Made by a program: the position numbers and the translations under genes | Part shown: piece by piece, positions 1-64,000 of the stretch | Layout: every line of letters begins with the position of its first letter | Numbering within the stretch: position 1 is the first letter of the stretch | From: Sphingomonas xinjiangensis | Lineage (GTDB): Bacteria > Pseudomonadota > Alphaproteobacteria > Sphingomonadales > Sphingomonadaceae | Direction of reading: 5' to 3' | DNA: 64,000 bases | Assembly: GCF_014199255.1 (NCBI RefSeq) | Contig: NZ_JACIJF010000007.1 | Span: 1-64,000 of the forward strand | Notes under the pieces: generated by a model | The model's input: the letters and a program-made list of their open reading frames with translations, nothing else | Databases searched by the model: none | What the model was told of the DNA's origin: nothing

Positions 1-122
1 ACGAGGTCAGGTTCGACCCCGATCCAGGCATCGTACGTGAAGGGGCTGCCATTCCATCTGCTTTCGAAACGCAGCCGCCGCGATACACCATCTTTTGGGA
101 CGACATGCACGATAACAGACAT
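1..122 (-). CDS. Partial hypothetical protein, runs off the left edge
   Basis: A minus-strand reading frame is open from a Met codon at 122 to the window edge. Its residues look coding-like (SVIVHVVPKDG near the start, then YDAWIGVEPDL). The same frame is open for about 40 more codons upstream, back to a TGA near 235, but I see no ATG, GTG or TTG start there, so the Met at 122 is the only start visible. It diverges from the S41-like gene at 276. I do not recognise the family. It could also be the remains of a gene broken upstream of this point. Confidence 0.3.
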   Translation of the reverse strand, partial: MSVIVHVVPKDGVSRRLRFESRWNGSPFTYDAWIGVEPDL

Positions 123-275
123 TCCATCCGGCGCCGGCTTAAGGTCCGCTTCTCTGCTCCCGCGCCCAGAAGCAGACTGTCGGCAAGCGCCCCAGTTCTC
201 GCCGTTGAACGAGTTTCTGGCTGCACCTCAAAGCAGTCACCCCTTCCGCGATTGCAAGCGTGCTCCTCCTGATGG

Positions 276-1535
276 ATGAGAGTGCGGATGAGAGGCAGGT
301 ACTTGATCATCCCAATCGGGGCATTCCTGCTGGCGTCGGCTACGCCGACCAGGGCGCAGGTGACTGGATCGTCCGCTCCGATCTTCGATGCGCCGACTGC
401 CTGGGTCTCCTTCGAAAGGTTGCTACAGGAGCAATACGGTTATTTCGACCGACCGGGAGTTGACGGAAAGGCCATTCTCTCCGCGTTCGAGCCGCGTGCG
501 AAGGCTGCGCGTTCAGACAAAGAGTTCATCGATATCCTCCAGCTCGTCTCGCACAACTTCGCCGACCCGCACTTCATTGTAGGTCCTTTCGATAGCGACG
601 ACTGGGCGATCATTCCTACGGCGTCGGACCTGTTCGGCGTTTACGATGGCTCCCGATTCCGGATTGAACAGGTTCGAGCAGAGAGCGACGCCTTGATAAG
701 GGGAATGCGAGTTGGCATGACGGTGTTGACGATCGATGGGCAGCCGCCTCGCGCCGCCGTCGAGGAAATCACCGGGCGTTCGCTTAAGGCACTGACTTCC
801 CTTCAGGTGAATTTCGCCTTCAACATAGCTTTGGCAGGGCATCGCCGGCGATCTCGCACGGTGGAGGTGATCGACGGCAGTCGGCGAAGATCCTTTACAT
901 TAGCGCCAACTGCAGATCAGGCCAAACGCGTCCAAGATGGTCCACTTCTGAGCGTCGAGCGCCAAGGAGCGCTCGGCATCATCCGCATCAACAATTCGCT
1001 CGGTGAGCAGGCACTAGTTACGAAGTTTTCTGAGGCTTTAGCCTCCGTTCAGGACGCACCCAACCTACTGATTGATCTGCGCAATACGCCAAGCGGCGGC
1101 AATACCAGCGTAGCCCGGGGCATCTTGGGGCATTTCGTTGACCACGATCGGCCCTACCAGGTGCACGTTGTGCCATACGAGACGCGGGTGCTTGGACCAA
1201 CGCGCAAGTTTATGGAGTTCGTGGCACCCTTTGGCCTGCGCTACTCTGGCAAGGTGTATGTGGCGGGGGGGCGCTGGACCGGTAGCATGGGCGAGGGAAT
1301 GATGATCGGGTTCGACGCGATCGGGGCCACGACGCTCGGGAGCGACCTTGCCCATCTGTTAGGAGCCCTGAGCAACGAGACGATCGTAGGCTCGGCCGCC
1401 AAGGTCGACATAGGCACCGAACAGCTATTCACAGTCACGGGCCTCCCACGGGAAGCATACCACCCTCAGATCTTCATCAGACAAGCCGAGGGTGACGGGG
1501 CGCATGATCCAGTGCTCGCAGCGATCCGCCAGTGA
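276..1535 (+). CDS. Exported PDZ/peptidase S41-like protein
   Basis: The 419-residue protein has an N-terminal signal peptide ending near PTRAQ (about residue 28), so it is exported. A PDZ-like segment lies near residues 125-200 (GMRVGMTVLTIDGQPP). A tail-protease-like core follows, with LLIDLRNTPSGGN near 265-275 and TGSMGEGMMIGFDAIGATTLGS near 346-366. That arrangement matches peptidase S41 (C-terminal processing protease) folds, where the serine after the glycine-rich segment is the nucleophile; S348 is a candidate here, but the usual S-x-x-E context is not clear. Activity is therefore inferred. An alternative ATG at 288 leaves the signal peptide intact. The gene stands alone: the next gene, at 1839, is convergent. 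Confidence 0.6.
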   Translation: MRVRMRGRYLIIPIGAFLLASATPTRAQVTGSSAPIFDAPTAWVSFERLLQEQYGYFDRPGVDGKAILSAFEPRAKAARSDKEFIDILQLVSHNFADPHFIVGPFDSDDWAIIPTASDLFGVYDGSRFRIEQVRAESDALIRGMRVGMTVLTIDGQPPRAAVEEITGRSLKALTSLQVNFAFNIALAGHRRRSRTVEVIDGSRRRSFTLAPTADQAKRVQDGPLLSVERQGALGIIRINNSLGEQALVTKFSEALASVQDAPNLLIDLRNTPSGGNTSVARGILGHFVDHDRPYQVHVVPYETRVLGPTRKFMEFVAPFGLRYSGKVYVAGGRWTGSMGEGMMIGFDAIGATTLGSDLAHLLGALSNETIVGSAAKVDIGTEQLFTVTGLPREAYHPQIFIRQAEGDGAHDPVLAAIRQ

Positions 1536-1838
1536 TCACGCGCCATCATGGTGTCTGAGCCGAACGGCCGATCTATTACGAGATTCTCTGGCAGCGGTGC
1601 GGGAGCTGGCTCCGCTAGGCGATTCGAAGTTGCGGCACACCGGGCGCAGCAAGCCACCAGTTCGCAACCGCCCAAGATGCGACATTCGAGCTTTCAGCCC
1701 CGCTTCTCCAAACCCGCCGCTTATTCCGCTTCTGATTCCGGTTCGCATCGGCGAAAGCCAAGCGGCGGCCTCGGTAACATCATGCGGTAACTGCTTCTAA
1801 AGCGGCTGGCTCATCAAGGGCTAGCAGACGATGCATGA
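1536..1838. other. Gap with no gene recognised
   Basis: This lies between two convergent genes. Short open frames occur on both strands but have no start signal, recognisable motif or consistent third-position bias. I see no clear terminator hairpin. Confidence 0.5.
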
Positions 1839-2825
1839 TCAAATTGGAAACTCGACGTCTCCGACCCTCGAAAGTCCAAAACGCGTGGCGTGAGGCGAGA
1901 GCTCCGTTCCCAGGCGCTGCGCGAGCGATCCGTAGAGGTTGGGTCGGCGCCCGCACATCCATCTGCGACCGCTGCTAGTTGCCACCTCCTCTATGTCGAG
2001 ATCGGCCGTCACTATATCGTCCCCTATAGAGTTCGACTCGGAGAGTACGTCTCCGTACGGATCGAGAATCATGGCATTGCCAGTTCTCAATTCGTCCTCG
2101 TCGCGCCCGACACCATTGCTGAAGACGATGAAGAGCCCGTTGTCATGAGCTCGCGCGGGGAGCCACCGCATCAACCAGCCCCGACCGTTCGGGCCTTGGA
2201 ACTCACGCCTTAGACGTTCGGGATTCTGCCCGCGTTCTTCCCAGTATCTCAGGGGGATGTGCTTCATGCCCTTGGGACTGAGCGACTTGGTGCCGCCGGT
2301 CTGATGCGGGGCTAATAGCACCTCGGCACCGCGAAGCGCGGCTACGCGGGGGTTCTCGACAAGGTTGTTGTCCCAGCAGATGAGGATACTCATGCGCACA
2401 CCCCATGGAGTGTCGAACACGGTGTAGTCCTGACCGGAGGAGATAAGCGGATGCTCGAAGGCATGGAGCTTGCGATGGGTATGCCCCCCGCCATTTGGCA
2501 GGCAAAGGCGGTAGGCGTTGTAGAGCCTGTCGTGCGCGTCGCGCTCCAGCCAGCCGACGCCAATGCCGATCCCCAAATTTTCTGCGAGCGTCGCCACTCT
2601 CGAGACGCTTGGCCCATCCACCGGTTCGGCGAGCTCGTAGAGTCCGCCCCGATCCAGCCGGGGCAAGTGCCAGTAGCCACTGATGCACATCTCCGGCAGG
2701 CACGCAATCTGCGCTCCTGCGGCGGCGGCAGCTTCGGCAAAGTGCTCAATCCGACCTAGATTGTGGTCCTTGTCTCCAGCCCGGTGCTGAAACTGGACGG
2801 TGGCCACGCGGAAGCTTCTGCTCAT
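1839..2825 (-). CDS. Carbon-nitrogen hydrolase (nitrilase superfamily amidase)
   Basis: This 328-residue cytoplasmic hydrolase should cleave a C-N bond in an amide or carbamoyl compound. The nitrilase-superfamily triad is visible in order: Glu in CLPEMCISGYW (near residue 46), Lys in HTHRKLHAFEHP (near 115) and Cys in MSILICWDNNLVENPR (near 148). The length is normal for the family. The start at 2825 is favoured by an AAGGAG seven bases upstream. The protein would otherwise extend upstream with unconvincing residues. The gene is divergent from a LysR regulator 85 bp away, a standard arrangement for a substrate-induced catabolic enzyme. The substrate cannot be read from sequence; N-carbamoyl amino acids, polyamines and aliphatic amides are all possible in this family. 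Confidence 0.8.
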   Translation of the reverse strand: MSRSFRVATVQFQHRAGDKDHNLGRIEHFAEAAAAAGAQIACLPEMCISGYWHLPRLDRGGLYELAEPVDGPSVSRVATLAENLGIGIGVGWLERDAHDRLYNAYRLCLPNGGGHTHRKLHAFEHPLISSGQDYTVFDTPWGVRMSILICWDNNLVENPRVAALRGAEVLLAPHQTGGTKSLSPKGMKHIPLRYWEERGQNPERLRREFQGPNGRGWLMRWLPARAHDNGLFIVFSNGVGRDEDELRTGNAMILDPYGDVLSESNSIGDDIVTADLDIEEVATSSGRRWMCGRRPNLYGSLAQRLGTELSPHATRFGLSRVGDVEFPI

Positions 2826-2859
2826 TGACGTACTCCTTTGAGCCCGATGATCACGAATC

Positions 2860-2876
2860 TTGCGCAGTAACTCCAA
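2860..2876. promoter_or_regulatory. Candidate LysR operator between divergent genes
   Basis: A TTG-N11-CAA dyad lies in the 85-bp divergent gap between the hydrolase and the LysR gene. It matches the T-N11-A core of LysR-family sites and is where such a regulator would normally bind. Short dyads occur by chance, so this rests on position as much as sequence. Confidence 0.35.
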
Positions 2877-2910
2877 TGAAAGGTTGGAAGGGATGTGATA
2901 ACTGCCGGGA

Positions 2911-3819
2911 ATGGACATTGAGCGTCTCCGAGCCTTCTGCACCCTCGCGGATCATGGCAACTTCGGCCGTGCGGCGGAGCATCTGCACATCACACAGCCA
3001 GGATTGACCAAACGGATCCGCGGGTTGGAACACACGCTCGGGGGCCTGCTCTTTGATCGGGGCCGGCAGCCCGTTGTCCTGACGCAACTTGGGCGGCAGC
3101 TACTCCCAAGCGCACAACGACTGCTGCGCGAAGCAGAAGGATTCCTCCTCGAGGCTCGACGCACAGCCGCAGGAGAGACCGGAACGCTCGCAGTCGGGTT
3201 CGGGCTTTCAACAATCACCCTCGCTCCGCGCATCATCAACAGGTGCCGCTCTGTTGCTCCCAACGTCGCGGTGACGATGGACGACTTTTCGTCACGGGAG
3301 ATGATCGACCTTATCCGTCGGGATGAACTGGATTTAGGCTTCGTCAGGTTTCCCGTTTCGGACGACCTCGCCTCCTTCCCGCTTGCGACCGATCAGTTGG
3401 CCATTGCTGTTCCGGCGGACCTCCAGCTTGAGGATGACGATCGTCCGCACCAGCTGCAGAGTCGAGAGTTCATCGCGCTACGTGATGCACGAGGGCCTGG
3501 TCTTGCAGGTCAGATCCGGACCTGGTGCCACGCTAATTCCTTCCATCCACGGATAGGCCAGCAAGCAGATGATATTCAGACGGTGCTTGCACTCGTCGCG
3601 GCTGGCTTGGGGTGCGCGATCGTACCGGCGAGCTCCAGAGCTCTGCTTCCGGGAAGGCTCAAGTTGTTCCTGCTACCTGGTAGCGACGCAGTCTGGCGAG
3701 TGGGTGCCGCCTGGATGCCAGCGCGTAACACCGGCGCACTGGCGCGTGCGATTGAAATAATCCGGGCTTGGGCTGAGCCTGATACCGGAGATCTCAAGAT
3801 CCCTCTGCTCCAGGTTTAG
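2911..3819 (+). CDS. LysR-family transcriptional regulator
   Basis: This 302-residue protein has the LysR layout. The N-terminal winged helix-turn-helix covers about residues 1-60, with MDIERLRAFCTLADHGNFGRAA and ITQPGLTKRIRGLE. The periplasmic-binding-like effector domain runs from about 90 to 290, with GTLAVGF and GLGCAIVPAS. The length is typical. It is transcribed away from the carbon-nitrogen hydrolase at 1839-2825 and most likely controls that gene and itself, with an effector related to the hydrolase substrate. The regulated gene is inferred from position only. Confidence 0.85.
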   Translation: MDIERLRAFCTLADHGNFGRAAEHLHITQPGLTKRIRGLEHTLGGLLFDRGRQPVVLTQLGRQLLPSAQRLLREAEGFLLEARRTAAGETGTLAVGFGLSTITLAPRIINRCRSVAPNVAVTMDDFSSREMIDLIRRDELDLGFVRFPVSDDLASFPLATDQLAIAVPADLQLEDDDRPHQLQSREFIALRDARGPGLAGQIRTWCHANSFHPRIGQQADDIQTVLALVAAGLGCAIVPASSRALLPGRLKLFLLPGSDAVWRVGAAWMPARNTGALARAIEIIRAWAEPDTGDLKIPLLQV

Positions 3820-4230
3820 TCGCTACCTGATGCTCTCCGACTCGACCGCCTGAAATGGGCTGGAACGGTGGGCAGACTCTCTGACCTGTTGAGGTCCTAA
3901 CCCGTGTCTTGATGATGCGACGCGGTAGTGTGCGCACGGTAGCTGCAACTGAGCGAGAGGCAGGAAACAACAATCTAGAACCTTGAGCCAGCCAGCCCGC
4001 TATTCACCAGGTTGCGACGTTCCGAGCCAGCGAAGCGGACGCTGGAAGCAGTCCATCCGCTACCGCCCCAAATCTGACCGTTTAAGACTGACGCAGTGAA
4101 ACCTGTAAGCGGTCGTTCGCTCCCGCGATTACCCCATGTTCACCTCGCGACCGATAAGTGCGAACGGCGCGTTTCCGCACGTTCTGGCTCTCCTCACAGG
4201 TCGTTCATGAGAAGCTCGCGTTCGAATCCT
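3820..4230. other. Gap with no gene recognised
   Basis: About 410 bp with no convincing coding frame. Near 4031-4068 it has a short motif pair, AAGCGGACG and GTCCATCCGCTACCGCCC, that recurs in rearranged form at 5041-5070, 5291-5310 and 6617-6644. I see no RNA gene or clear terminator. Confidence 0.5.
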
Positions 4231-4923
4231 TCAGCGAGCTTCTTTTGCCGTGCGCCCAGCTGCTGCGAGAGCTAGCTTATACGTGGCTTCCCCTAAATAG
4301 GCACGAAGCGCTTCGCGGTTAAAACGTGCAGTCTGATCGGCGAAGAGGCAGCTCGCAAGTGCCGGCTTCAGCTTCTCGATCGCAGCCTCCTCGCTGGCAG
4401 ACCAAGGTCGGGAGGTGAGCATCAGATGAGAGTCTTGCGGCGCTTTTCGGGCAACGCAGTCGCCAAACGCACGGCCAGAACCGTACTCCTCCGATAGCGT
4501 CATCACGTCACCGTCAAATTCAGTGGTCACATCTATCGGTGCCGCTGATGTAAGGTCTGCGGGCGGACCAATCTTGCCGAAGTCACGGCGGTATAGAGCC
4601 GGGTACAGGGCTCCCCGGAAGGTGGACGGCTGCAGGCGCATCTCCAACTTGGAGGCTCTCCGACGAACAGCCGCATCGTTCAAGCATGTCATATCTGCCG
4701 CCTTCATGCTGGCCGGAAAGAACGGGCCACTGTTCGGGACGACGCGCAGGAAGGCGGCAACCGACTTTCGATAAGCCTTCCGCCCGACGACGCAGTCGGC
4801 GTACTCCGCGAGGTCCTTCTCGGCTTCGCGAGACGGTAGGGTATCCTGAGCAACCAGGGGGACTGACGCCACGACCGCCGTGCATATGGCCGCGTAGGCA
4901 GCAATGCGATTTAACGTCGCCAT
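4231..4923 (-). CDS. Exported hypothetical protein
   Basis: The 230-residue protein has a hydrophobic N-terminus (about residues 5-25, ending VPLVAQ) that looks like a cleavable signal peptide. The mature part has four cysteines, in ADCVVGR, DMTCLND, FGDCVARK and ASCLFAD, which could form two disulfides in the periplasm. There are no catalytic motifs and I do not recognise the family. It is flanked by gaps and other hypothetical proteins in the accessory part of the window, and no operon partner is evident. Confidence 0.6.
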   Translation of the reverse strand: MATLNRIAAYAAICTAVVASVPLVAQDTLPSREAEKDLAEYADCVVGRKAYRKSVAAFLRVVPNSGPFFPASMKAADMTCLNDAAVRRRASKLEMRLQPSTFRGALYPALYRRDFGKIGPPADLTSAAPIDVTTEFDGDVMTLSEEYGSGRAFGDCVARKAPQDSHLMLTSRPWSASEEAAIEKLKPALASCLFADQTARFNREALRAYLGEATYKLALAAAGRTAKEAR

Positions 4924-5132
4924 GTGATGTCTCCGGAGAAGTTCAACATCATGAACAGTAGAGCTTCAAGAGTTCGTCGCAACAGGGAGGGTTTGGCCGG
5001 GCCCCGTCGCGTGCCGCCACTCGGCGCGGAAAGCGGCCCGTCCGCTATCGCCCCCGGAAGCGGACGTTGGTCGGTAAGCCGGCCGGAATGTCTGGGGTTG
5101 GTAAAAGGCTGACCCGCTGAGTTGAAGGGCGG

Positions 5133-5252
5133 TCAATCCCAGTCGCGGAAAACCCATGCGACCCAGCCGATGAAGGCAAGGATCATCAGCAACCACACCA
5201 GGATAGTGGTCGCCAATCCCCATTTGGCCGCACTACGGTCTTCGTAAGGCAT
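5133..5252 (-). CDS. Small single-span membrane protein, 39 residues
   Basis: A minus-strand frame from an ATG at 5252 to a TGA at 5133 encodes 39 residues. It has a charged N-terminus (MPYEDRSAAK), one long hydrophobic segment (about residues 12-34, rich in L, I, W, V) and a charged WVFRDWD tail. That is a clean single transmembrane helix. No strong Shine-Dalgarno is visible. Only the protein pattern and the absence of any other gene in this gap support it. The function is unknown. Confidence 0.5.
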   Translation of the reverse strand: MPYEDRSAAKWGLATTILVWLLMILAFIGWVAWVFRDWD

Positions 5253-5427
5253 TCACTAGCTATAGCGGAGTAGCGACGTCTGCTAGTGGGCGCTTGCGGA
5301 CAGTCCGCTTTTGTGTGGCATTGGAGGATAGCTGCCGCTCCGAAAACAATGGTATCTCCGGAAAGTGAATGCATCTCGCTAGTCGCTGATACTGCCGGCG
5401 TGTAGCGGCGTTTGCCGGAGGTTTGTC

Positions 5428-5997
5428 ATGCCGCTATCACTGGCTCTGCTTATATTCTCGTTGTCCAGCCCGCCGCAGAAGGTTGTGGAAGATCGGTGTG
5501 CAACGATGCAAGCTCGCCTAGACACGGCGACGGCAAAGCCTCCACCTCAGACTGAAATGTCGCACCTGTACTCTGGCATTGTGATTGTTACGGCCACACA
5601 GCCGTTCTGCATGGGGTGGACTGTCGTAACTGTGTTCCGAGATCAAGACTTCCATTGGGCGCTACGCAGGACGTCAGTTGGCCACGATCTTACCATAGCT
5701 CCGGACGAACATTGGGCCTACTCGACAGCTTGCCCAGCGATCATTGATTGGCTTGAGCGGCTCGAACGCTTGCCGATCCGCTTCGGCATTGGCCCTATTC
5801 GCCAGGCTCCGAAGTCCCGAAAATCAGTTCGTGTACCGGTGTTGGACGGCACTGAATATACCGTGCGCGGCTATGGGTGGGTGACGCAGCCCAGCGGTGC
5901 TCCGGCGTCGCTCTCGTTGTCGAGCAACGATGGTGAGGTTGCCGCTTGGACGCGAGGCTTGCTGCAGGCGACGGTGCCGTGCTGGACGGCCGGCTAA
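5428..5997 (+). CDS. Hypothetical exported protein
   Basis: This is a 189-residue protein. GGAGG seven bases before the ATG supports the start. The N-terminus MPLSLALLIFSLSSPPQK looks like a short signal sequence. The body contains a few cysteines (DRCATM, PFCMGW, TACPAI, VPCWTAG) and aromatic-rich stretches but no motif I recognise. It sits alone between two minus-strand hypothetical genes. Confidence 0.55.
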   Translation: MPLSLALLIFSLSSPPQKVVEDRCATMQARLDTATAKPPPQTEMSHLYSGIVIVTATQPFCMGWTVVTVFRDQDFHWALRRTSVGHDLTIAPDEHWAYSTACPAIIDWLERLERLPIRFGIGPIRQAPKSRKSVRVPVLDGTEYTVRGYGWVTQPSGAPASLSLSSNDGEVAAWTRGLLQATVPCWTAG

Positions 5998-6106
5998 GAC
6001 GGCGAGTTGGGCGCAACGAGCGGAACGAACGGCGCATTTTGATGAGCTTGTTCGCTCGTCTGAATGTCGCAAATTGGGGCGGAAGCGGTCGCCGTTGTCG
6101 AAGCAA

Positions 6107-6562
6107 TCACGACGCCTGAAAAGTAGCCCGGCAAGCCCGATAGTCCGAGATCACCTTTGCCAGTCCCTCCGTGTCCCCGGGCCAGTAAGAACCTAAAAAG
6201 ATGCGTCTGGGGCTACTCCCGTCGACATGAACATCAAGTTGAGGCTTGTACCCGCCCAATGGCCATACGCCTGAGACACAATCCCAAGTCCAATGCTGCC
6301 GCCTCCAAAGAGTATCCAAAGTTACACCATTTCCGGTGAGGATTAGGCGGCGTGGACGGAAGATCGGAACAATAGTTAAGCAGAACCACATCATAAACAG
6401 TGGCGTTGGAATTACGATCAGCAGCCAGAAATCGTTGGGCCTGAGGTCAGGCACTCCAGGCGCAATCACCATCAAGATGCTGGGTAGCAGTAGCGGCACT
6501 GCCGTGAGAGTAGCCATGATGGCATAATGCCATTTCAGAGATTTGACTGTCACTTGCCTCAT
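6107..6562 (-). CDS. Membrane protein with PH-like C-terminal part
   Basis: A 151-residue protein with two predicted transmembrane segments (about residues 13-35 and 45-68). A soluble C-terminal part begins with RPRRLILTGNGVTLDTLW and WTWDCVSGVWPL, a pattern seen in small bacterial PH-like membrane proteins. GGGAGG upstream of the ATG at 6562 supports the start. The PH-like reading is tentative and no function can be given. It sits next to another small minus-strand membrane protein at 6641 but is not obviously cotranscribed with it. Confidence 0.55.
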   Translation of the reverse strand: MRQVTVKSLKWHYAIMATLTAVPLLLPSILMVIAPGVPDLRPNDFWLLIVIPTPLFMMWFCLTIVPIFRPRRLILTGNGVTLDTLWRRQHWTWDCVSGVWPLGGYKPQLDVHVDGSSPRRIFLGSYWPGDTEGLAKVISDYRACRATFQAS

Positions 6563-6640
6563 CTTTGCCTCCCTGAGATGATCTATACCTGAGGCGCTAG
6601 CAAGGTGTGAATTGACGTCCGGGAATGGGGCGCAAGCGGA

Positions 6641-6964
6641 CTAAATCAACATACGCCCGCCCCATGCAATGGCGATTGCATACAGAGCCAAAGCGCCTGC
6701 CACGAGTGCCGCTCGTGGCAGCCTGGTCGCCAACCAGCCGGCGTAAGGGTTAGTCCATGTGCGCCAAACGCCTAGAGCCAAGAGGAGCCACGCGCCTATC
6801 AGTGCAGCGGCGGCAACTTGAGTCCGCCAACCTCGTTCGGAGGCGCCGACCCACAGCAGGCCGGCATAGGCCAACATCGACGGAGGAAGGAGCAAGAGGA
6901 CGTGAATTGCCCAGACCGCCTTCCACCGCTGCCGCAGCGATGATCCCGAGCGTCGCCTTGTCAT
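6641..6964 (-). CDS. Small multi-span membrane protein
   Basis: The 107-residue protein starts with MTRRRSGSSLRQRWK, a positive-inside type N-terminus, and has about three hydrophobic helices (near residues 17-40, 48-68 and 84-103). The frame stays open upstream to 7276, and a Met at about 7020 is an alternative start. That extension overlaps the transposase remnant on the other strand, so the shorter form is preferred. No strong Shine-Dalgarno is seen. The family is not recognised. Confidence 0.45.
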   Translation of the reverse strand: MTRRRSGSSLRQRWKAVWAIHVLLLLPPSMLAYAGLLWVGASERGWRTQVAAAALIGAWLLLALGVWRTWTNPYAGWLATRLPRAALVAGALALYAIAIAWGGRMLI

Positions 6965-7195
6965 GGCTGAATTATCAGTGATGTCGCCGCCCAGTGCAAT
7001 TGGCCGTTTCGTGCTGCTCATGTGCCAGATGAACGATCGTCCGCTTCCAGTTGCCTCAAGCGCATAGACGAACGTCTGACATTGGGCGACAGCCGACGAG
7101 CCGCTTTTCTCGCCAGAGCGAGCCGGCGGCCTCTCTGGCAGACCGATGCTTCTGAACAGCATTGATGGTCTCAGACTTGTGGCGCCTACGACGAC

Positions 7196-7699
7196 ATGAA
7201 CGGAGACTGGATCGTACTGCCGAACGTCGAACCAGAAATATCCGTCGGGGTCAGCCTCTATCAGCACAAAGTTCATGTCGCCCGCGCAAGGCGTGCCGCG
7301 GCTGCGAGGGGCAGCTCCACGGTCACGGTGGAGGACATTCTCAACGCGAAGCTGGAGGCCGAAGCCGAGTTGAAGGCGACGTTCGACAGCAATCAGTCGG
7401 TTCGCGCGGGCAGCCTTGCGGCACGCTACTCCTGCAGCGGGGCAATCTGTGTTCCGCTATACGGAGACACGCTCTTTTCCGTGCTTCCACCGCCGGGCAC
7501 CATCGCGCCAGTCGAGGAGTACACTCCAGCACCGCAAGATCATGCATTGAGCGCGTCCTCCTCAGAGACGAGCGGACGCGTAGTGACTCAGGACGATCAA
7601 CCCATGCCCGCGCCAACAAACTCATCTGGCGAGAGCGCTCGAGGAACAAGCTGGCATGACATGGTCGATTTAGCGGAGTCGATGGATGACGATTGGTGA
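7196..7699 (+). pseudogene. tniA: TniA/TnsB-type transposase remnant, C-terminal part only
   Basis: The first 60 or so residues of this 167-residue frame match the C-terminal end of Mu/TniA/TnsB-type DDE transposases. DWIVLPNVEPE is followed by GVSLYQHKVHVARARRAAA and an acidic helix (VTVEDILNAKLEAEAE), as in the family pattern of a beta strand then S-L-x-x-H-x. The DDE catalytic core and DNA-binding domains, normally about 400-500 residues upstream, are absent. An in-frame stop lies at 7163, and the DNA further upstream encodes a membrane protein on the other strand. In intact relatives the TniA tail contacts the TniB ATPase, which here follows directly with a 14-bp overlap. So the transposase is truncated rather than relocated within this window. 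A standalone short gene is possible but less likely. Confidence 0.65.
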
Positions 7700-8876
7700 A
7701 CCACTTGCACCCGCCACAACAGGCCCGAACAATCTGTGCCGCGAACTGCCGGAAGGCATCGTCCGGCTGGAGACGACCGTACTTCAACACCCCTCTCACC
7801 TGGCGGCGAAGGCGATGATCGGCGGACTGCATAGGCGGGCACGATCGCGAGCTCTCGGCATCCATCGCGAGATTCCGTCCAGCGCTACTCTCGTGCTGGG
7901 GAATGCACGTGTGGGTAAGTCTTGGGCACTTGAAGACTATATGGGAGACTACCCCTCGCTAAGCTGGAGGGACGGCGTCCCTACCGGCGCCCTTCCGCCT
8001 GGTGTGGACCATTCCCTCCAGGACGCAGATTACCGGCCCGTCGTTACGGCGAGCGTGCCTTCGAATGTCGATCTACGTTCCTTCGTTTCAGCCATTTTGA
8101 TGGCGTTCGGGTATGTCACCCGTGATTACTGGGACAGTGCAAAAATAATCCAGATGATCGATTACTACGCAAGAGAGTTCAAAACCGACATCGTCTTTAT
8201 CGATGAGGGTCACAATCTCCTAAACAGTTGCGATGTTAACGACGCAATGGACCTTCTTGGCTTCCTCAAGGAGTTAATCAATCGGGTGGGTTGTCACTTT
8301 GTGATCGCTGGCCTGCCGATATTGGAGAAGCTGTTCACAATAGACGCACAGATACTTGGAAGAACCTCCGGTTCCATCACAATAAGACCCTATCTATGGG
8401 GTACGAAGAACGAAACCATTCTCTTCATCAAACTGCTGAAGCAGTTCGAGAGATTGATCGGCCTGCCCCGATCCTCGGGCTTCGAAACGCACGATATTGC
8501 GAGAAGAATATACATTGCTTCTTACGGTGGCCGCATCGGCTTGATCCGACGACTGCTAAGCGAGGCGGGCCAAAGGGCGATTGACGCAGGCGAGGAGTGC
8601 ATCTCGAAGGAGCGCCTTGCGGAGGCGTATCAATTGCTGAGTCTTCGCTCGTCCGACGACGATGTCGAAGGGACTCCCAACTTCCTGGATGAGCAGTCGA
8701 TGCTCGAGGACGCGGCCTCGGCAGGCGCGTCCTCAAATCCCCTGGATTGCGCCGCGACGGAGCTTCCAAGGATTTGGCAGGAGTTAATGGGCCGCGTCGA
8801 GCGAGAACGTAAGGAATTGGAGAAACTGTTGCAGCCGAGATCGCGCCGCACAAGGCTACGACCTGATTACTCTTAG
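7686..8876 (+). CDS. tniB: TniB/TnsC-like AAA+ transposition ATPase
   Basis: A 396-residue AAA+ ATPase. In Tn5053/Tn7-type elements TniB/TnsC polymerises on DNA and links the target selector TniQ to the transposase. Visible motifs are Walker A GNARVGKS (residues 72-79), Walker B IVFIDE (169-174) followed by GHNLL, and a sensor-1-like HFVIAGLP (204-211). A basic C-terminal lid (near 280-300) is followed by an extended tail of about 90 residues ending in RSRRTRLRPDYS. The N-terminal half aligns in pattern with TniB (RLET, then PSSATLVLGN). The ATG overlaps the end of the tniA remnant, and tniQ follows 37 bp later, so the module is one transcription unit. All nucleotide-binding motifs are intact although the transposase is broken. 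Confidence 0.85.
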   Translation: MTIGEPLAPATTGPNNLCRELPEGIVRLETTVLQHPSHLAAKAMIGGLHRRARSRALGIHREIPSSATLVLGNARVGKSWALEDYMGDYPSLSWRDGVPTGALPPGVDHSLQDADYRPVVTASVPSNVDLRSFVSAILMAFGYVTRDYWDSAKIIQMIDYYAREFKTDIVFIDEGHNLLNSCDVNDAMDLLGFLKELINRVGCHFVIAGLPILEKLFTIDAQILGRTSGSITIRPYLWGTKNETILFIKLLKQFERLIGLPRSSGFETHDIARRIYIASYGGRIGLIRRLLSEAGQRAIDAGEECISKERLAEAYQLLSLRSSDDDVEGTPNFLDEQSMLEDAASAGASSNPLDCAATELPRIWQELMGRVERERKELEKLLQPRSRRTRLRPDYS

Positions 8877-8913
8877 CATCGATCGTGCCATCTTCCTCGT
8901 CCGGAGGTCGCAA

Positions 8914-10728
8914 GTGTCGGGACACAAATCGGGAGCCCCCTTAGGCGATCCGCGGCTACAAGCCCTCGCGCAACTGCCCCTTCGAGTGCGACTAAAGCCA
9001 ACGGAACCGCCATTCGGCTTAGGCCTCCGGCTTGCATGTCGACTGAAGCTACAAAGCTCTTTGAGACTGGCCGCTAACCTCGGTTTGACGGCCACGGACA
9101 TGCTAAATGGCCGAGGGTCAAAGCGTCTTTGCAATGCTGCAGGGTTTAGCGAAGACAAGTGGCCAGGAGGCGAGCTTGCCCCAGACGTCAAGACGCGCAC
9201 GGTTTGGGTCAGGGGCCATGCGCTCCTGCTAGATGACTGGTGCCCGACATTTCGACGTTGGTGCCCAGCGTGCCTGCTCGATGATCGCACACGCGCGCTA
9301 CAGAACGGAGAGCCGATTGAGTCAGCAGCGTGGTGGAGGCCGGAGTGGGCGGTTCGCTCCTATCTTAACTGCTCGCACCACGCGTGCGCATTAATCGAGC
9401 GTTGCTATGGCTGCAGCGCGCCTCAGCGATGGCACGGTCCCGCAGTCGATCGCTGTCATTGCGGCGCCATCCTCGCGACGGATGAGACTATCCCGGCCTC
9501 GGTGGCAAGTTGGGAGACGTTCGTCAGCGATCGGCTTGCCGGCGACGAATCGCGAGCGCTCCTTGGCTGCGATCCGCTTCGAGAGCTTCTCCCGGCCGTT
9601 GAACGGCTTGGAACCTCGTTGCTTCAACCGTGGAGTCTGTCGCGCCCGCGAGCGGATGATGTGACGCGGGCGACTGCACGCGAAGCTGCCATGACTGCCA
9701 TCTCAAATTGGCCCGCCAGTTTCAGGCGACGATTGGACGAGGTGGCCGCAGGAACGGGGACAGACCTTCGACCACGAGGTCTCATCGGGGCATATGGGTG
9801 GATCCATTCCGAATGGGCGACATTCCCGCCGAGAACCGAACTTGACCGGCAGGTGCGGCGCGAGGTTCGTGAGCACGCTATTCAAAGCGGGTTCGTAGCG
9901 GCCGGCGAGCCTCTGTACGATTTCCGCGGTGGTGGAACGATCCACATGACAACGGCAGCCGGTAGGCTGGCGATCGGGTACAAGCGCGCGCGGCAGCTGG
10001 TTGCGGACGCTGGTGCGCTGCCGAGTGGAACGAGACGAGGTGTCGCATTTCCTTTGGACCCGGTTCAAATTGAAGAGATCGCTTCGCAGGAGAAGCGCAC
10101 GATTTGCTTTTCACTGAAGCATGAGCAAGCCGACTTAGGGGTGGGCCGGCAGCAGGCGCGTCGCCTCAGAGCAACCTTTGGCTCGACAGGACCCGGCTGG
10201 GTGCTGCGACTGATCGAAAGCTGCGCTGCGGGATGCTCTACAAGCGTCCTTGTCTCGGGAGCCCGACCTTTGCCAAATGCGTGCCAGGCGGTCGGAGTGC
10301 CTCTCGAGCTCGCGTGTGCAGCGCTCATAAAGGGCGAGATCAAAGCTTGCAGTGTGGATCCGGATCGCGCCGGGCTAGGCGGGATAGCGGTGCAGACTTC
10401 AGACCTCCGGGCGCTATCTACGCGGCCGGTTAGTATCGAGCGCGCGGCGCGCCGTCTTGGCATACATCACGAAGCGGTTCGGTGGCTTGTCCGGCACCAT
10501 CATTTGAGGCGCCACGAGGTCGTGGGGATCACACCTGGCGCGATAGACGCGTTTGCCGCGACTTTCGCGACAGCTACCGAACTGGCGCGGGATGCTCAAA
10601 TGTCCACCCGAGCTTTGTCCAGCTATCTTGAAGCGAGGGGATGCCGGCCAGCATTTGGCCCTCCCTCCTGCCGACAGGTGATCTACTGGAGAGAGGGTGC
10701 CTCGCGTGCGTTGAGCGGCGCTCAGTGA
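8914..10728 (+). CDS. tniQ: TniQ/TnsD-family target selector, first copy
   Basis: A 604-residue TniQ-type protein, closer in size to TnsD than to the short TniQ of Tn5053. It opens with LPLRVRLKPTEPP, the usual TniQ start (a short signature, then a helical domain). The zinc-binding set is C117/C120 (CPAC), C153/H156 and C164/C167 (CYGC), followed by another CHCG group. The C-terminal half contains helix-turn-helix-like segments (TTAAGRLAIGYKRARQLV, and SIERAARRLGIHHEAVRWLV), as expected for a sequence-specific DNA-binding target selector. A GTG start is supported by GGAGG six bases upstream. It is intact from end to end and translationally coupled to the second copy. Confidence 0.8.
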   Translation: MSGHKSGAPLGDPRLQALAQLPLRVRLKPTEPPFGLGLRLACRLKLQSSLRLAANLGLTATDMLNGRGSKRLCNAAGFSEDKWPGGELAPDVKTRTVWVRGHALLLDDWCPTFRRWCPACLLDDRTRALQNGEPIESAAWWRPEWAVRSYLNCSHHACALIERCYGCSAPQRWHGPAVDRCHCGAILATDETIPASVASWETFVSDRLAGDESRALLGCDPLRELLPAVERLGTSLLQPWSLSRPRADDVTRATAREAAMTAISNWPASFRRRLDEVAAGTGTDLRPRGLIGAYGWIHSEWATFPPRTELDRQVRREVREHAIQSGFVAAGEPLYDFRGGGTIHMTTAAGRLAIGYKRARQLVADAGALPSGTRRGVAFPLDPVQIEEIASQEKRTICFSLKHEQADLGVGRQQARRLRATFGSTGPGWVLRLIESCAAGCSTSVLVSGARPLPNACQAVGVPLELACAALIKGEIKACSVDPDRAGLGGIAVQTSDLRALSTRPVSIERAARRLGIHHEAVRWLVRHHHLRRHEVVGITPGAIDAFAATFATATELARDAQMSTRALSSYLEARGCRPAFGPPSCRQVIYWREGASRALSGAQ

Positions 10729-12230
10729 CGCGCGCGCGCAGCCGCGGATACCTCTCTGCGCTCCCGCTCAGGGTTCGAACGAATCTGCTGGAGCCGGGAT
10801 ACGGACTCTACAACCGCATGGCGCTGCGACACGGCTGCTCCGAAGCATACGAGTTGTCCGAGATGATTGGCGTTCGCGGATTGAACTTTGCACGGGAAGT
10901 ATCGCTTGGCCGTTGCCTCGACATCCTGTCGTCATTGAGTGGCGCTGATCGGACAAGTCTGGAAGCGAGTTCGATCTCGCTCTCGGACAAAGGCTTCCAT
11001 CTCGGCTCCATACAGCTGTCGAGTGACTCAATCTCCGGAGCGCTATTTGGACGGGTGTGCCCGCGCTGCCTCGAAGAAGACCTCGATTCGAAGGAGGGAC
11101 CGGACTTATGCCGTCCCTTTCGAAGGGGCTTCTGGGACGTGCCCCACCTTGTGATCTGTCCGATCCATAGTGTCGCTCTCACAAACTGTTGTAACTCATG
11201 CAAAGTTGGTGGCAACCGAAGGCAGATCGACCCTCGCAGATGTGGCGCCGGTCACCTGATACAGCCCGGTGCAACTGCCACCGCATCATTGTCGGGCCAG
11301 AATTATCTGTTCCGTCGACTTTCAGGTGAACCGGGTGGAGGTGGACGCTTCCTTGATGATCTGCCTGTGAACGATGCCGGACGGGTTATGCAGGCGGTCG
11401 GCCGCTCGAGGCTATTTGGCCGAGAGTGGTCTGCAGTCGAACGCTGCACCGTCGACGACCTCGTGGCCGCAAGCAGCGCCGGCTTCGAAACGCTGGCAAA
11501 CTGGCCCAACGAACTTTGGCACCTGCTGGACGAACTCCGGGAGCGAAATAGCGGGGGGTCCAAGGGCGGCCCTGAGCGCGTCTACGGAAGTTTGACCAGG
11601 TGGTTGCAACACGGTGGCGGTTCCCAGTTTCCCGCTCTCGCATCTGAACTCGCGAACCACTACTCAGCTACAGGAGCAAAGACCCGGCACCCGCTCATAA
11701 GCGACGTTCAGCAATCGGCGGTCACAGTTTGGTCGCTCGCACTTGAAACCGGCTTTGCGCGCGAACGTATAGAACAGGTCGCTGCTGGTCTGGGCGCAAC
11801 CGTGATACGTGCGCACGGACCACCTCGGGTCTCAGTCGAAGAGGCGCAGAGAGTCCGCGCTCTGCTTTCTCGGGCCGTGAAAGCACCTGCAGCTGCTGCC
11901 CGGCTTGGGCTCACTCTCGACACCTTCAAGCAGCTTCGGCGCGAGAAGATCCTACTTCCTATATCCGGGCTGGTCGTGCCGCTTTACGACGTCGAGGTTC
12001 TCGACCAACTGATCATAGAATGTTCCCGGGGTGCCCCGTCTACCGTGGAACCGCCCCCGAATACCCTTCCGCTGGTTAGAGCGAGTCGAGCCACCAATCG
12101 CCCTCTTCATCGGGTGGTAACTGCAATTTTGGGAGGCGATCTGCGCCCAGCGGCTCGACTGCAAGGTTCGGTAGGATTTGGCTCGATCTTAATAGACGTG
12201 ACGGCCGTGTTCGCAACGCCCTACCGGTGA
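10725..12230 (+). CDS. tniQ: TniQ/TnsD-family target selector, second copy
   Basis: A 501-residue TniQ-type protein. It begins at a GTG sharing GTGA with the stop codon of the first tniQ, and this choice places the family opening LPLRVRTNLLEPGYGLY at about residue 14. Zinc ligands are C112/C115 (CPRC), CPIH near 145-148, and CC-x2-C near 156-160, the standard pattern of the family. The C-terminal region has helix-turn-helix-like segments (WSLALETGFARERIEQVAAG, APAAAARLGLTLDTFKQLRR). It differs strongly in sequence from the first copy, so this is not a recent duplication. In Tn7-like elements two selectors normally serve two target pathways; here that is inferred from family precedent. Confidence 0.8.
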   Translation: MTRARSRGYLSALPLRVRTNLLEPGYGLYNRMALRHGCSEAYELSEMIGVRGLNFAREVSLGRCLDILSSLSGADRTSLEASSISLSDKGFHLGSIQLSSDSISGALFGRVCPRCLEEDLDSKEGPDLCRPFRRGFWDVPHLVICPIHSVALTNCCNSCKVGGNRRQIDPRRCGAGHLIQPGATATASLSGQNYLFRRLSGEPGGGGRFLDDLPVNDAGRVMQAVGRSRLFGREWSAVERCTVDDLVAASSAGFETLANWPNELWHLLDELRERNSGGSKGGPERVYGSLTRWLQHGGGSQFPALASELANHYSATGAKTRHPLISDVQQSAVTVWSLALETGFARERIEQVAAGLGATVIRAHGPPRVSVEEAQRVRALLSRAVKAPAAAARLGLTLDTFKQLRREKILLPISGLVVPLYDVEVLDQLIIECSRGAPSTVEPPPNTLPLVRASRATNRPLHRVVTAILGGDLRPAARLQGSVGFGSILIDVTAVFATPYR

Positions 12231-12526
12231 GGGTCATGGTTTGAACTAAAGTTATTAGCTCCTTTCGAAGGATTTTGCCAAATTTATCGTTTCTCTTTTT
12301 AGCTTTATAAGCCGCAGACCGGACCTAACCCATTGGAAAGGCGTGATCAGATTTTCAGGATTATCGTTTCCTGCACAACTGTGGGAGTAGGCCCGGCCGG
12401 ACCGTATCCGGGTCTACTTTCACGCTCTTGGCGCTCAGGCCGAAAAGATCAGAAGTGGAGGGACAAACCGCGCCCGCTTTGTCCGTGAATGGCTTCTGCC
12501 ACCCCTCATTTCGCTAAGGCGCTCTC
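12231..12526. other. Likely right boundary of the tni element; no gene
   Basis: This 296-bp gap separates the tniQ genes from the conserved chromosomal block. Its left half (12241-12310) is clearly more AT-rich than anything around it. A 10-bp sequence, TTATCGTTTC, occurs twice in the same orientation at 12284-12293 and 12361-12370, 77 bp apart. Arrays of short direct repeats are how TniA/TnsB transposases mark element ends, so this could be the old right end. I could not find a matching left end or a clear target duplication. Confidence 0.35.
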
Positions 12527-13492
12527 ATGCAACCCATCCAAATCCTGATGACCGCGCCGTTGCTGCCCATCGTGGTCGCGCAACTGGAATCCGCCTTCAC
12601 GCTGCACAAGTTGTGGGAGCAGCCCGATCCGGACGCCTTCCTGAAGGCTGTCGGTGCCCGCATTCGTGGCGTCGCTACCAGCACCTATCACGGGCGGATC
12701 GACGATGCTTTCCTGGCGCGATTGCCAGCCTTGGAGATCATCGCGAGTTTCGGCGTAGGCTATGACAATGTCGACGTGGCCGCGGCCGCCGCGCGAGAGG
12801 TGGTGGTCACCAACACGCCTGGCGTGCTGGACGAGGAAGTCGCGGACCTGACGGTTGCGCTGCTGCTCTCGACGCTGCGCCAAATTCCCCAGGCCGAGCG
12901 TTTCCTGCGCGATGGAAAGTGGCGGGAGGGTGCGTTCCCCTTGTCGCCAACCCTGCGCGGGCGTCGGGTCGGGATCGTCGGGTTGGGCAATATCGGGAAG
13001 GCAGTGGCGCGCCGCTTGCAGGGCTTCGATGTGGCGATCGCCTATCATGGGCGGACCAGGCAGGACGTACCGTTCGACTATCATCCCACGGTGACGGGTT
13101 TAGCCGACGCATCCGACGTGCTGGTGGTGATCGTTCCGGGCGGCGCGGAAACCCGGCACTTGATCGACCGCGAGGTGCTGGCGGCGCTGGGGTCGGACGG
13201 GGTGCTGATCAACGTCGCACGCGGCAGCGTAGTCGATGAGGCCGCCCTGATTGAAGCGCTGCAATCGGACATGATCCTGAGCGCAGGACTGGATGTCTAT
13301 GCCGACGAGCCGCGCGTGCCGCAGGCGCTACTCGATCTGCCGAACTTGGTGCTGCTGCCCCATATCGGATCGGGATCGGTTCAGACGCGCAATGCCATGG
13401 GGCAGTTGCTGTCCGACAACTTGGTGCAGTGGTTCCGGGATGGCAAACCGGTGACGAGCGTGCCGGAGACAGCGCATCTGATTGCCGGCTAG
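12527..13492 (+). CDS. NAD(P)-dependent 2-hydroxyacid dehydrogenase
   Basis: A 321-residue D-isomer-specific 2-hydroxyacid dehydrogenase, most like glyoxylate/hydroxypyruvate reductases. It would reversibly reduce 2-oxoacids in the cytoplasm. The nucleotide-binding loop is GLGNIGKAVARRL (about residues 151-163). The catalytic residues are Arg in NVARGSVVDE (near 230), Glu in ADEPRVP (near 264) and His in LLPHIGSGS (near 283). The length is typical. It is the first conserved chromosomal gene after the tni element and converges on the sensor kinase, whose stop is 65 bp away. The exact substrate cannot be told from sequence. Confidence 0.85.
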   Translation: MQPIQILMTAPLLPIVVAQLESAFTLHKLWEQPDPDAFLKAVGARIRGVATSTYHGRIDDAFLARLPALEIIASFGVGYDNVDVAAAAAREVVVTNTPGVLDEEVADLTVALLLSTLRQIPQAERFLRDGKWREGAFPLSPTLRGRRVGIVGLGNIGKAVARRLQGFDVAIAYHGRTRQDVPFDYHPTVTGLADASDVLVVIVPGGAETRHLIDREVLAALGSDGVLINVARGSVVDEAALIEALQSDMILSAGLDVYADEPRVPQALLDLPNLVLLPHIGSGSVQTRNAMGQLLSDNLVQWFRDGKPVTSVPETAHLIAG

Positions 13493-13557
13493 TCGCGGCA
13501 GCCAGTCCTCGCACGACAATATCTTCCGGAGCGATGCCCCGGGAGCGGCGAACGCGA

Positions 13558-16080
13558 TCAGGCGATGACTCGGTTGAACGCCGTTGCCAATGCGTCGGCA
13601 ATGGCAGCGCCGTCATAGGGCTTGGCAAGCAGGACGACGCCTGCGCCTTCTTCCACGCCGGGGACATGGTCGTTACCGGTCGCGAACACCACGCCCACCG
13701 ACGGGCGGAGTTCGCGGGCGCGGGCTGCCAGGCTAGCCCCCGACGCGCCGGGCAACTCGACATCGGTGAAAAGAATGTCGATCGGAACCGTCTGGAGCGC
13801 AGTGGTCGCTTCTTCGGCGCTACCCGCTACGACAACGGTGTGGCCAAGATGCTGTAGCAGTTCGGCCGTGTTGGCGCGGATCAACGCATCATCCTCGACC
13901 AGCAGGATGCTGAGCGCAGCCAGGGCACATTGCGGCGTGGGCATTGCGGTAAGCGCCTGTTTCTGATCCGGCACATTGGCTCTGCGCTGGCGCTGATTGG
14001 CAAGCACATAGCGCACCTTCCGCGCGAGCATCTCGCGGGTATAAGGCTTGGACAGCAGGTCGACCCCTTCATCGAGGCGTCCGGCATGAACGATAGAATT
14101 CTCGGTGTAGCCCGAGGTGAAGAGAACGGCGATGTCGGGGTGGCGCTCACGCGTCATGCGGGCGAGTTCGGGGCTTTTCAACGTGCCCGGCATCACCACG
14201 TCGGTGAAGAGCAAGTCGATCGGCACACCGCTTTCGACGATGGCGAGCGCCCCGGCGGCGTCCCGCGCTTTCAGCACGCGGTAGCCGAGTTCGTTCAGCA
14301 ATTCGATCGCGGTGGCGCGGACTTCGTCGTCATCTTCAGCGATCAGGATCGTTTCGGTGCCGCCGACCACCGGTCCTGTATCGATAGGCTCGCCGGCTTC
14401 TTCGGCCTGAAGCGCGCGGGGAAGGTAAAGCTTGACGGTAGTGCCCTGGCCGACCTCCGAATAGATCTTCACATGGCCGCCAGACTGTTTGACGAAGCCA
14501 TACACCATCGACAGCCCAAGGCCCGTACCCTTACCTTCCGGCTTAGTCGAGAAGAACGGCTCGAAGACTTGCGCCAAAACTTCGGGCGTCATCCCCGACC
14601 CGGTGTCGGTTACGGCAAGCATGACATATTGCCCTGGCGTCACTTCGGCATGGGTACGGGCATAGTTGTCGTCGAGATGCGCGTTGCCGACCTCGATAGT
14701 AAGCTTGCCGTCGCCGCTCATCGCGTCGCGCGCGTTGATCGCCAGGTTAAGCAGCGCATTCTCGACCTGACTAGGGTCGGCGAAGGTGTTCCAGAGGCCC
14801 CCGGACACGATCGTCTCGACCTCGACGGCATCGCCGATCGCGCGCCGAAGCATATCCTCCATGCCGTAGACAAAGCGACCGATGTTCACGACCTTTGGCT
14901 CTAGCGGCTGGCGCCGGCCGAATGCCAGCAGCTGCGCGGCGAGCTTGGCGCCACGGCTGACCCCCGCGAGCGCGTTGGTTACGCGACGCTCAGCACGCGC
15001 GTTGCCGGCTACGTCCTTTGCGAGCAATTGCAGATTGCCCGAAACGACCTGGAGCAGATTATTGAAATCGTGGGCGACGCCGCCGGTCAGCTTGCCGATC
15101 GATTCCATCTTTTGCGCCTGTTGCAGCGCAACCTCGGCTTGGCGGCGCTCCTCGATCGCCGTGACGATGCGGGCTTCGAGCGTTTCGTTGAGACGGCGCA
15201 GTTGTTCGGAGGTCTGGTGCTGTTCGGTAACGTCGTTGCCTTGAACGAAGATACCGGTAACGGCGCCGCCAGCGTCGAGGATCGGCTGGTAGATGAGGTC
15301 GATGAAGCGCTCGTCCATCTTGTCCGCCGCATCGGCGACGAGCAGCCGGACGTCGCGGCCGACAAACGGCTGCCCCTTTTGATAAACTCGGTCGAGCAAG
15401 TCGATAAAGCCCTGCCCCACCACTTCGGGCAGCGCCTCGCGCACACTTTGGCCGACGACATTCTCGCGACCGACAACGCGGTGATACGCATCGTTGGCCA
15501 GAGTGAAAACGTGATCCGGACCGCTCAGGACCGCAATGAAGCCCGGCGTCTGAACAAAAAGGCTCCGCAGGAAGGAACGCTCTTGTTCGAGCTGGAGATT
15601 GTCCTGCTGAACCGCCTCGGCACGCTGAACAATGCCCGCTTCGATCAAGTTGTTGGCCGAGCCCGAATCGCGGGCGAGCGCGCGCAGACGCTGCAATTCG
15701 GTCACATCGACCGTGTGCTGGAGGATGAAGGCCGTGTTGCCGGCGCGGTTCGGCACCGGCGTGTGCGTGGCGCTCCAATAGCGCTCCTCGAATCCGCCAC
15801 CGCTGGCGAGGGGGATATCGTAGCGGATGAGCGGCAGGTGGTCAGGCACGCCCGTTGCCGCCACTCGATTGAGCGAGCCATGAAGCAGGCGGTAGCTGTC
15901 CGACCTCGGATCACTTGGGAATGCCTCGAACATGTTGCGGCCGACCAGTTCCTCGCGAGTGCGGCCGGTGGCGCGACAATAGGCGTCGTTCATCGCCATC
16001 AGCGTGAACTGAAGGTCCATAAGCACATAAGGATTGGCGGAACGGGCGAAGACAGCTTCAAAATCAACGGATTGCGGCAT
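13558..16080 (-). CDS. Hybrid sensor histidine kinase (PAS-PAS-HK-REC-REC)
   Basis: An 840-residue soluble hybrid kinase. Domains in order: PAS 1 (about 8-125), PAS 2 (about 165-285), a short coiled coil (290-325), a HisKA domain with the phospho-acceptor H337 in GGVAHDFNNLL, and an HATPase_c domain with NLAINARDAM and the G boxes GSGMTPEVLAQVFEPFFSTK and GKGTGLGLSMVYG. Two receiver domains follow, about 585-700 with LLFTDVVMPG and about 725-840 with ILFTDVELPG. No transmembrane segment is visible, so it senses a cytoplasmic cue. PAS domains in such proteins often bind FAD, haem or small ligands, but the residues here do not identify one. No separate response regulator is adjacent. Confidence 0.88.
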   Translation of the reverse strand: MPQSVDFEAVFARSANPYVLMDLQFTLMAMNDAYCRATGRTREELVGRNMFEAFPSDPRSDSYRLLHGSLNRVAATGVPDHLPLIRYDIPLASGGGFEERYWSATHTPVPNRAGNTAFILQHTVDVTELQRLRALARDSGSANNLIEAGIVQRAEAVQQDNLQLEQERSFLRSLFVQTPGFIAVLSGPDHVFTLANDAYHRVVGRENVVGQSVREALPEVVGQGFIDLLDRVYQKGQPFVGRDVRLLVADAADKMDERFIDLIYQPILDAGGAVTGIFVQGNDVTEQHQTSEQLRRLNETLEARIVTAIEERRQAEVALQQAQKMESIGKLTGGVAHDFNNLLQVVSGNLQLLAKDVAGNARAERRVTNALAGVSRGAKLAAQLLAFGRRQPLEPKVVNIGRFVYGMEDMLRRAIGDAVEVETIVSGGLWNTFADPSQVENALLNLAINARDAMSGDGKLTIEVGNAHLDDNYARTHAEVTPGQYVMLAVTDTGSGMTPEVLAQVFEPFFSTKPEGKGTGLGLSMVYGFVKQSGGHVKIYSEVGQGTTVKLYLPRALQAEEAGEPIDTGPVVGGTETILIAEDDDEVRATAIELLNELGYRVLKARDAAGALAIVESGVPIDLLFTDVVMPGTLKSPELARMTRERHPDIAVLFTSGYTENSIVHAGRLDEGVDLLSKPYTREMLARKVRYVLANQRQRRANVPDQKQALTAMPTPQCALAALSILLVEDDALIRANTAELLQHLGHTVVVAGSAEEATTALQTVPIDILFTDVELPGASGASLAARARELRPSVGVVFATGNDHVPGVEEGAGVVLLAKPYDGAAIADALATAFNRVIA

Positions 16081-16191
16081 GGAGCGAGCGGACTTCCAGT
16101 TGCGGCGCCGAGCAGCAGCCCACAGCGCAAATGCTTGATGCCGCGCTACCGTGGAAAAAGCTTTAACTTCAAGCCGCTTTTGGAACGTCGA

Positions 16192-18726
16192 CTACAGATC
16201 GGGTAGAGACTGGTCGGCCTCGCCCCAGCCGGTGAGCGCGCGTGAGGCGGCACGGTCGAGCAGTTCAGCGGCGTCCCGAATGGTGTAGCGCTTCGCACTC
16301 TCCAAATCGCGCAACTCGCTCCAGGTTACCGGAGCGGCGACCGGCGCATCTTCCCGCGCCCGGGCGACATAAGGGAGCACTGCAGTCGCGCCACGCTGGT
16401 TGCGCAGATAGTCGATGAAGATTTTACCCTTGCGGGTGACTTTCTTGAGGTTGGCGGTGTACCGGTCGGGCTCGGCCTGGGCGAGCGCTCGGGCGAAGCG
16501 TTCGGCAAAGGAGCGGACTGCGGGCCAATCGGCCTGAGGCACCAGCGGGACGACGACGTGAACACCCTTGCCGCCGGAGAGCAGCGGCCAGCTGGTGAGG
16601 CCGATATCGGCAAGGTGGCCCTTCAGTTCCTCAGCAGCCTTCTTGACCTGCGTGAAGTCGAGCCCCTCGTCGGGATCAAGATCGAACACGAGGCGATCAG
16701 GCCGCTCGATGTCGGCTACCGGCGCCCCCCAGCCGTGGAACTCGATCGTGCCCATCTGCACGCAAGCCATCATACCGTCGACGTCGTCGACATAGAGATA
16801 GGGCTGCGTGCTGCCGTCCTTTTCACGAACTTGGACATGGTGGACGTCGTCGCCAAAGCTGCCGGCGTCATGCTTCTGGAAGAAGCAATGTTTCGCCCGG
16901 CCCTGGGGACAGCGGACGAGGCTGATCGGGCGGTTGCCGAGCCAGCGCAGCGCAGCGGGGGCTATGGCCTGGTAGTAGTCCGCGAGCTCGCCCTTGGTGA
17001 GGCCGGACTCGGGGTAGATCACGCGTTCGCGGCTGCTGATCTTGATGTGCGTTTCGGGCGCGGCTGGCAGCGCCGTGGGCGTTTCCGGCACCACGTCCTT
17101 GGCCTGTTTGTCTTCGCGCAGGCCAAGGAAGCTGCCGTGGCGCACAACATTTTCGGCGGTGAACTCGGTAAAGGCGACTTCGGCGACAAGCTGCGGCTTG
17201 AGCCAATGCGCGCCGCGTGCTTCGGCCTTGGGAACGGCGGTTGCTGGCTCGTCCGCCTTGATCCGGTCGAAGCGCTCGCGCAAGTCGTGAAGCGTTTGCG
17301 TGCTGAAGCCCGTGCCGACCTTGCCGGCGTACCGCAGGCCGTCGGTCCCATTGAGGCCGAGCAGCAGCGAACGGAAGCCGCGGCCTTTGGCGGTCGAGGG
17401 CGTCCAGCCGATGATCACGAATTCCTGGCGCTGGATGCACTTCACCTTGAGCCAGGACTTGGTGCGGGTGCCGCGATAAGGCGCGTCGGCACGCTTGGAA
17501 ACGATGCCCTCATATCCTTGGTCGCACATCGTCTTGAAGAGCTTCTCGCCGTTGCCGATGATGTGCTCGGAGAATTGGATGCGTGGATCTGCCCCCTCGA
17601 CGACGGCCCGCAGCCGCTCCTTGCGTGCGAGTTGCGGAAGCGCGGTGACGTCGCCGCCCCCGGCGAGCAAATCGAAGGCGAACAGTGTCAGGTCGTGGCC
17701 CCCGGCGGAGATCGCTTCCTGAAGCGTCGAAAAGTCAGGCTTGCCGTTCTTGAATGCGACAATCTCACCATCGAGCAGCGTGCCAGGTGGGAGCGTGGCG
17801 GCGGCTTCGGCAATGCCGGGGAACTTCTCGGTCCAATCTAGCCCGGAGCGGGTGTAAATTTTAACAGCGTTGGTGCCGGTGGCCACCAGGGCGCGGTAGC
17901 CGTCATATTTCACCTCGTGGAGCCAAGCGGTGCCGGTGGGAACGGTGTCGACCAGGGTGGCGAGTTGAGGAGCGCTAAAGGGGGGGGCTTTCGCCTTCTT
18001 AGAACCTCCCCCGGAGGGGGTGGGAGACCGTCCGGAGGACCGTGGATGGAAATCCGCCATAGGTGATTCGCTTGGGGCGATTACCCCTCCACCACCCGCG
18101 GCGCCGGCGCGTGCCCTCCCCCTCTGAGGGAGGTTCTTTTTGAGGACTTTCTTCGCCTCGGCGATTTCCTGCATGGTGCGGCCGGTGTGGACGCTGGTCA
18201 GACCGGTTTCAACAAGGAGGTCGGTGGCCCCGGCGAAGCCATCGTTTATTTTGCGGAGCAGCCAGTTTTCGTTCTTTTCCTTCGCGCGAGGCTTGAGGCG
18301 GATGAGGAGCCATTCGCCCTTCATCCGCTCTCCATCGAGGCGGAAATGCAGGTGGCCCTGTTCCAGGTCTTTAGCCGACTTGCCCTCGATCGGCTCCCAG
18401 AAGCCATCGTCCCATAGCATGACCGTGCCGCCACCATATTCGCCCTTGGGGATCGTGCCCTCGAAATCGGCATAGGACAGCGGATGATCCTCGGTACGGA
18501 CGGCCAGGCGCTTTTCATTGGGATCGAGGCTAGGGCCGCGAGTGACGGCCCAGCTTTTCAGGACGCCGTCGACTTCGAGGCGGAAGTCCCAATGCAGGCG
18601 CGTAGCGTCGTGCTTCTGGACGATGAAGCGGTTGCCACCGGTGGGTGCGACCGTGCCAGCGGGTTCGGCGGTCTTCGCGAAGTCGCGCTTGGCGTTGTAT
18701 TTGGCGAGGGGGTCGAGCTTGGCCAT
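16192..18726 (-). CDS. ligD: Multidomain DNA ligase D
   Basis: An 844-residue LigD that completes bacterial non-homologous end joining. Order: an N-terminal 3'-phosphoesterase domain (residues 1-180; HWDFRLE with H45/D47, and HPLSY), an ATP-dependent ligase domain with the nucleotidyl lysine K273 in EVKYDGYR, and a C-terminal primase-polymerase domain with FDLDP and FIDYLRNQRGATAV. The linker between the first two domains (about 198-242) is encoded by a repeat element described separately. The start lies 5 bp after the ku stop, so ku-ligD is one operon. The PE-Lig-Pol order is common in alphaproteobacteria, in contrast to Pol-PE-Lig in mycobacteria. Confidence 0.95.
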   Translation of the reverse strand: MAKLDPLAKYNAKRDFAKTAEPAGTVAPTGGNRFIVQKHDATRLHWDFRLEVDGVLKSWAVTRGPSLDPNEKRLAVRTEDHPLSYADFEGTIPKGEYGGGTVMLWDDGFWEPIEGKSAKDLEQGHLHFRLDGERMKGEWLLIRLKPRAKEKNENWLLRKINDGFAGATDLLVETGLTSVHTGRTMQEIAEAKKVLKKNLPQRGRARAGAAGGGGVIAPSESPMADFHPRSSGRSPTPSGGGSKKAKAPPFSAPQLATLVDTVPTGTAWLHEVKYDGYRALVATGTNAVKIYTRSGLDWTEKFPGIAEAAATLPPGTLLDGEIVAFKNGKPDFSTLQEAISAGGHDLTLFAFDLLAGGGDVTALPQLARKERLRAVVEGADPRIQFSEHIIGNGEKLFKTMCDQGYEGIVSKRADAPYRGTRTKSWLKVKCIQRQEFVIIGWTPSTAKGRGFRSLLLGLNGTDGLRYAGKVGTGFSTQTLHDLRERFDRIKADEPATAVPKAEARGAHWLKPQLVAEVAFTEFTAENVVRHGSFLGLREDKQAKDVVPETPTALPAAPETHIKISSRERVIYPESGLTKGELADYYQAIAPAALRWLGNRPISLVRCPQGRAKHCFFQKHDAGSFGDDVHHVQVREKDGSTQPYLYVDDVDGMMACVQMGTIEFHGWGAPVADIERPDRLVFDLDPDEGLDFTQVKKAAEELKGHLADIGLTSWPLLSGGKGVHVVVPLVPQADWPAVRSFAERFARALAQAEPDRYTANLKKVTRKGKIFIDYLRNQRGATAVLPYVARAREDAPVAAPVTWSELRDLESAKRYTIRDAAELLDRAASRALTGWGEADQSLPDL
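18001..18137. repeat. Palindrome-ended repeat element inside ligD
   Basis: A 137-bp segment begins AGAACCTCCC (18001-18010) and ends GGGAGGTTCT (18128-18137), perfect 10-bp inverted ends. It resembles intergenic elements of sphingomonads, with its runs of CCTCCCCC/GGAGGGGG. Here it is read in frame as the ligD linker, giving a Gly/Arg/Pro/Ser-rich stretch (residues about 198-242, from NLPQRGRARAGAA to SPTPSGGGS) that is unlike the flanking domains. Confidence 0.6.
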
Positions 18727-18731
18727 CCAAG

Positions 18732-19661
18732 TTACGCGCGCTTGCGGGCCGGCGCTTTTTTGGCCGCGCTGCTGCGGCTGCCGGCACGTGGTGCAGCGGG
18801 CTTGTCATTGGCAGCTTTGGGCGTGCTCTTCTTGGCCGGGGTCTTCTTGACGTCCGGGTCCTTGGCGGCGCCGGGCTTCTCGAGCGACTTCTTGAGCGCG
18901 GCCATCAGGTCGACCACGTTGGAGCCGCGGCTTGGCGCAGCGTCGCTCTCATCCTCAAGGATCTTCTTGCCCTTGGCTTTTTTCTTTCGCTCGATCAGGT
19001 CCTTGAGGGCGTCGACATAGCGATCGTGGAACTCCTGCGGATCGAACTTCGACGCCTTCTTGTCGATGAGCGTGGTTGCGAGATCGAGTAGCTCCGGGTC
19101 GGGTTCGGCATCGGGGATGTCGCGAAAATAGCCCTGCGCCTTGTTGACCTCATCAGCGTAGCGCAGGGTTTCGAGCACCAACCCACGCCCGCACGGCTTC
19201 AGGCTGACCACATATTCGCGGCCGCGCATGGCAAGCTGGCCGAGCCCGACCTTGCGGCTGCGGCGTAGTGCTTCGCGAAGGACGATGAAGGCTTCTTCGG
19301 CGAGGTCGTCGGCGGGCACGACGAAATAGGGCTTTTCGTAATAGAGCACATCGATTTCGTCGGCGTCGACGAACTGCGTGAGTTCCAGGGTCTTCTTGGA
19401 CTCGAGTTTCACTGCGTCGATCTCTTCCTGTTCGAGCAGGACATATTCGCCCTTCTCGACCTCGAAGCCCTTGACGATCTCATCGACGTCGACTGCGCCG
19501 ATGCCGGGCGCGACCTTTTCATATTTGATGCGCTTGCCGCTGGGTTCGTGGATCTGGTGGAAGCTGATCTGCGCGCCGGATTTGGTGGCGGAATAGATTT
19601 CGACCGGGATCGAGACCAGCGCCAGCCGTATCTGTCCTTGCCAATAGGCGCGCGCGGCCAT
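18732..19661 (-). CDS. ku: Ku DNA end-binding protein
   Basis: A 309-residue bacterial Ku homodimer subunit that threads onto double-strand break ends and recruits LigD. The start at 19661 gives MAARAYWQGQIRLALVSIPV, the typical Ku N-terminus; the frame upstream lacks this conservation. The beta-barrel core follows, with QISFHQIHEPSGKRIKYEK and GYFRDIPDAEPDPELLDLA. The last 60 or so residues are a Lys/Ala/Pro-rich tail (AKKAPARKRA at the end), which in bacterial Ku contributes DNA binding and LigD contact. It is cotranscribed with ligD and divergent from pdxH. Confidence 0.95.
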   Translation of the reverse strand: MAARAYWQGQIRLALVSIPVEIYSATKSGAQISFHQIHEPSGKRIKYEKVAPGIGAVDVDEIVKGFEVEKGEYVLLEQEEIDAVKLESKKTLELTQFVDADEIDVLYYEKPYFVVPADDLAEEAFIVLREALRRSRKVGLGQLAMRGREYVVSLKPCGRGLVLETLRYADEVNKAQGYFRDIPDAEPDPELLDLATTLIDKKASKFDPQEFHDRYVDALKDLIERKKKAKGKKILEDESDAAPSRGSNVVDLMAALKKSLEKPGAAKDPDVKKTPAKKSTPKAANDKPAAPRAGSRSSAAKKAPARKRA

Positions 19662-19795
19662 GATCGCTCTCCATCGTTGCGAGGCCGATTCAAAGCGCGA
19701 GGAAGGGAGTCGTTCCCACTGCTGATCCTCGCCCTGACGGAGGAGGATTGACGACGCCCCTCCCCGTTCCAAAGAGGATTGTGTATGGGCGTGCC

Positions 19796-20371
19796 ATGAC
19801 CGACCCCATCAGCCTGTTCGACGCCTGGTTTGCCGAGGCGCAGGCGAGCGAACCCAATGACCCGAACGCTATGGCATTGGCGACGGTGGACGGGCGTGGG
19901 CAGCCTTCCGTGCGGATGGTGCTGCTAAAGGGCCATGGCCCGGACGGCTTCGTATTCTACACCAACGGCGAGAGCCGCAAGGCCGCGGACCTTGCCGCCA
20001 GCCCGCGTGCGGCGCTGCTTTTCCACTGGAAGTCGCTGCGGCGGCAGGTGCGCATCGAGGGGCCCGTGTCGCAGGTCAGCGACGCCGAGTCGGACGCCTA
20101 TTTCGCCAGCCGCGGCCGCGACTCTCAGCTAGGCGCCTGGGCTTCGGACCAGTCCCGGCCGCTGGATGCACGCGAGAGATTCGAAGCGCGCTTTGCCGAG
20201 ACGCAGGCGCGGTTCGACGGCGCCGACGTGCCACGTCCCCCGCATTGGGGCGGTTGGCGTGTGAACCCGGAGCAGATCGAACTGTGGCAGGACCGCGCGC
20301 ACCGTCTGCATGAGCGGCGGCTGTTCGTGCGCAGCAACGCAGGGTGGCGCGAAGGGCTGCTATTCCCGTGA
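19796..20371 (+). CDS. pdxH: Pyridoxine/pyridoxamine 5'-phosphate oxidase
   Basis: A 191-residue FMN-dependent oxidase that makes pyridoxal 5'-phosphate in the cytoplasm. Family signatures seen: PNAMALATVDGRGQPSVRMVLLKG near residues 20-45, FYTNGESRKAADL (FMN and substrate site), FHWKSLRRQVRIEG, and the C-terminal PxHWGGWRVNPEQIELWQDRAHRLHER. The length is slightly below the usual 215 or so, because the N-terminal arm is short. The start at the ATG 19796 fits family alignment; the frame is open a little upstream but without a good ribosome site. It overlaps the following cation efflux gene. Confidence 0.93.
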   Translation: MTDPISLFDAWFAEAQASEPNDPNAMALATVDGRGQPSVRMVLLKGHGPDGFVFYTNGESRKAADLAASPRAALLFHWKSLRRQVRIEGPVSQVSDAESDAYFASRGRDSQLGAWASDQSRPLDARERFEARFAETQARFDGADVPRPPHWGGWRVNPEQIELWQDRAHRLHERRLFVRSNAGWREGLLFP

Positions 20372-21336
20372 ACGCGCCCGTCCAGATCAACGCGCCCACC
20401 CGCAAGCGGAGCCTGCTGAGCGAGACGACCGCGCGCGCCGCGATCGCAAGCGCAACCACCGCCATCCTGTTGCTGATCATGAAAGCCATTGCCGCGTGGC
20501 AAACGAGTTCGGTCGCGCTGCTGGGCAGTCTGGCGGACTCGAGCCTGGACGTGCTGGCGTCGCTGGTGACGCTATATGGCGTGCGGTTGGCGGCGACGCC
20601 GGCGGACCATGACCACCGCTTTGGCCATGGCAAGGCCGAGGCGTTGGCCGCGCTGTTCCAGGTGGCGTTGATAACTGCCTCTGCCCTGGCGATCGCCTGG
20701 CGCGCAGTGCAGTCGCTGGAGCGCGACACGCCGGTGTCCGATCCGGGGCTAGGTATTGCGGTGTCGGTGGTGGCGATCGTCGCGACGCTGATTTTGGTAT
20801 CGTACCAGAAGCGCATCATCGCTGAGACCGGATCGGTGGCGATCCAGGCGGACAGCCTCCATTATCAGGGTGATATCCTGCTTAACCTGTCGGTCATCCT
20901 GGCGCTGGTGCTGGAGCGCTATCTGGCGCTTGCCGGGGCGGACGCAGTGTTCGGCATTGTCATCGCGCTTTGGCTCGGCTGGGGCGCATTCAAGGCTTCG
21001 GCCGAGGCGATCGACCAATTGATGGACAAGGAATGGCCCGAAGCGGAGCGGTCGCGTTTCATCGAAGTGGCAATCGGCAATCCAGATGTGCGGGGCATCC
21101 ACGACTTCCGCACCCGGCGATCGGGCGATCACGCCTTTGCGCAGTTCCACATGGTGGTGGCGCGCGACATGAGCGTCGCCGAGGCGCACGACGTTGTCGA
21201 GGAGGTGGAGGATGCGTTACACGCCGCCTTCCCGCGCACCGAAGTGCTGATCCATCTTGATCCCGAAGGCCATGTCGATACCGACAACCCGCTGGTCGAA
21301 CAGGACGTCACTCCCCACTGGTTCCGGAAGCGCTGA
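20368..21336 (+). CDS. Cation diffusion facilitator (FieF/CzcD-type) efflux protein
   Basis: A 322-residue divalent metal/proton antiporter of the inner membrane. It has six hydrophobic segments between about residues 28 and 215. The CDF metal site is visible as SLADSSLDVLASL in helix 2 (D-x3-D) and HDHRFGHGKAEALAA after it. In helix 5 QADSLHYQGDILLN gives the second D-x3-D type pair, a FieF-like arrangement. The cytoplasmic C-terminal domain contains GIHDFRTRRSGDHAFAQFHM. The GTG at 20368 overlaps the pdxH stop (GTGA); a GTG at 20344 is the alternative. The phzF-like gene starts on its stop, so three genes form one unit. Metal preference (Zn or Fe) is not decided. Confidence 0.9.
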   Translation: MNAPVQINAPTRKRSLLSETTARAAIASATTAILLLIMKAIAAWQTSSVALLGSLADSSLDVLASLVTLYGVRLAATPADHDHRFGHGKAEALAALFQVALITASALAIAWRAVQSLERDTPVSDPGLGIAVSVVAIVATLILVSYQKRIIAETGSVAIQADSLHYQGDILLNLSVILALVLERYLALAGADAVFGIVIALWLGWGAFKASAEAIDQLMDKEWPEAERSRFIEVAIGNPDVRGIHDFRTRRSGDHAFAQFHMVVARDMSVAEAHDVVEEVEDALHAAFPRTEVLIHLDPEGHVDTDNPLVEQDVTPHWFRKR

Positions 21337-22130
21337 TGCCTACCCTGCCCTTTGCCCAGATCGATGCATTTGCCGACCGGCCTTTCGCCGGCAATCCCGC
21401 AGCGGTGGTGCCGCTCGACACGTGGCTGGACGATGCCGTGCTCCAGGCCATAGCGGCAGAGAACAACCTGTCGGAGACCGCCTTCTTCGTGCCAGACTCC
21501 AGCGGGCAAACCGATTTCGAGCTGCGCTGGTTCACGCCGGCGGTGGAAGTGAAACTATGCGGGCATGCGACACTGGCGAGCGGCCACTACCTGCTGTCGG
21601 CCGACGGCGCGCGTGAGCGGGTAACGTTTCGGACCCGCCAGTCAGGGATGCTGGAAGTCGCGCGCGATGGCGAGGGCTATTCCATGGCGCTGCCAGCCTA
21701 TCCACCCGCCCCTGCCGAGATGCCTGGGCTGCTCGCAGCGCTGGGCGTGGAGGGCGAGACGTTGCGCCACCCGCGCGGATATGACCTAACCGTGGTGGAA
21801 AACGCCACCATCGTGCGCGGGCTGGCGCCCGATTTCGCCGCACTGGCGGCGCTGGGAGACACGCTCAACATCGTCACTGCGCCCGGTGATGGCGGAGTGG
21901 ACGTCGTCAGCCGCGTGTTCGCGCCGGCGGTGGGGCTGGACGAGGATCCGGTCACCGGATCAGCGCATGCGGTGCTCGCGCCGTATTGGGCGAAGCGGCT
22001 AGGGCGGGAACGGTTCTCGGCGTTCCAGGCAAGCGCGCGCGGCGGCCGTGTCGAGTGCCGTATCGAGGACGAGCGCGTGGTGCTGGGCGGGACGTGCGTG
22101 ACGGTGATCGAAGGCCGGTTGTTCTTGTGA
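21336..22130 (+). CDS. PhzF-family epimerase/isomerase-like protein
   Basis: A 264-residue protein with the diaminopimelate-epimerase-like double fold. Conserved PhzF features are QIDAFADRPFAGNPAAV at the start, the catalytic Glu in NNLSETAFF (near residue 46), RWFTPAVEVKLCGHATLAS (60-80) and GLDEDPVTGSAHAVLAPYW (near 205-223). Most bacterial members are isomerases of unknown substrate and not phenazine enzymes, and no phenazine genes are here. Its ATG overlaps the stop of the cation efflux gene (TGATG), so it is translationally coupled to it. Confidence 0.85.
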   Translation: MPTLPFAQIDAFADRPFAGNPAAVVPLDTWLDDAVLQAIAAENNLSETAFFVPDSSGQTDFELRWFTPAVEVKLCGHATLASGHYLLSADGARERVTFRTRQSGMLEVARDGEGYSMALPAYPPAPAEMPGLLAALGVEGETLRHPRGYDLTVVENATIVRGLAPDFAALAALGDTLNIVTAPGDGGVDVVSRVFAPAVGLDEDPVTGSAHAVLAPYWAKRLGRERFSAFQASARGGRVECRIEDERVVLGGTCVTVIEGRLFL

Positions 22131-22161
22131 ATACATCCTCCGCCGAAGGCGGATGCATTCA
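22128..22161. terminator. Palindrome between convergent genes
   Basis: TCCGCC-GAA-GGCGGA (22139-22153) forms a tight hairpin, with an outer TGAAT/ATTCA extension. It sits exactly where the phzF-like gene and mnmA converge and includes both stop regions. It probably serves as a bidirectional terminator, although there is no long T run. Confidence 0.45.
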
Positions 22162-23268
22162 GGCCAGCGCCAGTTCCGCGCGCTCGGTTTGCTGGATCCA
22201 GCCACCGCCGAGCACGCGATCGCCGGCGTAGAGCACCGCAGCCTGCCCAGGGGCGACGCCATATTCGGGGAGTTCGAAGGTCACGCGGTCATGCTCAAGG
22301 CGCGCGGGCACGGGCTTGGCGAGGCTGCGGACTTTGACGGTCATTTCGCCGTGATAGTCTCCCGCGAGCCAGTTGATGTTGTCGATGCGCGCGGTGCGCA
22401 CGGCAAGCGCGCGCTTGGGGCCCACGATCACCTGGCGCGACGCCGAGTCTAAGCGGAGGACGTAGTAAGGCTCGGCGGCGCCGCCTATCTCCAGGCCGCG
22501 GCGTTGGCCGACGGTGAAGTGGATCAGCCCCTTGTGCTGGCCGAGCACTCGGCCCGCCTCATCTACGATATCGCCGCTGGTTTCCACCTCAGGGCGCAGC
22601 TTCTTGACCAAGCTGGCATAGTCCCGGTCGGGAACGAAGCAGATATCTTGGCTGTCGGGCTTCGCGGCGACGCCCAGGCCGAGCTCGGCGGCGAGTTCGC
22701 GCACCTGCGCCTTGGGCATGCCACCCAAGGGGAAGCGCAGGAAATCGAGCTGTGCGGCCGTGGTGGCGAAAAGGAAATAGCTCTGGTCCCGCGCCGGATC
22801 GATCGCGCGGTGCAGCTCGGGGCCATATGCGCCTTCGACCCGGCGGACATAATGGCCAGTGGCCAGGCAATCGGCACCCAGATCGCGAGCGAGCGCGAAC
22901 AGGTCCGTGAATTTGGGCCCCATGTTGCACTTTACGCAAGGGATCGGGGTGCGCCCGGCGAGATATTCGTCGGCGAAATCGTCGATCACCGTCTCGCGGA
23001 AGCTCGACGCGTGGTCGAAGACATAATGCGCGATGCCCAGCTTATCGCACACCGCGCGCGCGTCGCGGATGTCGCGGCCGGCGCAGCACGAGCCGACGCG
23101 GCCCACCGCCTCGCCATGATCATATAGCTGAAGGGTGACACCGATGGTCTCCGCACCGCTCGCCGCGGCGAGCCCGGCAACAACCGAGGAATCGACGCCG
23201 CCAGACATGGCGACCACGATGCGCCGCGCCTTAAGCGGCTGCGAAAGCTGGAAATCGGCGGGGGTCAT
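22159..23268 (-). CDS. mnmA: tRNA-specific 2-thiouridylase MnmA
   Basis: A 369-residue enzyme that puts sulfur on U34 of tRNAs for Lys, Glu and Gln. The PP-loop SGGVDSSV lies at about residues 22-29. The catalytic cysteines are in [12 protein letters not shown] (near 113-116) and [10 protein letters not shown] (near 210). GHYVRR and GQRRGLEIG are also family signatures. The length matches MnmA. It is transcribed alone and converges on the phzF-like gene. Its start region faces a 490-bp gap ahead of sciP. Confidence 0.95.
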
Positions 23269-23760
23269 TGCCGGCTTCCATAAGCTTTTGTGCCGGAATG
23301 ATCCAGCCGCAGCCGTCCTCCACCAATTCGAAACTCAGGTTAAGCGACGGTGTGCATCATCTTTACGGCACTTTCATGCCCTGGCGCTAAAGCCGACTGC
23401 CCAACGACGTCGCACCGGAAACCCATCCCCTTGGACCTAAGCTTTGCCAGAATGGATCGAGACGTGGCGGTCACAGCCATGCCGACCCAGTTGGCGGTGC
23501 TGCTGGTGGGCATGGCGGCGCGGCAGGCGGCAAGCCCCACGGCACGGGTGCAGGCGCGGATCGGCATGGCAGCGGCGGCCGTGACGCTGCTCGCCCCCCG
23601 CCATGGGTGCTTTCACCGTGCAGCGGCGTGGGCGCTAAGGGCCGAAAGCAAGAATGAAGACGGCGTTAACCTTGGCGTTTTAGCCGATGTTCAAGCACCG
23701 GCGGATAGCAAGGCATCGCGAGTTGCGTAGCTGGGGCAGAAGCCCCGAAGAGGCACAGAA
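23269..23760. other. Gap upstream of sciP; no convincing gene
   Basis: About 490 bp. A minus-strand frame from 23567 to 23340 (75 residues, MPIRACTRAVGL at the start) has GC-rich third positions but no Shine-Dalgarno and no recognisable motif, so it is not called. The region should contain promoters for both mnmA and sciP; I could not pick out an unambiguous CtrA site. Confidence 0.4.
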
Positions 23761-24060
23761 ATGATTGAGAACCAGAAGATCCGTCCGGCAAAGGTCATCG
23801 GGCCGCTCGGCGAGCCGCTGACCCTCGACACGCTGCCCCCGCCCTCCACGACCCGTTGGGTCGTGCGGCGCAAGGCCGAAGTCGTCGCGGCCGTTAATGG
23901 CGGATTGCTGAGCGTGGACGAAGTCTGCGAACGCTATAGCCTGACCGTGGAGGAATTCGCCGGATGGCAACGCGCAATCGACCGTTCGGGCATGCCCGGG
24001 CTTCGCGTAACGCGCATTCAGCACTACCGCTCGCTGTACGACCGCCAACAGAAGTTCTGA
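23761..24060 (+). CDS. sciP: CtrA inhibitor SciP (DUF1153)
   Basis: A 99-residue DNA-binding protein. In Caulobacter, SciP binds CtrA-regulated promoters and blocks CtrA activation in G1 cells. The family pattern is clear: VIGPLGEPLTLDTLPPP, then RWVVRRKAEVVAAV, and a helix-turn-helix with GLLSVDEVCERYSLTVEEF, ending RVTRIQHYR. Length and order fit known members. Its presence places the organism among alphaproteobacteria with the CtrA cell-cycle circuit. The gene is monocistronic and followed by a hairpin terminator. Function in this species is inferred from the family. Confidence 0.92.
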   Translation: MIENQKIRPAKVIGPLGEPLTLDTLPPPSTTRWVVRRKAEVVAAVNGGLLSVDEVCERYSLTVEEFAGWQRAIDRSGMPGLRVTRIQHYRSLYDRQQKF

Positions 24061-24094
24061 AGCGGCCGCTGCCGTCCCTTACCTTGTGGGCCCA

Positions 24095-24130
24095 AGCGGC
24101 TCGCCTCTCACAGAGGCGGGCTGCTTTTCT
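24095..24130 (+). terminator. Rho-independent terminator after sciP
   Basis: Two 14-base arms (24095-24108 and 24112-24125) pair around a three-base loop with two G-T wobbles. They are followed by TTTCTTTG. Confidence 0.7.
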
Positions 24131-24260
24131 TTGCGTCACAGGTTGACAAGCGGAAAGTTCCGCGCGTGCGCTGAAATATCGTGACGGAACCAATATGAGT
24201 ATCCGCGAATTTTCCCTTACGTCTGCCCGGCCCGCCGGGCTCATAAAGGAGGGACTAGTC

Positions 24261-24512
24261 ATGGGTCTTATTGTTTGGCTCGTCATCGGCGGTGTTGTCG
24301 GTTGGCTCGCGAGTATCGTCATGCGTACCGACGCGTCGCAGGGCATTTTCCTGAACGTGGTTGTCGGCATCGTTGGCGCGTTCATTGCCAGCCTGTTGTT
24401 CGGTTCCGGCATCAACGAGGGCGTCACCCTGATGACGTTCCTGACCTCGCTGGTGGGTGCGATCATCCTCCTGGCGATCGTCAATCTGGTGCGTCGCGGC
24501 GCAGTCCGCTAA
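24261..24512 (+). CDS. GlsB/YeaQ/YmgE-family stress membrane protein
   Basis: An 83-residue transglycosylase-associated family protein with three hydrophobic helices. It has the signature GGVVGWLASIVMRTD near residues 10-24 and NVVVGIVGAFIASLLFG near 31-47, ending in basic residues VRRGAVR. AAGGAGGGAC just before the ATG at 24261 decides the start; the upstream frame MSIREFS is unlikely. Family members are induced in stress and stationary phase, and the biochemical role is not known. The gene is flanked by strong terminators and so is its own unit. Confidence 0.85.
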   Translation: MGLIVWLVIGGVVGWLASIVMRTDASQGIFLNVVVGIVGAFIASLLFGSGINEGVTLMTFLTSLVGAIILLAIVNLVRRGAVR

Positions 24513-24527
24513 GCACGGACACCAAAG

Positions 24528-24561
24528 AAAAAGGGGCCGTCCCGGTGGGCGGCCCCTTTTT
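24528..24561 (+). terminator. Strong rho-independent terminator after the GlsB-type gene
   Basis: AAAAAGGGGCCG (24528-24539) pairs perfectly with CGGCCCCTTTTT (24550-24561) across a 10-base loop. The symmetric A and T tails allow it to work in both directions, also ending the SIMPL gene transcript. Confidence 0.9.
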
Positions 24562-24627
24562 CGTGCCCGTAGTCGTTTGCTGGGCAGCAGCGCGGCCCAG
24601 CGACAGCAACGCGGCAGGTGACGCCGG

Positions 24628-25344
24628 CTATTTCAACAGGAAGCGCACCGACACGTTGGCCGTGATCTCCCGCTCGCCCGGCAGAACCTGCGTATCTGCG
24701 GGCGCAAAGGTCATGCGGCGCACACCGCTGACGACGATTTCCGGCGCTACGCCTGCACCGCTCTCCGCGATGGAAAGAATTCGATCGACCCGCAGCCCGG
24801 CGGCACGGGCATAGAGTTCCGCGCGCGCGCGCGCCTTCTTTACGGCGTCCGTTCGCGCCTCATCCGTCGCTGCCTCGGGCTTTTCCACCGTAAGGTTAGG
24901 GCCAGAGACATTGTTAGCCCCCTGAAGCACCAGCGTGTCGAGAATCGTACCGCTTTTCGCCACGTCGCGGAAGCGGACGGTGAGCTGGTTGGATGCTTGA
25001 TAGCCCGTAATCACCGGGGGCTGGTTATCTTCATTGCGGTAGACCGGGTTCAGCGAAACGACTGCGGTCTGAAGGTCGCGCTCCGCAATCCCCGAACTAC
25101 GAAGCGCGGCGATCACATTCGCCATGCGCGCGCCGTTCGCCTGCATTGCCGCTGCGGCGGTCGCGGCCTGGGTGATCACGCCGGCTTGGATTACCGCCAG
25201 ATCGGGCACGCGCGTCGCGCTGCCCTCCGCCGCGATGTCGAGCAGTGTGCCATCGGGCAGGATGACGGGACGAATTTCCTGGGCGGCAGCTGGAAGCGCC
25301 GACGCGCCGGCAAGTGCGGTTGCGAGCAGTAAGTGGCGAATCAT
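24628..25344 (-). CDS. Periplasmic SIMPL-domain protein (DUF541)
   Basis: A 238-residue exported protein. The signal peptide MIRHLLLATALAGASALPAAAQ ends near residue 22. SIMPL features follow: GAVITQAATA-type helix with MQANGARMANVIAALRSSGI (near 65-90), DLQTAVVSLNPVY, and a C-terminal ARAELYARAAGLRVDRILSI and VSGVRRMTFAP. The domain folds as in mouse SIMPL and E. coli YggE and is linked to oxidative-stress protection, with no defined enzyme activity. The start at 25344 was chosen because the signal peptide begins there; the frame upstream is not conserved. Transcribed alone. Confidence 0.85.
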   Translation of the reverse strand: MIRHLLLATALAGASALPAAAQEIRPVILPDGTLLDIAAEGSATRVPDLAVIQAGVITQAATAAAAMQANGARMANVIAALRSSGIAERDLQTAVVSLNPVYRNEDNQPPVITGYQASNQLTVRFRDVAKSGTILDTLVLQGANNVSGPNLTVEKPEAATDEARTDAVKKARARAELYARAAGLRVDRILSIAESGAGVAPEIVVSGVRRMTFAPADTQVLPGEREITANVSVRFLLK

Positions 25345-25665
25345 GCGGCAATCTCCCTGTAGAATTTGATGTTGCATGGTTCGTGCCGGGGCCGAACCGA
25401 ATGGAGGATGAACGGCTTCAGCTTGTAAAGCCCTGCCAATCCAGCGACGCGTAGAGCGCAGCATCAACTTGCGTCTGCGGCCGCTCCGTCACTCCATTAT
25501 TGCATACAGCGACGCGGGCACTTGCGGAAAACCACCGTTGGAGGCAAGCCATGCACGGGGCGACAAACGGCACTTGTAGGTGGTGCCTTATTCAGATAAT
25601 ACAGTTCTGCATAAGCGGGGGCGGCCTGTGGCCGTGTGGGTGCGCACATGAACTATGAGGGTAGG
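25345..25665. other. Divergent gap, promoters only
   Basis: The 321 bp separate the SIMPL gene from the RND operon. They must hold both promoters. I see no gene, RNA or clear operator. A TetR-type regulator often found at such efflux operons is absent. Confidence 0.5.
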
Positions 25666-26850
25666 ATGTTCGGACGGCAGCAGGATCAGCTGGAGTATAC
25701 GGGCGAAGAGACGCCGCGGCGCAGCCGACGGTGGATCTGGATCCTGGGCATCACGATCCTGGTGATCGGAGCGATTGCCGCCTTTGCCATGGTTCGAGGC
25801 GGCGACGCCGCGAAGAAGGACGCCTCCCAGGCAGCCGCCGCGCCCAAGGGCGGATCGCAGAACCCTACCGTGACCGTAGCTGTGCCGGGCAAGACCACCC
25901 TGCAGACGGTGGTGACCGGTACCGGCAGCCTCGCCGCGCGCCGCGAAATGCCGGTGGGCGTCGCCGGCGAAGGCGGCATCGTCACGCGCGTGCTGGTGGA
26001 GCCGGGCAGCTGGGTCGGCGCAGGCCAAGTGCTGGCGACCGTTGACCGGTCGGTGCAGACCCAGACCGCGGACTCGCTGGCCGCATCGATACGCGTCGCG
26101 CAGGCGGACCTTCGGCTTGCCCAGGCCGAACTCGACCGCGCCCAGCGGCTGGTCGCCAACGGTTTTATTTCCAAGGCCGATATCGACCGAAAGACCGCCG
26201 CGCGCGACCAGGCCCAGGCCCGGCTTCGCGTGTCGCAGGCACAGTTCTCTGAAACCCAGGCGCGCAACCGCCGTCTCGACATTCGTGCGCCGGCCGCCGG
26301 GCTGGTGCTGACGCGCCAAGTCGAGCCTGGCCAGATCGTCAGCTCCGGCTCGGGCGTCCTGTTCCGCATGGCGATGGGCGGACAGATGGAACTGCGCACG
26401 CAACTCGCCGAGACCGATCTCCAGAAGCTCCACGCGGGTGTACGTGCCGAAGTGACGCCGACCGGCACCACCAAGACCTTCCCCGGGGAAGTATGGCAGG
26501 TGTCGCCCGTCATTGATCCGCAGACGCGCCAAGGCATCGCGCGGATCGCACTGAAATATGATCCGGCGCTGCGTCCGGGCGGCTTCGCCAGTGCGCGCAT
26601 AATCGCCGGTGGCGTAACTGCCGTCGTGCTGCCGCAGTCGGCGGTGCAGAGCGACAATCAGGGCAATTACGTGTACACGCTGAACGCCGACAACGCGGCG
26701 GTGCGGGTTCCGGTCACCACCGGCGACGTGACCGAGCAGGGCGTGGCGATTACGGGCGGCCTTTCGGGCAATGAACGCGTGGTGCTGACCGCTGGCGCCT
26801 TCCTCAACCCCGGCCAGAAGGTGATCCCGAACCTTCAGAAGCTGAACTAA
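25666..26850 (+). CDS. RND efflux periplasmic adaptor (membrane fusion protein)
   Basis: A 394-residue adaptor of a tripartite RND pump. It has one N-terminal membrane anchor (about residues 25-47, WIWILGITILVIGAIAAFAM), a lipoyl half-motif (GEGGIVTRVLVEPGSWVGAGQVLATVD), a coiled-coil hairpin with heptads of Leu/Ala (SIRVAQADLRLAQAELDRA to LRVSQAQFSETQA), the second lipoyl half (IRAPAAGLVLTRQVEPGQIV), a beta-barrel, and a membrane-proximal domain. The ATG at 25666 is preferred because GAGG sits five bases before it; an ATG at 25648 is the alternative. The permease follows after 13 bp. Substrates are unknown, and no outer membrane channel is encoded here. Confidence 0.88.
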   Translation: MFGRQQDQLEYTGEETPRRSRRWIWILGITILVIGAIAAFAMVRGGDAAKKDASQAAAAPKGGSQNPTVTVAVPGKTTLQTVVTGTGSLAARREMPVGVAGEGGIVTRVLVEPGSWVGAGQVLATVDRSVQTQTADSLAASIRVAQADLRLAQAELDRAQRLVANGFISKADIDRKTAARDQAQARLRVSQAQFSETQARNRRLDIRAPAAGLVLTRQVEPGQIVSSGSGVLFRMAMGGQMELRTQLAETDLQKLHAGVRAEVTPTGTTKTFPGEVWQVSPVIDPQTRQGIARIALKYDPALRPGGFASARIIAGGVTAVVLPQSAVQSDNQGNYVYTLNADNAAVRVPVTTGDVTEQGVAITGGLSGNERVVLTAGAFLNPGQKVIPNLQKLN

Positions 26851-26863
26851 AGGCGACGCTGCC

Positions 26864-29800
26864 ATGAGCTTCCGGAACATCTCGGCCTGGGCGATCCGCA
26901 ACCCGGTGCCGCCCATTGTGCTGTTCATCGCCCTGACCATCGCAGGGCTGGTCAGCTTCGCGCGGATGGATGTGAACAACGACCCCGACATCGACTTTCC
27001 GATCGTGTGGATCCAGATCGGCCAGCCAGGCGCAGCGCCAAGCGAGCTGGAGAACCAGATCACGCAAAAAGTGGAATCGGCGGTCCGCAGCCTTCAGGGC
27101 ATCGACGAGATCAATTCCACCGTGCAGGAAGGCAGCACCCAGACCGTCGTCCAGCTGGCGATCGGCACCCCTATCGACCGGGCAGTGGAGGATGTGCGCT
27201 CAGCCATCCAGCAAATCCGGGGCGATTTGCCCGACGGCATTCTGGAACCCCAGGTCGGCCGCGTCGACACCGCCAGCGACAACGACATCGCCAGCTTCAC
27301 CGCGCTCGCCACCGACATGACGGTGGAGGAGCTCAGCTGGTACATCGACAATCAAGTGGCAAAGGAGCTGCTGTCGGTCGCCGGGCTGAGCTCGGTCGAT
27401 CGCAATGGCGGCGTTAACCGCGAGATCCGCGTGATTCTGGACCCGGCCAAACTGCAGGGCGTCGGGCTGACCGCCAGCCAGGTCAACCAGCAGCTGCGCC
27501 AAGTGAACATGAACGCCGCCGGCGGCCGTGCCGAGATTTCGGGCTTTGAGCAATCGGTACGCGTGATCGGCAATGCGACCAGCGCCTATGCGCTCAGCCA
27601 GTCGCAAATTTCGACGGGCGCCGGCCGTACCGTGCGGTTGGCTGACATTGCGACCGTCAAGGACGCCTATGCCGAGCAACGCAGCGCCGCCGAGTATAAC
27701 AGTCAGCCGGTGATCTCGTTCGACATCAAGCGCGCAAAGGGTGCGTCGGACGTCGAAGTGTTTCACGCCGCTGAGAAGAAGCTGGAGGAGCTGCAGAAGC
27801 GCAATCCGAAGGTGAAGTTCGAGCTGCTCAACAACAATTCAAAATATGCCGAGGAGCAGTTCCACACTGCCATGATGGCAATGGTGGAAGGCGCGGTGCT
27901 GGCGGTCATCGTCGTATTCCTGTTCCTGCGCGACTGGCGCGCGACGCTGATCTCGGCGCTCGCCATCCCGCTATCGGCGATCCCCAGCTTCTGGTTCATG
28001 GACATGCTCGGCTTCACGCTGAACCAGATGACGCTGCTGGCATTAAGCCTGGTGGCGGGCGTGCTGGTCGACGACGCCATCGTGGAGATCGAGAACATCG
28101 TGCGCCACATGCGCATGGGCAAATCGGCCTACCAGGCCTCGATAGACGCGGCGGACGAGATCGGCGTCGCCGTGCTGGCCACCACGATGTCCATCGTCGC
28201 GGTGTTCCTGCCGGTCGGGCTGATGCCGGGCATTTCGGGTCAGTTCTTCAAGAACTTCGGGCTGACGGTCGTCGCCTCGGTGCTGATGAGTTTGGCGGTG
28301 GCGCGATTACTGACGCCGATGATCGCGGCGTATTTCCTCAAGGCTCATGGAGAGGCGACCCACGGCGAAGGCATGCTGATGAACGGGTACATCAAGCTGC
28401 TGCGCTGGACGTTGCTGCACCGCTGGTCAGTGGTGGTGGCATTCATCGTGGCATTCGGCGCGACCATCGCCTGCTTTGCGATGCTGCCCATGACGTTCCA
28501 GCCCGCGCAGGACCAGGAAAGCGTGACGGCGACTATCGAGATGGTGCCGGGCACGCCGCTGGCCGACACGCACCGGGTGGTGACTCAGGTCGCCGACCTG
28601 CTCAAGGCCGAGCCTGGCGTCACCAGTGTCTATGCCCGCAGCTTTGTGGGCAATGGCCGGGTGACCGCGAACCTTAAGGAAGACCGCACAGAGACCTCCA
28701 CCGCGTTCGAGAAGCGGCTGGCGCCCAAGCTAGTCGCCATTCCCGACGCGCGGGTGAACTTCCGCTCGCAGTTTGGCTGGGGATCGTCGGGCCGTGACTT
28801 GACCGTGACGCTGGGCGGCGAGGATCCCGCGCTGCTCAACGAGACCGCCAACAAGCTGGTCAAGGAAATGGGCGGCATGAAGGAAGTGGTGGCGCCGCGC
28901 GTCGCCGGCGACCTTCAGCGCCCGGAAATCGTGATCAAGCCGCGCCTCGACCTGGCGGCCAACCTGGGCGTGACGACGGCGGCGCTGTCGAGCGCGATAC
29001 GTATCGCGACTCTGGGCGACATCGACCAGAACAGCGCAAAGTTCTCCCTGTCCGATCGGCAGATCCCAATCCGTGTCGCCCTCAACCAGGATGCTCGAGC
29101 CCGGCTGTCGACGATCCAGAACATGCCGGTGCAGACCCAGACCGGCGGTTCGGTGCCACTGTCGGTGGTTGCAGATATCAGCTTTGGCGCGGGGCCGACC
29201 AAGGTCGAGCGGCTGAACCTGCAACGCCGGCTGGTGGTTGGCGCTGACCTGGCGATGAACCCGGAAACGGGCAAGCCGTACGTCAACAACGAAGTGATGC
29301 AGAAGATCAACCAACTGCCGACCATGAAGAACCTGCCGGTCGGCGTCGGGCAGATGACGGTGGGCCAGGCCAAATGGCAGGCGGAGATGCTCAACAATTT
29401 CTTCGTCGCGCTCGCCTCGGGCATCTTCCTGGTCTTTGCGGTGCTGGTGCTGCTGTATCGCCGCTTCATGTCACCGCTGGTGAACATGGGATCGCTGCTG
29501 CTGGCGCCGCTGGGCGGGCTGATCGCGCTGATGATGACGGGCAACCCGCTGTCGCTGCCGGTGTTCATCGGCATCCTGATGCTGTTCGGCATCGTCGCCA
29601 AAAACTCGATCCTGCTCATCGATTTCGCCCTGGAAGAGATGGAGAAGGGCGTGCGCAAGTTCGACGCGATCCTGGACGCTGGTCACAAGCGCGCCCAGCC
29701 AATCGTTATGACGACTGTGGCGATGGTCGCGGGCATGGTGCCCACCGCCTTGTCACTTGACGGCGATAGCAGCTGGCGCGCGCCGATGGGCATCGTCGTG

Positions 29801-30007
29801 ATCGGCGGGCTGATCGTGTCAACCATCCTGACGCTGGTGATCGTGCCGGGCATCTTCAGCCTAGCGGTGGGCCTGGAGCAGTGGCTGGGACCACGGTTGG
29901 GCAAGCGGCTGCTGACCTACCGCCCCGGCGACGACGGCAAGCTGATCGGCACCCATGGCGGCTTGATCGACCACAAGCCGGGGGACGCGCCGCAACCTGC
30001 GGAATGA
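26864..30007 (+). CDS. RND-family efflux permease (AcrB-type)
   Basis: A 1047-residue inner-membrane proton-driven pump, full length for the AcrB/MexF-type HAE1 and related families. The N-terminus WAIRNPVPPIVLFIALTIAGL is the first helix. The first docking domain has DFPIVWIQIGQPGAAPSELE. In the membrane part, LSLVAGVLVDDAIVEIENIVRHM holds the proton-relay aspartates (about residues 402-424). The second half repeats the layout, with VFIGILMLFGIVAKNSILLIDFALEEM and GHKRAQPIVMTTVAMVAGMVP. It is cotranscribed with the adaptor and ends in a terminator hairpin that reaches into the next gene. Export of lipophilic drugs or solvents is a family inference. Confidence 0.93.
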   Translation: MSFRNISAWAIRNPVPPIVLFIALTIAGLVSFARMDVNNDPDIDFPIVWIQIGQPGAAPSELENQITQKVESAVRSLQGIDEINSTVQEGSTQTVVQLAIGTPIDRAVEDVRSAIQQIRGDLPDGILEPQVGRVDTASDNDIASFTALATDMTVEELSWYIDNQVAKELLSVAGLSSVDRNGGVNREIRVILDPAKLQGVGLTASQVNQQLRQVNMNAAGGRAEISGFEQSVRVIGNATSAYALSQSQISTGAGRTVRLADIATVKDAYAEQRSAAEYNSQPVISFDIKRAKGASDVEVFHAAEKKLEELQKRNPKVKFELLNNNSKYAEEQFHTAMMAMVEGAVLAVIVVFLFLRDWRATLISALAIPLSAIPSFWFMDMLGFTLNQMTLLALSLVAGVLVDDAIVEIENIVRHMRMGKSAYQASIDAADEIGVAVLATTMSIVAVFLPVGLMPGISGQFFKNFGLTVVASVLMSLAVARLLTPMIAAYFLKAHGEATHGEGMLMNGYIKLLRWTLLHRWSVVVAFIVAFGATIACFAMLPMTFQPAQDQESVTATIEMVPGTPLADTHRVVTQVADLLKAEPGVTSVYARSFVGNGRVTANLKEDRTETSTAFEKRLAPKLVAIPDARVNFRSQFGWGSSGRDLTVTLGGEDPALLNETANKLVKEMGGMKEVVAPRVAGDLQRPEIVIKPRLDLAANLGVTTAALSSAIRIATLGDIDQNSAKFSLSDRQIPIRVALNQDARARLSTIQNMPVQTQTGGSVPLSVVADISFGAGPTKVERLNLQRRLVVGADLAMNPETGKPYVNNEVMQKINQLPTMKNLPVGVGQMTVGQAKWQAEMLNNFFVALASGIFLVFAVLVLLYRRFMSPLVNMGSLLLAPLGGLIALMMTGNPLSLPVFIGILMLFGIVAKNSILLIDFALEEMEKGVRKFDAILDAGHKRAQPIVMTTVAMVAGMVPTALSLDGDSSWRAPMGIVVIGGLIVSTILTLVIVPGIFSLAVGLEQWLGPRLGKRLLTYRPGDDGKLIGTHGGLIDHKPGDAPQPAE

Positions 30008-30029
30008 ACTTGCCGGCAGTTCGCGTATT

Positions 30030-30063
30030 GGGGAGCGGGTGAGACCATCATCCGCTCCCCTTT
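30030..30063 (+). terminator. Terminator of the RND operon overlapping the next start
   Basis: GGGGAGCGG (30030-30038) pairs with CCGCTCCCC (30052-30060), followed by TTTCC. The GTG start of the DUF445 gene (30039) lies in the loop, and the left arm doubles as its Shine-Dalgarno. Confidence 0.6.
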
Positions 30064-31301
30064 CCGTTGATGCCGTGCCGCCCGCGCTGCGGCGGATGCG
30101 GATGCTCGCCACCGGGCTGCTGGTGCTGATGGCCGGCGTGTTCCTGGCCAGCCGGCAATATGAGGAGGTGCATCCGGCGATCGGTTTCGTCCGCGCCTTT
30201 GCCGAGGCGGCGATGGTGGGCGGGCTAGCCGATTGGTTCGCGGTGACGGCGCTGTTCCGCCACCCGCTCCACCTCCCCATCCCGCACACCGCGATCATCC
30301 CGCGCAACAAGGATCGCATCGCTGACACGATGGGCGTGTTCCTGCGCGACAATTTCCTGATCCCCAAGGTCGTGGCACGGCGGATGCAGCGGCTGGACCT
30401 AGCGGCCGCCGCCGGGCGGTGGCTGGCGAACCCAGGCGAAGGCCGCGGGCGGCTGCGTGCAGGGATCGGGCGATTGGCGGCGGACATGCTGGAGTCGCTG
30501 GATCAGGAGCGGCTGGGCGGCATGGCCAAACAGGCGCTTGCTAACCGGCTGCGCGCGCTGGAGATCGCGCCGCTGCTCGGCCGCGCGCTGGAAGCGGCGA
30601 TGGCAGGGGACCGCCACCGTCCGCTGCTCGATGGGGCAATCCGTTGGGCAGCCAAGGTGCTGGAAGCCAATGAGCACCTGATCCGAGCGATGGTACACGA
30701 GCGCTCGGGCGCGGTGATGCGCTGGACCGGGCTGGACGAGACGCTGGCCAACAAGATCATCGATGGGTTGAGCAAGCTGATCGCGGCCATGGCAGAGGAG
30801 CCCGATCACCCGTTGCGGACCAAGGCCGAGGAAGGGCTGGCGCAGTTCGCTTATGCCCTGCAGAATGATGCGGACAAGCGGGCCCGAGTGGAGGCATTCA
30901 AGAACGAGTTGCTCGACAATCCGGCACTTGCAGACTGGTGGCTGGGCATTTGGGAATCCGGGCGAGCAGCGATGCTGCGGATCGCGCGCAATCCCGATGC
31001 GATGCTGAAGGGCGAATTCGCCGGGGCGATGCGGCAATTGGGCGAGACGTTGCAGCACGATGCGCGGCTGGCCGGCACGATCAACCGGTTTGCGCGAAGA
31101 GCCGCGGTGGGGGCGGCTTCGGACTATGGCGATGGGATCGTACGGCTGGTGTCGGACACCATTCGCGGATGGGACGCACAGACGGTTACCGGGCGGCTGG
31201 AGAATGTGGTGGGACGCGACCTTCAGTACATCCGGATCAACGGCACGGTGGTTGGCGGGTTGGTGGGAGTCGGCATCCATGCCCTGGACGTGCTGATCTA
31301 G
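30039..31301 (+). CDS. DUF445 membrane-associated protein
   Basis: A 420-residue DUF445 protein (COG2733-like). Early residues include a hydrophobic helix (MLATGLLVLMAGVFLAS near 22-38) and the conserved core FVRAFAEAAMVGGLADWFAVTALFRHPLHLPIPHTAIIPRNKDRI at about 50-94. A mostly helical body follows, and the C-terminus is hydrophobic (TVVGGLVGVGIHALDVLI). The function is unknown; the helix pair at each end suggests attachment to the inner membrane with a long periplasmic or cytoplasmic coiled body. The start is uncertain: GTG 30039, GTG 30075 or ATG 30096. The first has a ribosome site inside a terminator stem. Confidence 0.82.
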   Translation: MRPSSAPLSVDAVPPALRRMRMLATGLLVLMAGVFLASRQYEEVHPAIGFVRAFAEAAMVGGLADWFAVTALFRHPLHLPIPHTAIIPRNKDRIADTMGVFLRDNFLIPKVVARRMQRLDLAAAAGRWLANPGEGRGRLRAGIGRLAADMLESLDQERLGGMAKQALANRLRALEIAPLLGRALEAAMAGDRHRPLLDGAIRWAAKVLEANEHLIRAMVHERSGAVMRWTGLDETLANKIIDGLSKLIAAMAEEPDHPLRTKAEEGLAQFAYALQNDADKRARVEAFKNELLDNPALADWWLGIWESGRAAMLRIARNPDAMLKGEFAGAMRQLGETLQHDARLAGTINRFARRAAVGAASDYGDGIVRLVSDTIRGWDAQTVTGRLENVVGRDLQYIRINGTVVGGLVGVGIHALDVLI

Positions 31302-31330
31302 GCGGCCACTATCTTGTCGACGCGGAAAAC

Positions 31331-31353
31331 AAGGGGCGACGCCGCCGCCCCTT
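31331..31353. terminator. Hairpin between convergent genes
   Basis: AAGGGGCG (31331-31338) pairs perfectly with CGCCCCTT (31346-31353) over a seven-base loop. It is placed between the DUF445 gene and the convergent FMN-binding protein, so it can stop transcription from both sides. Confidence 0.6.
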
Positions 31354-31375
31354 ACCCCTATCTCTTTGCAATCAT

Positions 31376-31846
31376 TCAGCTTGTCGCGGTGGCGACCGTA
31401 TCCGGGGTGGCGCCGGTCAGGACCAGTTCGCCCTGCTCCTCTCCGTCCCAATAATGCAGGCGCGTGCCGCGGACGTTGATGAGCACCAGCCCCGGCGTGT
31501 CGATGCCGTCCTTGAACCAGCGATCCAGGTCCGAGGTCCAGTGTTCCTCGAACCGCGCCTTGTCCTGGATGATGTGCACGTCGCCTTCGATATGGATGAA
31601 GACCGGCTTCATGCCGAGCATCCCGCTTTTGCCGTGGAAGCCAAGCCCGACCTTGGGATCGGCGCGCAATTCGCGCACCACTCGGGTATCCTCGCAGGCG
31701 AAATACCAGCTGTCGCCGTCATAATCGACGTCGCGATTATTGCTCATCGGGCGTCCGGCGATGGTGCCGCCGTCCGAGTGAGTGGAGAGCATCGCGAAGT
31801 CGATATCCTTCATGATGCCGGCCAGTTCGCCAAGGGTCTTGGGCAT
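31376..31846 (-). CDS. Pyridoxamine-oxidase-like general stress protein
   Basis: A 156-residue split-barrel flavin-binding protein of the pyridoxamine 5'-phosphate oxidase-like family, subgroup of general stress protein 26. The start MPKTLGELAGIMKDIDFAML is followed by GGTIAGRPMSNNRDVDYDGD and WYFACEDTRVVRELRADPKV, the flavin-binding strand set. It then has FIHIEGDVHIIQDK and EHWTSDLDRWFKDG, a pattern characteristic of this subgroup. AAGGAG precedes the ATG at 31846. Members reduce or bind FMN/FAD, and the cellular role is undefined. A possible EcfG-type stress promoter lies just upstream. Confidence 0.85.
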   Translation of the reverse strand: MPKTLGELAGIMKDIDFAMLSTHSDGGTIAGRPMSNNRDVDYDGDSWYFACEDTRVVRELRADPKVGLGFHGKSGMLGMKPVFIHIEGDVHIIQDKARFEEHWTSDLDRWFKDGIDTPGLVLINVRGTRLHYWDGEEQGELVLTGATPDTVATATS

Positions 31847-31874
31847 GCGCAACTCCTTCAAGGGTGTGGAGGAG

Positions 31875-31900
31875 AACGCACCGCCGCGCCGCTTGGTTCT
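31875..31900 (-). promoter_or_regulatory. Possible EcfG (general stress sigma) promoter
   Basis: On the minus strand AGAAC, then 17 bases, then CGTT, about 30 bp before the stress-protein ATG. The alphaproteobacterial EcfG consensus is GGAAC-N16/17-CGTT, so there is one mismatch in the -35. The position and the type of gene support it. Confidence 0.4.
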
Positions 31901-32570
31901 AGCGCCAGTCGAGCAGCGGCCATCCCTTGGCCGCCGCCAGCGTCCGGAGCGGCGCATGCGCGTTCACTGCGAAGGGTTCGTCGGCCCAGGCGAGCAGGGG
32001 CGCGTCGGAGACATGGTCGGAATAGGCGCGGACATGACAGCCGTCACGGTCGATCCCCTGCCCCGCCAGCCAATCTTCAACCATGCGGAGCTTTACGGGC
32101 CCGTAACAGTTCTCCCCTTCAAGCAGGGAGAGAATATGGCCGCTGGCATTGCGCTGCGCCTGGGTGGCGATCACGTCGTCAAAGCCGAGGCGGCGCGCAA
32201 TGCCAGCGGCATAAAAGCCGTGCGATGCCGTCGCCATCACCAGCCGGTACCCCGCCGCACGATCCTCCGCGATGCGCGCCCGCGCGCCGTGCAGCACGCC
32301 ATGCTCGGCCTCGTGCGCGGCAAAGCCGTCGGCAACCCGCTCCAGGTCGGCAGCGCCCAGGCTGTGACCGAGCAGCAGCCGGTGAGACACTTGCTTCAGT
32401 GCCGCGCGATCGAGCCGCTTCAGCAGATAGGCGCCCCCGGCCAATCCGACCACGGGCAGAAGGCCGAGCCGCCAGGGCGCGTGCCGGCGCGCGGCCTTCA
32501 CCAGGAACCGCGTCCAGGTGGGCGCGGCGGTGATGGTCTTGTCCATGTCATAGATCGCAAGGTGCTGCAT
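31899..32570 (-). CDS. HAD-family phosphatase (phosphoserine-phosphatase-like)
   Basis: A 223-residue HAD-IB hydrolase. Motif I is YDMDKTIT (about residues 7-14) with the nucleophile aspartate and the second acid. Motif II is the MATASHGFY serine/threonine near 133. Motif III is a Lys in YGPVKLRMVEDWL, and motif IV is AYSDHVSDAPLLAWADEP. The cap helices (about 20-100) contain LLPVVGLAGGAYLLKRL, a hydrophobic stretch. Such proteins dephosphorylate phosphoserine or phospholipid head-group intermediates. The substrate is not deducible. Divergent from the Mla operon with an 80-bp gap. The start at 32570 is set by MQHLAIYDMDKT. Confidence 0.8.
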   Translation of the reverse strand: MQHLAIYDMDKTITAAPTWTRFLVKAARRHAPWRLGLLPVVGLAGGAYLLKRLDRAALKQVSHRLLLGHSLGAADLERVADGFAAHEAEHGVLHGARARIAEDRAAGYRLVMATASHGFYAAGIARRLGFDDVIATQAQRNASGHILSLLEGENCYGPVKLRMVEDWLAGQGIDRDGCHVRAYSDHVSDAPLLAWADEPFAVNAHAPLRTLAAAKGWPLLDWR

Positions 32571-32649
32571 TGCCGCATCTAGGCGCAGGCCCCTTCCCCA
32601 TGCCAGCGCTTCCGCTTGCCGTGCGAGAACAAATCGCCGAAAGGTGCAG

Positions 32650-33759
32650 ATGATGAGGGGTAGCGCCGATTTTGAACGAATCGAGGACGGTGGCGGCACG
32701 CTCCGCTTCACCGGCAATCTTTCGCTCGCGTGCCTGCGCGACCTGCCCGACCGGCTGAACGCCATCGAAGGACCGGTGGCGATGCTGGACCTGAGCGGGG
32801 TCGAGCGGCTCGACACGGTCGGCGCCTGGCTGATCCACCGTTTCGCCCGCGATCACCAGAGCGAAGTGCGGGGGCTGGAGCCCGATGAGCAGCATCTGCT
32901 GGAGCAGGTCGCCGCCGCGGAGCAACCCGTCGAGCTTCCACCGCGGCCCGCCAGTCCGCTGATCCGCGTTGTCGGCGAGATCGGCGAAGCAGTGACCAAG
33001 TCGGCTGGGACGATGCTCGGCCTGCTCGGTTTCCTGGGCGCGACGCTGATTGCATTCTGGAACGTGTTCACCCATCCCAAGCGCTTCCGCTTCAACGCGA
33101 CGATCCAGCGCTTCGAGGTGGTCGGCGTCTCCGCGCTGGGCATCATCGGGCTGATGAGCTTCCTGATCGGCATCGTCATCGCCCAACAAGGCGCGGTGCA
33201 GCTGCGCCAGTTCGGTGCCGAGGTTTATACGATCAACCTGGTCGGGCGCATCACCTTGCGCGAGCTGGGTGTGCTGATGACCGCGATCATGGTCGCGGGA
33301 CGTTCGGGATCGGCGTTCGCGGCCCAGCTGGGCACGATGAAGCTGACCGAAGAGATCGACGCGATGCGCACGATCGGCGTGTCGCCGATGGAGGCGCTGG
33401 TGGTGCCGCGGACGCTGGCGGTGGTGCTGATGATGCCGCTGCTCGGCTTCTATGCCTCGGTCGTGGCGATCATCGGCGGCGCGCTGCTATCCTGGGCGAC
33501 ATTGGGCATTCCGTTCGTCACCTTTATCGAGCGTATCCGCGAAGTGGTGCCGCTGACCGATTTGTGGGTCGGGCTGGTCAAGGCGCCGGTGTTCGGGCTG
33601 ATCATTGCGGTTTCGGGCTGTTTCCAGGGCATGCAGGTGGAGGGCGACGCCGAGCAGGTCGGCAGCCGCACCACCACCGCGGTGGTGCAGGCGATCTTCC
33701 TGGTGATCGTGGTCGACGCGTTCTTCGCGGTATTCTTCAGTGAGATCGGCTGGATCTGA
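32650..33759 (+). CDS. mlaE: MlaB-MlaE fusion: STAS domain plus ABC permease
   Basis: A 369-residue inner-membrane permease of the retrograde phospholipid (Mla) ABC system. The first 90 or so residues form a STAS domain (FERIEDGGGTLRFTGNLSLA, AMLDLSGVERLDTVGAWLIH), in E. coli the separate protein MlaB. The rest is MlaE: GFLGATLIAFWNVFTHPKRFR, VVGVSALGIIGLMSFLIGIVIAQQ, and IRVGEL-like TLRELGVLMTAIMVAGRSGSAFAAQLGTM. ATG 32650 has AAGG five bases upstream. It starts a four-gene operon with one-base overlaps. Lipid transport in this organism is inferred from the family. Confidence 0.92.
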   Translation: MMRGSADFERIEDGGGTLRFTGNLSLACLRDLPDRLNAIEGPVAMLDLSGVERLDTVGAWLIHRFARDHQSEVRGLEPDEQHLLEQVAAAEQPVELPPRPASPLIRVVGEIGEAVTKSAGTMLGLLGFLGATLIAFWNVFTHPKRFRFNATIQRFEVVGVSALGIIGLMSFLIGIVIAQQGAVQLRQFGAEVYTINLVGRITLRELGVLMTAIMVAGRSGSAFAAQLGTMKLTEEIDAMRTIGVSPMEALVVPRTLAVVLMMPLLGFYASVVAIIGGALLSWATLGIPFVTFIERIREVVPLTDLWVGLVKAPVFGLIIAVSGCFQGMQVEGDAEQVGSRTTTAVVQAIFLVIVVDAFFAVFFSEIGWI

Positions 33760-34574
33760 TGGCGCGCCGCGAACAGGAAGACACGATCATCCGCGTGCGG
33801 GGCCTGAGAAACGGTTTCGGCGAACAGATCGTCCATGACGGACTGGACCTGGACGTGCGCCGCGGCGAGATCCTGGGCGTTGTCGGTGGATCGGGTACCG
33901 GCAAGTCGGTGCTGATGCGCTCGGTCGTCGGGCTGCAGACCCCGATGGAAGGTACGATCGAGGTGTTCGGCGAGAACACGATCGGCCGCGAGGAAACCGA
34001 TTCGATCAATATCCGCAAGCGCTGGGGCGTGCTGTTCCAGGGTGGCGCGTTGTTCTCGACGCTGACCGTGTCCGAGAATGTCCAGCTGCCGATCAAGGAG
34101 TTCTATCCCGGGCTGGACGCCGCGCTGTTGCAGGAGATCGCCGCGTACAAGGTGGTGATGACCGGATTGCCGGCCAATGCCGCGCCCAAATACCCGTCCG
34201 AACTGTCGGGCGGCATGAAGAAGCGTGCCGGGCTTGCCCGCGCGCTGGCGCTCGATCCCGAATTGCTGTTCCTCGACGAGCCGACTGCAGGGCTCGACCC
34301 GATCGGCGCGGCGGCGTTCGACGAGCTGACCTTGTCGCTTCAGAAGACATTGGGGCTGACCGTGTTCCTGATCACCCATGATCTGGATTCGCTCTATGCG
34401 ATCTGCGACCGCGTGGCGGTGCTGGCCGACAAGAGAGTGATCGCGGTTGGCACGATCGACGAACTGCTCGCGCTGGATCATCCGTGGATCCAGGAATATT
34501 TCAACGGTCCGCGCGGTCGCGCCGCGGTCGCCAGTGCCGGGAACAAGCCGGCGCCCGAGGACAAGAGGCTCTGA
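33759..34574 (+). CDS. mlaF: Mla ABC transporter ATPase
   Basis: A 271-residue ATP-binding subunit that powers the MlaE permease. Walker A is VVGGSGTGKSVLM (about residues 42-54), the Q-loop is LFQGGALFSTLTV, the signature is ELSGGMKKRAGLARALALDPELLFLDEP (146-173, with Walker B), and the H-loop is LITHDLDSL. The MlaF-type C-terminal extension (HPWIQEYFNGPRGRAA) is present. Its ATG overlaps the mlaE stop by one base and mlaD overlaps its own stop, so the operon is translationally coupled. Confidence 0.93.
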   Translation: MARREQEDTIIRVRGLRNGFGEQIVHDGLDLDVRRGEILGVVGGSGTGKSVLMRSVVGLQTPMEGTIEVFGENTIGREETDSINIRKRWGVLFQGGALFSTLTVSENVQLPIKEFYPGLDAALLQEIAAYKVVMTGLPANAAPKYPSELSGGMKKRAGLARALALDPELLFLDEPTAGLDPIGAAAFDELTLSLQKTLGLTVFLITHDLDSLYAICDRVAVLADKRVIAVGTIDELLALDHPWIQEYFNGPRGRAAVASAGNKPAPEDKRL

Positions 34575-35542
34575 TGGAAACGCGTTCGAACCATGTGCTG
34601 GTCGGCAGCGTCGTGCTGATCCTGTTGGCGATGCTGGCCTTGTTCATCGTCTGGCTGGCGCGGCTGAGCGGCGGCGACGAGCGGCAATATGACATCTTCT
34701 TCAAGCAGGCGGTCGACGGGCTGAGCGCGGGTTCCGCGGTCAACTTTTCGGGCGTGCCATCGGGCCAGGTGAAGGAAATATCCTTCTGGGCGCCCGACCC
34801 GAGCCTGGTGCGGGTGCGCGTCAGCGTGAAGCCCGAAGTGCCGATCCTGGAAGGGACCACCGCGTCGATCCAGGGCAGCTTCACCGGCCCGAGCACGGTG
34901 CAGCTGGACGGGGCGACCAAGGGCGCGTCGCCGATCCGCTGCCCCGAGCAGAACCCCAAGGCGGCGTGTCCACTGGGCGTGCCGATCATCCCGACCAAGC
35001 AGGGCGGGCTGGGCGCGCTGCTGAACTCCGCGCCACGGCTGCTCGAGCGCATTTCAACGCTGACCGAGCGGCTGTCCGAGCTGCTTGGTGACCGCAACCA
35101 GAATTCGATCGCCGGCATCCTGGCCAACACCAACCGGCTCACCCGCGCGCTGGCCGACCGCGGACCCGAAATCGCCGCGACGCTGGCCGAAACGCGCATC
35201 GCCATCCAAAAGGCGGGCATCGCGTCGCAACAGATCGGCGAATTAGCGGCAACCACCAACGGCGTGCTTGCCGAAGACGTGAAGCCGACCATCGCCAACC
35301 TGAACAAAACGATCCAGGCCGCCGGGCGCAGCGTCGAGACGCTGGACTCCACGATCGGCGACGCCCGGCCGGGGCTGCAGGCGTTTTCCAAGAAGACCAT
35401 CCCCGAGATAGGTCAGTTGATCCAGGATCTGCGGGTCATGTCGACCTCGCTCGCCTCGGTTGCCGAGAAGCTGGACCAGGGCGGTGCATCGAGCCTGATC
35501 GGATCGCCCAAGCTGCCCGATTACGAGCCCAAGAAGAAGTGA
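34574..35542 (+). CDS. mlaD: MlaD/MCE-domain lipid-transfer protein
   Basis: A 322-residue MCE protein anchored in the inner membrane (helix at about residues 8-30, VGSVVLILLAMLALFIVWL). The MCE domain follows at 38-125 (YDIFFKQAVDGLSAGSAVNFSGVPSGQVKEI). A long helical C-terminus follows, with repeating heptads (LLERISTLTERLSELLGDRN, IQKAGIASQQIGELA) that could form a channel in the hexamer as in MlaD/PqiB. It is part of the mlaEFD-lipoprotein operon; the ATG overlaps the mlaF stop. Confidence 0.92.
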   Translation: METRSNHVLVGSVVLILLAMLALFIVWLARLSGGDERQYDIFFKQAVDGLSAGSAVNFSGVPSGQVKEISFWAPDPSLVRVRVSVKPEVPILEGTTASIQGSFTGPSTVQLDGATKGASPIRCPEQNPKAACPLGVPIIPTKQGGLGALLNSAPRLLERISTLTERLSELLGDRNQNSIAGILANTNRLTRALADRGPEIAATLAETRIAIQKAGIASQQIGELAATTNGVLAEDVKPTIANLNKTIQAAGRSVETLDSTIGDARPGLQAFSKKTIPEIGQLIQDLRVMSTSLASVAEKLDQGGASSLIGSPKLPDYEPKKK

Positions 35543-35550
35543 GGACTCCC

Positions 35551-36144
35551 ATGAAGACGCGCGCCCTGATCCTCGCCCTTCCCTTGCTGACCCTGCCGCT
35601 GGCCGGCTGCGTCTCTTTCGGGGCCAAGACGCCGGAATCGCTGCTGACGCTGAACCCGGCGGTGCAGCTGCCGGTGGGGGAATCGCAGCGTTCCAATATC
35701 GCCGCGACGATCACCGTGTCGGTCCCGTCGGTGCCGCAGGAACTCGCCGCGTCGCGCATACCGGTGCATACCGGCGGGACGGCAATCGCGTACGTCAAGG
35801 ATGCACAGTGGGTGGAGCGCCCATCGCAGCTGTTCGCGCGGCTGCTGGGCGACACGATTTCAGCGCAGACCGGCCGGCTGGTGCTGAGCACGCGCCAGTC
35901 GCAGCTCGATCCCGGCGCCTATCTTCAGGGCGAGCTGCGCGCGTTCGGGATCAACGCCGATACGGGCGAAGCGGTGGTGACCTATGACGCGGCGCTGACC
36001 CGCGGGCCCGAAACGGTGATCGAGAAGCGGCGCTTCGAAGCGCGGGCGCCGGTGGCGGTGGTGGAGTCGGCGGCCGTGGGTGTTGCACTGAACCAGGCCG
36101 CGAACCAGGTGGCCACCCAAGTCGCGGAGTGGGTTGGGCGCTGA
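35551..36144 (+). CDS. ABC-transport auxiliary lipoprotein (PqiC/LptE-like fold)
   Basis: A 197-residue lipoprotein with a lipobox LAGC (residues 16-19) after a hydrophobic signal. It belongs to the ABC-type transport auxiliary component family. The sequence includes SNIAATITVSVPSVPQELAASRI, GGTAIAYVKDAQWVERPSQLFARLL and VESAAVGVALNQAANQVATQVAEWVG, the standard layout of PqiC-type partners of MCE complexes. It lies 8 bp after mlaD and closes the operon. It is expected at the outer membrane or the periplasmic face, where it may link MlaD to the outer membrane. The canonical MlaA and MlaC are absent in this window. Confidence 0.85.
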   Translation: MKTRALILALPLLTLPLAGCVSFGAKTPESLLTLNPAVQLPVGESQRSNIAATITVSVPSVPQELAASRIPVHTGGTAIAYVKDAQWVERPSQLFARLLGDTISAQTGRLVLSTRQSQLDPGAYLQGELRAFGINADTGEAVVTYDAALTRGPETVIEKRRFEARAPVAVVESAAVGVALNQAANQVATQVAEWVGR

Positions 36145-36317
36145 GCGCCTGACGCGGCGCGAATCCAGTGCAGTAGGATGACGTCCCGGGCGGAGGCTGG
36201 GGTCCAGTTGCCCTGCCCTTCGACCGGCAGGCTACAACTCGCCAGCATCTCTAACGGGGGCCCCGCTTTTGCCGGGGAGCACCTACCCCGGCTTCAAGGA
36301 CCCGTGTGTCAACGCCG

Positions 36318-37193
36318 TCACTGTGCGCGGCGGATGGAGGCCTGGGCGTTGCAGATGTCGGCGCCGCCCATCGGCACGGTGAAGAAGGGCGGCTCGCGGT
36401 TCTCGCGGCTGCGAATCCAGGCGGCGAAGCGCGGATTATCGGTCGCGCGGTATTGGAAGCGCGGGCGCTCGTCCTCGGGCAGCTGGGTGGCCAGGCGAAC
36501 CGACAGGATCGCCGTACGTTCGGCGGCATTCTCATAGACGCCGAGCGCGCCGGTGCCGCGCGGCAGGCTGGAGAGCCATTGCATTCCCTCGATCACCCGG
36601 CCCACCACCGCGATGTTGCGGTCGAGATGGCGCGGGGCGTGGCCGATCACGGTGTAGAGTTCAGCGCCGCTGCCAGTGCTGGGCGCGAGATCGCGGGCAA
36701 CGCCGACCATGCCATAGCAATGGGTGAGCCAGGCCGCCTTGCCATCGGTGGCAAGCGGCCAGCCATCGGCGCTGTGACCGGTGCGCTGGGCATAGCTGTC
36801 GGGCTTGGCCAGCGTGGTGACGCCGTCGAAGCGGGACCAGTCATATTCGGCGGGCGGATTGGCGATAACGGTTGGCGGGAGCGGCTTGCTCTCGGTCGCG
36901 TCGCCCCATTGCGTGACGTAATTGTCCTGGACGCGGTACACGCTGGTGCCGTCCCACCAATGCGCCTGGGCGAGCTTGCGGATGTTGGCAACGTGCGCGG
37001 GGGCGTAGCGGGGGGCGAGACGGAGGAAGGTCTGGTGCCCGCCCTGAAGCGTGATGACCAGGATCTCGTCATCGGGGATCGCGCGCCAATCGGCGTCGGC
37101 TGCGTCCGCCGCGCCGGGCGCAGGTGCGGCGGTCTGGGCCGAGAGCGGCGACGCGAGGGCGAACGCGGCGAGCGCGAGACTGGGTTTCAGCAT
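36318..37193 (-). CDS. Periplasmic cyclophilin-type peptidylprolyl isomerase
   Basis: A 291-residue protein with a signal peptide (first 20 residues, ending ASPLSA) and a cyclophilin-like domain. Visible cyclophilin elements are LVITLQGGHQTFLRLAPRYA, HVANIRKLAQAHWWDGTSVYRVQDNYVTQWGD and VIGHAPRHLDRNIAVVGRVIEG. The catalytic Arg in SVYRV is retained. It is longer than classic cyclophilins (about 165) because of insertions around residues 110-160 and a C-terminal extension with ENREPPFFTVP. Periplasmic folding of outer membrane proteins is a likely role. It ends 170 bp from the Mla operon (convergent); tRNA-Ser lies upstream. Confidence 0.8.
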   Translation of the reverse strand: MLKPSLALAAFALASPLSAQTAAPAPGAADAADADWRAIPDDEILVITLQGGHQTFLRLAPRYAPAHVANIRKLAQAHWWDGTSVYRVQDNYVTQWGDATESKPLPPTVIANPPAEYDWSRFDGVTTLAKPDSYAQRTGHSADGWPLATDGKAAWLTHCYGMVGVARDLAPSTGSGAELYTVIGHAPRHLDRNIAVVGRVIEGMQWLSSLPRGTGALGVYENAAERTAILSVRLATQLPEDERPRFQYRATDNPRFAAWIRSRENREPPFFTVPMGGADICNAQASIRRAQ

Positions 37194-37270
37194 GGGCGCG
37201 AGACTGACATGGCGAAGCCGGCTTGCCTAGCCCGCCCGCACGGGCTAGGGCCGCGCGTTCCAGAGCATGC

Positions 37271-37361
37271 GGAGCGGTGGCCGAGTGGTCGAAGGCGCTC
37301 GCCTGGAAAGTGAGTATACGGCAAAACCGTATCGAGGGTTCGAATCCCTCCCGCTCCGCCA
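37271..37361 (+). tRNA. tRNA-Ser (anticodon GGA)
   Basis: A 91-base class II tRNA. The acceptor GGAGCGG (37271-37277) pairs with CCGCTCC (37351-37357); a G discriminator and encoded CCA follow. The anticodon loop CTGGAAA has GGA at 37305-37307. A long variable arm (GTATACGG/CCGTATC) and the T-loop GGTTCGAATCC are present. It reads UCC and UCU serine codons. Confidence 0.97.
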
Positions 37362-37498
37362 CTTGCATCCTCGCACCTTCGTGGCCGCACGCGCCGTGGC
37401 ACTATCGTCCGGCGGCGTTTTCTGTATGCATTCGGCGCAACGCCATTGATCGTCGGGACAGCGGAGCATCAGACGCCGCGCCGACAGGGAGAGACTGA

Positions 37499-40400
37499 AT
37501 GCGTGCGCTATCCTTTGCCGCCGGGTTGCTGCTTGCCGGTGCTGCGGGGCCGAGCCTGGCCCAGGTTCCGGACAATGCCGGCCCGTATAACGCCGCGTTC
37601 CTGAAGGGCGGGATCGGGATCGAGCGCGACGTGGCGGGTGCCGACGCCGCGCTGGCGCAAGGTGCGGCATGGTCGTTGTCGGGCTGGGTCCGGCCCGAGG
37701 ACGCGCGCCAGAACGCGGCGTTGCTTGCGCTGGGTGGCAGCGGCGGACCGGTGCGCGGCATCGAACTGCGTGGCGGACGGCTGGTGGCGGTGGACGGCGG
37801 GCGCAGCGTTTCCGCCACTGCCGCGCCGCGCGCAGGCGAATGGACGCATGTCGCGGCGGTGTCGGACGGGCAAACCCTGACGCTCTACGTCAACGGCAGG
37901 CGTGCGGGCGCGGTCTCCGCCCGGTCGTCGGCAGTGGCACCGCGGCTGGCAATCGCCCCGGTTGGTGCCGACGGGCATTTCGGCGGGACGTTGGTGCACG
38001 CGACCTTCACGCCCGCCGCGCTGCCACCCGAGGCGATCGCGGCGGCGGTTCGCAAGCGTCCGGACTTCGACCTGGTGCAGATCTGGCGGGTCGGCGTCGG
38101 CTGGGAGTGGCAGAAGCAGGCGAACACCGGATTGTGGCGCCAGCAGGACCCGTGGACGCTTCCCCAGGCCCGGGGCGAGACGAGCACGGCGGCGGTCGCA
38201 AAGCCGGTGGAGAACGCGCCCACACTCGATCGGCGCGCGGACGGGCGCTGGACGATCAACGGGTGGCAACTCGCCGCCGCACCGGAGGTGAAAGAGGACG
38301 GCGCAGCGCTGTCCCGCCCGGGGCGAGCGAGCGGCACCTGGCGCGAGGCGACGGTGCCGGGCACCGTGCTGACCACCTTGGTCGACCGCGGCGTCTATCC
38401 CCATCCCTATTACGGGCTGAACAACCTCGCGATTCCGGAACGGCTGGCGCGGCAGGATTATTGGTATCGCACCAGCTTCACTGTGCCCGCCGAAACGGCC
38501 GGCAAGAAGCTGACGCTGATGTTCGGGGGCATCAACTATGCCTCGGAGATCTGGGCGAACGGCGAGCGGCTGGGCACCACCAAGGGCGCGTTCATCCGCG
38601 GGCAGTTCGATTTCGTGCCCGTGGCCGGCGAGAACATGCTGGCGGTGCATGTGTCGCCCCCGCCCCACCCCGGCATCCCGCACGAGCAGTCGATCGCCGG
38701 CGGCGTAGGGGAGAATGGCGGGCAGCTCGCCATTGATGGACCGACCTTCGTCGCGACGGAGGGCTGGGATTGGATCCCCGGCATCCGTGACCGCAATACC
38801 GGACTTTGGCGTCCCGTAGAGCTGCTGGCGCATGGTGATGTCCGCATCCTCGACCCCCAGGTAATCACCGACCTGCCGCTGCCGCGCAACGACAGCGCAG
38901 ACGTATATGTGACGGTGCCGGTGCGGAACTCGGGTTCGGCTGCGCGGGACGTGACGGTGCGCGCCGCGTTTGGCGACGTGCGGGTGGAGAAGCGCGTCAC
39001 CGTGCAACCGGGGGACACCGCCGTCGCCTTCACGCCCGCCGAGTTCCCGGCGCTGCGCGTGCGCAATCCGCGGCTATGGTGGCCCAATGGCTATGGCGAG
39101 GCGGCGCTGTACCAATTGTCGCTGGAGGCATTGGCGGGCGGACAACTGTCCGACGCCAAGACGCAGCGCTTCGGCATCCGGGAGGTCAGCTACGACCTGT
39201 CGCTGTTCGACAGCGCCGGGGCGCTTCGCCGCGTCAATGTGCAGACCACCGATGGCAAGCTGGCCGGCACCAAGCTGATCGACGTCACGCATGAAGGCAT
39301 CAAGCAGAGCCCGAACGGCTGGGCGGAATCGCTGACTCCGGCAGGCGAGCGCTCGCCTGCCGTGACGCCGGTGCCGCAGCGGATGCCTGAGCCGCATCTG
39401 ACGATCCGCGTGAACGGTGTGCCGATCGCGGCGCGAGGCGGCAATTGGGGCATGGACGACGCGATGAAGCAGGTCAGCCGCGCGCGGCTTGCACCCTATT
39501 TCCGCCTCCAAAAAGAGGCGCACATGAACGTCATCCGCAACTGGATGGGCAACAACAACGAAGACGAGTTCTTCGAGCTTGCCGACGAGAACGGCATGAT
39601 GGTGCTCAACGATTTCTGGCAATCGACGCAGAACTTCCAAGTGGAGCCGCAGGACCCGCAGCTGTTCCTCACCAATGCCGTCGACACGGTGAAGCGTTAC
39701 CGCAACCACCCGTCGATCATCCTGTGGTTCGGCCGAAACGAAGGCGTACCCTATCCGGCGCTCAACGAAGGACTGGACGATGTGGTCGCCGAGCATGACG
39801 GCACGCGCTGGTTCACCGGCAGCTCCAACGTGGTGAACCTGCAAGGGTCGGGCCCCTATAATTACCGTCCGCCGGCGGGCTATTTCACCGATCTGGCGAC
39901 GGGGTTCTCAGTGGAAACGGGCACGCCGTCGCTGTCGACGCTGGAATCCGTGCGCGCATCGGTGCCGGAGAAGGATCTGTGGCCGCTCAGCGACACGCTG
40001 GCCTATCACGACTGGCACTTTGCCGGGAATGGCGACACCAAGACGTTCATGCAGACGCTGAACACGATGTTCGGCGGCGCGACCAGCTTTGCCGATTTCG
40101 AACGCAAGGCGCAGCTGATGAACCTCGAAACCCACAAGGCGATGTACGAGGGGTTCCTGGGCCATTTGTGGACCAAGAATTCGGGCCGGCTGCTGTGGAT
40201 GACGCACCCGGCCTGGCCCTCCAACGCGTGGCAGATCTATAGCTGGGACTATGACACGCACGCGGCTTATTACGGCGCCAAGAAGGCAGCCGAGCCGCTG
40301 CACGTACAGCTGAACCTGCCAGGCAACGAACTGGTGGCGCTCAACACCACGCAGAGCGCGGCGCGCGGGCTGACCGCGCGCACGCGGGTGGTGGGGCTCG

Positions 40401-40909
40401 ACAACCGCGAGCTTTTCACCCGCAGCGACCAGGTGGACGCGGAGGCCAATCGCGCGACGCCGCTGTCGGCAATCCCGCTGGACACGATTTTCGTGCAGCA
40501 CCCCATGGTGCTCGTCAGCCTGCAGCTGCACGACGCGCAAGGCCAGCTGGTGTCGGAGAACTTCTATTGGCGCGGGCGCGACACCGCCGCTTATCGCGCG
40601 CTCAGCGATCTGGCGCCGGTGCGGCTGGACGCGAGCGCAGCGGCGCCCCTGGTCGCCGGCGAAGATCGCGTGATCGCGGTGACGCTTGCCAACACCAGCG
40701 CCGTGCCGGCGCTCAATGCCAAGCTGACGCTGGTGGACGGACAGGGCAAGCGTATCCTGCCCGCTTTTTACAGCGACAATTATGTCGCGCTGCTGCCTGG
40801 CGAGCGCAAGCAGATCGAGATTCGCTATCCCGTAAGCGTGACGGCGGCGCCGTCGCTGACGCTGCGCGGGTGGAACGTGCCCGAGGTGCCGGTAGCGGTG
40901 GCGCGCTAG
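37499..40909 (+). CDS. Exported GH2 exo-beta-glucosaminidase-like hydrolase with LamG domain
   Basis: A 1136-residue secreted glycosidase. The signal peptide ends at SLAQ (about 22). Residues 40-205 form a LamG/concanavalin-like domain (WSLSGWVRPEDARQNAALL, WTHVAAVSDGQTLTLYVNG). GH2 sugar-binding, immunoglobulin-like and TIM-barrel domains follow. The acid/base is E748 in WFGRNEG and the nucleophile is E806 in GFSVETG. The latter context resembles exo-beta-D-glucosaminidases of chitosan breakdown and endo-beta-mannosidases of the same branch, rather than beta-galactosidases. Neighbours (GH20, NagX-like, TonB receptor) favour a glucosamine substrate. Start: GGAGAG before the ATG. Specificity is inferred. 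Confidence 0.85.
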   Translation: MRALSFAAGLLLAGAAGPSLAQVPDNAGPYNAAFLKGGIGIERDVAGADAALAQGAAWSLSGWVRPEDARQNAALLALGGSGGPVRGIELRGGRLVAVDGGRSVSATAAPRAGEWTHVAAVSDGQTLTLYVNGRRAGAVSARSSAVAPRLAIAPVGADGHFGGTLVHATFTPAALPPEAIAAAVRKRPDFDLVQIWRVGVGWEWQKQANTGLWRQQDPWTLPQARGETSTAAVAKPVENAPTLDRRADGRWTINGWQLAAAPEVKEDGAALSRPGRASGTWREATVPGTVLTTLVDRGVYPHPYYGLNNLAIPERLARQDYWYRTSFTVPAETAGKKLTLMFGGINYASEIWANGERLGTTKGAFIRGQFDFVPVAGENMLAVHVSPPPHPGIPHEQSIAGGVGENGGQLAIDGPTFVATEGWDWIPGIRDRNTGLWRPVELLAHGDVRILDPQVITDLPLPRNDSADVYVTVPVRNSGSAARDVTVRAAFGDVRVEKRVTVQPGDTAVAFTPAEFPALRVRNPRLWWPNGYGEAALYQLSLEALAGGQLSDAKTQRFGIREVSYDLSLFDSAGALRRVNVQTTDGKLAGTKLIDVTHEGIKQSPNGWAESLTPAGERSPAVTPVPQRMPEPHLTIRVNGVPIAARGGNWGMDDAMKQVSRARLAPYFRLQKEAHMNVIRNWMGNNNEDEFFELADENGMMVLNDFWQSTQNFQVEPQDPQLFLTNAVDTVKRYRNHPSIILWFGRNEGVPYPALNEGLDDVVAEHDGTRWFTGSSNVVNLQGSGPYNYRPPAGYFTDLATGFSVETGTPSLSTLESVRASVPEKDLWPLSDTLAYHDWHFAGNGDTKTFMQTLNTMFGGATSFADFERKAQLMNLETHKAMYEGFLGHLWTKNSGRLLWMTHPAWPSNAWQIYSWDYDTHAAYYGAKKAAEPLHVQLNLPGNELVALNTTQSAARGLTARTRVVGLDNRELFTRSDQVDAEANRATPLSAIPLDTIFVQHPMVLVSLQLHDAQGQLVSENFYWRGRDTAAYRALSDLAPVRLDASAAAPLVAGEDRVIAVTLANTSAVPALNAKLTLVDGQGKRILPAFYSDNYVALLPGERKQIEIRYPVSVTAAPSLTLRGWNVPEVPVAVAR

Positions 40910-40922
40910 CGCCGCACCCCGG

Positions 40923-40953
40923 GCGGGTTGCCGGTCAGTCGCCGGCGACCCGC
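40923..40953. terminator. Hairpin between GH2 and halogenase genes
   Basis: Twelve-base arms 40923-40934 and 40942-40953 (GCGGGT... with ...ACCCGC) fold over a seven-base loop between two convergent genes. The right arm includes the last codons of the halogenase gene. There is no T run, so efficiency is uncertain. Confidence 0.4.
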
Positions 40954-42437
40954 TCGAGATAGGCCTCATGCGGCTCAGCCTGCGCCACCGTCGTCCCGAT
41001 CGCCGCGCGCATGCGAGCCAGCGTCTCCGACAGATCAGCGGTGCTGAACTGGTCGGCAAGCGGCGAATAGCGCGCGGGCAGATCCCGGAACCCGGCGTAC
41101 ATGCTGAGCCAACTCGGGTCCTGGAAGGTGTCCCATTCGTTGCGGACGAACTCGCCCCCGGCGCGCCAGGTATCGAGCTTCACCTGGAGTCCCTCGGGCA
41201 ACTCGACCGACCGCATATGGTCCCAGAAAGGCTCACCGGCGCGGCCATTCGCCCAATAGTGAAGCAGCAGAAAGTCGCGAATCCGTTCGAACTCCAGAAC
41301 CGATTGGCGGTTATAGATATCGGCGAGCCGTGGGTCGAAGTTCGTGTCGGGGAAGAAACGGACCAGCCGTTCGAGCCCCGACTGGATCAGCGTGATGCTG
41401 GTCGACTCCAAGGGCTCGAGAAATCCCGACGCCAGCCCCAGCCCCACGACGTTGCGGTGCCAGAAGCGCGCGCGATGGCCGGTGGTGAAGCGCAGCCGGA
41501 TAGGGGCGGCAAGCGGCTCCCCTTCCACGCTGTCCAGCAGCATCGCCTCCGCCGCGTCGTCGCTGATGAAGTCCGAACAATAGACATGGCCGTTGCCGAT
41601 CCGGTGGCGCAGCGGGATGCGCCACTGCCATCCGGCTGGCCGTGCGCTGGCGATAGTGAAGGGCTCCGGCTCGGGGCTCGCCGCCCGGCATGGCAGCGCG
41701 ATGGCGCGGTCGCACGGCAACCAGCGGCGCCAGTCAACGTACGGGACGGCCAACGCCTTGCCCAGCAACAGGCTGCCGAACCCCGAACAATCAATCCACA
41801 AATCGCCCGTGATCCGCCGACCATCTTCGAGCGTGATTCCGGTTACGCCACCGCGCTCGCCATCGCACTCGACCTCGTCGATGCGCGCATCAATGCGCGT
41901 GACTCCGGCGGCGGTGGCGCGGCTGCGCAGCAGTGCGGCGAAGCGCGAGGCGTCGAAATGCACGGCAAAGTCGAACACGCCCAGATCGTTCGCGGGCTGT
42001 GCTGCGGGTTGAAGGAATCGCCCGTGCTGCGCGAGTTGGGTCGCGAGGCAATAGGCCGACAGCGGTGTGGGGTCGCCTGCTTGGCGAAGCTTTAGCCAGA
42101 AATGATGAAAGGCGACTCCCCGCGCCGGCGCGCCATACAGGCCAAAGGGATGGAAGAAACTGTCCTGCGGCGTGTTCCAGCCATCGAAGCGAATGCCGTA
42201 TTTGACCGTACCTTCGGTGTCACGCAGCACATCGGCATCGCGCAGGCCCACTGCGGCGAAGAAGTCGCGGATCGCCGGCACGGTCGCCTCGCCCACTCCC
42301 ACCGTGCCGATCGCCGAACTCTCCACCAGCGTGATGGCGATGTTCAGGTGAGCCAGCCGCCGGGACAGATAGGCAGCGGCCATCCAGCCGGCGGTGCCGC
42401 CGCCGACGATCACGATGCTGGCTATCGGTTCCGCCAT
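40935..42437 (-). CDS. Flavin-dependent tryptophan-halogenase-like protein
   Basis: A 500-residue FAD enzyme of the tryptophan halogenase family. The FAD motif is VGGGTAGWMAA (residues 11-21). The catalytic lysine falls at K79 (VKYGIRFDGW), the same number as in PrnA/RebH. The second signature WxWxIP is present as GWQWRIPL. The Glu of FLEPLESTSI matches the other active-site residue. So the sequence retains the chemistry to make hypohalous acid at the lysine. Its position by a TonB receptor and glycosidases is typical of sphingomonads and Caulobacterales, where such proteins have uncertain or indole-type substrates. It is on the strand of the receptor, 95 bp downstream, probably cotranscribed. 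Confidence 0.88.
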   Translation of the reverse strand: MAEPIASIVIVGGGTAGWMAAAYLSRRLAHLNIAITLVESSAIGTVGVGEATVPAIRDFFAAVGLRDADVLRDTEGTVKYGIRFDGWNTPQDSFFHPFGLYGAPARGVAFHHFWLKLRQAGDPTPLSAYCLATQLAQHGRFLQPAAQPANDLGVFDFAVHFDASRFAALLRSRATAAGVTRIDARIDEVECDGERGGVTGITLEDGRRITGDLWIDCSGFGSLLLGKALAVPYVDWRRWLPCDRAIALPCRAASPEPEPFTIASARPAGWQWRIPLRHRIGNGHVYCSDFISDDAAEAMLLDSVEGEPLAAPIRLRFTTGHRARFWHRNVVGLGLASGFLEPLESTSITLIQSGLERLVRFFPDTNFDPRLADIYNRQSVLEFERIRDFLLLHYWANGRAGEPFWDHMRSVELPEGLQVKLDTWRAGGEFVRNEWDTFQDPSWLSMYAGFRDLPARYSPLADQFSTADLSETLARMRAAIGTTVAQAEPHEAYLERVAGD

Positions 42438-42532
42438 GCTTTTTCTCCACGCATCGGATCAGCCGCCCAAAGCGGAACCGCCGCACTCGTCGAAACAAGC
42501 GCGGCGGCGATAGGCGATGGCAAGGATCGAGA

Positions 42533-45500
42533 TCAGAACCGGGCGCGGACGCCCGCGATGAAGCGCCGCTCGTAGATGTTCTCGAACAGCACCTGATCCG
42601 CATAGGTCAGATAATAGCGCTCGGTCTCGGCGGTCAGATTGGACGCCTGGCCGTAGAGCGTCAGGTTCGGCGTCACGTCAAAGGAGATCGACGCGTCCAG
42701 ATAGTTGGTCGGCCGCTGATACTGCGCCAGCCCGGCGATGCCGCCATAGTCGGACGACACCAGCCGCTTTGAGCGGTAGTTATAGGCGACGCGCGCCTGG
42801 AGCCCGTACTTCTCGAACCAAAGCGCGGCGTTGACCTGGTGCTTGGAATTGTCCTGGAACGGCTGGTCGTTGCCTGCAAGATCGACGCGCCCGGCATCGC
42901 CGAGGGAAAGCGTGTAGTTCGCGTCGACACCGAACCCGCCGAAGAAGCCATCGACGCCATAATCCGCCAGAGCTTGGCGTGCCGACACTTCGAGGCCCTT
43001 GAGCGTACCGCCCCTGCCCTGCGCCGTCGTACCGACCGGCACCTCGCGGCGGATCACGCCATCATTGTCGGGGATGTCATTGCGGATAACGGTTCTATTC
43101 TCGATGAAGCTGGCGACATCGATGTAGAAGGCGCCCAGCGCGACTAGGCTGGAGCGGCCGGTATAGTATTCCAGGCTCGCTTCGATATTGTCCGCGCGCC
43201 ACGGATCAAGCTGCGGATTGCCGCGCGCGTTGGCACCACGCGCCTCGAACAGGTTGGTCGCGGTGTTGATTGCATAATTGACGTTCAAGCCACCGCCCCA
43301 TTGCAGGAAGTCGAGCAGCGTCATGGTGTTGGCGTAGGCGGCCCGGAAGCGGAGCCCTTCGGTCAGGTCCACGGCCAGGTTGAACGCCGGCAGAAAGTCG
43401 GTGAACTCACGCGTGGTGAGGAGATCGCCGGCATCGACGCCCGACACCCCGTAAGGCTGCGGCACGCCGACGATGTTTTGACGCACGGTGAAACGGGTGT
43501 TCACCACCCGCACGCCGCCGTTGATCTTGAACGGCATGCCCAACATCTCACCCTGACCCGCGACTTCGGCATAGCCCGAGATCTGGCGCAGATTCATGCT
43601 GAACGAGTCCGCCGGATTCACATTGTTGATGCTGCCGGGATAGAATTTGTTCTGGAACGCCTCAGAGTCGTCCATCGCCTTGGGGTCGAGCACGTACAGG
43701 TTCGGCGTGCCGGCGGCCGGCAGCGTGTACTGCTTCACCTGCCCCTGGAAGATCGGATCGGTGGCGAGGCGCGTGAAGCCAGCCGTGTACGGGACGCCCG
43801 CAGCGTCGCGCACGGCACAGGCGCCGTCGCCCAGATTTACGTCGAACGCCTTCCACTTGACCAGGCAGCCCGCGGCCGGATTGCTCGGATTGTCGGTGTT
43901 GCCGGCATAGAAGGGCGACACGCGTTCAAAGGTGAACTGATCGACGCTGCGTTCGCCATAGCGGGCGCCGAACTTCACGCGCATCGTGTCGTTCGGGTTC
44001 CACTCACCGTCGCCACGCAAGGCCCACAAATCGCCATTCTGGTAGACATTGTTCTCGGACGAAATGGTCTTCAGGCCATAGCGCGACGGATCCTGCGTCT
44101 GATCCAGGAACGCTTGCGAGAAGGCGAAGACGGGTACGCCGCTGGAATAGTCGACCGTCGCGTCCTGGCTGTAGGCGCGGTAGCCGGTCGGGTTGAAGCG
44201 GACATCGCCGCCCAGCGAGGCGGGATAGTTGCCGACACCGTCATAGGCCCATTGTGCGCCGTCGGTCAGGTTGAACTGCGCATAGGACTGGTCGAGCTTC
44301 CGGCTTGCCTTGCCATAGACGCCGCGCACCGTCGCCTTGAACTGGTCGCTGGGCTTCCAGTCGAGCTGAAGATTGTAGTTCTGCGATTCCGAGCGAATGC
44401 GGAACGTCTCGGAATAGCTGTCGAAGTTCGGCAGATCATAAGCGTAGGTCTGGACGGTGTTGAGGTTGTACCCGCCGACGACTGCCCCGGTGTCGCGCGA
44501 ATTGGTGGGCAGATAGGGTGAGGACTGCCAATCCACCACCTGGAACTGGAAGCCCGCAGTGCGGTCATATTGCGTCTGCTTGGTATAGAAGCCGTCCGCC
44601 GTGAGCCGGAGCGCGTCCGAAAATTCGAACTGCAAGGACGCATTGGCGCCGAGCCGCTCGCGGCTGGTGATCCGATTCCACGCGGTATGCGACTGCGGCG
44701 TGATGAACGCGTCGTTGGCGTCGCCATCGCCATTCACGTCGAAGCCGACAATCGCGCCCGCGGCGTTGCGCACCGGCGTGCCGCGGCTCGCCGTCAGCGC
44801 CGAGCAACGCGTGCCGCCCACCGCGGGCGGTGTGGCGAACGCGGCCGGGGTGATGCATGAGGTGGTCGGATCGCCGTCGAAATTCGGCGCCGTGTTGTAC
44901 AGGACCGCGCCGCTTGCATCGCGCTGGTAGTTGCCGACCGCGAAATCGCCGGGATTGGTCGCGCTGCCGCCCTCGTTGCGCAGCGCCACGCCATAATCCT
45001 GGATGCCGCGGAAGCTGTTCGACAGGGTCAGATCGCTATAGGCGGCCGAGACCAGCACGCCAAAGCGGCCCGAATTATACGCGATCAGCCCGTTGGCCGA
45101 CGGATTCCACTTCTTGGTCTTGTCGCCATATTGCGCTTCGGCGGCGGCCGAGACCGTCAGCCCGTTCTTCAGGTCGAACGGGCGCCGGGTGAGCAGGTCC
45201 ACGGTGCCGGAGAGGCCGGCATTCTGCAGCGAGGCCGTGGGCGACTTGAACACGGTCGCACCCGAAAAGAGCTGGGAGGGAATGTCAGTGAAGTTCGGCT
45301 GCACCGTGGTAACCGAGTTGGCACCCAGGAACTGCTCGCCGTTCATCAGCGTCGTCACCTGCGGCAGGCCGCGAATGTTGATCGCCCCGCCCTCGCCGGC
45401 CTCGCGCCGGATCTGCACGCCGGGAATGCGCTGCAAGGAATCGGCGATGGTAACGTCGGGAAGCTTGCCGATATCCTGAGCGCTGATCGCGTCGACAACG

Positions 45501-45751
45501 CTGTCAGCTTCGCGCTTGACTTCGATCGCACGGGCCTGCGCGGCGCGGATGCCCGTGACGACGACTTCGGTGCCCTCATCATCAGCCTGAGTAGGCGCCG
45601 CTACGGAGTCCTGTGGCCGGGTGCTTGCGTCGGGATCGGTGGCTGCCGACGCATCCTGCGCGCTGGCAGCACTTGCATAGGCGGCGCTAAGCACAAGCGC
45701 AGAGGATGCCAGAAGCGCAAATCGGCGCAAACGTACCTGTTCTGCAAGCAT
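42533..45751 (-). CDS. TonB-dependent receptor, sugar-type
   Basis: A 1072-residue outer-membrane receptor of the Caulobacter/Xanthomonas oligosaccharide type. It has a signal peptide (about 1-31, ASAASAQ) and a linker. The plug domain has EVVVTGIRAAQARAIEVKREADSVVDAISAQDIGKLPDVTIADSLQRIPGVQI and INIRGLP (about 62-150). A beta-barrel of many aromatic strands ends in RRFIAGVRARF, the expected final Phe. The TonB box is probably in DEGTEVVVTG. It should import a TonB-energised ligand. The neighbouring GH20, GH2 and NagX-like genes suggest GlcNAc- or GlcN-oligosaccharides. A promoter is visible at 45804-45833. Confidence 0.9.
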   Translation of the reverse strand: MLAEQVRLRRFALLASSALVLSAAYASAASAQDASAATDPDASTRPQDSVAAPTQADDEGTEVVVTGIRAAQARAIEVKREADSVVDAISAQDIGKLPDVTIADSLQRIPGVQIRREAGEGGAINIRGLPQVTTLMNGEQFLGANSVTTVQPNFTDIPSQLFSGATVFKSPTASLQNAGLSGTVDLLTRRPFDLKNGLTVSAAAEAQYGDKTKKWNPSANGLIAYNSGRFGVLVSAAYSDLTLSNSFRGIQDYGVALRNEGGSATNPGDFAVGNYQRDASGAVLYNTAPNFDGDPTTSCITPAAFATPPAVGGTRCSALTASRGTPVRNAAGAIVGFDVNGDGDANDAFITPQSHTAWNRITSRERLGANASLQFEFSDALRLTADGFYTKQTQYDRTAGFQFQVVDWQSSPYLPTNSRDTGAVVGGYNLNTVQTYAYDLPNFDSYSETFRIRSESQNYNLQLDWKPSDQFKATVRGVYGKASRKLDQSYAQFNLTDGAQWAYDGVGNYPASLGGDVRFNPTGYRAYSQDATVDYSSGVPVFAFSQAFLDQTQDPSRYGLKTISSENNVYQNGDLWALRGDGEWNPNDTMRVKFGARYGERSVDQFTFERVSPFYAGNTDNPSNPAAGCLVKWKAFDVNLGDGACAVRDAAGVPYTAGFTRLATDPIFQGQVKQYTLPAAGTPNLYVLDPKAMDDSEAFQNKFYPGSINNVNPADSFSMNLRQISGYAEVAGQGEMLGMPFKINGGVRVVNTRFTVRQNIVGVPQPYGVSGVDAGDLLTTREFTDFLPAFNLAVDLTEGLRFRAAYANTMTLLDFLQWGGGLNVNYAINTATNLFEARGANARGNPQLDPWRADNIEASLEYYTGRSSLVALGAFYIDVASFIENRTVIRNDIPDNDGVIRREVPVGTTAQGRGGTLKGLEVSARQALADYGVDGFFGGFGVDANYTLSLGDAGRVDLAGNDQPFQDNSKHQVNAALWFEKYGLQARVAYNYRSKRLVSSDYGGIAGLAQYQRPTNYLDASISFDVTPNLTLYGQASNLTAETERYYLTYADQVLFENIYERRFIAGVRARF

Positions 45752-45803
45752 AGATCTCTCCCTGAGCAGCCGGGCGTTATCCCCGATTTCCGCTATTATT
45801 TTG

Positions 45804-45833
45804 ATGTATTCGTTGAATTGGAAAAGCTGTCAA
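45804..45833 (-). promoter_or_regulatory. Sigma-70-type promoter of the TonB receptor
   Basis: On the minus strand TTGACA (45828-45833), an 18-base spacer, then ATACAT (45804-45809). This is 53 bp before the receptor ATG. ATTC-AAC-GAAT, a short dyad, lies in the spacer (45811-45821) and could be an operator half-set, but a matching regulator is not encoded nearby. Confidence 0.5.
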
Positions 45834-45924
45834 GCACCTCGCGGCGCGCCGAAAATTCAAACTGCAATAGTGTCGTCCATGCAACATGCGGGCATAAGAC
45901 ACGTCCGTCCAGCAGGGTAGGCGT

Positions 45925-47082
45925 TCAAACCTTGATGAACCACCCCTTGCGGCGCAGCCACATCATCGCCCAGGCGATCAGCGCCATGTAGATGAGGACC
46001 GGGAGCAAAGACGCGACCTGACCCGGCAAGATGCCCAAGGTCGCGCGGTATGGAAGCAGCATCAGGTCCCACCCGATCATGTCCGACGTCACCATGTGCA
46101 GCACATAAGCGGCGATCGCGTTCGAGCCGAATGCCAGCGCGACGGCTGCCGGCCAGCCGCCGGGCACATGGTCGCGCCCGTCCACTGCCCAATGCAGCGC
46201 CGCCAGGGCGAGGCTGGTCAGGCCGCAGGTCACCAGTACGAAGCTGGACGACCAGATGTCCTTCACGATCGGGAAGCCGATGCTGCAGGCAAGCCCCACC
46301 ACCAGCATTGCGGCGCCCGCAGCGGCCAGTGGCACACTCGCCCCCCGCTCGGGCCGGGTGCGCAGGAAGATGCCGATCAAGACGCCGATCAGGCCGTGTG
46401 CGATCGCCGGAAGCGTGCCCAACAGCCCTTCGGGGTCATAGCCCTCGGGCCCCTTCACATAATTATGGTTTCCCGCGCCCAGTAGCACCCGGTCGACCGA
46501 CGCGACGAAATTGTGGCCACGCACCCACAGGTCGTTGGGCAATCCGTCGGCCGCGGGCAGCAAGGTCATCGGCCAATAAAGCAGCAGGGTCGCGGCCGCG
46601 ACGATCGCCAGCACCCGCGGCGACAGCCACAGATACAACAGCGCGCAGGCGCCATAAACGAGCCCGATCCGCTGAAGCACGCCAAACAGCCGCCATGCGC
46701 CCGAGCCGAAATCGGCGAACCAGTACAGGTTCGACAGCACGAACCCGATCAGGAGCAGGCGCAGCGTACGCCATCCGATCCGCCCGACGGTGTCGGCCCT
46801 GCCGCGCGCGATCGAGAACGGAATGGCAACGCCGACCATCATCAAAAAGGCCGGAAACACCAGATCGGCGAGCGTCAGCCCGCTCCATGAGGCATGCAGC
46901 AGCAGCGGAAACACCGGCGCCTTGACCGAATAGAACATGCCGGCGGCGGCGTTGACCAGGATCATCCCCATGACTGCGAGCCCACGCAGCAGGTCCAGCG
47001 ACACCAGCCGCGGCCTGGGCGCCGAAGATAAGCGTCCCGCCGCCTGTGCGTCGCCTTGTACCGTCGAACGATGCGCTATCAT
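45925..47082 (-). CDS. nagX: NagX-like transmembrane acyltransferase (DUF5009/HGSNAT family)
   Basis: A 385-residue multi-span membrane protein, about ten hydrophobic helices. The family start LVSLDLLRGLAVMGMILVNAAAG lies at about residues 28-50. VFPAFLMMVGVAIPFSIARGR, RTLRLLLIGFVLSN and FGSNAIAAYVLHM are also typical. NagX is a family often found in N-acetylglucosamine utilisation operons of proteobacteria and resembles human heparan-alpha-glucosaminide N-acetyltransferase. It may acetylate glucosamine from the periplasm. The start at 47082 is preferred because the upstream 24 residues look non-conserved. Divergent from the GH20 gene, so one control region may serve both. Confidence 0.82.
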   Translation of the reverse strand: MIAHRSTVQGDAQAAGRLSSAPRPRLVSLDLLRGLAVMGMILVNAAAGMFYSVKAPVFPLLLHASWSGLTLADLVFPAFLMMVGVAIPFSIARGRADTVGRIGWRTLRLLLIGFVLSNLYWFADFGSGAWRLFGVLQRIGLVYGACALLYLWLSPRVLAIVAAATLLLYWPMTLLPAADGLPNDLWVRGHNFVASVDRVLLGAGNHNYVKGPEGYDPEGLLGTLPAIAHGLIGVLIGIFLRTRPERGASVPLAAAGAAMLVVGLACSIGFPIVKDIWSSSFVLVTCGLTSLALAALHWAVDGRDHVPGGWPAAVALAFGSNAIAAYVLHMVTSDMIGWDLMLLPYRATLGILPGQVASLLPVLIYMALIAWAMMWLRRKGWFIKV

Positions 47083-47224
47083 GGCTTTTCGCCTCCCCTT
47101 GTGGCGAAAGAAACAGGAAAACGCGCCGGCGTCCACGCCAAAGCGCGCAATCACCGGTCAGGCATCGCCGTTGACCACCCGCCGCGGCGATGACAGGTTC
47201 GGCGCAAATCAAGGAGAGGCGAAC

Positions 47225-49747
47225 ATGCGGCGACTGGCTTTTGGCGTGATGCTCGGCATTGCCGCGCCAGCCGCAGCGCAGGACCAGGCGGCGCTCGACC
47301 AGCTTGCGGCGGACCTGGGCTATCGCTTCACGATCGTCGACAACCAGCCGAAAAGCTGCCCGGGCGGCGGCGGGTGCTTTCTTTCTGAGATAGCGGTCAC
47401 GGTGCCTGCGGCGCTATCCGCCGAGACCGATCAGTTGGAGATCCGGTTCGGCTATGTCAGCCGCATCCTATCGGTGGACAGCGACGTGTTCGACAGCCGT
47501 CTCATAAACGGCGACTTGAACGCACTTACGCTCAAGCCGGGCAAGCGGCTGGAGGCGGGCCGCACCTACCGGGTGCGAATCATCGGCTCGGGACATTTCT
47601 TTTCGCGCAACTTTGTTATGCCCAACGCGTATCTGGTCGCGCCGGGCCTGGCACCGCGCGTGATCGCCGCGACACGCACCGGCATCGATGCGGAGACCGG
47701 GCTGGAGACGCTGCCGTTCGTGTCTCCGATGCGCGATCCCGCTCTCGCGACGGGCAACAGCGCCGACCGGACCCGCTGGCTTACGCCCGAACGCGCGTTT
47801 GAGCGCTATGCCACGCGCGGCCCGGCAACCACGCCCGACATTGTGATCCTGCCCAAGCCCCTGTCCGTGCAGCGTCCTGCCGGCGCGACAACCGACCTGA
47901 CCCGCGGCATGCGGGTGACGCTGCAAGGCTTTGGCCGCGCACAGCTCGCTCCGGCCCTGGCTGCGGTCGCCGGGGAGGTTGCCCAAGGCGGCGTACCCGT
48001 TCGCATCGTTAAAGGGCGCGGTCGCCCGCCGGAGGGATATCGCCTGCATGTCGGCGATGGCGCGGTGCGCATCGAGGCGAGCGATGCGGCCGGCGCGAAC
48101 CATGCGCTACGCTCGCTCGCGCAACAGGCACGTCATGAAGGTGGGCGGCTCCGCCCGCTGACCGTCCAGGATGCCCCCCGGCTGGGCTTTCGCGGGCTGC
48201 ACGTCGATGTCGCCCGCAACTTCCACTCCAAGGCCGAGATGCTCAAGCTCATCGAGCAGATGGCCGCGTATAAGCTCAACAAGCTACACCTTCACCTGGG
48301 CGACGATGAGGGGTGGCGCCTGGAAGTGAAGGCGCTTCCCGAACTGGCCGAGATCGGCGGGTTCCGCTGCCTCGACCCGTCGGAACGCACCTGCCTGCAA
48401 CCGCAGCTCGGCGCGGATCCCGCCCGCAATGCGCCCGTGAACGGCTTCTTCAGTCAGGACGACTATCTAGAGATCCTCGCGGCGGCCAAGGCGCGGCAGA
48501 TCGAGGTCATTCCATCCTTGGACATGCCCGGCCACTCGCGTGCCGCGATCCGATCGATGGAGGTGCGCTACGATCGGCTTCGCGCCGCTGGGCGAATGGC
48601 GGAAGCGGAGCGTTTCCGCCTGCGCGAGCCAGACGACACGACCCGATATCGCAGCATCCAGAATTATGACGACAACACGCTGAACGTCTGCCGCGAGCAA
48701 ACCTACCGCTTCCTTGGCACCGTCGTGGACGAACTCGCGGCGCTGCATCGCCGCGCGGGCACGCCGCTCACCACCTATCATATCGGCGCGGACGAAACCG
48801 CCGGAGCCTGGTCGCAGTCGCCCTCCTGTCAGGTCATGATGGCAAAGACCGGACTCACACCCAAGCAGCTTGGTGCGCATTTCATCGAGCGCGTGTCGAA
48901 GGATCTCGCCGCCAAACGCATCCGGGTCGCCGGCTGGAGCGACGGAATGGGCCACACCGCGACACAGCGCATGCCGCGCGCGGTCCAGTCCAATATTTGG
49001 GGCGGGCTGTTCACCGGCGGCGTCGCGGAGGCGCACGACCAGCTGAACCGCGGCTGGCGCGTGGTGCTGTCCATCCCCGACATCGGCTATCTTGACATGC
49101 CCTACGCGCCGGATCCCGAGGAGCCGGGATATGACTGGGCCGCGCGCGAGGTGGAGCTGTTCCAGATCTTCGCCTTCATGCCCGACAACCTTCCCGCCAA
49201 CGCGTCGCTGCGCACCAACATCCTCAACCAACCGGTTACCCTGCGGGACGACAAGCCGCGCCAGGCGGGGCGCGCCGTTGCCGGCATGCAGGCGCAGCTG
49301 TGGAGCGAGACAGTGCGCAGCGACGCACAAGTCGATTACATGCTCTTCCCGCGCTTGCTCGGTTTCGCCGAACGCGCATGGGCGCCCAAGCCCGCTTGGG
49401 AGCCAGCCTATGTGGCAGGGACGAGCTTCGCAAATGGCGACGGCAAGGTGGACTTGCGCGCCGTGGAGGCCGGCTGGCGTGAGTTCGCCGGCCGTGCCGC
49501 CGCCGCGCTCGCCGAGCTCGACCGCGACGGCGTCGACTATCGGCTCGCGCCCCCCGGTGCGCGGATCGTTCACGGGCGACTGGAAGCAAACAGCGAGCTG
49601 CCGGGCGTGCCGATCGAGTATCGCGACGGCGATGGGCCCTGGCAGCCATATGCCGGTCCGGTGGCTGTTCGCGGGCCCGTTTCCGTCCGCACCCGCTCCC
49701 CCGATCGGCGTCGCCCTGGGCGAACGGTGCTGGTGGAGAATCGATGA
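47225..49747 (+). CDS. GH20 beta-N-acetylhexosaminidase (chitobiase type)
   Basis: An 840-residue secreted enzyme that removes terminal GlcNAc from chito-oligosaccharides. It has a signal peptide (about 1-19, APAAAAQ). An N-terminal CHB_HEX-like domain (about 25-165; SRLINGDLNALTLKPGKRLEAG) is followed by a GH20b domain and the GH20 barrel. The catalytic acid pair is D523-E524 in IGADETAG, as required for substrate-assisted catalysis. HLHLGDDEGWRLE and IPSLDMPGHSRAA are conserved. The C-terminal part (VDYRLAPPGARI onward) is a CHB_HEX_C-like domain. AAGGAGAGG precedes the ATG at 47225. The gene diverges from nagX. Confidence 0.9.
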   Translation: MRRLAFGVMLGIAAPAAAQDQAALDQLAADLGYRFTIVDNQPKSCPGGGGCFLSEIAVTVPAALSAETDQLEIRFGYVSRILSVDSDVFDSRLINGDLNALTLKPGKRLEAGRTYRVRIIGSGHFFSRNFVMPNAYLVAPGLAPRVIAATRTGIDAETGLETLPFVSPMRDPALATGNSADRTRWLTPERAFERYATRGPATTPDIVILPKPLSVQRPAGATTDLTRGMRVTLQGFGRAQLAPALAAVAGEVAQGGVPVRIVKGRGRPPEGYRLHVGDGAVRIEASDAAGANHALRSLAQQARHEGGRLRPLTVQDAPRLGFRGLHVDVARNFHSKAEMLKLIEQMAAYKLNKLHLHLGDDEGWRLEVKALPELAEIGGFRCLDPSERTCLQPQLGADPARNAPVNGFFSQDDYLEILAAAKARQIEVIPSLDMPGHSRAAIRSMEVRYDRLRAAGRMAEAERFRLREPDDTTRYRSIQNYDDNTLNVCREQTYRFLGTVVDELAALHRRAGTPLTTYHIGADETAGAWSQSPSCQVMMAKTGLTPKQLGAHFIERVSKDLAAKRIRVAGWSDGMGHTATQRMPRAVQSNIWGGLFTGGVAEAHDQLNRGWRVVLSIPDIGYLDMPYAPDPEEPGYDWAAREVELFQIFAFMPDNLPANASLRTNILNQPVTLRDDKPRQAGRAVAGMQAQLWSETVRSDAQVDYMLFPRLLGFAERAWAPKPAWEPAYVAGTSFANGDGKVDLRAVEAGWREFAGRAAAALAELDRDGVDYRLAPPGARIVHGRLEANSELPGVPIEYRDGDGPWQPYAGPVAVRGPVSVRTRSPDRRRPGRTVLVENR

Positions 49748-49783
49748 TCCAGCCGGCGATCGCCGGCTAGATCAACCGACGCT

Positions 49784-50269
49784 TCAGCCGTGCCGCCGTG
49801 CGGAAGCCAGGTGATGGGCGTGACAGATCGCCACCGCCAGCGCGTCCGCCGCATCGGCCCCGGCGATTTTCACGCCGGGCAGCAAGCGCGACACCATCGC
49901 GTGAACCTGAACTTTGTCGGCGGCGCCGGTGCCGACCACGGCCTTTTTGACGATGCTGGGCGTGTACTCGCCGACGTCCAGCCCCGCCCGGGCGGCGGCG
50001 CAGATCACGACGCCGCGTGCCTGGCCGAGCTTCAGTGTCGATTGCGCGTTGCTGTTGACGAACACTTCCTCACACGCCGCGGCCTGTGGCGCGTGATCGG
50101 CGATCAGCGCGGCGAGCATCGCGTCGAGATGCGCCAGCCGGCGGGCAAGCGGCGCCTTGGTGTCCGTCTTGAGCTGGCCGTTGGCGAGGTGGCTGAGCCG
50201 GTTCCCCTCGGCGCGGATGAGCCCCCAGCCGGTGGTGCCGAGGCCGGGATCGAGGCCGAGGAGGATCAT
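49784..50269 (-). CDS. ruvC: Holliday junction resolvase RuvC
   Basis: A 161-residue endonuclease of the RuvABC complex. The start [16 protein letters not shown] has the first catalytic Asp (residue 7). Further acidic residues are at [20 protein letters not shown] (near 66-85) and [16 protein letters not shown] (near 137-153). The length is typical (about 170). ATG 50269 is chosen since the family begins exactly here; the upstream sequence to 50464 is a repeat element, not coding. yebC lies upstream on the same strand but is separated by the repeat, and ruvA/ruvB are not in the window. Confidence 0.94.
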
Positions 50270-50317
50270 ATTCGGTTTACGCGAAGGTGCGAGGACAAAG
50301 CGCTTAAGGGCCGCTTC

Positions 50318-50462
50318 GCGGCCGAGGCGCGGAGGCGCAGAGTAGCCGCGTTCCTCTGCGGCGTCAGCCACCTCACGGCAACCCACAGGCTTGGCGGTGG
50401 ATCGAAATAGGGGGCCGCGTGCGCGGCAGCGGAAAGTCTCCGCGCCTCTGCGCCTCGGCCGC
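50318..50462. repeat. Inverted-repeat element between ruvC and yebC
   Basis: Arms 50318-50342 and 50438-50462 are reverse complements with only two mismatches in 25 bases, and share the GCGGCCGAGGCGC core. The sequence between the arms is about 95 bp and non-coding. The layout is that of a dispersed palindromic element found between genes. Confidence 0.65.
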
Positions 50463-50482
50463 ATAGCGGCCCCAGAACTACC

Positions 50483-50520
50483 TTGCGCCGTGGCGTCTTC
50501 GCGTGACTGAAGATCAGCCC
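50483..50520. repeat. Short dispersed repeat, copy 1 (3' of yebC)
   Basis: This 38-bp stretch, ending CTTCGCGTGACTGAAGATC and AGCCC, closely resembles 51327-51365 (CTTCGCGTGAACTAAAAATC, AGCCC). It overlaps the 3' end of yebC on the minus strand. It is probably a spread repeat with a possible transcript-end role. Confidence 0.5.
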
Positions 50521-51257
50521 AATTTCTCCATCACGTCGTCGGAAACTTCGTAATTGCCCCACACGGTCTGGACGTCGTCGTCATCGTCCAGCGCATCGAT
50601 CAGCTTGAACAGCGTGGCGGCATCCTCGGCGTCGACCGCGACCATGGTCTGCGGCTTCCAGGCGAGCTTTGCGCCCTCCGCCTCCCCCAGCACTGGCTCC
50701 AGCGCCTTGGCGACTTCGTGGAGCGACTCCTGCGCGGTCCAGATCTCGTGCCCGTCCTCGGAACTGGTCACATCCTCGGCCCCGGCTTCCAGCGCGGCTT
50801 CGAAGACCTTTTCCGCGTCGCCAACGTTGGCGGGATAGTTGATCAGTCCCATCCGATCGAAGCCGTGGCTCACCGATCCGCTGGCGCCCAAATTGCCGCC
50901 ATTCTTGGACACCGCGACGCGCACATTGGTCGCAGTGCGGTTGCGATTGTCGGTCAGCGCCTCGATGATCAAGGACACACCACCCGGGCCAAAGCCTTCG
51001 TAGCGGATTTCCTCGTAATTCTCCATGTCGCCCTTCGACGCCTTGTCGATCGCCCGCTGGATATTGTCCTTGGGCATCGACTGCGCCTTGGCGGCGTTCA
51101 CCGCCGCGCGCAGGCGCGGGTTCATGTCGGGATCGGGCATCCCCATCTTCGCCGCCACGGTGATTTCGCGGCTGAGCTTGGAAAACATGCCAGAGCGCTT
51201 CTTATCCTGCGCGCCCTTGCGGTGCATGATGTTCTTGAACTTGGAATGGCCTGCCAT
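50514..51257 (-). CDS. yebC: YebC/PmpR-family protein
   Basis: A 247-residue protein with the family start [20 protein letters not shown] and [25 protein letters not shown] middle domain has [44 protein letters not shown]. The acidic C-terminus is [19 protein letters not shown]. YebC proteins act as transcription regulators in some bacteria, and recent work ties them to ribosome stalling relief at proline stretches. The role here is unresolved between these. The gene lies upstream of ruvC on the same strand, a frequent gene pairing. Confidence 0.95.
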
Positions 51258-51326
51258 TGCGCTCTCGTCTGAATTCGGTGCTGCGTCTCTAAGCCAGGCG
51301 CGGGGCTGCGGGCAATGGTCGGTTCT

Positions 51327-51365
51327 TTGCGCCTTCGCGCCTTCGCGTGAACTAAAAATCAGCCC
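51327..51365. repeat. Short dispersed repeat, copy 2
   Basis: A 39-bp near-copy of 50483-50520 with GCGCCTTCGCGCC and CTTCGCGTGAACTAAAAATC. It lies between the yebC start and the end of the UPF0335 gene, again just 3' of a minus-strand gene. Confidence 0.5.
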
Positions 51366-51376
51366 ATGCGCGCAAA

Positions 51377-51613
51377 TCAGATGCCCAGCGCCTGCTTGTA
51401 GGTTTCCAGCAGCATGTCCGCCTCGTCGCGATGGTGCTTTTCCATGCGGCGCAGGCGGATGATCGAACGCATCGTCTTCACGTCGAACCCGGTCGACTTG
51501 GCCTCGCCGTACACGTCCTTGATGTCGTCGGCGATGCCCTTCTTCTCTTCCTCCAGCCGCTCGATACGCTCGATGAGGAGGCGGAGCTGTTCGGCGGAAA
51601 TCGAATCGGACAT
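51377..51613 (-). CDS. UPF0335 (DUF2312) protein
   Basis: A 78-residue protein, all helical, with a coiled-coil look: [20 protein letters not shown] (near 5-25), then [20 protein letters not shown] and [20 protein letters not shown]. This is a well-conserved alphaproteobacterial small protein whose middle segment defines the family. The function is not known; the helix pair may bind nucleic acid or partner proteins. ATG 51613 matches the family start. Situated in the housekeeping block. Confidence 0.9.
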
Positions 51614-51743
51614 GGAAGTACTCCGTGGGTCTGGCGCCGCATCGCGGACGGCCTGCGCGAATCGCGCGGAGCTCGGGCGGGCGGCGATGAAGATGGAAGC
51701 CGCGCGCTTAATCGACGCCTGCGCGCCGCTCAAGCCCCGCGTG

Positions 51744-52151
<408 letters not shown>

Positions 52152-52187
52152 TTAGAGGCGAGCGCGCACAAGGCGAGGAGCATTTAT

Positions 52188-53654
52188 ATGACACAGGCAG
52201 TAAGCCCCCGATCCCGCAAGGTCCGCGTGCTCGCGACCCTGGGTCCTGCCAGCAACTCGCCCGAGATGATCGAGCGCCTGTTCGACGCTGGCGCCGACGC
52301 GTTCCGTGTCAACATGAGCCATGGCGACCAGGAATCTAAGGTTCCGGTGATCCAGGCGATCCGCATGCTGGAAAAGACGCGCGGGCGTCCCACCACGATC
52401 CTCGCCGACCTTCAGGGACCCAAGCTGCGCGTCGGCAAGTTCGCCGAGGGCAAGGTGCTGCTGGAAACCGGCAGCGAGTTCGTGCTCGACCGTGATGCAA
52501 CGCCGGGCGACGCCACCCGGGTCCAGCTTCCCCACCGTGAGATCTTCGAAGCCGCGCATGCCGATGCGCGCCTGCTGCTCGACGACGGCAAGATGGTGCT
52601 GCGCCTGCTCTCCGCCAGCCCCGATCGGCTTGTCACCCGCGTCGAGGTCGGCGGATATCTGTCCAATTCCAAGGGGTTGAACGTTCCTGACATGGTCCTG
52701 CCGCTTGCCGCGCTGACCGAAAAGGACCGTAGCGACCTCGCTTTCGCCGTCGACCAGAACGTAGACTGGATCGCGCTTTCCTTCGTGCAGCGCCCCGAAG
52801 ACCTGATGGAAGCGCGCCGCCTGATCGGGGGCAAGGCCGCGCTGCTCGCCAAGATCGAAAAGCCCAGCGCGATCACGCGGCTGGAGGAAATCGTGGAGCA
52901 ATGCGACGGCGTGATGGTCGCCCGCGGCGACCTGGGCGTCGAGCTGCCGCCGCAATCAGTGCCGCCGCTCCAGAAGCGTATCGTCGAGACCGCGCGCCGC
53001 CTGGGCCGCCCCGTGATCGTGGCGACGCAGATGCTCGAATCGATGATCGAATCGCCCTCGCCTACCCGCGCCGAAGTGTCGGACGTGGCGACCGCGGTGT
53101 ATGACGGCGCCGACGCGATCATGCTGTCCGCCGAAAGCGCCGCGGGCAAGTGGCCGATCGAATCGGTGACGATGATGGATTCGATCGCCGACGCCGTGGA
53201 GCGCGATCCCGCTCATGGGGACCGCGTGCACTTCACCGTAACCAAGCCGGACCCGACCACCGCCGACGCGCTCGCCGAATCGGCAAAGAACATCGCCTGC
53301 ACCGTTTCGGCGGCGGCGATCGTGTGCTTCACCAGTTCGGGCTCGACCGCGCGGCGCATCGCCCGCGAGCGGCCGACCGTGCCGATCCTGGTGCTGACGC
53401 CAAGGCTGGAAACTGCGCGCCGCGCGGGGCTGCTCTGGGGCACCCATGCGGTGAACACCCGCGACGTCGGCTCTTTCGAAGAGATGGTGGCCAAAGCCAA
53501 GCGCATGGCGCTGCGCCACAATCTGGCGGGCGCGGGCGACCGCATCATCGTCACTGCCGGCGTGCCGTTCGGAACGCCGGGTTCGACCAACGTGCTGCAC
53601 GTGGTCACCATCGTGGGCGACGAATTGAAGAATTACGAGGGGCGCGAGGCGTAA
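52188..53654 (+). CDS. pyk: Pyruvate kinase
   Basis: A 488-residue glycolytic enzyme making pyruvate and ATP. N-terminal RKVRVLATLGPASNSPEMIERLFDAGADAFRVNMSHG is the family start, with the substrate Arg/Asn residues. A beta-barrel B domain follows. The catalytic barrel has LLAKIEKPSAITRLEEIVEQCDGVMVARGDLGVELP, with Lys (AKIEKP) and the metal Glu and Asp, and PVIVATQMLESMIESPSPTRAEVSDVATAVYDGADAIMLSAES. The C-terminal domain ends with DELKNYEGREA. Length matches. It converges with the HAD phosphatase. Confidence 0.97.
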   Translation: MTQAVSPRSRKVRVLATLGPASNSPEMIERLFDAGADAFRVNMSHGDQESKVPVIQAIRMLEKTRGRPTTILADLQGPKLRVGKFAEGKVLLETGSEFVLDRDATPGDATRVQLPHREIFEAAHADARLLLDDGKMVLRLLSASPDRLVTRVEVGGYLSNSKGLNVPDMVLPLAALTEKDRSDLAFAVDQNVDWIALSFVQRPEDLMEARRLIGGKAALLAKIEKPSAITRLEEIVEQCDGVMVARGDLGVELPPQSVPPLQKRIVETARRLGRPVIVATQMLESMIESPSPTRAEVSDVATAVYDGADAIMLSAESAAGKWPIESVTMMDSIADAVERDPAHGDRVHFTVTKPDPTTADALAESAKNIACTVSAAAIVCFTSSGSTARRIARERPTVPILVLTPRLETARRAGLLWGTHAVNTRDVGSFEEMVAKAKRMALRHNLAGAGDRIIVTAGVPFGTPGSTNVLHVVTIVGDELKNYEGREA

Positions 53655-53717
53655 GCCTCCGCCCCGCTACGCATCATAGCGGGTCCTGCTGGATTGCAGC
53701 GACAGACGAAGCGGGAC

Positions 53718-53734
53718 CCCGGCTCAAGGCCGGG
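53718..53734. terminator. Small hairpin between convergent genes
   Basis: CCCGGC (53718-53723), loop TCAAG, GCCGGG (53729-53734). The sequence is of the common dispersed kind (GGGACCCCGGCTCAAGGCC...). It ends the pyk and HAD genes on either side, but without T runs. Confidence 0.4.
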
Positions 53735-53744
53735 ATGACGATAG

Positions 53745-54359
53745 CTAGTGGAGCAACCCGAGGCTGACCAGCTCGGCGCGGAACGCCGCAGCGTCGGTGA
53801 ATTGCACCGCATGGATACCCATCGAAGCGGCGGCGCCGATATTCGCGGCATTGTCGTCGACGAACACGGCGTCGGCCGCCTCAAGACCAAAGCGGTCTAA
53901 GGCGAGGCGGTAGATCGCCGGATCGGGCTTCACCAGCTTCTCGTCTCCCGAGACAACGATGTCGCGGAAGCGGTCGAACAGTTCGCGGTGGTTCGGCACC
54001 CACTCGCGCCAGAACTCGCCGGAGAAGTTGGTGATCGCGAACAAGGGCACGCGCGCACCGTCGAGTTCCTCGACGATCTCGGCCATGCCGGGAATCGCCG
54101 GCCCGACGCTTTCGTTGAAGCGCGGCCCCCAGGCGGCGATCAGCTCGCCATGATGCGGATACAGCGCGGTAAGCTCCGCCGATGTCTCGGCGAAGGGGCG
54201 TCCAGCGTCATGCTGGAAATGCCACTCCTTGGTGACCACGTCCTTCAGAAACGCGTCGAGCGCCTGATCATCCTCGATCAGACGCTCGTACAAGAAGCGC
54301 GGATCCCAGGAAAAAAGCACATTGCCGACATCGAAGATGACAGCCTTGGGCTTTCCCAT
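53745..54359 (-). CDS. HAD-IA hydrolase (haloacid dehalogenase-like)
   Basis: A 204-residue HAD phosphatase. Motif I is KAVIFDVGNVLFSWDPRFLYE (nucleophile Asp near residue 10), motif II is FAITNFSGEFW (near 110), motif III is KPDPAIYRLALDRFG (near 143), and motif IV is AVFVDDNAANIGAAASMG (near 165). The helical cap type is that of dehalogenase-like and YihX-type sugar phosphatases. A sugar phosphatase is likelier than a dehalogenase in this setting, but this cannot be settled. It lies just downstream of rpmJ on the same strand, gap 5 bp, so the two may be cotranscribed. Confidence 0.82.
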   Translation of the reverse strand: MGKPKAVIFDVGNVLFSWDPRFLYERLIEDDQALDAFLKDVVTKEWHFQHDAGRPFAETSAELTALYPHHGELIAAWGPRFNESVGPAIPGMAEIVEELDGARVPLFAITNFSGEFWREWVPNHRELFDRFRDIVVSGDEKLVKPDPAIYRLALDRFGLEAADAVFVDDNAANIGAAASMGIHAVQFTDAAAFRAELVSLGLLH

Positions 54360-54364
54360 GCGGA

Positions 54365-54490
54365 TCAGCCCTGGCGGGCCTTGAAGCGCTTCTGCGTCTT
54401 GTTGATCACGTAAATCCGGCCACGGCGGCGGATCACGCGGTTGTCGCGGTGCCGCCCCTTGAGCGACTTCAATGAATTCACGATCTTCAT
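54365..54490 (-). CDS. rpmJ: Ribosomal protein bL36
   Basis: A 41-residue ribosomal protein. It starts at ATG 54490 with [20 protein letters not shown] and continues with [21 protein letters not shown] to a TGA at 54365. It lacks the usual zinc-binding cysteines, so it is the C-minus form common in alphaproteobacteria. It overlaps no other gene and is too short for routine gene finding. Confidence 0.93.
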
Positions 54491-54667
54491 GACCGATTCG
54501 CTTCTCAAACTATAAGGAATGCCGAAAAAGAGGCGCCCGCCTATAGTCAGGGCCCGGCGAAGTCAAGGTGCACGCCCGTGGCACAAGGCGCCGCGTTGGA
54601 ACGAGTCGGCGCGGGCGGGGTTGGACTCTGGCGAGACGTTCCGCTCTCGAAACAGGAGATTTCGCCC

Positions 54668-55288
54668 GTGTCCAAGCCGATCCGCCTTGCCGTTGCCGCC
54701 ATTGCCGCGACGCTGCTCGCGGGGTGCGCCACCACCTACCGCCAGGCGCCGGTGGACGTCACGCGCTATCATCTTGGGCAGCCGATGGAGCGCACCACCG
54801 TGGCGATCGAGCCGCTGACCGGCGCAGGCATCGTGATGGGACCGGGATTCCAGACCTATGCTGACGCGGTGGCGGCCGAACTCGCGCGGCTGGGTTATGT
54901 CCAATCCACCAGTTCGATGCCCTCGGCCTATATCGGGGTGGTGTCTTTCCGCCGCGGGCCGCGTGGCACGATACGCGAGCAGTCGCCTGTGTCGATCGGC
55001 CTGGGCGGGGGCGGCTTCGGCGGCGGGCGCCGTGGGGGCGGCGTCGGCCTGGGCGGCGGGCTGAACTTCGGCTTGGGCGGCGGCAAGACCCGCGAGGTGG
55101 TCGGCACCGAATTGTGGGTGCAGCTGCGGCGGCGCGCCGACAACAGCACGATCTGGGAAGGTCGCGCGATCACCGAGACCGTAAGCGGCACCAAGGGCAG
55201 CGACCCCCGCGACCAGGCAGTGCGCCTTTCGCGCGCGCTGTTCAGGGACTTCCCAGGCGAGTCCGGGGTGACTACCACGGTCAAATGA
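54668..55288 (+). CDS. DUF4136-type lipoprotein
   Basis: A 206-residue lipoprotein. The GTG at 54668 has GGAG nine bases before and gives VSKPIRLAVAAIAATLLAGC with lipobox LLAGC (residues 16-20). The body (TTYRQAPVDVTRYHLGQPME, GFQTYADAVAAELARLGYVQ, VGTELWVQLRRRADNSTIWEGR) matches the DUF4136 pattern of outer-membrane-associated proteins. A Gly-rich run (GGGGFGGGRRGGGVGLGGG, near 115-140) is unusual inside this domain. Its stop shares ATGA with the next gene, a carboxypeptidase. Confidence 0.75.
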   Translation: MSKPIRLAVAAIAATLLAGCATTYRQAPVDVTRYHLGQPMERTTVAIEPLTGAGIVMGPGFQTYADAVAAELARLGYVQSTSSMPSAYIGVVSFRRGPRGTIREQSPVSIGLGGGGFGGGRRGGGVGLGGGLNFGLGGGKTREVVGTELWVQLRRRADNSTIWEGRAITETVSGTKGSDPRDQAVRLSRALFRDFPGESGVTTTVK

Positions 55289-56403
55289 CCGTTCACATCA
55301 ACGCCGGCTTCGACAGCGGCAATATCCGTCTGGTGGGCATCGAGGGTGACCGCATCGATCTGGAGATCGTCGCGGATCACCTTTCCGACTTCTTCCAATG
55401 GTTCCACTTTCGCGTTGCCGGCGCGAAGGGGCGGACGCTGACCTTCCGCATTTTGAACGCGGGCGGAGCGGCCTATGCGTTCGGCTGGCCGGGCTACCGC
55501 GCGCGTTGGAGCAGCGACCGCGGGAACTGGCGGACAACCGAGACGAGTTACGCGAACGGCGTGTTGGAATTCACGCGAACCATCGACAGCGACGTGACTT
55601 GGTTCGCCTATTTCGCACCCTATTCGATGGAGCGGCATCACGATCTGATTGCGCGCATGGCCACCCAGCCGGGCGTTATGCACCTTCAGCTCGGCACGAC
55701 GCTGGACGGCCAGCCGATCGACTATCTGAGCCTTGGCAATGGACCAAAGCAGGTGTGGTTCTATGCCCGCCAGCACCCTGGCGAGACCATGGCCGAGTGG
55801 TTCATGGAAGGACTGCTGGAAAAGCTAACCGACGCTGGCGATGCGACGGCGCAGGCGCTGCGCGAGAGGGCGACTTTCCACCTCGTTCCCAACATGAACC
55901 CGGACGGTTCACGGCGCGGGCATCTGCGCACGAACGCCGCGGGCGTGAACCTCAACCGCGAATGGCACACGCCCACGCTCGAGCGCAGCCCCGAAGTGCT
56001 GTGCGTCCGCGGCCGCATGGACGAGACCGGTGTCGACTTCGCGATGGACGTGCATGGCGATGAGGCGATCCCGGCGAACTTCCTGGCAGGCTTCGAGGGC
56101 ATTCCCAGCTGGACCGACGCACATGGCAAGAAGTTCTATGACTATGCGCAGCGACTGGCTGCACAAACGCCCGAGTTCCAGACCGAGTTGGGGTATCCGA
56201 AGTCGGCGCCGGGCACGGCCAATCTGTCGATGTCGACCAATCAGGTCGCCGAGCGGTTCAGCGCAGTGGCGATGACGCTAGAGATGCCGTTCAAGGATCA
56301 TGACGCCAACGCCGATCCCGAGTTCGCCTGGTCCCCGGCGCGCTGCAAGGTGCTGGCGCATGCGTCGCTCGACACGCTGGCCTGCATGATCGACGAAATC
56401 TGA
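55285..56403 (+). CDS. M14-family zinc carboxypeptidase
   Basis: A 372-residue M14 peptidase of the cytosolic carboxypeptidase (CCP6-like) subgroup. Its own N-terminal beta domain covers about residues 1-120. Zinc ligands are H164 and E167 in ARQHPGETMAEW, and H257 in DVHGDE. The catalytic Glu is E333 in TLEMPF, and substrate residues are in NLNREW. The subgroup removes C-terminal acidic residues in eukaryotes; the bacterial target is unknown. No signal peptide, so it acts in the cytoplasm. The start overlaps the preceding lipoprotein stop (ATGA), and the GNAT follows by TGATG. Confidence 0.88.
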   Translation: MTVHINAGFDSGNIRLVGIEGDRIDLEIVADHLSDFFQWFHFRVAGAKGRTLTFRILNAGGAAYAFGWPGYRARWSSDRGNWRTTETSYANGVLEFTRTIDSDVTWFAYFAPYSMERHHDLIARMATQPGVMHLQLGTTLDGQPIDYLSLGNGPKQVWFYARQHPGETMAEWFMEGLLEKLTDAGDATAQALRERATFHLVPNMNPDGSRRGHLRTNAAGVNLNREWHTPTLERSPEVLCVRGRMDETGVDFAMDVHGDEAIPANFLAGFEGIPSWTDAHGKKFYDYAQRLAAQTPEFQTELGYPKSAPGTANLSMSTNQVAERFSAVAMTLEMPFKDHDANADPEFAWSPARCKVLAHASLDTLACMIDEI

Positions 56404-56861
56404 TGCAGATCCGGGAGGGAGGGCTCGACGATCCGCAGGTCTTGGCGCTGTTGCAGCTGCATCTGGAGAGCATGCACGCGCACTCTCCTCCCGAAAGCGT
56501 CCATGCTCTTGATGTTGGGCATCTGAAGCGGCCGGAAATCAGCTTCTGGACTGCTTGGGAAGATGACCGGCTGCTGGGTTGTGCGGCCCTGCGCGAGATC
56601 GATCCGACGCATGGCGAGATCAAGTCGATGCGCACCGATCCCGGTCAGCTGCGCCGCGGCACCGGCGCAGCCCTGTTGCGGCACATCCTAGAGGTGGCTC
56701 GTGGGCGGGGCTATCGCCGGCTAAGCCTGGAGACCGGCACGGGCCCTGCGTTCGAGGCGGCGCATGGGCTATATCGCCAGTTCGGCTTTACCGACTGCGG
56801 CCCACTTGCCGGTTATCCTGCCGACGATCCGTTCAGCCGATTCCTGTCGCGAGTGCTCTAG
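56403..56861 (+). CDS. GNAT-family N-acetyltransferase
   Basis: A 152-residue GNAT. The acetyl-CoA-binding motif is RTDPGQLRRGTGAALLRHILEVARGRGYRRLSLET (about residues 81-115). The last strands are RQFGFTDCGPLAGYP. The substrate strand EIKSMRTD is standard. It is last in a three-gene coupled run with the lipoprotein and carboxypeptidase. Its stop overlaps the end of the amidotransferase gene on the other strand by four bases. The substrate is unknown. Confidence 0.85.
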   Translation: MQIREGGLDDPQVLALLQLHLESMHAHSPPESVHALDVGHLKRPEISFWTAWEDDRLLGCAALREIDPTHGEIKSMRTDPGQLRRGTGAALLRHILEVARGRGYRRLSLETGTGPAFEAAHGLYRQFGFTDCGPLAGYPADDPFSRFLSRVL

Positions 56862-57712
56862 CGGCCCCGCTTTGCGCGCGTGGGCTTCACCAGATGTTCG
56901 ATGAAGTTGCGCAGCTCGCGGGTACGATACTCGGGGACAGTGACCTGATCGTCCAGGCCGAGCTGCCAGGCGAGGTCGGCGCGGTTCGGCTCAGCATGCA
57001 GCGCGTCGACCTGCTGCGCCAATTGCTCGACATCGGCGTTGCTCCGCGCCAGGCCGTGTTCGAGCAAGTCGTCCGATTGACGGCGCAGCGCGGCGGCAAC
57101 TTCGCGGAGCGATATCTCGGGATGATATTGCACGCCCCAGAACACCCCTTCGCCGCAGCGGATCTCGGCAGCCTGCACCCGCGTGACGCGGTTGCTGGCG
57201 AGCAGGGTGGCGCCTTCGGGCAGCGCCTCCACTTCGTCGGTGTGGATCGCGGGCGCGTCATAGCTCGCAGGGCGCCCGTCAAGCAAGGGATGGGCGCGCC
57301 CGCGCTCCGTAGCGACTAAGCGGCGGGCGAACCCAGCCTCACGGCGGTCACCCATCGGACGCACCTTGCCGCCCGCCGCGACACAGGCGACCTGGAGGCC
57401 GGCGCAGGAGCCGAAGGACGGCGTGCCCGAGGCGAATACCCTGTGCATGAAGTCGATCTGGCGACGCGCCTCGGGGCTGTCCTGCCAGAGGTGAAGCGGC
57501 GAGCCGGTGAGGAAAACCGCGTCATACTCCGTCAGCGCCTCGCGGCCGGGGATTTCGGCGCAGCTGTCCGTCGGCTTGATCCGGTCGCACTCGGCGCCGG
57601 GGGCGAGTTTGTGCAGTACCTCAAGATAGGTTTCGCCCGAACTGCGGCCGACGCTCTCCCGCCGCTTTTCGCGCGCTTGCGGGGGCTCGCATTCGGCGAC
57701 AAGGAAACGCAT
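56858..57712 (-). CDS. Class I glutamine amidotransferase-like protein
   Basis: A 284-residue protein with a GATase class I triad: Cys in FGSCAGLQVACVA (near 101), and His and Glu in VQYHPEISLRE (near 196-198). The opening MRFLVAECEPPQARE and YDAVFLTGSPLHLW form the oxyanion-hole region. Proteins of this type resemble GMP-synthase-like amidotransferases that cleave gamma-glutamyl compounds. The specific reaction is unknown. It reads toward the GNAT gene (converging by four bases). Confidence 0.8.
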   Translation of the reverse strand: MRFLVAECEPPQAREKRRESVGRSSGETYLEVLHKLAPGAECDRIKPTDSCAEIPGREALTEYDAVFLTGSPLHLWQDSPEARRQIDFMHRVFASGTPSFGSCAGLQVACVAAGGKVRPMGDRREAGFARRLVATERGRAHPLLDGRPASYDAPAIHTDEVEALPEGATLLASNRVTRVQAAEIRCGEGVFWGVQYHPEISLREVAAALRRQSDDLLEHGLARSNADVEQLAQQVDALHAEPNRADLAWQLGLDDQVTVPEYRTRELRNFIEHLVKPTRAKRGR

Positions 57713-57787
57713 CGGCTAAGTTCCTGAATTCGTGGCGTAGGCAGGGTTGGACGGAACGCCTGCACCGGCCTGGAAGTTGCGCAACCC

Positions 57788-58036
57788 ATGACCGACGAAC
57801 GAAGCGCGACGCTGCACCGGATGGTGCTTTCCGACCATGTTTGCCCCTTTGGCGTGAAGGCCAAGGCATTGCTCGAAGAGCATGGCTATGCCGTGGACGA
57901 CCGCCACCTGACCACCCGCGACGAGGTGGAAGCGTTCAAGGAAGAACATGGGCTGCGCACGACGCCGCTGGTGTTCATCGGCGACGAGCGGATCGGCGGG
58001 TGCGACGATCTGCAATCCTATCTCGGCCAGCGATAG
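57788..58036 (+). CDS. Glutaredoxin-family protein
   Basis: An 82-residue thioredoxin-fold protein. LSDHVCPFGVKAKALLEEHGYAV carries a single active cysteine (CPFG). The cis-proline is TTPLVFIGDERIGGCDDLQSYL. The pattern is of small monothiol-like glutaredoxins, with a cysteine near the C-terminus (GGCDD) as a possible partner. It would act on glutathione-mixed disulfides in the cytoplasm. The start at 57788 has a weak upstream site. Divergent from the amidotransferase gene. Confidence 0.8.
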   Translation: MTDERSATLHRMVLSDHVCPFGVKAKALLEEHGYAVDDRHLTTRDEVEAFKEEHGLRTTPLVFIGDERIGGCDDLQSYLGQR

Positions 58037-58048
58037 GCGGCGAGCGAT

Positions 58049-58774
58049 CTAGGCGAACAGCTCTTCCAGGAAGTTCGCCATCGCCTGCCAGCTCCGGCGG
58101 TCGGCACGCGGTTCATAGGCGATCGCGGGATTGTCGCCGCGCTTGCGATCGAAGTCGGTGAAGGCATGGCCGGCATGGCCATAAGCGTGGAGCTGCCAAT
58201 CGGCGCCGCTTTGCGTCATTTCCTGCGCCAGACCTACTGTCACGTCAGGCGGGCAGAGCGGATCGTCCCAGCCATGGCAGATCAGCAGCCGGGCAGTGAT
58301 CGGCGCCACATTGGCGTAATCGGGGCGGTCATAGACGCCGTGGAACGACACGCCGCCGAGGATCGGCAGCCCGGCGCGCGCCATGTCGAGCACGCATTTT
58401 CCGCCGAAACAGAAGCCAATCGCGGCAGTTCTGGCCGGATCGGCGACAGAAAGTTCGGTCAGCGCGTGCAGCGATGCGAACAGCCGGTCGCGCAGCAGCG
58501 CGCGGTCGGCGTTCAGTTCGTTCATATACTCCGCGACGTTTTCGGACGCTCCCGTCTTGCGCCGGCCCTGGCCGAAGACGTCGGCGGCGAGCGCGACATA
58601 GCCCAGCCGCGCCAGCGCCTCGGCCTTCAGATTGTCGGCTTCCTTCTGCCCCAGGATGTTGGGCACGACCAGCACCGCGGGACGCTCTCCCGCAACGGCG
58701 TCATCCCACGCCGCCACGCCTTCGAAGGGGCCGCCTGGGCCGTCATAGACCAGGGTCTGCCGCACGATCGCCAT
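58049..58774 (-). CDS. Dienelactone hydrolase family protein
   Basis: A 241-residue alpha/beta hydrolase. The nucleophile Cys is in GFCFGGKC (near 121-128), with Asp in GWDDPLCPP (near 172) and His in [13 protein letters not shown] (near 205). That is the Cys-His-Asp triad of dienelactone hydrolases, which open lactone rings in chloroaromatic breakdown; most chromosomal homologues are of unknown substrate. ATG 58774 is preferred over an upstream start because GGAG lies eight bases before it. Its stop is 13 bp from the glutaredoxin stop (convergent). Confidence 0.85.
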
Positions 58775-58848
58775 TGTCACCACTCCACCAGCTTGCCCGC
58801 CCCGCCCCAGCCGCTAAGGACCTGCCCAACCAGTTGCAAGGAGGTCCC

Positions 58849-59535
58849 ATGCCCAAGCTCGTCCTGATCCGCCACGGCCAGTCGTCGTGGAATTTGGAGA
58901 ACCGCTTCACCGGCTGGTGGGACGTGAACCTGACCGAGCAGGGCGAGAAGGAAGCATGGGCCGCGGGCGAGCTGATGAAGGAAAAGGGGCTCGATTTCGA
59001 CCTGACCTTTACCAGCTTCCAAACCCGCGCCATCAAGACGCTGAACCTGGCGCTGGAGGCGATGGGCCGACTGTGGCTGCCAACCGAAAAGGATTGGCGG
59101 CTGAACGAGCGGCATTATGGCGGGCTTACCGGCCTCAACAAGGCCGAGACCGCGGCGCTGCACGGCGACGACCAGGTGAAGATCTGGCGCCGCAGCTTCG
59201 ACGTGCCGCCGCCGCTGCCCGAAGAAGGTTCGGCATGGGATCTGGCCAAGGATGAGCGGTACAGGGGCGTCGCGATCCCGCAGACCGAAAGCCTAAAGGA
59301 CACGATTGCGCGGGTGCTGCCGTATTGGGAGGCGCGAATCGTGCCCGAGATCAAGGCGGGCAAGCGCGTGCTGATTTCCGCGCATGGCAATTCGTTGCGG
59401 GCGCTGGTGAAGCATCTGTCAGGGATCTCGGACGACGAGATCACGGGGCTCGAGATCCCGACTGGGCAGCCGATCGTGTATGAGCTGGACGGCGCGCTAA
59501 AGGCGGTGGATCGCTATTATTTGAACGAGCGTTGA
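58849..59535 (+). CDS. gpmA: 2,3-bisphosphoglycerate-dependent phosphoglycerate mutase
   Basis: A 228-residue dPGM of glycolysis. [27 protein letters not shown] (residues 6-32) contains the phospho-acceptor His and its Arg. [28 protein letters not shown] and [23 protein letters not shown] complete the active site. The length is exact for dPGM. The ATG at 58849 follows AAGGAGG. It is followed by a repeat element and then purE. Confidence 0.96.
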
Positions 59536-59545
59536 CAACGGCAAT

Positions 59546-59672
59546 CCCCTTCCTTCCAGGGAGGGGATCAAGGGGTGGGTTGCGTCCAGGCGATACGGAT
59601 CGCGTGCTTCCTGAAAGGGCAAGTAGCGCGAACACGCCACCCACCCCCAGCCCCTCCCTGCAAGGGAGGGGA
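59546..59672. repeat. Palindromic repeat element between gpmA and purE
   Basis: An imperfect inverted repeat, arms about 59546-59580 and 59639-59672, with CCAGGGAGGGG and CCCCTCCCTGCAAGG cores. The right arm also contains a small hairpin, CCCTCCCTGCAAGGGAGGG. It resembles in style the element in ligD, though not in exact sequence. No gene is evident. Confidence 0.55.
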
Positions 59673-59737
59673 GACAGAGGTTGCCCTCCCCCCCCTCCCC
59701 CACTAACAAGCCACGCTTCCGCAAGCATGGGGACAGC

Positions 59738-60223
59738 ATGTCGGACGCAGCTTTAGTTGGCATCATCATGGGCAGCACCTCTGATTGGGAGACGATGCGC
59801 CATGCCAGCGAGACGCTCGACGCGCTGGGTGTCGCGCATGAAACCAAGGTGGTGTCCGCGCATCGTACCCCGCAACGGCTGTACGATTACGCGCACGGCG
59901 CGGCCGATCGCGGGCTGAAGGTCGTGATCGCCGGCGCGGGCGGCGCGGCGCATCTGCCGGGGATGGCGGCGGCGATGACCCACTTGCCGGTGCTGGGCGT
60001 GCCGGTGGAGTCCAAGGCACTGAAGGGCATGGATAGCCTGTATTCGATCGTGCAGATGCCCGGCGGTATTCCGGTGGGCACACTGGCGATCGGCAAGCCC
60101 GGCGCGATCAACGCCGGGCTGCTGGCCGCGGCGATCCTGGCGACGAGCGACGACGCGCTGGCCGAGCGGCTCAAGGCCTGGCGCGCAGCACAGACCGAGA
60201 GCGTCGCGGTGGACCCGCAATGA
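59738..60223 (+). CDS. purE: 5-(carboxyamino)imidazole ribonucleotide mutase
   Basis: A 161-residue class I PurE that turns N5-CAIR into CAIR in purine synthesis. [21 protein letters not shown] (residues 7-27) is the phosphate site. [11 protein letters not shown] and [25 protein letters not shown] are conserved, with the catalytic His in AHRTP. The start at 59738 follows the usual family length; the upstream frame is repeat DNA. purK follows with a four-base overlap. Confidence 0.96.
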
Positions 60224-61305
60224 GCACGCCCGCAGACGTTCTGGCGCCCGGTTCGACGATCGGCATCCTGGGCGGGGGCCAGCTGGGTCGAATGCTCGCG
60301 GTGGCGGCGGCGCAGCTTGGCTATCGCACCCACATCCTGGCACCCGATGACGAAAGCGTCGCGGCGCAGACCGCGTCGAGCTTCACCCGCGCCGATTATC
60401 ACAGCCGCATCGTGCTCGACGAAATGGCCGCGCAGGCCGATGTCGTGACCTACGAGTTCGAGAATATCGCGCTGGCCCCGGTCACCTATCTGGCGGGCAA
60501 GGTGCCGGTGCGCCCCGGCGCCAAGAGCCTGGAGATCGCGCAGGACCGCGCGCATGAAAAGGCATTCGTCGGCGATCTGGGCGGGCGCACCGCGCCCTGG
60601 GCGCTGGTGACGACGCGCGAGGAGCTGCTGGACGCCGTCGCGAAGATCGGCGCTCCGGCGGTCCTGAAGACGCTGCGGCTGGGCTATGACGGCAAGGGGC
60701 AGGTGCGCATCCACGACGCCGCGCAGGCGGAGGCCGCCTGGGCCGAGATCGGCGAGCGGCCGGCCGTACTGGAAGGTTTCGTGACGTTCAGCCACGAATT
60801 CTCGATCATCACCGTGCGCGGGCTGGATGGATCGCTGACCAGCTATCCACCGCCGTGGAACGAGCACCGCGAGGGCATCCTGGCGCGATCCTCGCTGCCG
60901 GCGCCGGCGGAGATCGCGCGGCATTGGACCGAGGCGGCGGCGCTGGCCGGGCGCGTGGCCGAAGCGCTGGGCCATGTTGGCGTGCTGACCCTGGAGTTCT
61001 TTGCAACCGACGAAGGGCCGGTGTTCAACGAAATGGCGCCGCGGGTGCACAATTCGGGGCACTGGACCATCGAGGGCGCCGAGACATCGCAGTTCGAAAA
61101 CCATATCCGCGCGATCTGTGGGCTGCCGCTGGGATCGACCGCGCTGACGGGCCTGTCGGTGGAAATGGGCAATCTGATCGGCGACGAAGCCGAGGACTGG
61201 GCGAAGCTGCTCGCCGAGCCAGGGGTGCACCTGCATCTGTATGGCAAGGGCGATGTGCGGCCGGGCCGCAAGATGGGGCATTGGACGCGGGTGGTGCGGG
61301 GGTGA
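60220..61305 (+). CDS. purK: 5-(carboxyamino)imidazole ribonucleotide synthase
   Basis: A 361-residue ATP-grasp enzyme that carboxylates AIR to N5-CAIR. The N-terminal [25 protein letters not shown] is the pre-ATP-grasp start. [42 protein letters not shown] and [27 protein letters not shown] (metal and AIR site) follow. ATG shares ATGA with purE, so the pair is coupled and cofunctional: PurK makes the substrate for PurE. Confidence 0.96.
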
Positions 61306-61552
61306 AGCGGCCGGGCCGACAGAGCGCGACAACTGCTTGAGGCGGAAAAGCTGTTCAGCCCCTTTGGCCTTCCTTGTGTTCGGGGTGGTGAAATAGTTCA
61401 GCACGAACCGGCTTTGGGTCTGAGACCGTCGCCGGAGTTGGTCAGCCTGGGTCAGGTTGTTGCTGCCACCTTTGTGGAAAGCCACAATCGCATCATTCGT
61501 CCCGATCGAGAACGTAGACCTGCTGATCCTGCATACTTCCCCCGTCTCTTGA

Positions 61553-61890
61553 TTACGGCTGCAGCGCCACGGCCTCTTGCCCCCGGGATGGCATAGCGTC
61601 GCTGCCGACCTGGAAGCTGTCAGGGGCGAGCAGCACAATGACTCCATTGTCCGTTTGGCCGATCCGTTCGCTGTCGTGTTGGCGCGCGGGATTGAGCTTG
61701 GCGACGTCGACCTCGAATCGCACCTCGACCGTGACGCCATCGCGGCTCGACTTGTACAAGCCGCGCCGTCGCGCAGATCGAGCTAATCCAGCTCCATGAA
61801 GCGCACGGTTGCGCCGTTCGGTGTCCGCGGCCGCAGACGCGCAAGCCTCAAGCACCAAGCTAGCGACAGACCGATATTCAAAGCATGCAT
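61553..61890 (-). pseudogene. Possible frameshifted small gene
   Basis: A start at 61890 with GGGAGG four bases upstream reads MHALNIGLSLAWCLRL... and ends at TAG 61783 after 35 codons. A second frame, open from 61942 to 61553, carries a coding-like block with GC-rich third positions (VTVEVRFEVDVAKLNPAR, then NGVIVLLAPDSFQVGSDA). The two together look like one gene with a shifted frame near 61780. The family is not recognised; chance open frames are the alternative. Confidence 0.25.
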
Positions 61891-61996
61891 GCGTCCTCCC
61901 TGCCCAGCTAGGCTGTCGCAAAACGGCGTCGGCGGTCAACATCCGTTCGACAGCGCGCGTCGGAAGCGAGACGGCTCTCGCCGTTTCTACTCTTAA

Positions 61997-62034
61997 CGAA
62001 CAGGCCCGCCTCCTTTCGGAAGCGGGCCTGTTCG
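61997..62034. terminator. Perfect hairpin after the small conserved protein
   Basis: CGAACAGGCCCGC (61997-62009) pairs fully with GCGGGCCTGTTCG (62022-62034) over a 12-base loop. It lies just 3' of the minus-strand gene at 62054. T content after the stem is low on either side. Confidence 0.65.
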
Positions 62035-62053
62035 TTTCAGCGCTGAGAAAGAC

Positions 62054-62353
62054 TCAGGCGCGGGTGCCGGTGATCGGGAAGCTGCCGAACGCGCCGGCGG
62101 TCACGGTGCCGTTCAGATTGTCACCTTCGGCCGTCGCTTCGACGGTGAGGCTCATCGGCATCGGCACGGTGATGTCGAGCGTGAAGGTCAGCGTGTCGCC
62201 GCTGACCTTGCCGTCCTTGATGTCGGTCGTGCCCAGGCCGCCCGAGAAGGTGCCGGTGAAGGTGTCGCCGTTGCTCTGGACGCTCAGCGTTGCCTGCTGG
62301 TCGCCCATCGGCGACTTGGTCACCGTGTTCCAGTTGCCGTCAACGTTCGCCAT
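62054..62353 (-). CDS. Small hypothetical beta-rich protein
   Basis: A 99-residue protein that alternates hydrophobic and polar residues in short strands: ATLSVQSNGDTFTGTFSGG, DGKVSGDTLTFTLDITVPMP, and LNGTVTAGAFGSFPITGTRA. The pattern suggests a small beta-barrel or lipocalin-like fold without a signal peptide. GGAGAG six bases before the ATG supports the start. I cannot name a function. It sits just downstream of the M16 peptidase gene on the same strand (14 bp gap), so the two are probably cotranscribed. Confidence 0.7.
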   Translation of the reverse strand: MANVDGNWNTVTKSPMGDQQATLSVQSNGDTFTGTFSGGLGTTDIKDGKVSGDTLTFTLDITVPMPMSLTVEATAEGDNLNGTVTAGAFGSFPITGTRA

Positions 62354-62367
62354 TACACTCTCTCCGT

Positions 62368-64000
62368 TTACTTCGATGCGGTGGTGGCGGAAGTCGCCAG
62401 CGCCGCTGCGGGAACCACCTCGACAGGGAGGCCCAGGCTGTCAAGCTGAGGCCGGACCTTCGATGCGTCGCCCACCACAACGTAGACGAACCGGTTCGGG
62501 TCCAGAGCGCCGCGTGCCGCAGCGTCGAGCTGCTGCACGGTCATGGTGCGATATTTTTGCGCCACGGTGTCATAGAAGTTATCGGGACGGTGGCGCAGGT
62601 CATTTTCCTGGAGCGCACCGAGCACCGCGCCGCTGGTTTCGAAGCGACCGGCAAGCTCGCGAGTCGTGCCGTTGACCTCCCGCGTGAGCTCAGCCTGGGT
62701 GACGCCCTTGGTGGTCAGGAAATCGCGGACCTGCTGCTGGATCGCCTTGATCGAGTCACCGGTGCGATCGGCCTGGACCGGGGCGCTGATCATGTAGGGC
62801 ACCGCCCGCTCCATCCAGCTATAGCCGCCGCGCGCGCCGTACGACCAATGCTTGTTCTCGCGCAGCTCCATGTTGATCCGCGACAGGAAGCCGCTGCCCA
62901 GCACCTGGTTGGCGGTGAGCTGCGGCAGCAATTCCGTGGCGGGATCGAGCGACGTCATCTGCCCCGCCATGATCAGCGACTGGGGCGAATCCGGACGATC
63001 GACCAGCAGGATCTTGGGCGCGGACTGTTGCGGCGCGACGGTGAACGCCTTGGTGCCTGCCGTGCCCTGGCCCTGCCAGGTGCCGAAACGGGCGTCGAGC
63101 GCAGCCCTCACCTCGGCAAGCGGACGGTCGCTGACGACATACACCGTCGCCTTGTCCGGACGGATCCAGGCGCGATGGAACGCGACCAGATCGTCGCGGG
63201 TCAGTGCCTTTACCGCAGCAGGTTCGCCCGAGCCGGCCGCGAGCTTGGCGTAGGGGTTGCCCTTGCCATAGATCAGCGTCGGCAGCGCGCGATTGGCGAG
63301 GCCCTGGGGGCTGGTCAACTCCTGGGCGATGCCGGTCAGCATCTGGGTGCGGACGCGCTCGACCTCGGCCGGGGCGAAGGCGGGGTTACGAACCACGTCG
63401 GCAAAGAGATCGACAGAGCCAGCGAGGTTGGCACTGGGCGTGGCGAGGGTCAGATACGTGCGGTCGGCGCTGCTGCCGGTGCCAATGACCGCGCCCAGCC
63501 GCTCGCGCGCCTCGGCGATCGCGATCGAATCCTTGGTGGTGGTTCCTTCGTCGAGCAGCGACAGGGTCAGCCCCTGGGTGCCCAGCTTGGTGTCCGGATC
63601 GGCAACCGCGCCTGCATCGAAGCTCATCGCGACCTGCGTGATCGGCACGGCCTTGCGCTGGGCGTAGACTAGGTCGATCCCGTTCGACAGCTTGGTGCGG
63701 CTGACATCGGGGAAGTCCAGGTCGGTGACCGCCGCCACGCCGGGCAGCGCGCCGCGGGTGCCCTTGGCCGGTTCGGCCTGGGGGGCGGCAGCGGCGGGCT
63801 TGGCGGCAGCGACGCCTTGAGCTTCCTGATAGGCGTCGCGCTGGCCGGGCTCGACGATGATGGTCAGCGCCGGGCGCGTGAGCCACTTGGCGCCGGCGGC
63901 CTTGACCTGCGCCGGCGTCACGCGCGCCATCGCCTCAAGCTGCTTTTTGAAGAACAGCGGATCGTTCGAATAGAGTTCGCCCGAGGCAAGCGCGACGGCC
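62368..64000 (-). CDS. M16 family peptidase, C-terminal part, runs off the right edge
   Basis: At least 544 residues of an insulinase/pitrilysin-type protein. The frame continues past the Met at 63930 to the window end (ASGELYSNDPLFFKKQLEAM), so the start is outside. Visible are the end of one domain (PAQVKAAGAKWLTRPALTIIVEP), a Pro/Ala linker (AAAKPAAAAPQAEPAKG), then a second M16 pair beginning GIDLVYAQRKAVPITQVAMSFDAGA. There is no HxxEH in this part, as expected for the non-catalytic half of a two-half periplasmic M16 protein. Exported status cannot be checked here. Confidence 0.85.
   Translation of the reverse strand, partial: AVALASGELYSNDPLFFKKQLEAMARVTPAQVKAAGAKWLTRPALTIIVEPGQRDAYQEAQGVAAAKPAAAAPQAEPAKGTRGALPGVAAVTDLDFPDVSRTKLSNGIDLVYAQRKAVPITQVAMSFDAGAVADPDTKLGTQGLTLSLLDEGTTTKDSIAIAEARERLGAVIGTGSSADRTYLTLATPSANLAGSVDLFADVVRNPAFAPAEVERVRTQMLTGIAQELTSPQGLANRALPTLIYGKGNPYAKLAAGSGEPAAVKALTRDDLVAFHRAWIRPDKATVYVVSDRPLAEVRAALDARFGTWQGQGTAGTKAFTVAPQQSAPKILLVDRPDSPQSLIMAGQMTSLDPATELLPQLTANQVLGSGFLSRINMELRENKHWSYGARGGYSWMERAVPYMISAPVQADRTGDSIKAIQQQVRDFLTTKGVTQAELTREVNGTTRELAGRFETSGAVLGALQENDLRHRPDNFYDTVAQKYRTMTVQQLDAAARGALDPNRFVYVVVGDASKVRPQLDSLGLPVEVVPAAALATSATTASK

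Follow-up and report, generated by a model that had tools for sequence, protein, structure and literature searches.

Known systems and nearest relatives

The closest described systems are the dual tniQ/tnsD Tn7-like transposons, of which 1,048 tandem loci were recovered in one survey (PMC10293859, partial text). The locus studied here lies in the window (the whole stretch of DNA that was analysed, 64,000 nt) and shares with these transposons the gene order tniA-tniB-tniQ-tniQ, an AAA+ TniB and two TniQ-domain proteins, but differs in lacking TnsA and the DDE part of TniA and in having only one recognisable end.

The sphingomonad elements of the pTB1 type have the order tnsA-tniA-tniB-tniQ (L005, L019-L023, L057, L058, L060, L064 and L106; a primase-helicase gene was detected by BLAST in L005 and L019-L023). 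They yielded the best matches to the window TniB (together with the Azospirillum locus L006) and to TniQ2, and share with the window the TTATCGWTTC repeat that follows the last gene. They differ from the window in a single TniQ plus a primase-helicase in place of the second TniQ, in being mostly complete (L019 and L023 have frameshifts) and in a protein identity of 30-37%. The two-TniQ locus of genome G622 (L099) provides the closest TniQ1 (34-35% identity), with a second TniQ behind it and the tniA front likewise gone; there, however, one fused frame behind an IS701 transposase combines TniA (residue 323 onwards) with TniB (residue 170 onwards), Walker A is missing, and the end motif was not found behind TniQ2. 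Type I-C CASTs are listed as known (PMC12669027, partial text), and type I-C cas genes are present at the Azospirillum loci L006 and L065, unlike in the window; L065 gave the best single match to the window TniA tail (38%). In Azospirillum Az39 (L006), as in the window, only a TniA tail precedes TniB and TniQ, but the tail is fused to Cas8c and the TniQ is short; no CRISPR-like repeats were found at this locus.

Gene content of the element

Positions 7187-12378 are the right-hand remnant of a Tn7-like element of the TnsA-TniA-TniB-TniQ-TniQ type. The first-pass annotation had placed the module at 7184-12230; the tni genes do lie there, but the element continues past 12230 to the transposon end at about 12378. 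Regarding the parts of an autonomous Tn7-like transposon, the TniB/TnsC AAA+ ATPase is present, as is the TniQ/TnsD target selector, in two copies. Only residues ~566-705 remain of the DDE transposase TniA/TnsB, the TnsA-type endonuclease usual in this branch is missing, and instead of two ends with repeated transposase sites there is a single end at 12284-12378. With no DDE part, no TnsA and one recognisable end, the element should not move, either alone or in trans.

The C-terminal tail of TniA (7187..7699, + strand; ATG at 7196, frame open over 7166-7699) aligned over residues 565/566-682 with the Sphingobium pTB1 TniA (705 aa) and its close relatives (34-36% identity, E 1e-11 to 8e-13). 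Against the TniA tails of the relatives overall, identity was 34-38%, with a best E of 7e-14 and a profile E of 1e-17; the extreme C-terminus was included in the alignment and is conserved. Since the tail begins at about residue 566 and the DDE residues of pTB1 TniA lie near 302, 385 and 421, all three catalytic residues are missing, which bears out the earlier description of a transposase cut down to its C-terminal tail. The suggestion that TniB would be contacted through the tail agrees with the type V-K CAST ShCAST, in which the TnsB hook, the extreme C-terminal region, contacts TnsC (PMC9876797, partial text), and would apply here by analogy.

Within window positions 1-13000, no other TniA or TnsA piece was found at E <= 1e-3 (the next row had E 0.003; others were weaker and scattered), and a hidden upstream tniA or tnsA remnant in another frame was rejected. 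Profile searches for TniA and TnsA over the window and stretches of its own genome (E <= 0.1) returned only the tail and a module on contig C10, and even at E <= 1 the TnsA profile matched nothing in the window. The idea that a programmed frameshift splits TniA near codon 545 was also considered and rejected; such a frameshift was seen in just two copies, both from one genome and sharing one 1-nt loss.

TniB (7686..8876, + strand, 396 aa; Pfam TniB E 3e-13) was correctly recognised at first pass as retaining both Walker motifs over its length (A, GNARVGKS, residue 72; B, VFIDEGH, residue 170), and is 33-37% identical to TniB of pTB1-type and Azospirillum elements. TniQ1 (8914..10728, + strand, 604 aa; Pfam TniQ E 1e-7) and TniQ2 (10641..12230, + strand, 529 aa as listed; Pfam TniQ E 2e-8) overlap by 88 nt as listed; TniQ2 is 30% identical to TniQ of pTB1-type elements. 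Both frames had been reported as open with all zinc ligands; both are indeed open and TniQ1 has 8/8 ligand positions, but TniQ2 has 7/8, with Ala in the eighth (last) ligand column, where 23 of 25 aligned sequences (the window TniQ1 included) have Cys and one has His.

The retained tniQ-side end

Behind TniQ2, an inner repeat, TTATCGTTTC (12284..12293, + strand), a presumed TniA site that matches end sites of pTB1-type relatives, recurs at 12361 within the terminal repeat TTATCGTTTCCTGCACAA (12361..12378, + strand), which aligns with the pTB1-type termini TTATCGATTCTCCACAGA. Exact TTATCGWTTC occurs in the 64 kb only at 12284 and 12361 (0.07 expected; two occurrences reached in 0/100 shuffles). 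Position and the likeness to relatives suggest that the TTATCG repeats are transposase sites. The motif was not seen behind the last gene in any of the seven other two-TniQ loci or in the Azospirillum loci; L099 and L103 have one-mismatch matches only, located elsewhere. A whole-genome search for the partner end at up to three mismatches found none save one three-mismatch match, at a stringency where a control pattern also matches and a diverged end could escape. By eye, a 5-bp target duplication was seen in five of the seven relatives' loci with both flanks (L005, L022, L058, L064 and L067; not L020 or L063); repeat finding at the ends of the relatives' elements led to nothing.

The junction and its surroundings

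According to the first-pass annotation, the tail starts about where a gene begins on the opposite strand. An ORF is present there (6641..7276, - strand; 211 aa with a start at 7276) that matches neither Pfam nor NCBIfam; it is a neighbour outside the tni module and overlaps the tail by about 90 nt, but the tail itself adjoins a copy of a dispersed repeat (7083..7187, 105 nt), whose right edge is the deletion junction. This copy is 99% identical over 105 nt to G000:C45:6733-6837, with a single mismatch at 7146, and five more partial copies (75-83%) occur in the genome. Positions 5294-6081 have a 99% copy on contig C17, so the DNA left of the junction was recently shuffled. Dating by the empty site was attempted and abandoned: two genes to the right of the element, for a dehydrogenase and a kinase, are on different contigs in the four genomes with both among the matches listed (G020, G029, G032 and G034).

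Comparison with related loci

Twenty-seven related loci were tallied, including the C10 module of the same genome, leaving out five rows that repeat contigs already covered (L059, L061, L062, L063 and L067) and merging the longer views L099, L103, L104, L105 and L106 with L072, L071, L073, L004 and L070. These loci are not independent (L025/L104 and L024/L026 are close copies), and the prevalence counts are lower bounds, as the TniB of G290 was missed by the genome search and recovered via TniQ2. TniA is in one long frame in 22 of the 27; two loci share a tniA frameshift, one (L066) is cut by a contig start, and two, Az39 (Cas8c) and G622 (IS701 transposase), lost the tniA front via unrelated partners. 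The search for homologous tniB-tniQ-tniQ loci without tniA, proposed at first pass, was thus negative: the tniA-tail-tniB-tniQ-tniQ arrangement occurs in none of the 27. Full-length TniA (defined as a single open frame of 631-845 aa with a match to the TniA profile, regardless of catalytic residues) is present in six of the seven other two-TniQ loci, the seventh being an IS701-TniA-TniB chimera without a P-loop; the order tnsA-tniA-tniB-tniQ-tniQ with full-length tniA is found in L024, L025, L026, L100 and L104.

In the genome-contig scan, TniB alone recovered no locus and an alignment as query 13. No relative was found in viral contigs with the TniB alignment and TniQ2 as queries; plasmid coverage was two records (H1 and H2) of 117. 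The nearest relatives found are 30-39% identical, with none above 39%, a distance at which synonymous sites would be saturated for dN/dS. Neither an empty site nor a full-length sister copy was found, and the event and its age are therefore inferred.

Origin of the truncated locus

In all likelihood, the Sphingomonas-type genome of this soil-type bacterium carries here what is left of a Tn7-like transposon, a dead fragment whose front was lost by deletion or rearrangement, probably recently. Judged from the relatives, the intact ancestor would have had the order tnsA-side end, tnsA, tniA, tniB, tniQ1, tniQ2, tniQ-side end. A deletion or rearrangement would have taken away everything from the tnsA-side end through tnsA to about codon 565 of tniA, and would thereby have joined the remaining tail to the dispersed repeat at the observed junction. 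The very recent deletion offered as one reading at first pass fits the sharp junction at a 99%-identical repeat, the one end without a partner and the long TniA of most related loci. In a stop model over 4587 nt, the chance of no stop falls from 50% at a neutral divergence of 0.44% to 5% at 1.9%; under neutral drift the three frames would stay stop-free only below ~2% divergence, and a recent deletion suffices. TniB and the TniQ pair would still be open since the loss was recent. If the proteins are made, TniQ may, as in other Tn7-like systems, bind DNA, TniB load on the TniQ-bound DNA and the tail dock on TniB.

Selection would give the same picture of three long frames and a tail without a stop. 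The other first-pass reading, a retained module, would have the tail, TniB and TniQ maintained by selection because they mark or block a target site, perhaps by rendering the chromosome immune to incoming relatives or by poisoning the transpososome of these relatives through the TniB-binding tail. Consistent with it are the open frames, the retained Walker motifs and TniQ1 ligands, the conserved extreme C-terminus of the tail, whose ShCAST TnsB equivalent contacts TnsC (PMC9876797, partial text), and the two further loci that lack the tniA front with downstream frames still open. Changed family-invariant residues are not in excess in the larger sets either, the window having no more than some functional relatives (TniB 9/39, against 10/40 in both L025 and L024; TniQ1 6/51, the lowest among five). 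Branch lengths spoke for neither reading, the window TniB having 1.43 and the nearest deep lineages 0.91 to 1.46. However, open frames are expected after recent loss, TniQ2 lacks one ligand, no sigma-70-like promoter was found in 6560-7700, and the arrangement does not recur among the loci examined, where nearly all other two-TniQ loci keep full-length TniA. No common set is preserved either: G622 has TniQ frames without the TniB P-loop, and Az39 a short TniQ. Such co-option is not supported and is considered very improbable.

In a more specific form, the tail, TniB and the TniQ pair would sit on the attachment site, where they would sequester incoming relatives or confer immunity to them, and the repeated loss of the tnsA-tniA front in this branch (window, Az39, G622) would be a route to domesticated anti-transposon guards, not plain decay; little credence is given to this. 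Among literature titles and abstract openings, none of the titles concerned TniQ/TniB in Sphingomonas or domesticated TnsC/TniQ.

It is similarly very improbable that the truncation is an assembly artefact, a false join at 7187 through the 105-nt repeat in a genome that truly has full tniA. The join lies exactly at the repeat edge, the other copy is on C45, and the assembly consists of 64 contigs. Against this, pTB1 TniA as a whole-genome query hit nothing besides the tail, the TniA of C10 and a weak match of 55 residues on C37. In addition, the ends of C7 and C45 overlap exactly over 95 nt, more than the exact runs of the repeat (63 and 41 nt), a hint that the k-mer was longer than these runs (k inferred). 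The C37 fragment (E 0.07 genome-wide, E 0.001 on C37 alone; 37% over 50 residues) has a stop inside and no profile match at E <= 1, and was rejected as a TniA candidate.

A full-length tniA elsewhere in the genome, which the first pass had proposed to look for, does exist on C10, but within its own distant, complete module, and no full-length partner of the window's TniA family was found in the genome. A search for rve domains returned five frames above the cut-off; the C10 TniA was not among them, so this search is not a sensitive test. That the window module works in trans with the C10 TniA is extremely unlikely: although the C10 frames (TnsA 285 aa, TniA 730 aa, TniB 377 aa, TniQ 675 aa) are all open, the C10 module comes with a TniB and a TniQ of its own, identity between its TniA and those of pTB1 and A. 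lipoferum is 24-25%, the window tail finds no match in that TniA at E <= 0.01, the C10 TniB sits in another branch, and the window element has one recognisable end.

Significance

Ordinary decay is the most likely explanation, and the surviving helper genes look more like remains than like machinery put to a new use. As decay, the locus matters little; it illustrates the loss of the front half in Tn7-like elements, leaving open TniB and TniQ genes that will be annotated as transposition proteins, and cautions against reading co-option from open tniB/tniQ frames alone. A likely end motif is now available for a sphingomonad Tn7-like branch. If the blocker reading were true, the locus would amount to a naturally occurring dominant-negative defence against Tn7-like transposons.

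Gene content and left junction

The module begins with the C-terminal tail of TniA, an open frame on the plus strand (7166-7699) recognized by its alignment to the 705-aa TniA of Sphingobium pTB1, followed downstream by TniB (7686-8876), TniQ1 (8914-10728) and, as last gene, TniQ2 (10641-12230). The alignment starts only at pTB1 residue 565/566, which bears out the first-pass annotation of a TniA reduced to its tail. Because the DDE positions of pTB1 TniA lie near residues 302, 385 and 421, and its Mu-transpos_C domain (a weak Pfam match, just under the cut-off) spans 516-573, the DDE residues and most of Mu-transpos_C are missing. Neither TnsA nor further TniA fragments were found in the window by sequence and profile searches. 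Both TniQ proteins had been credited with all zinc ligands, which holds for TniQ1 (8/8 conserved Cys/His columns retained) but not for TniQ2, where the last of the eight columns holds Ala (Cys in 23 of the 25 aligned sequences, His in one); a nearby His might compensate for the lost ligand. The TniQ of a second module on contig C10 of the same genome deviates at three of the eight columns, so ligand loss by itself is no proof of death.

A dispersed repeat (7083-7187) matches contig C45 (6733-6837) at 99%, with a single mismatch at 7146; five more partial copies in the genome (4.47 Mb in 64 contigs) match at 75-83%. The right edge of the 99% match, 7187, lies at most 3 nt from the first TniA-aligned base. 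The tail had been described as starting near an opposite-strand gene; that ORF is indeed a neighbor, without a family match, but it is the repeat that touches the tail. An assembly misjoin via the repeat is conceivable as the source of the junction though improbable, but the whole-genome TniA search turned up no missing half. The DNA further left looks recently rearranged, since 5294-6081 (788 bp) has a 99% copy on contig C17 (10804-11591). This segment includes an ORF of unknown family (5428-5997). At the start of contig C7, whose first 64 kb form the window, 95 nt (within window 1-100) recur without a mismatch at the end of C45, and genome G024 has similar stretches of about 100 nt.

Contig C10 carries a complete tnsA-tniA-tniB-tniQ module (L054 7371-13460) with every frame open, bordered by two tyrosine recombinase genes. 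The full-length tniA to be looked for elsewhere in the genome is therefore present, but comparing its product with the window tail gives no match at E <= 0.01. The C10 TniA shows 24-25% identity to the pTB1 and Azospirillum lipoferum TniAs, and the module seems not to be the partner that the remnant lacks.

Related loci

TniB matches, own genome included, were found in at least 3 of 100 relatives (E <= 1e-10) and 3 of 385 class genomes (E <= 1e-15); at E <= 1e-20, at least 8 of 295 genus genomes and 5 of 397 family genomes had one. TniQ2 matched in at least 9 of 295 genus genomes. Plasmid matches (117 records) stayed below 60% identity throughout, with query coverage >=80% in two. The nearest matches overall showed 30-39% identity.

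Among 27 distinct loci compared, the C10 module included, tniA was frameshifted in two (L019 and L023, both from Sphingomonas sp. Ant H11), truncated by a contig boundary in one and deleted at its front in two (Az39 and G622). A search for relatives lacking tniA had been proposed earlier as a check; TniA is a single open frame (631-845 aa) in 22/27, and none of the 27 has the arrangement of the window. In Az39, Cas8c (profile residues 1-413 of 559) reads in frame into a TniA tail; in G622, an IS701 transposase is joined to a TniA that starts at residue 323, and this in turn to a TniB that starts at residue 170. Seven other loci carry two TniQ genes (L024, L025, L026, L099, L100, L103, L104), several being close copies of each other, so that locus counts are not independent events; full-length TniA is present in six. 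In L103, TniQ1 is split and TnsA was not found.

The Az39 fusion (L006 6064-7986, Azospirillum argentinense plasmid) involves a type I-C Cas8c (Csd1), is flanked by cas5 upstream and by tniB and a short tniQ downstream, and looks like an internal deletion within a I-C CAST, a kind already known according to excerpts of PMC12669027. The A. lipoferum locus L065 has the order cas7-tnsA-tniA-tniB-short tniQ. The fusion in G622, a genome of the same family, is a single 907-aa frame (L099 1865-4588) followed by two TniQ frames. L019 and L023 share a 1-nt loss near tniA codon 545 that splits the catalytic part from the tail. The pTB1 'DEAD/DEAH helicase' (L005 17987-20434) comprises an AEP-TOTE primase domain (Pfam AEP-TOTE, E 4e-96) and a helicase, with 87-97% copies behind tniQ in L019-L023; going by its ends, the pTB1 element measures about 8.5 kb and carries no other cargo.

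Putative transposon end

The pTB1-type elements (tnsA-tniA-tniB-tniQ relatives in sphingomonads) carry repeats TTATCGATTC behind the last gene, the last of which forms the terminus and reads TTATCGATTCTCCACAGA. By eye, a duplication of five bases could be made out in five of the seven loci with both flanks (L005, L022, L058, L064, L067), and not in L020 and L063. In the window, the 10-mer with one change occurs twice, at 12284 and 12361 (54 and 131 nt downstream of tniQ2), the only exact copies of TTATCGWTTC in 64 kb (0.07 expected); from these two copies, the tniQ-side end appears to be retained. The partner end was not found in the own genome, where a search with <=3 mismatches gave one other hit and a control pattern hit too. 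As the motif was not found behind the last gene in the seven other two-TniQ loci and the Azospirillum loci, the end assignment rests on pTB1-type relatives; one-mismatch matches occur elsewhere in L099, L103 and L065. In the TniB tree, pTB1-type and Azospirillum TniB are sister to the window TniB.

Decay or selection

The intact frames need only a recent loss: in a stop model for the three genes (4587 nt; transitions weighted twice, substitutions only, indels uncounted), 157 new stops are expected per substitution per site, and the chance of no stop is 50% at 0.44% divergence and 5% at 1.9%. Regarding co-option of tniB and tniQ, family-invariant residues are changed at 9/39 positions in TniB (0 to 10 in the others), 6/51 in TniQ1 (8 to 14) and 9/49 in TniQ2 (0 to 14), counts which in these larger sets fail to set the window apart from functional relatives; in a smaller TniB set of four sequences, the window has the most changes (49/117 vs 32/100 for the next). 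If expressed, the tail could dock on TniB because its extreme C-terminus is kept, by analogy across distant families; most of the II-beta-like domain is absent. According to excerpts of PMC9876797, the C-terminal TnsB hook contacts TnsC in ShCAST, where ATPase stimulation takes domain II-beta plus the C-terminal domain and not the latter alone, whereas C-terminal TnsB fragments suffice in prototypic Tn7; by this analogy, the window tail may or may not stimulate ATP turnover. Parsimony favors decay over selection, neither being proven. A dual tniQ is an arrangement already known, as excerpts of PMC10293859 indicate, and the remnant represents a new but defective example of an established type of element.
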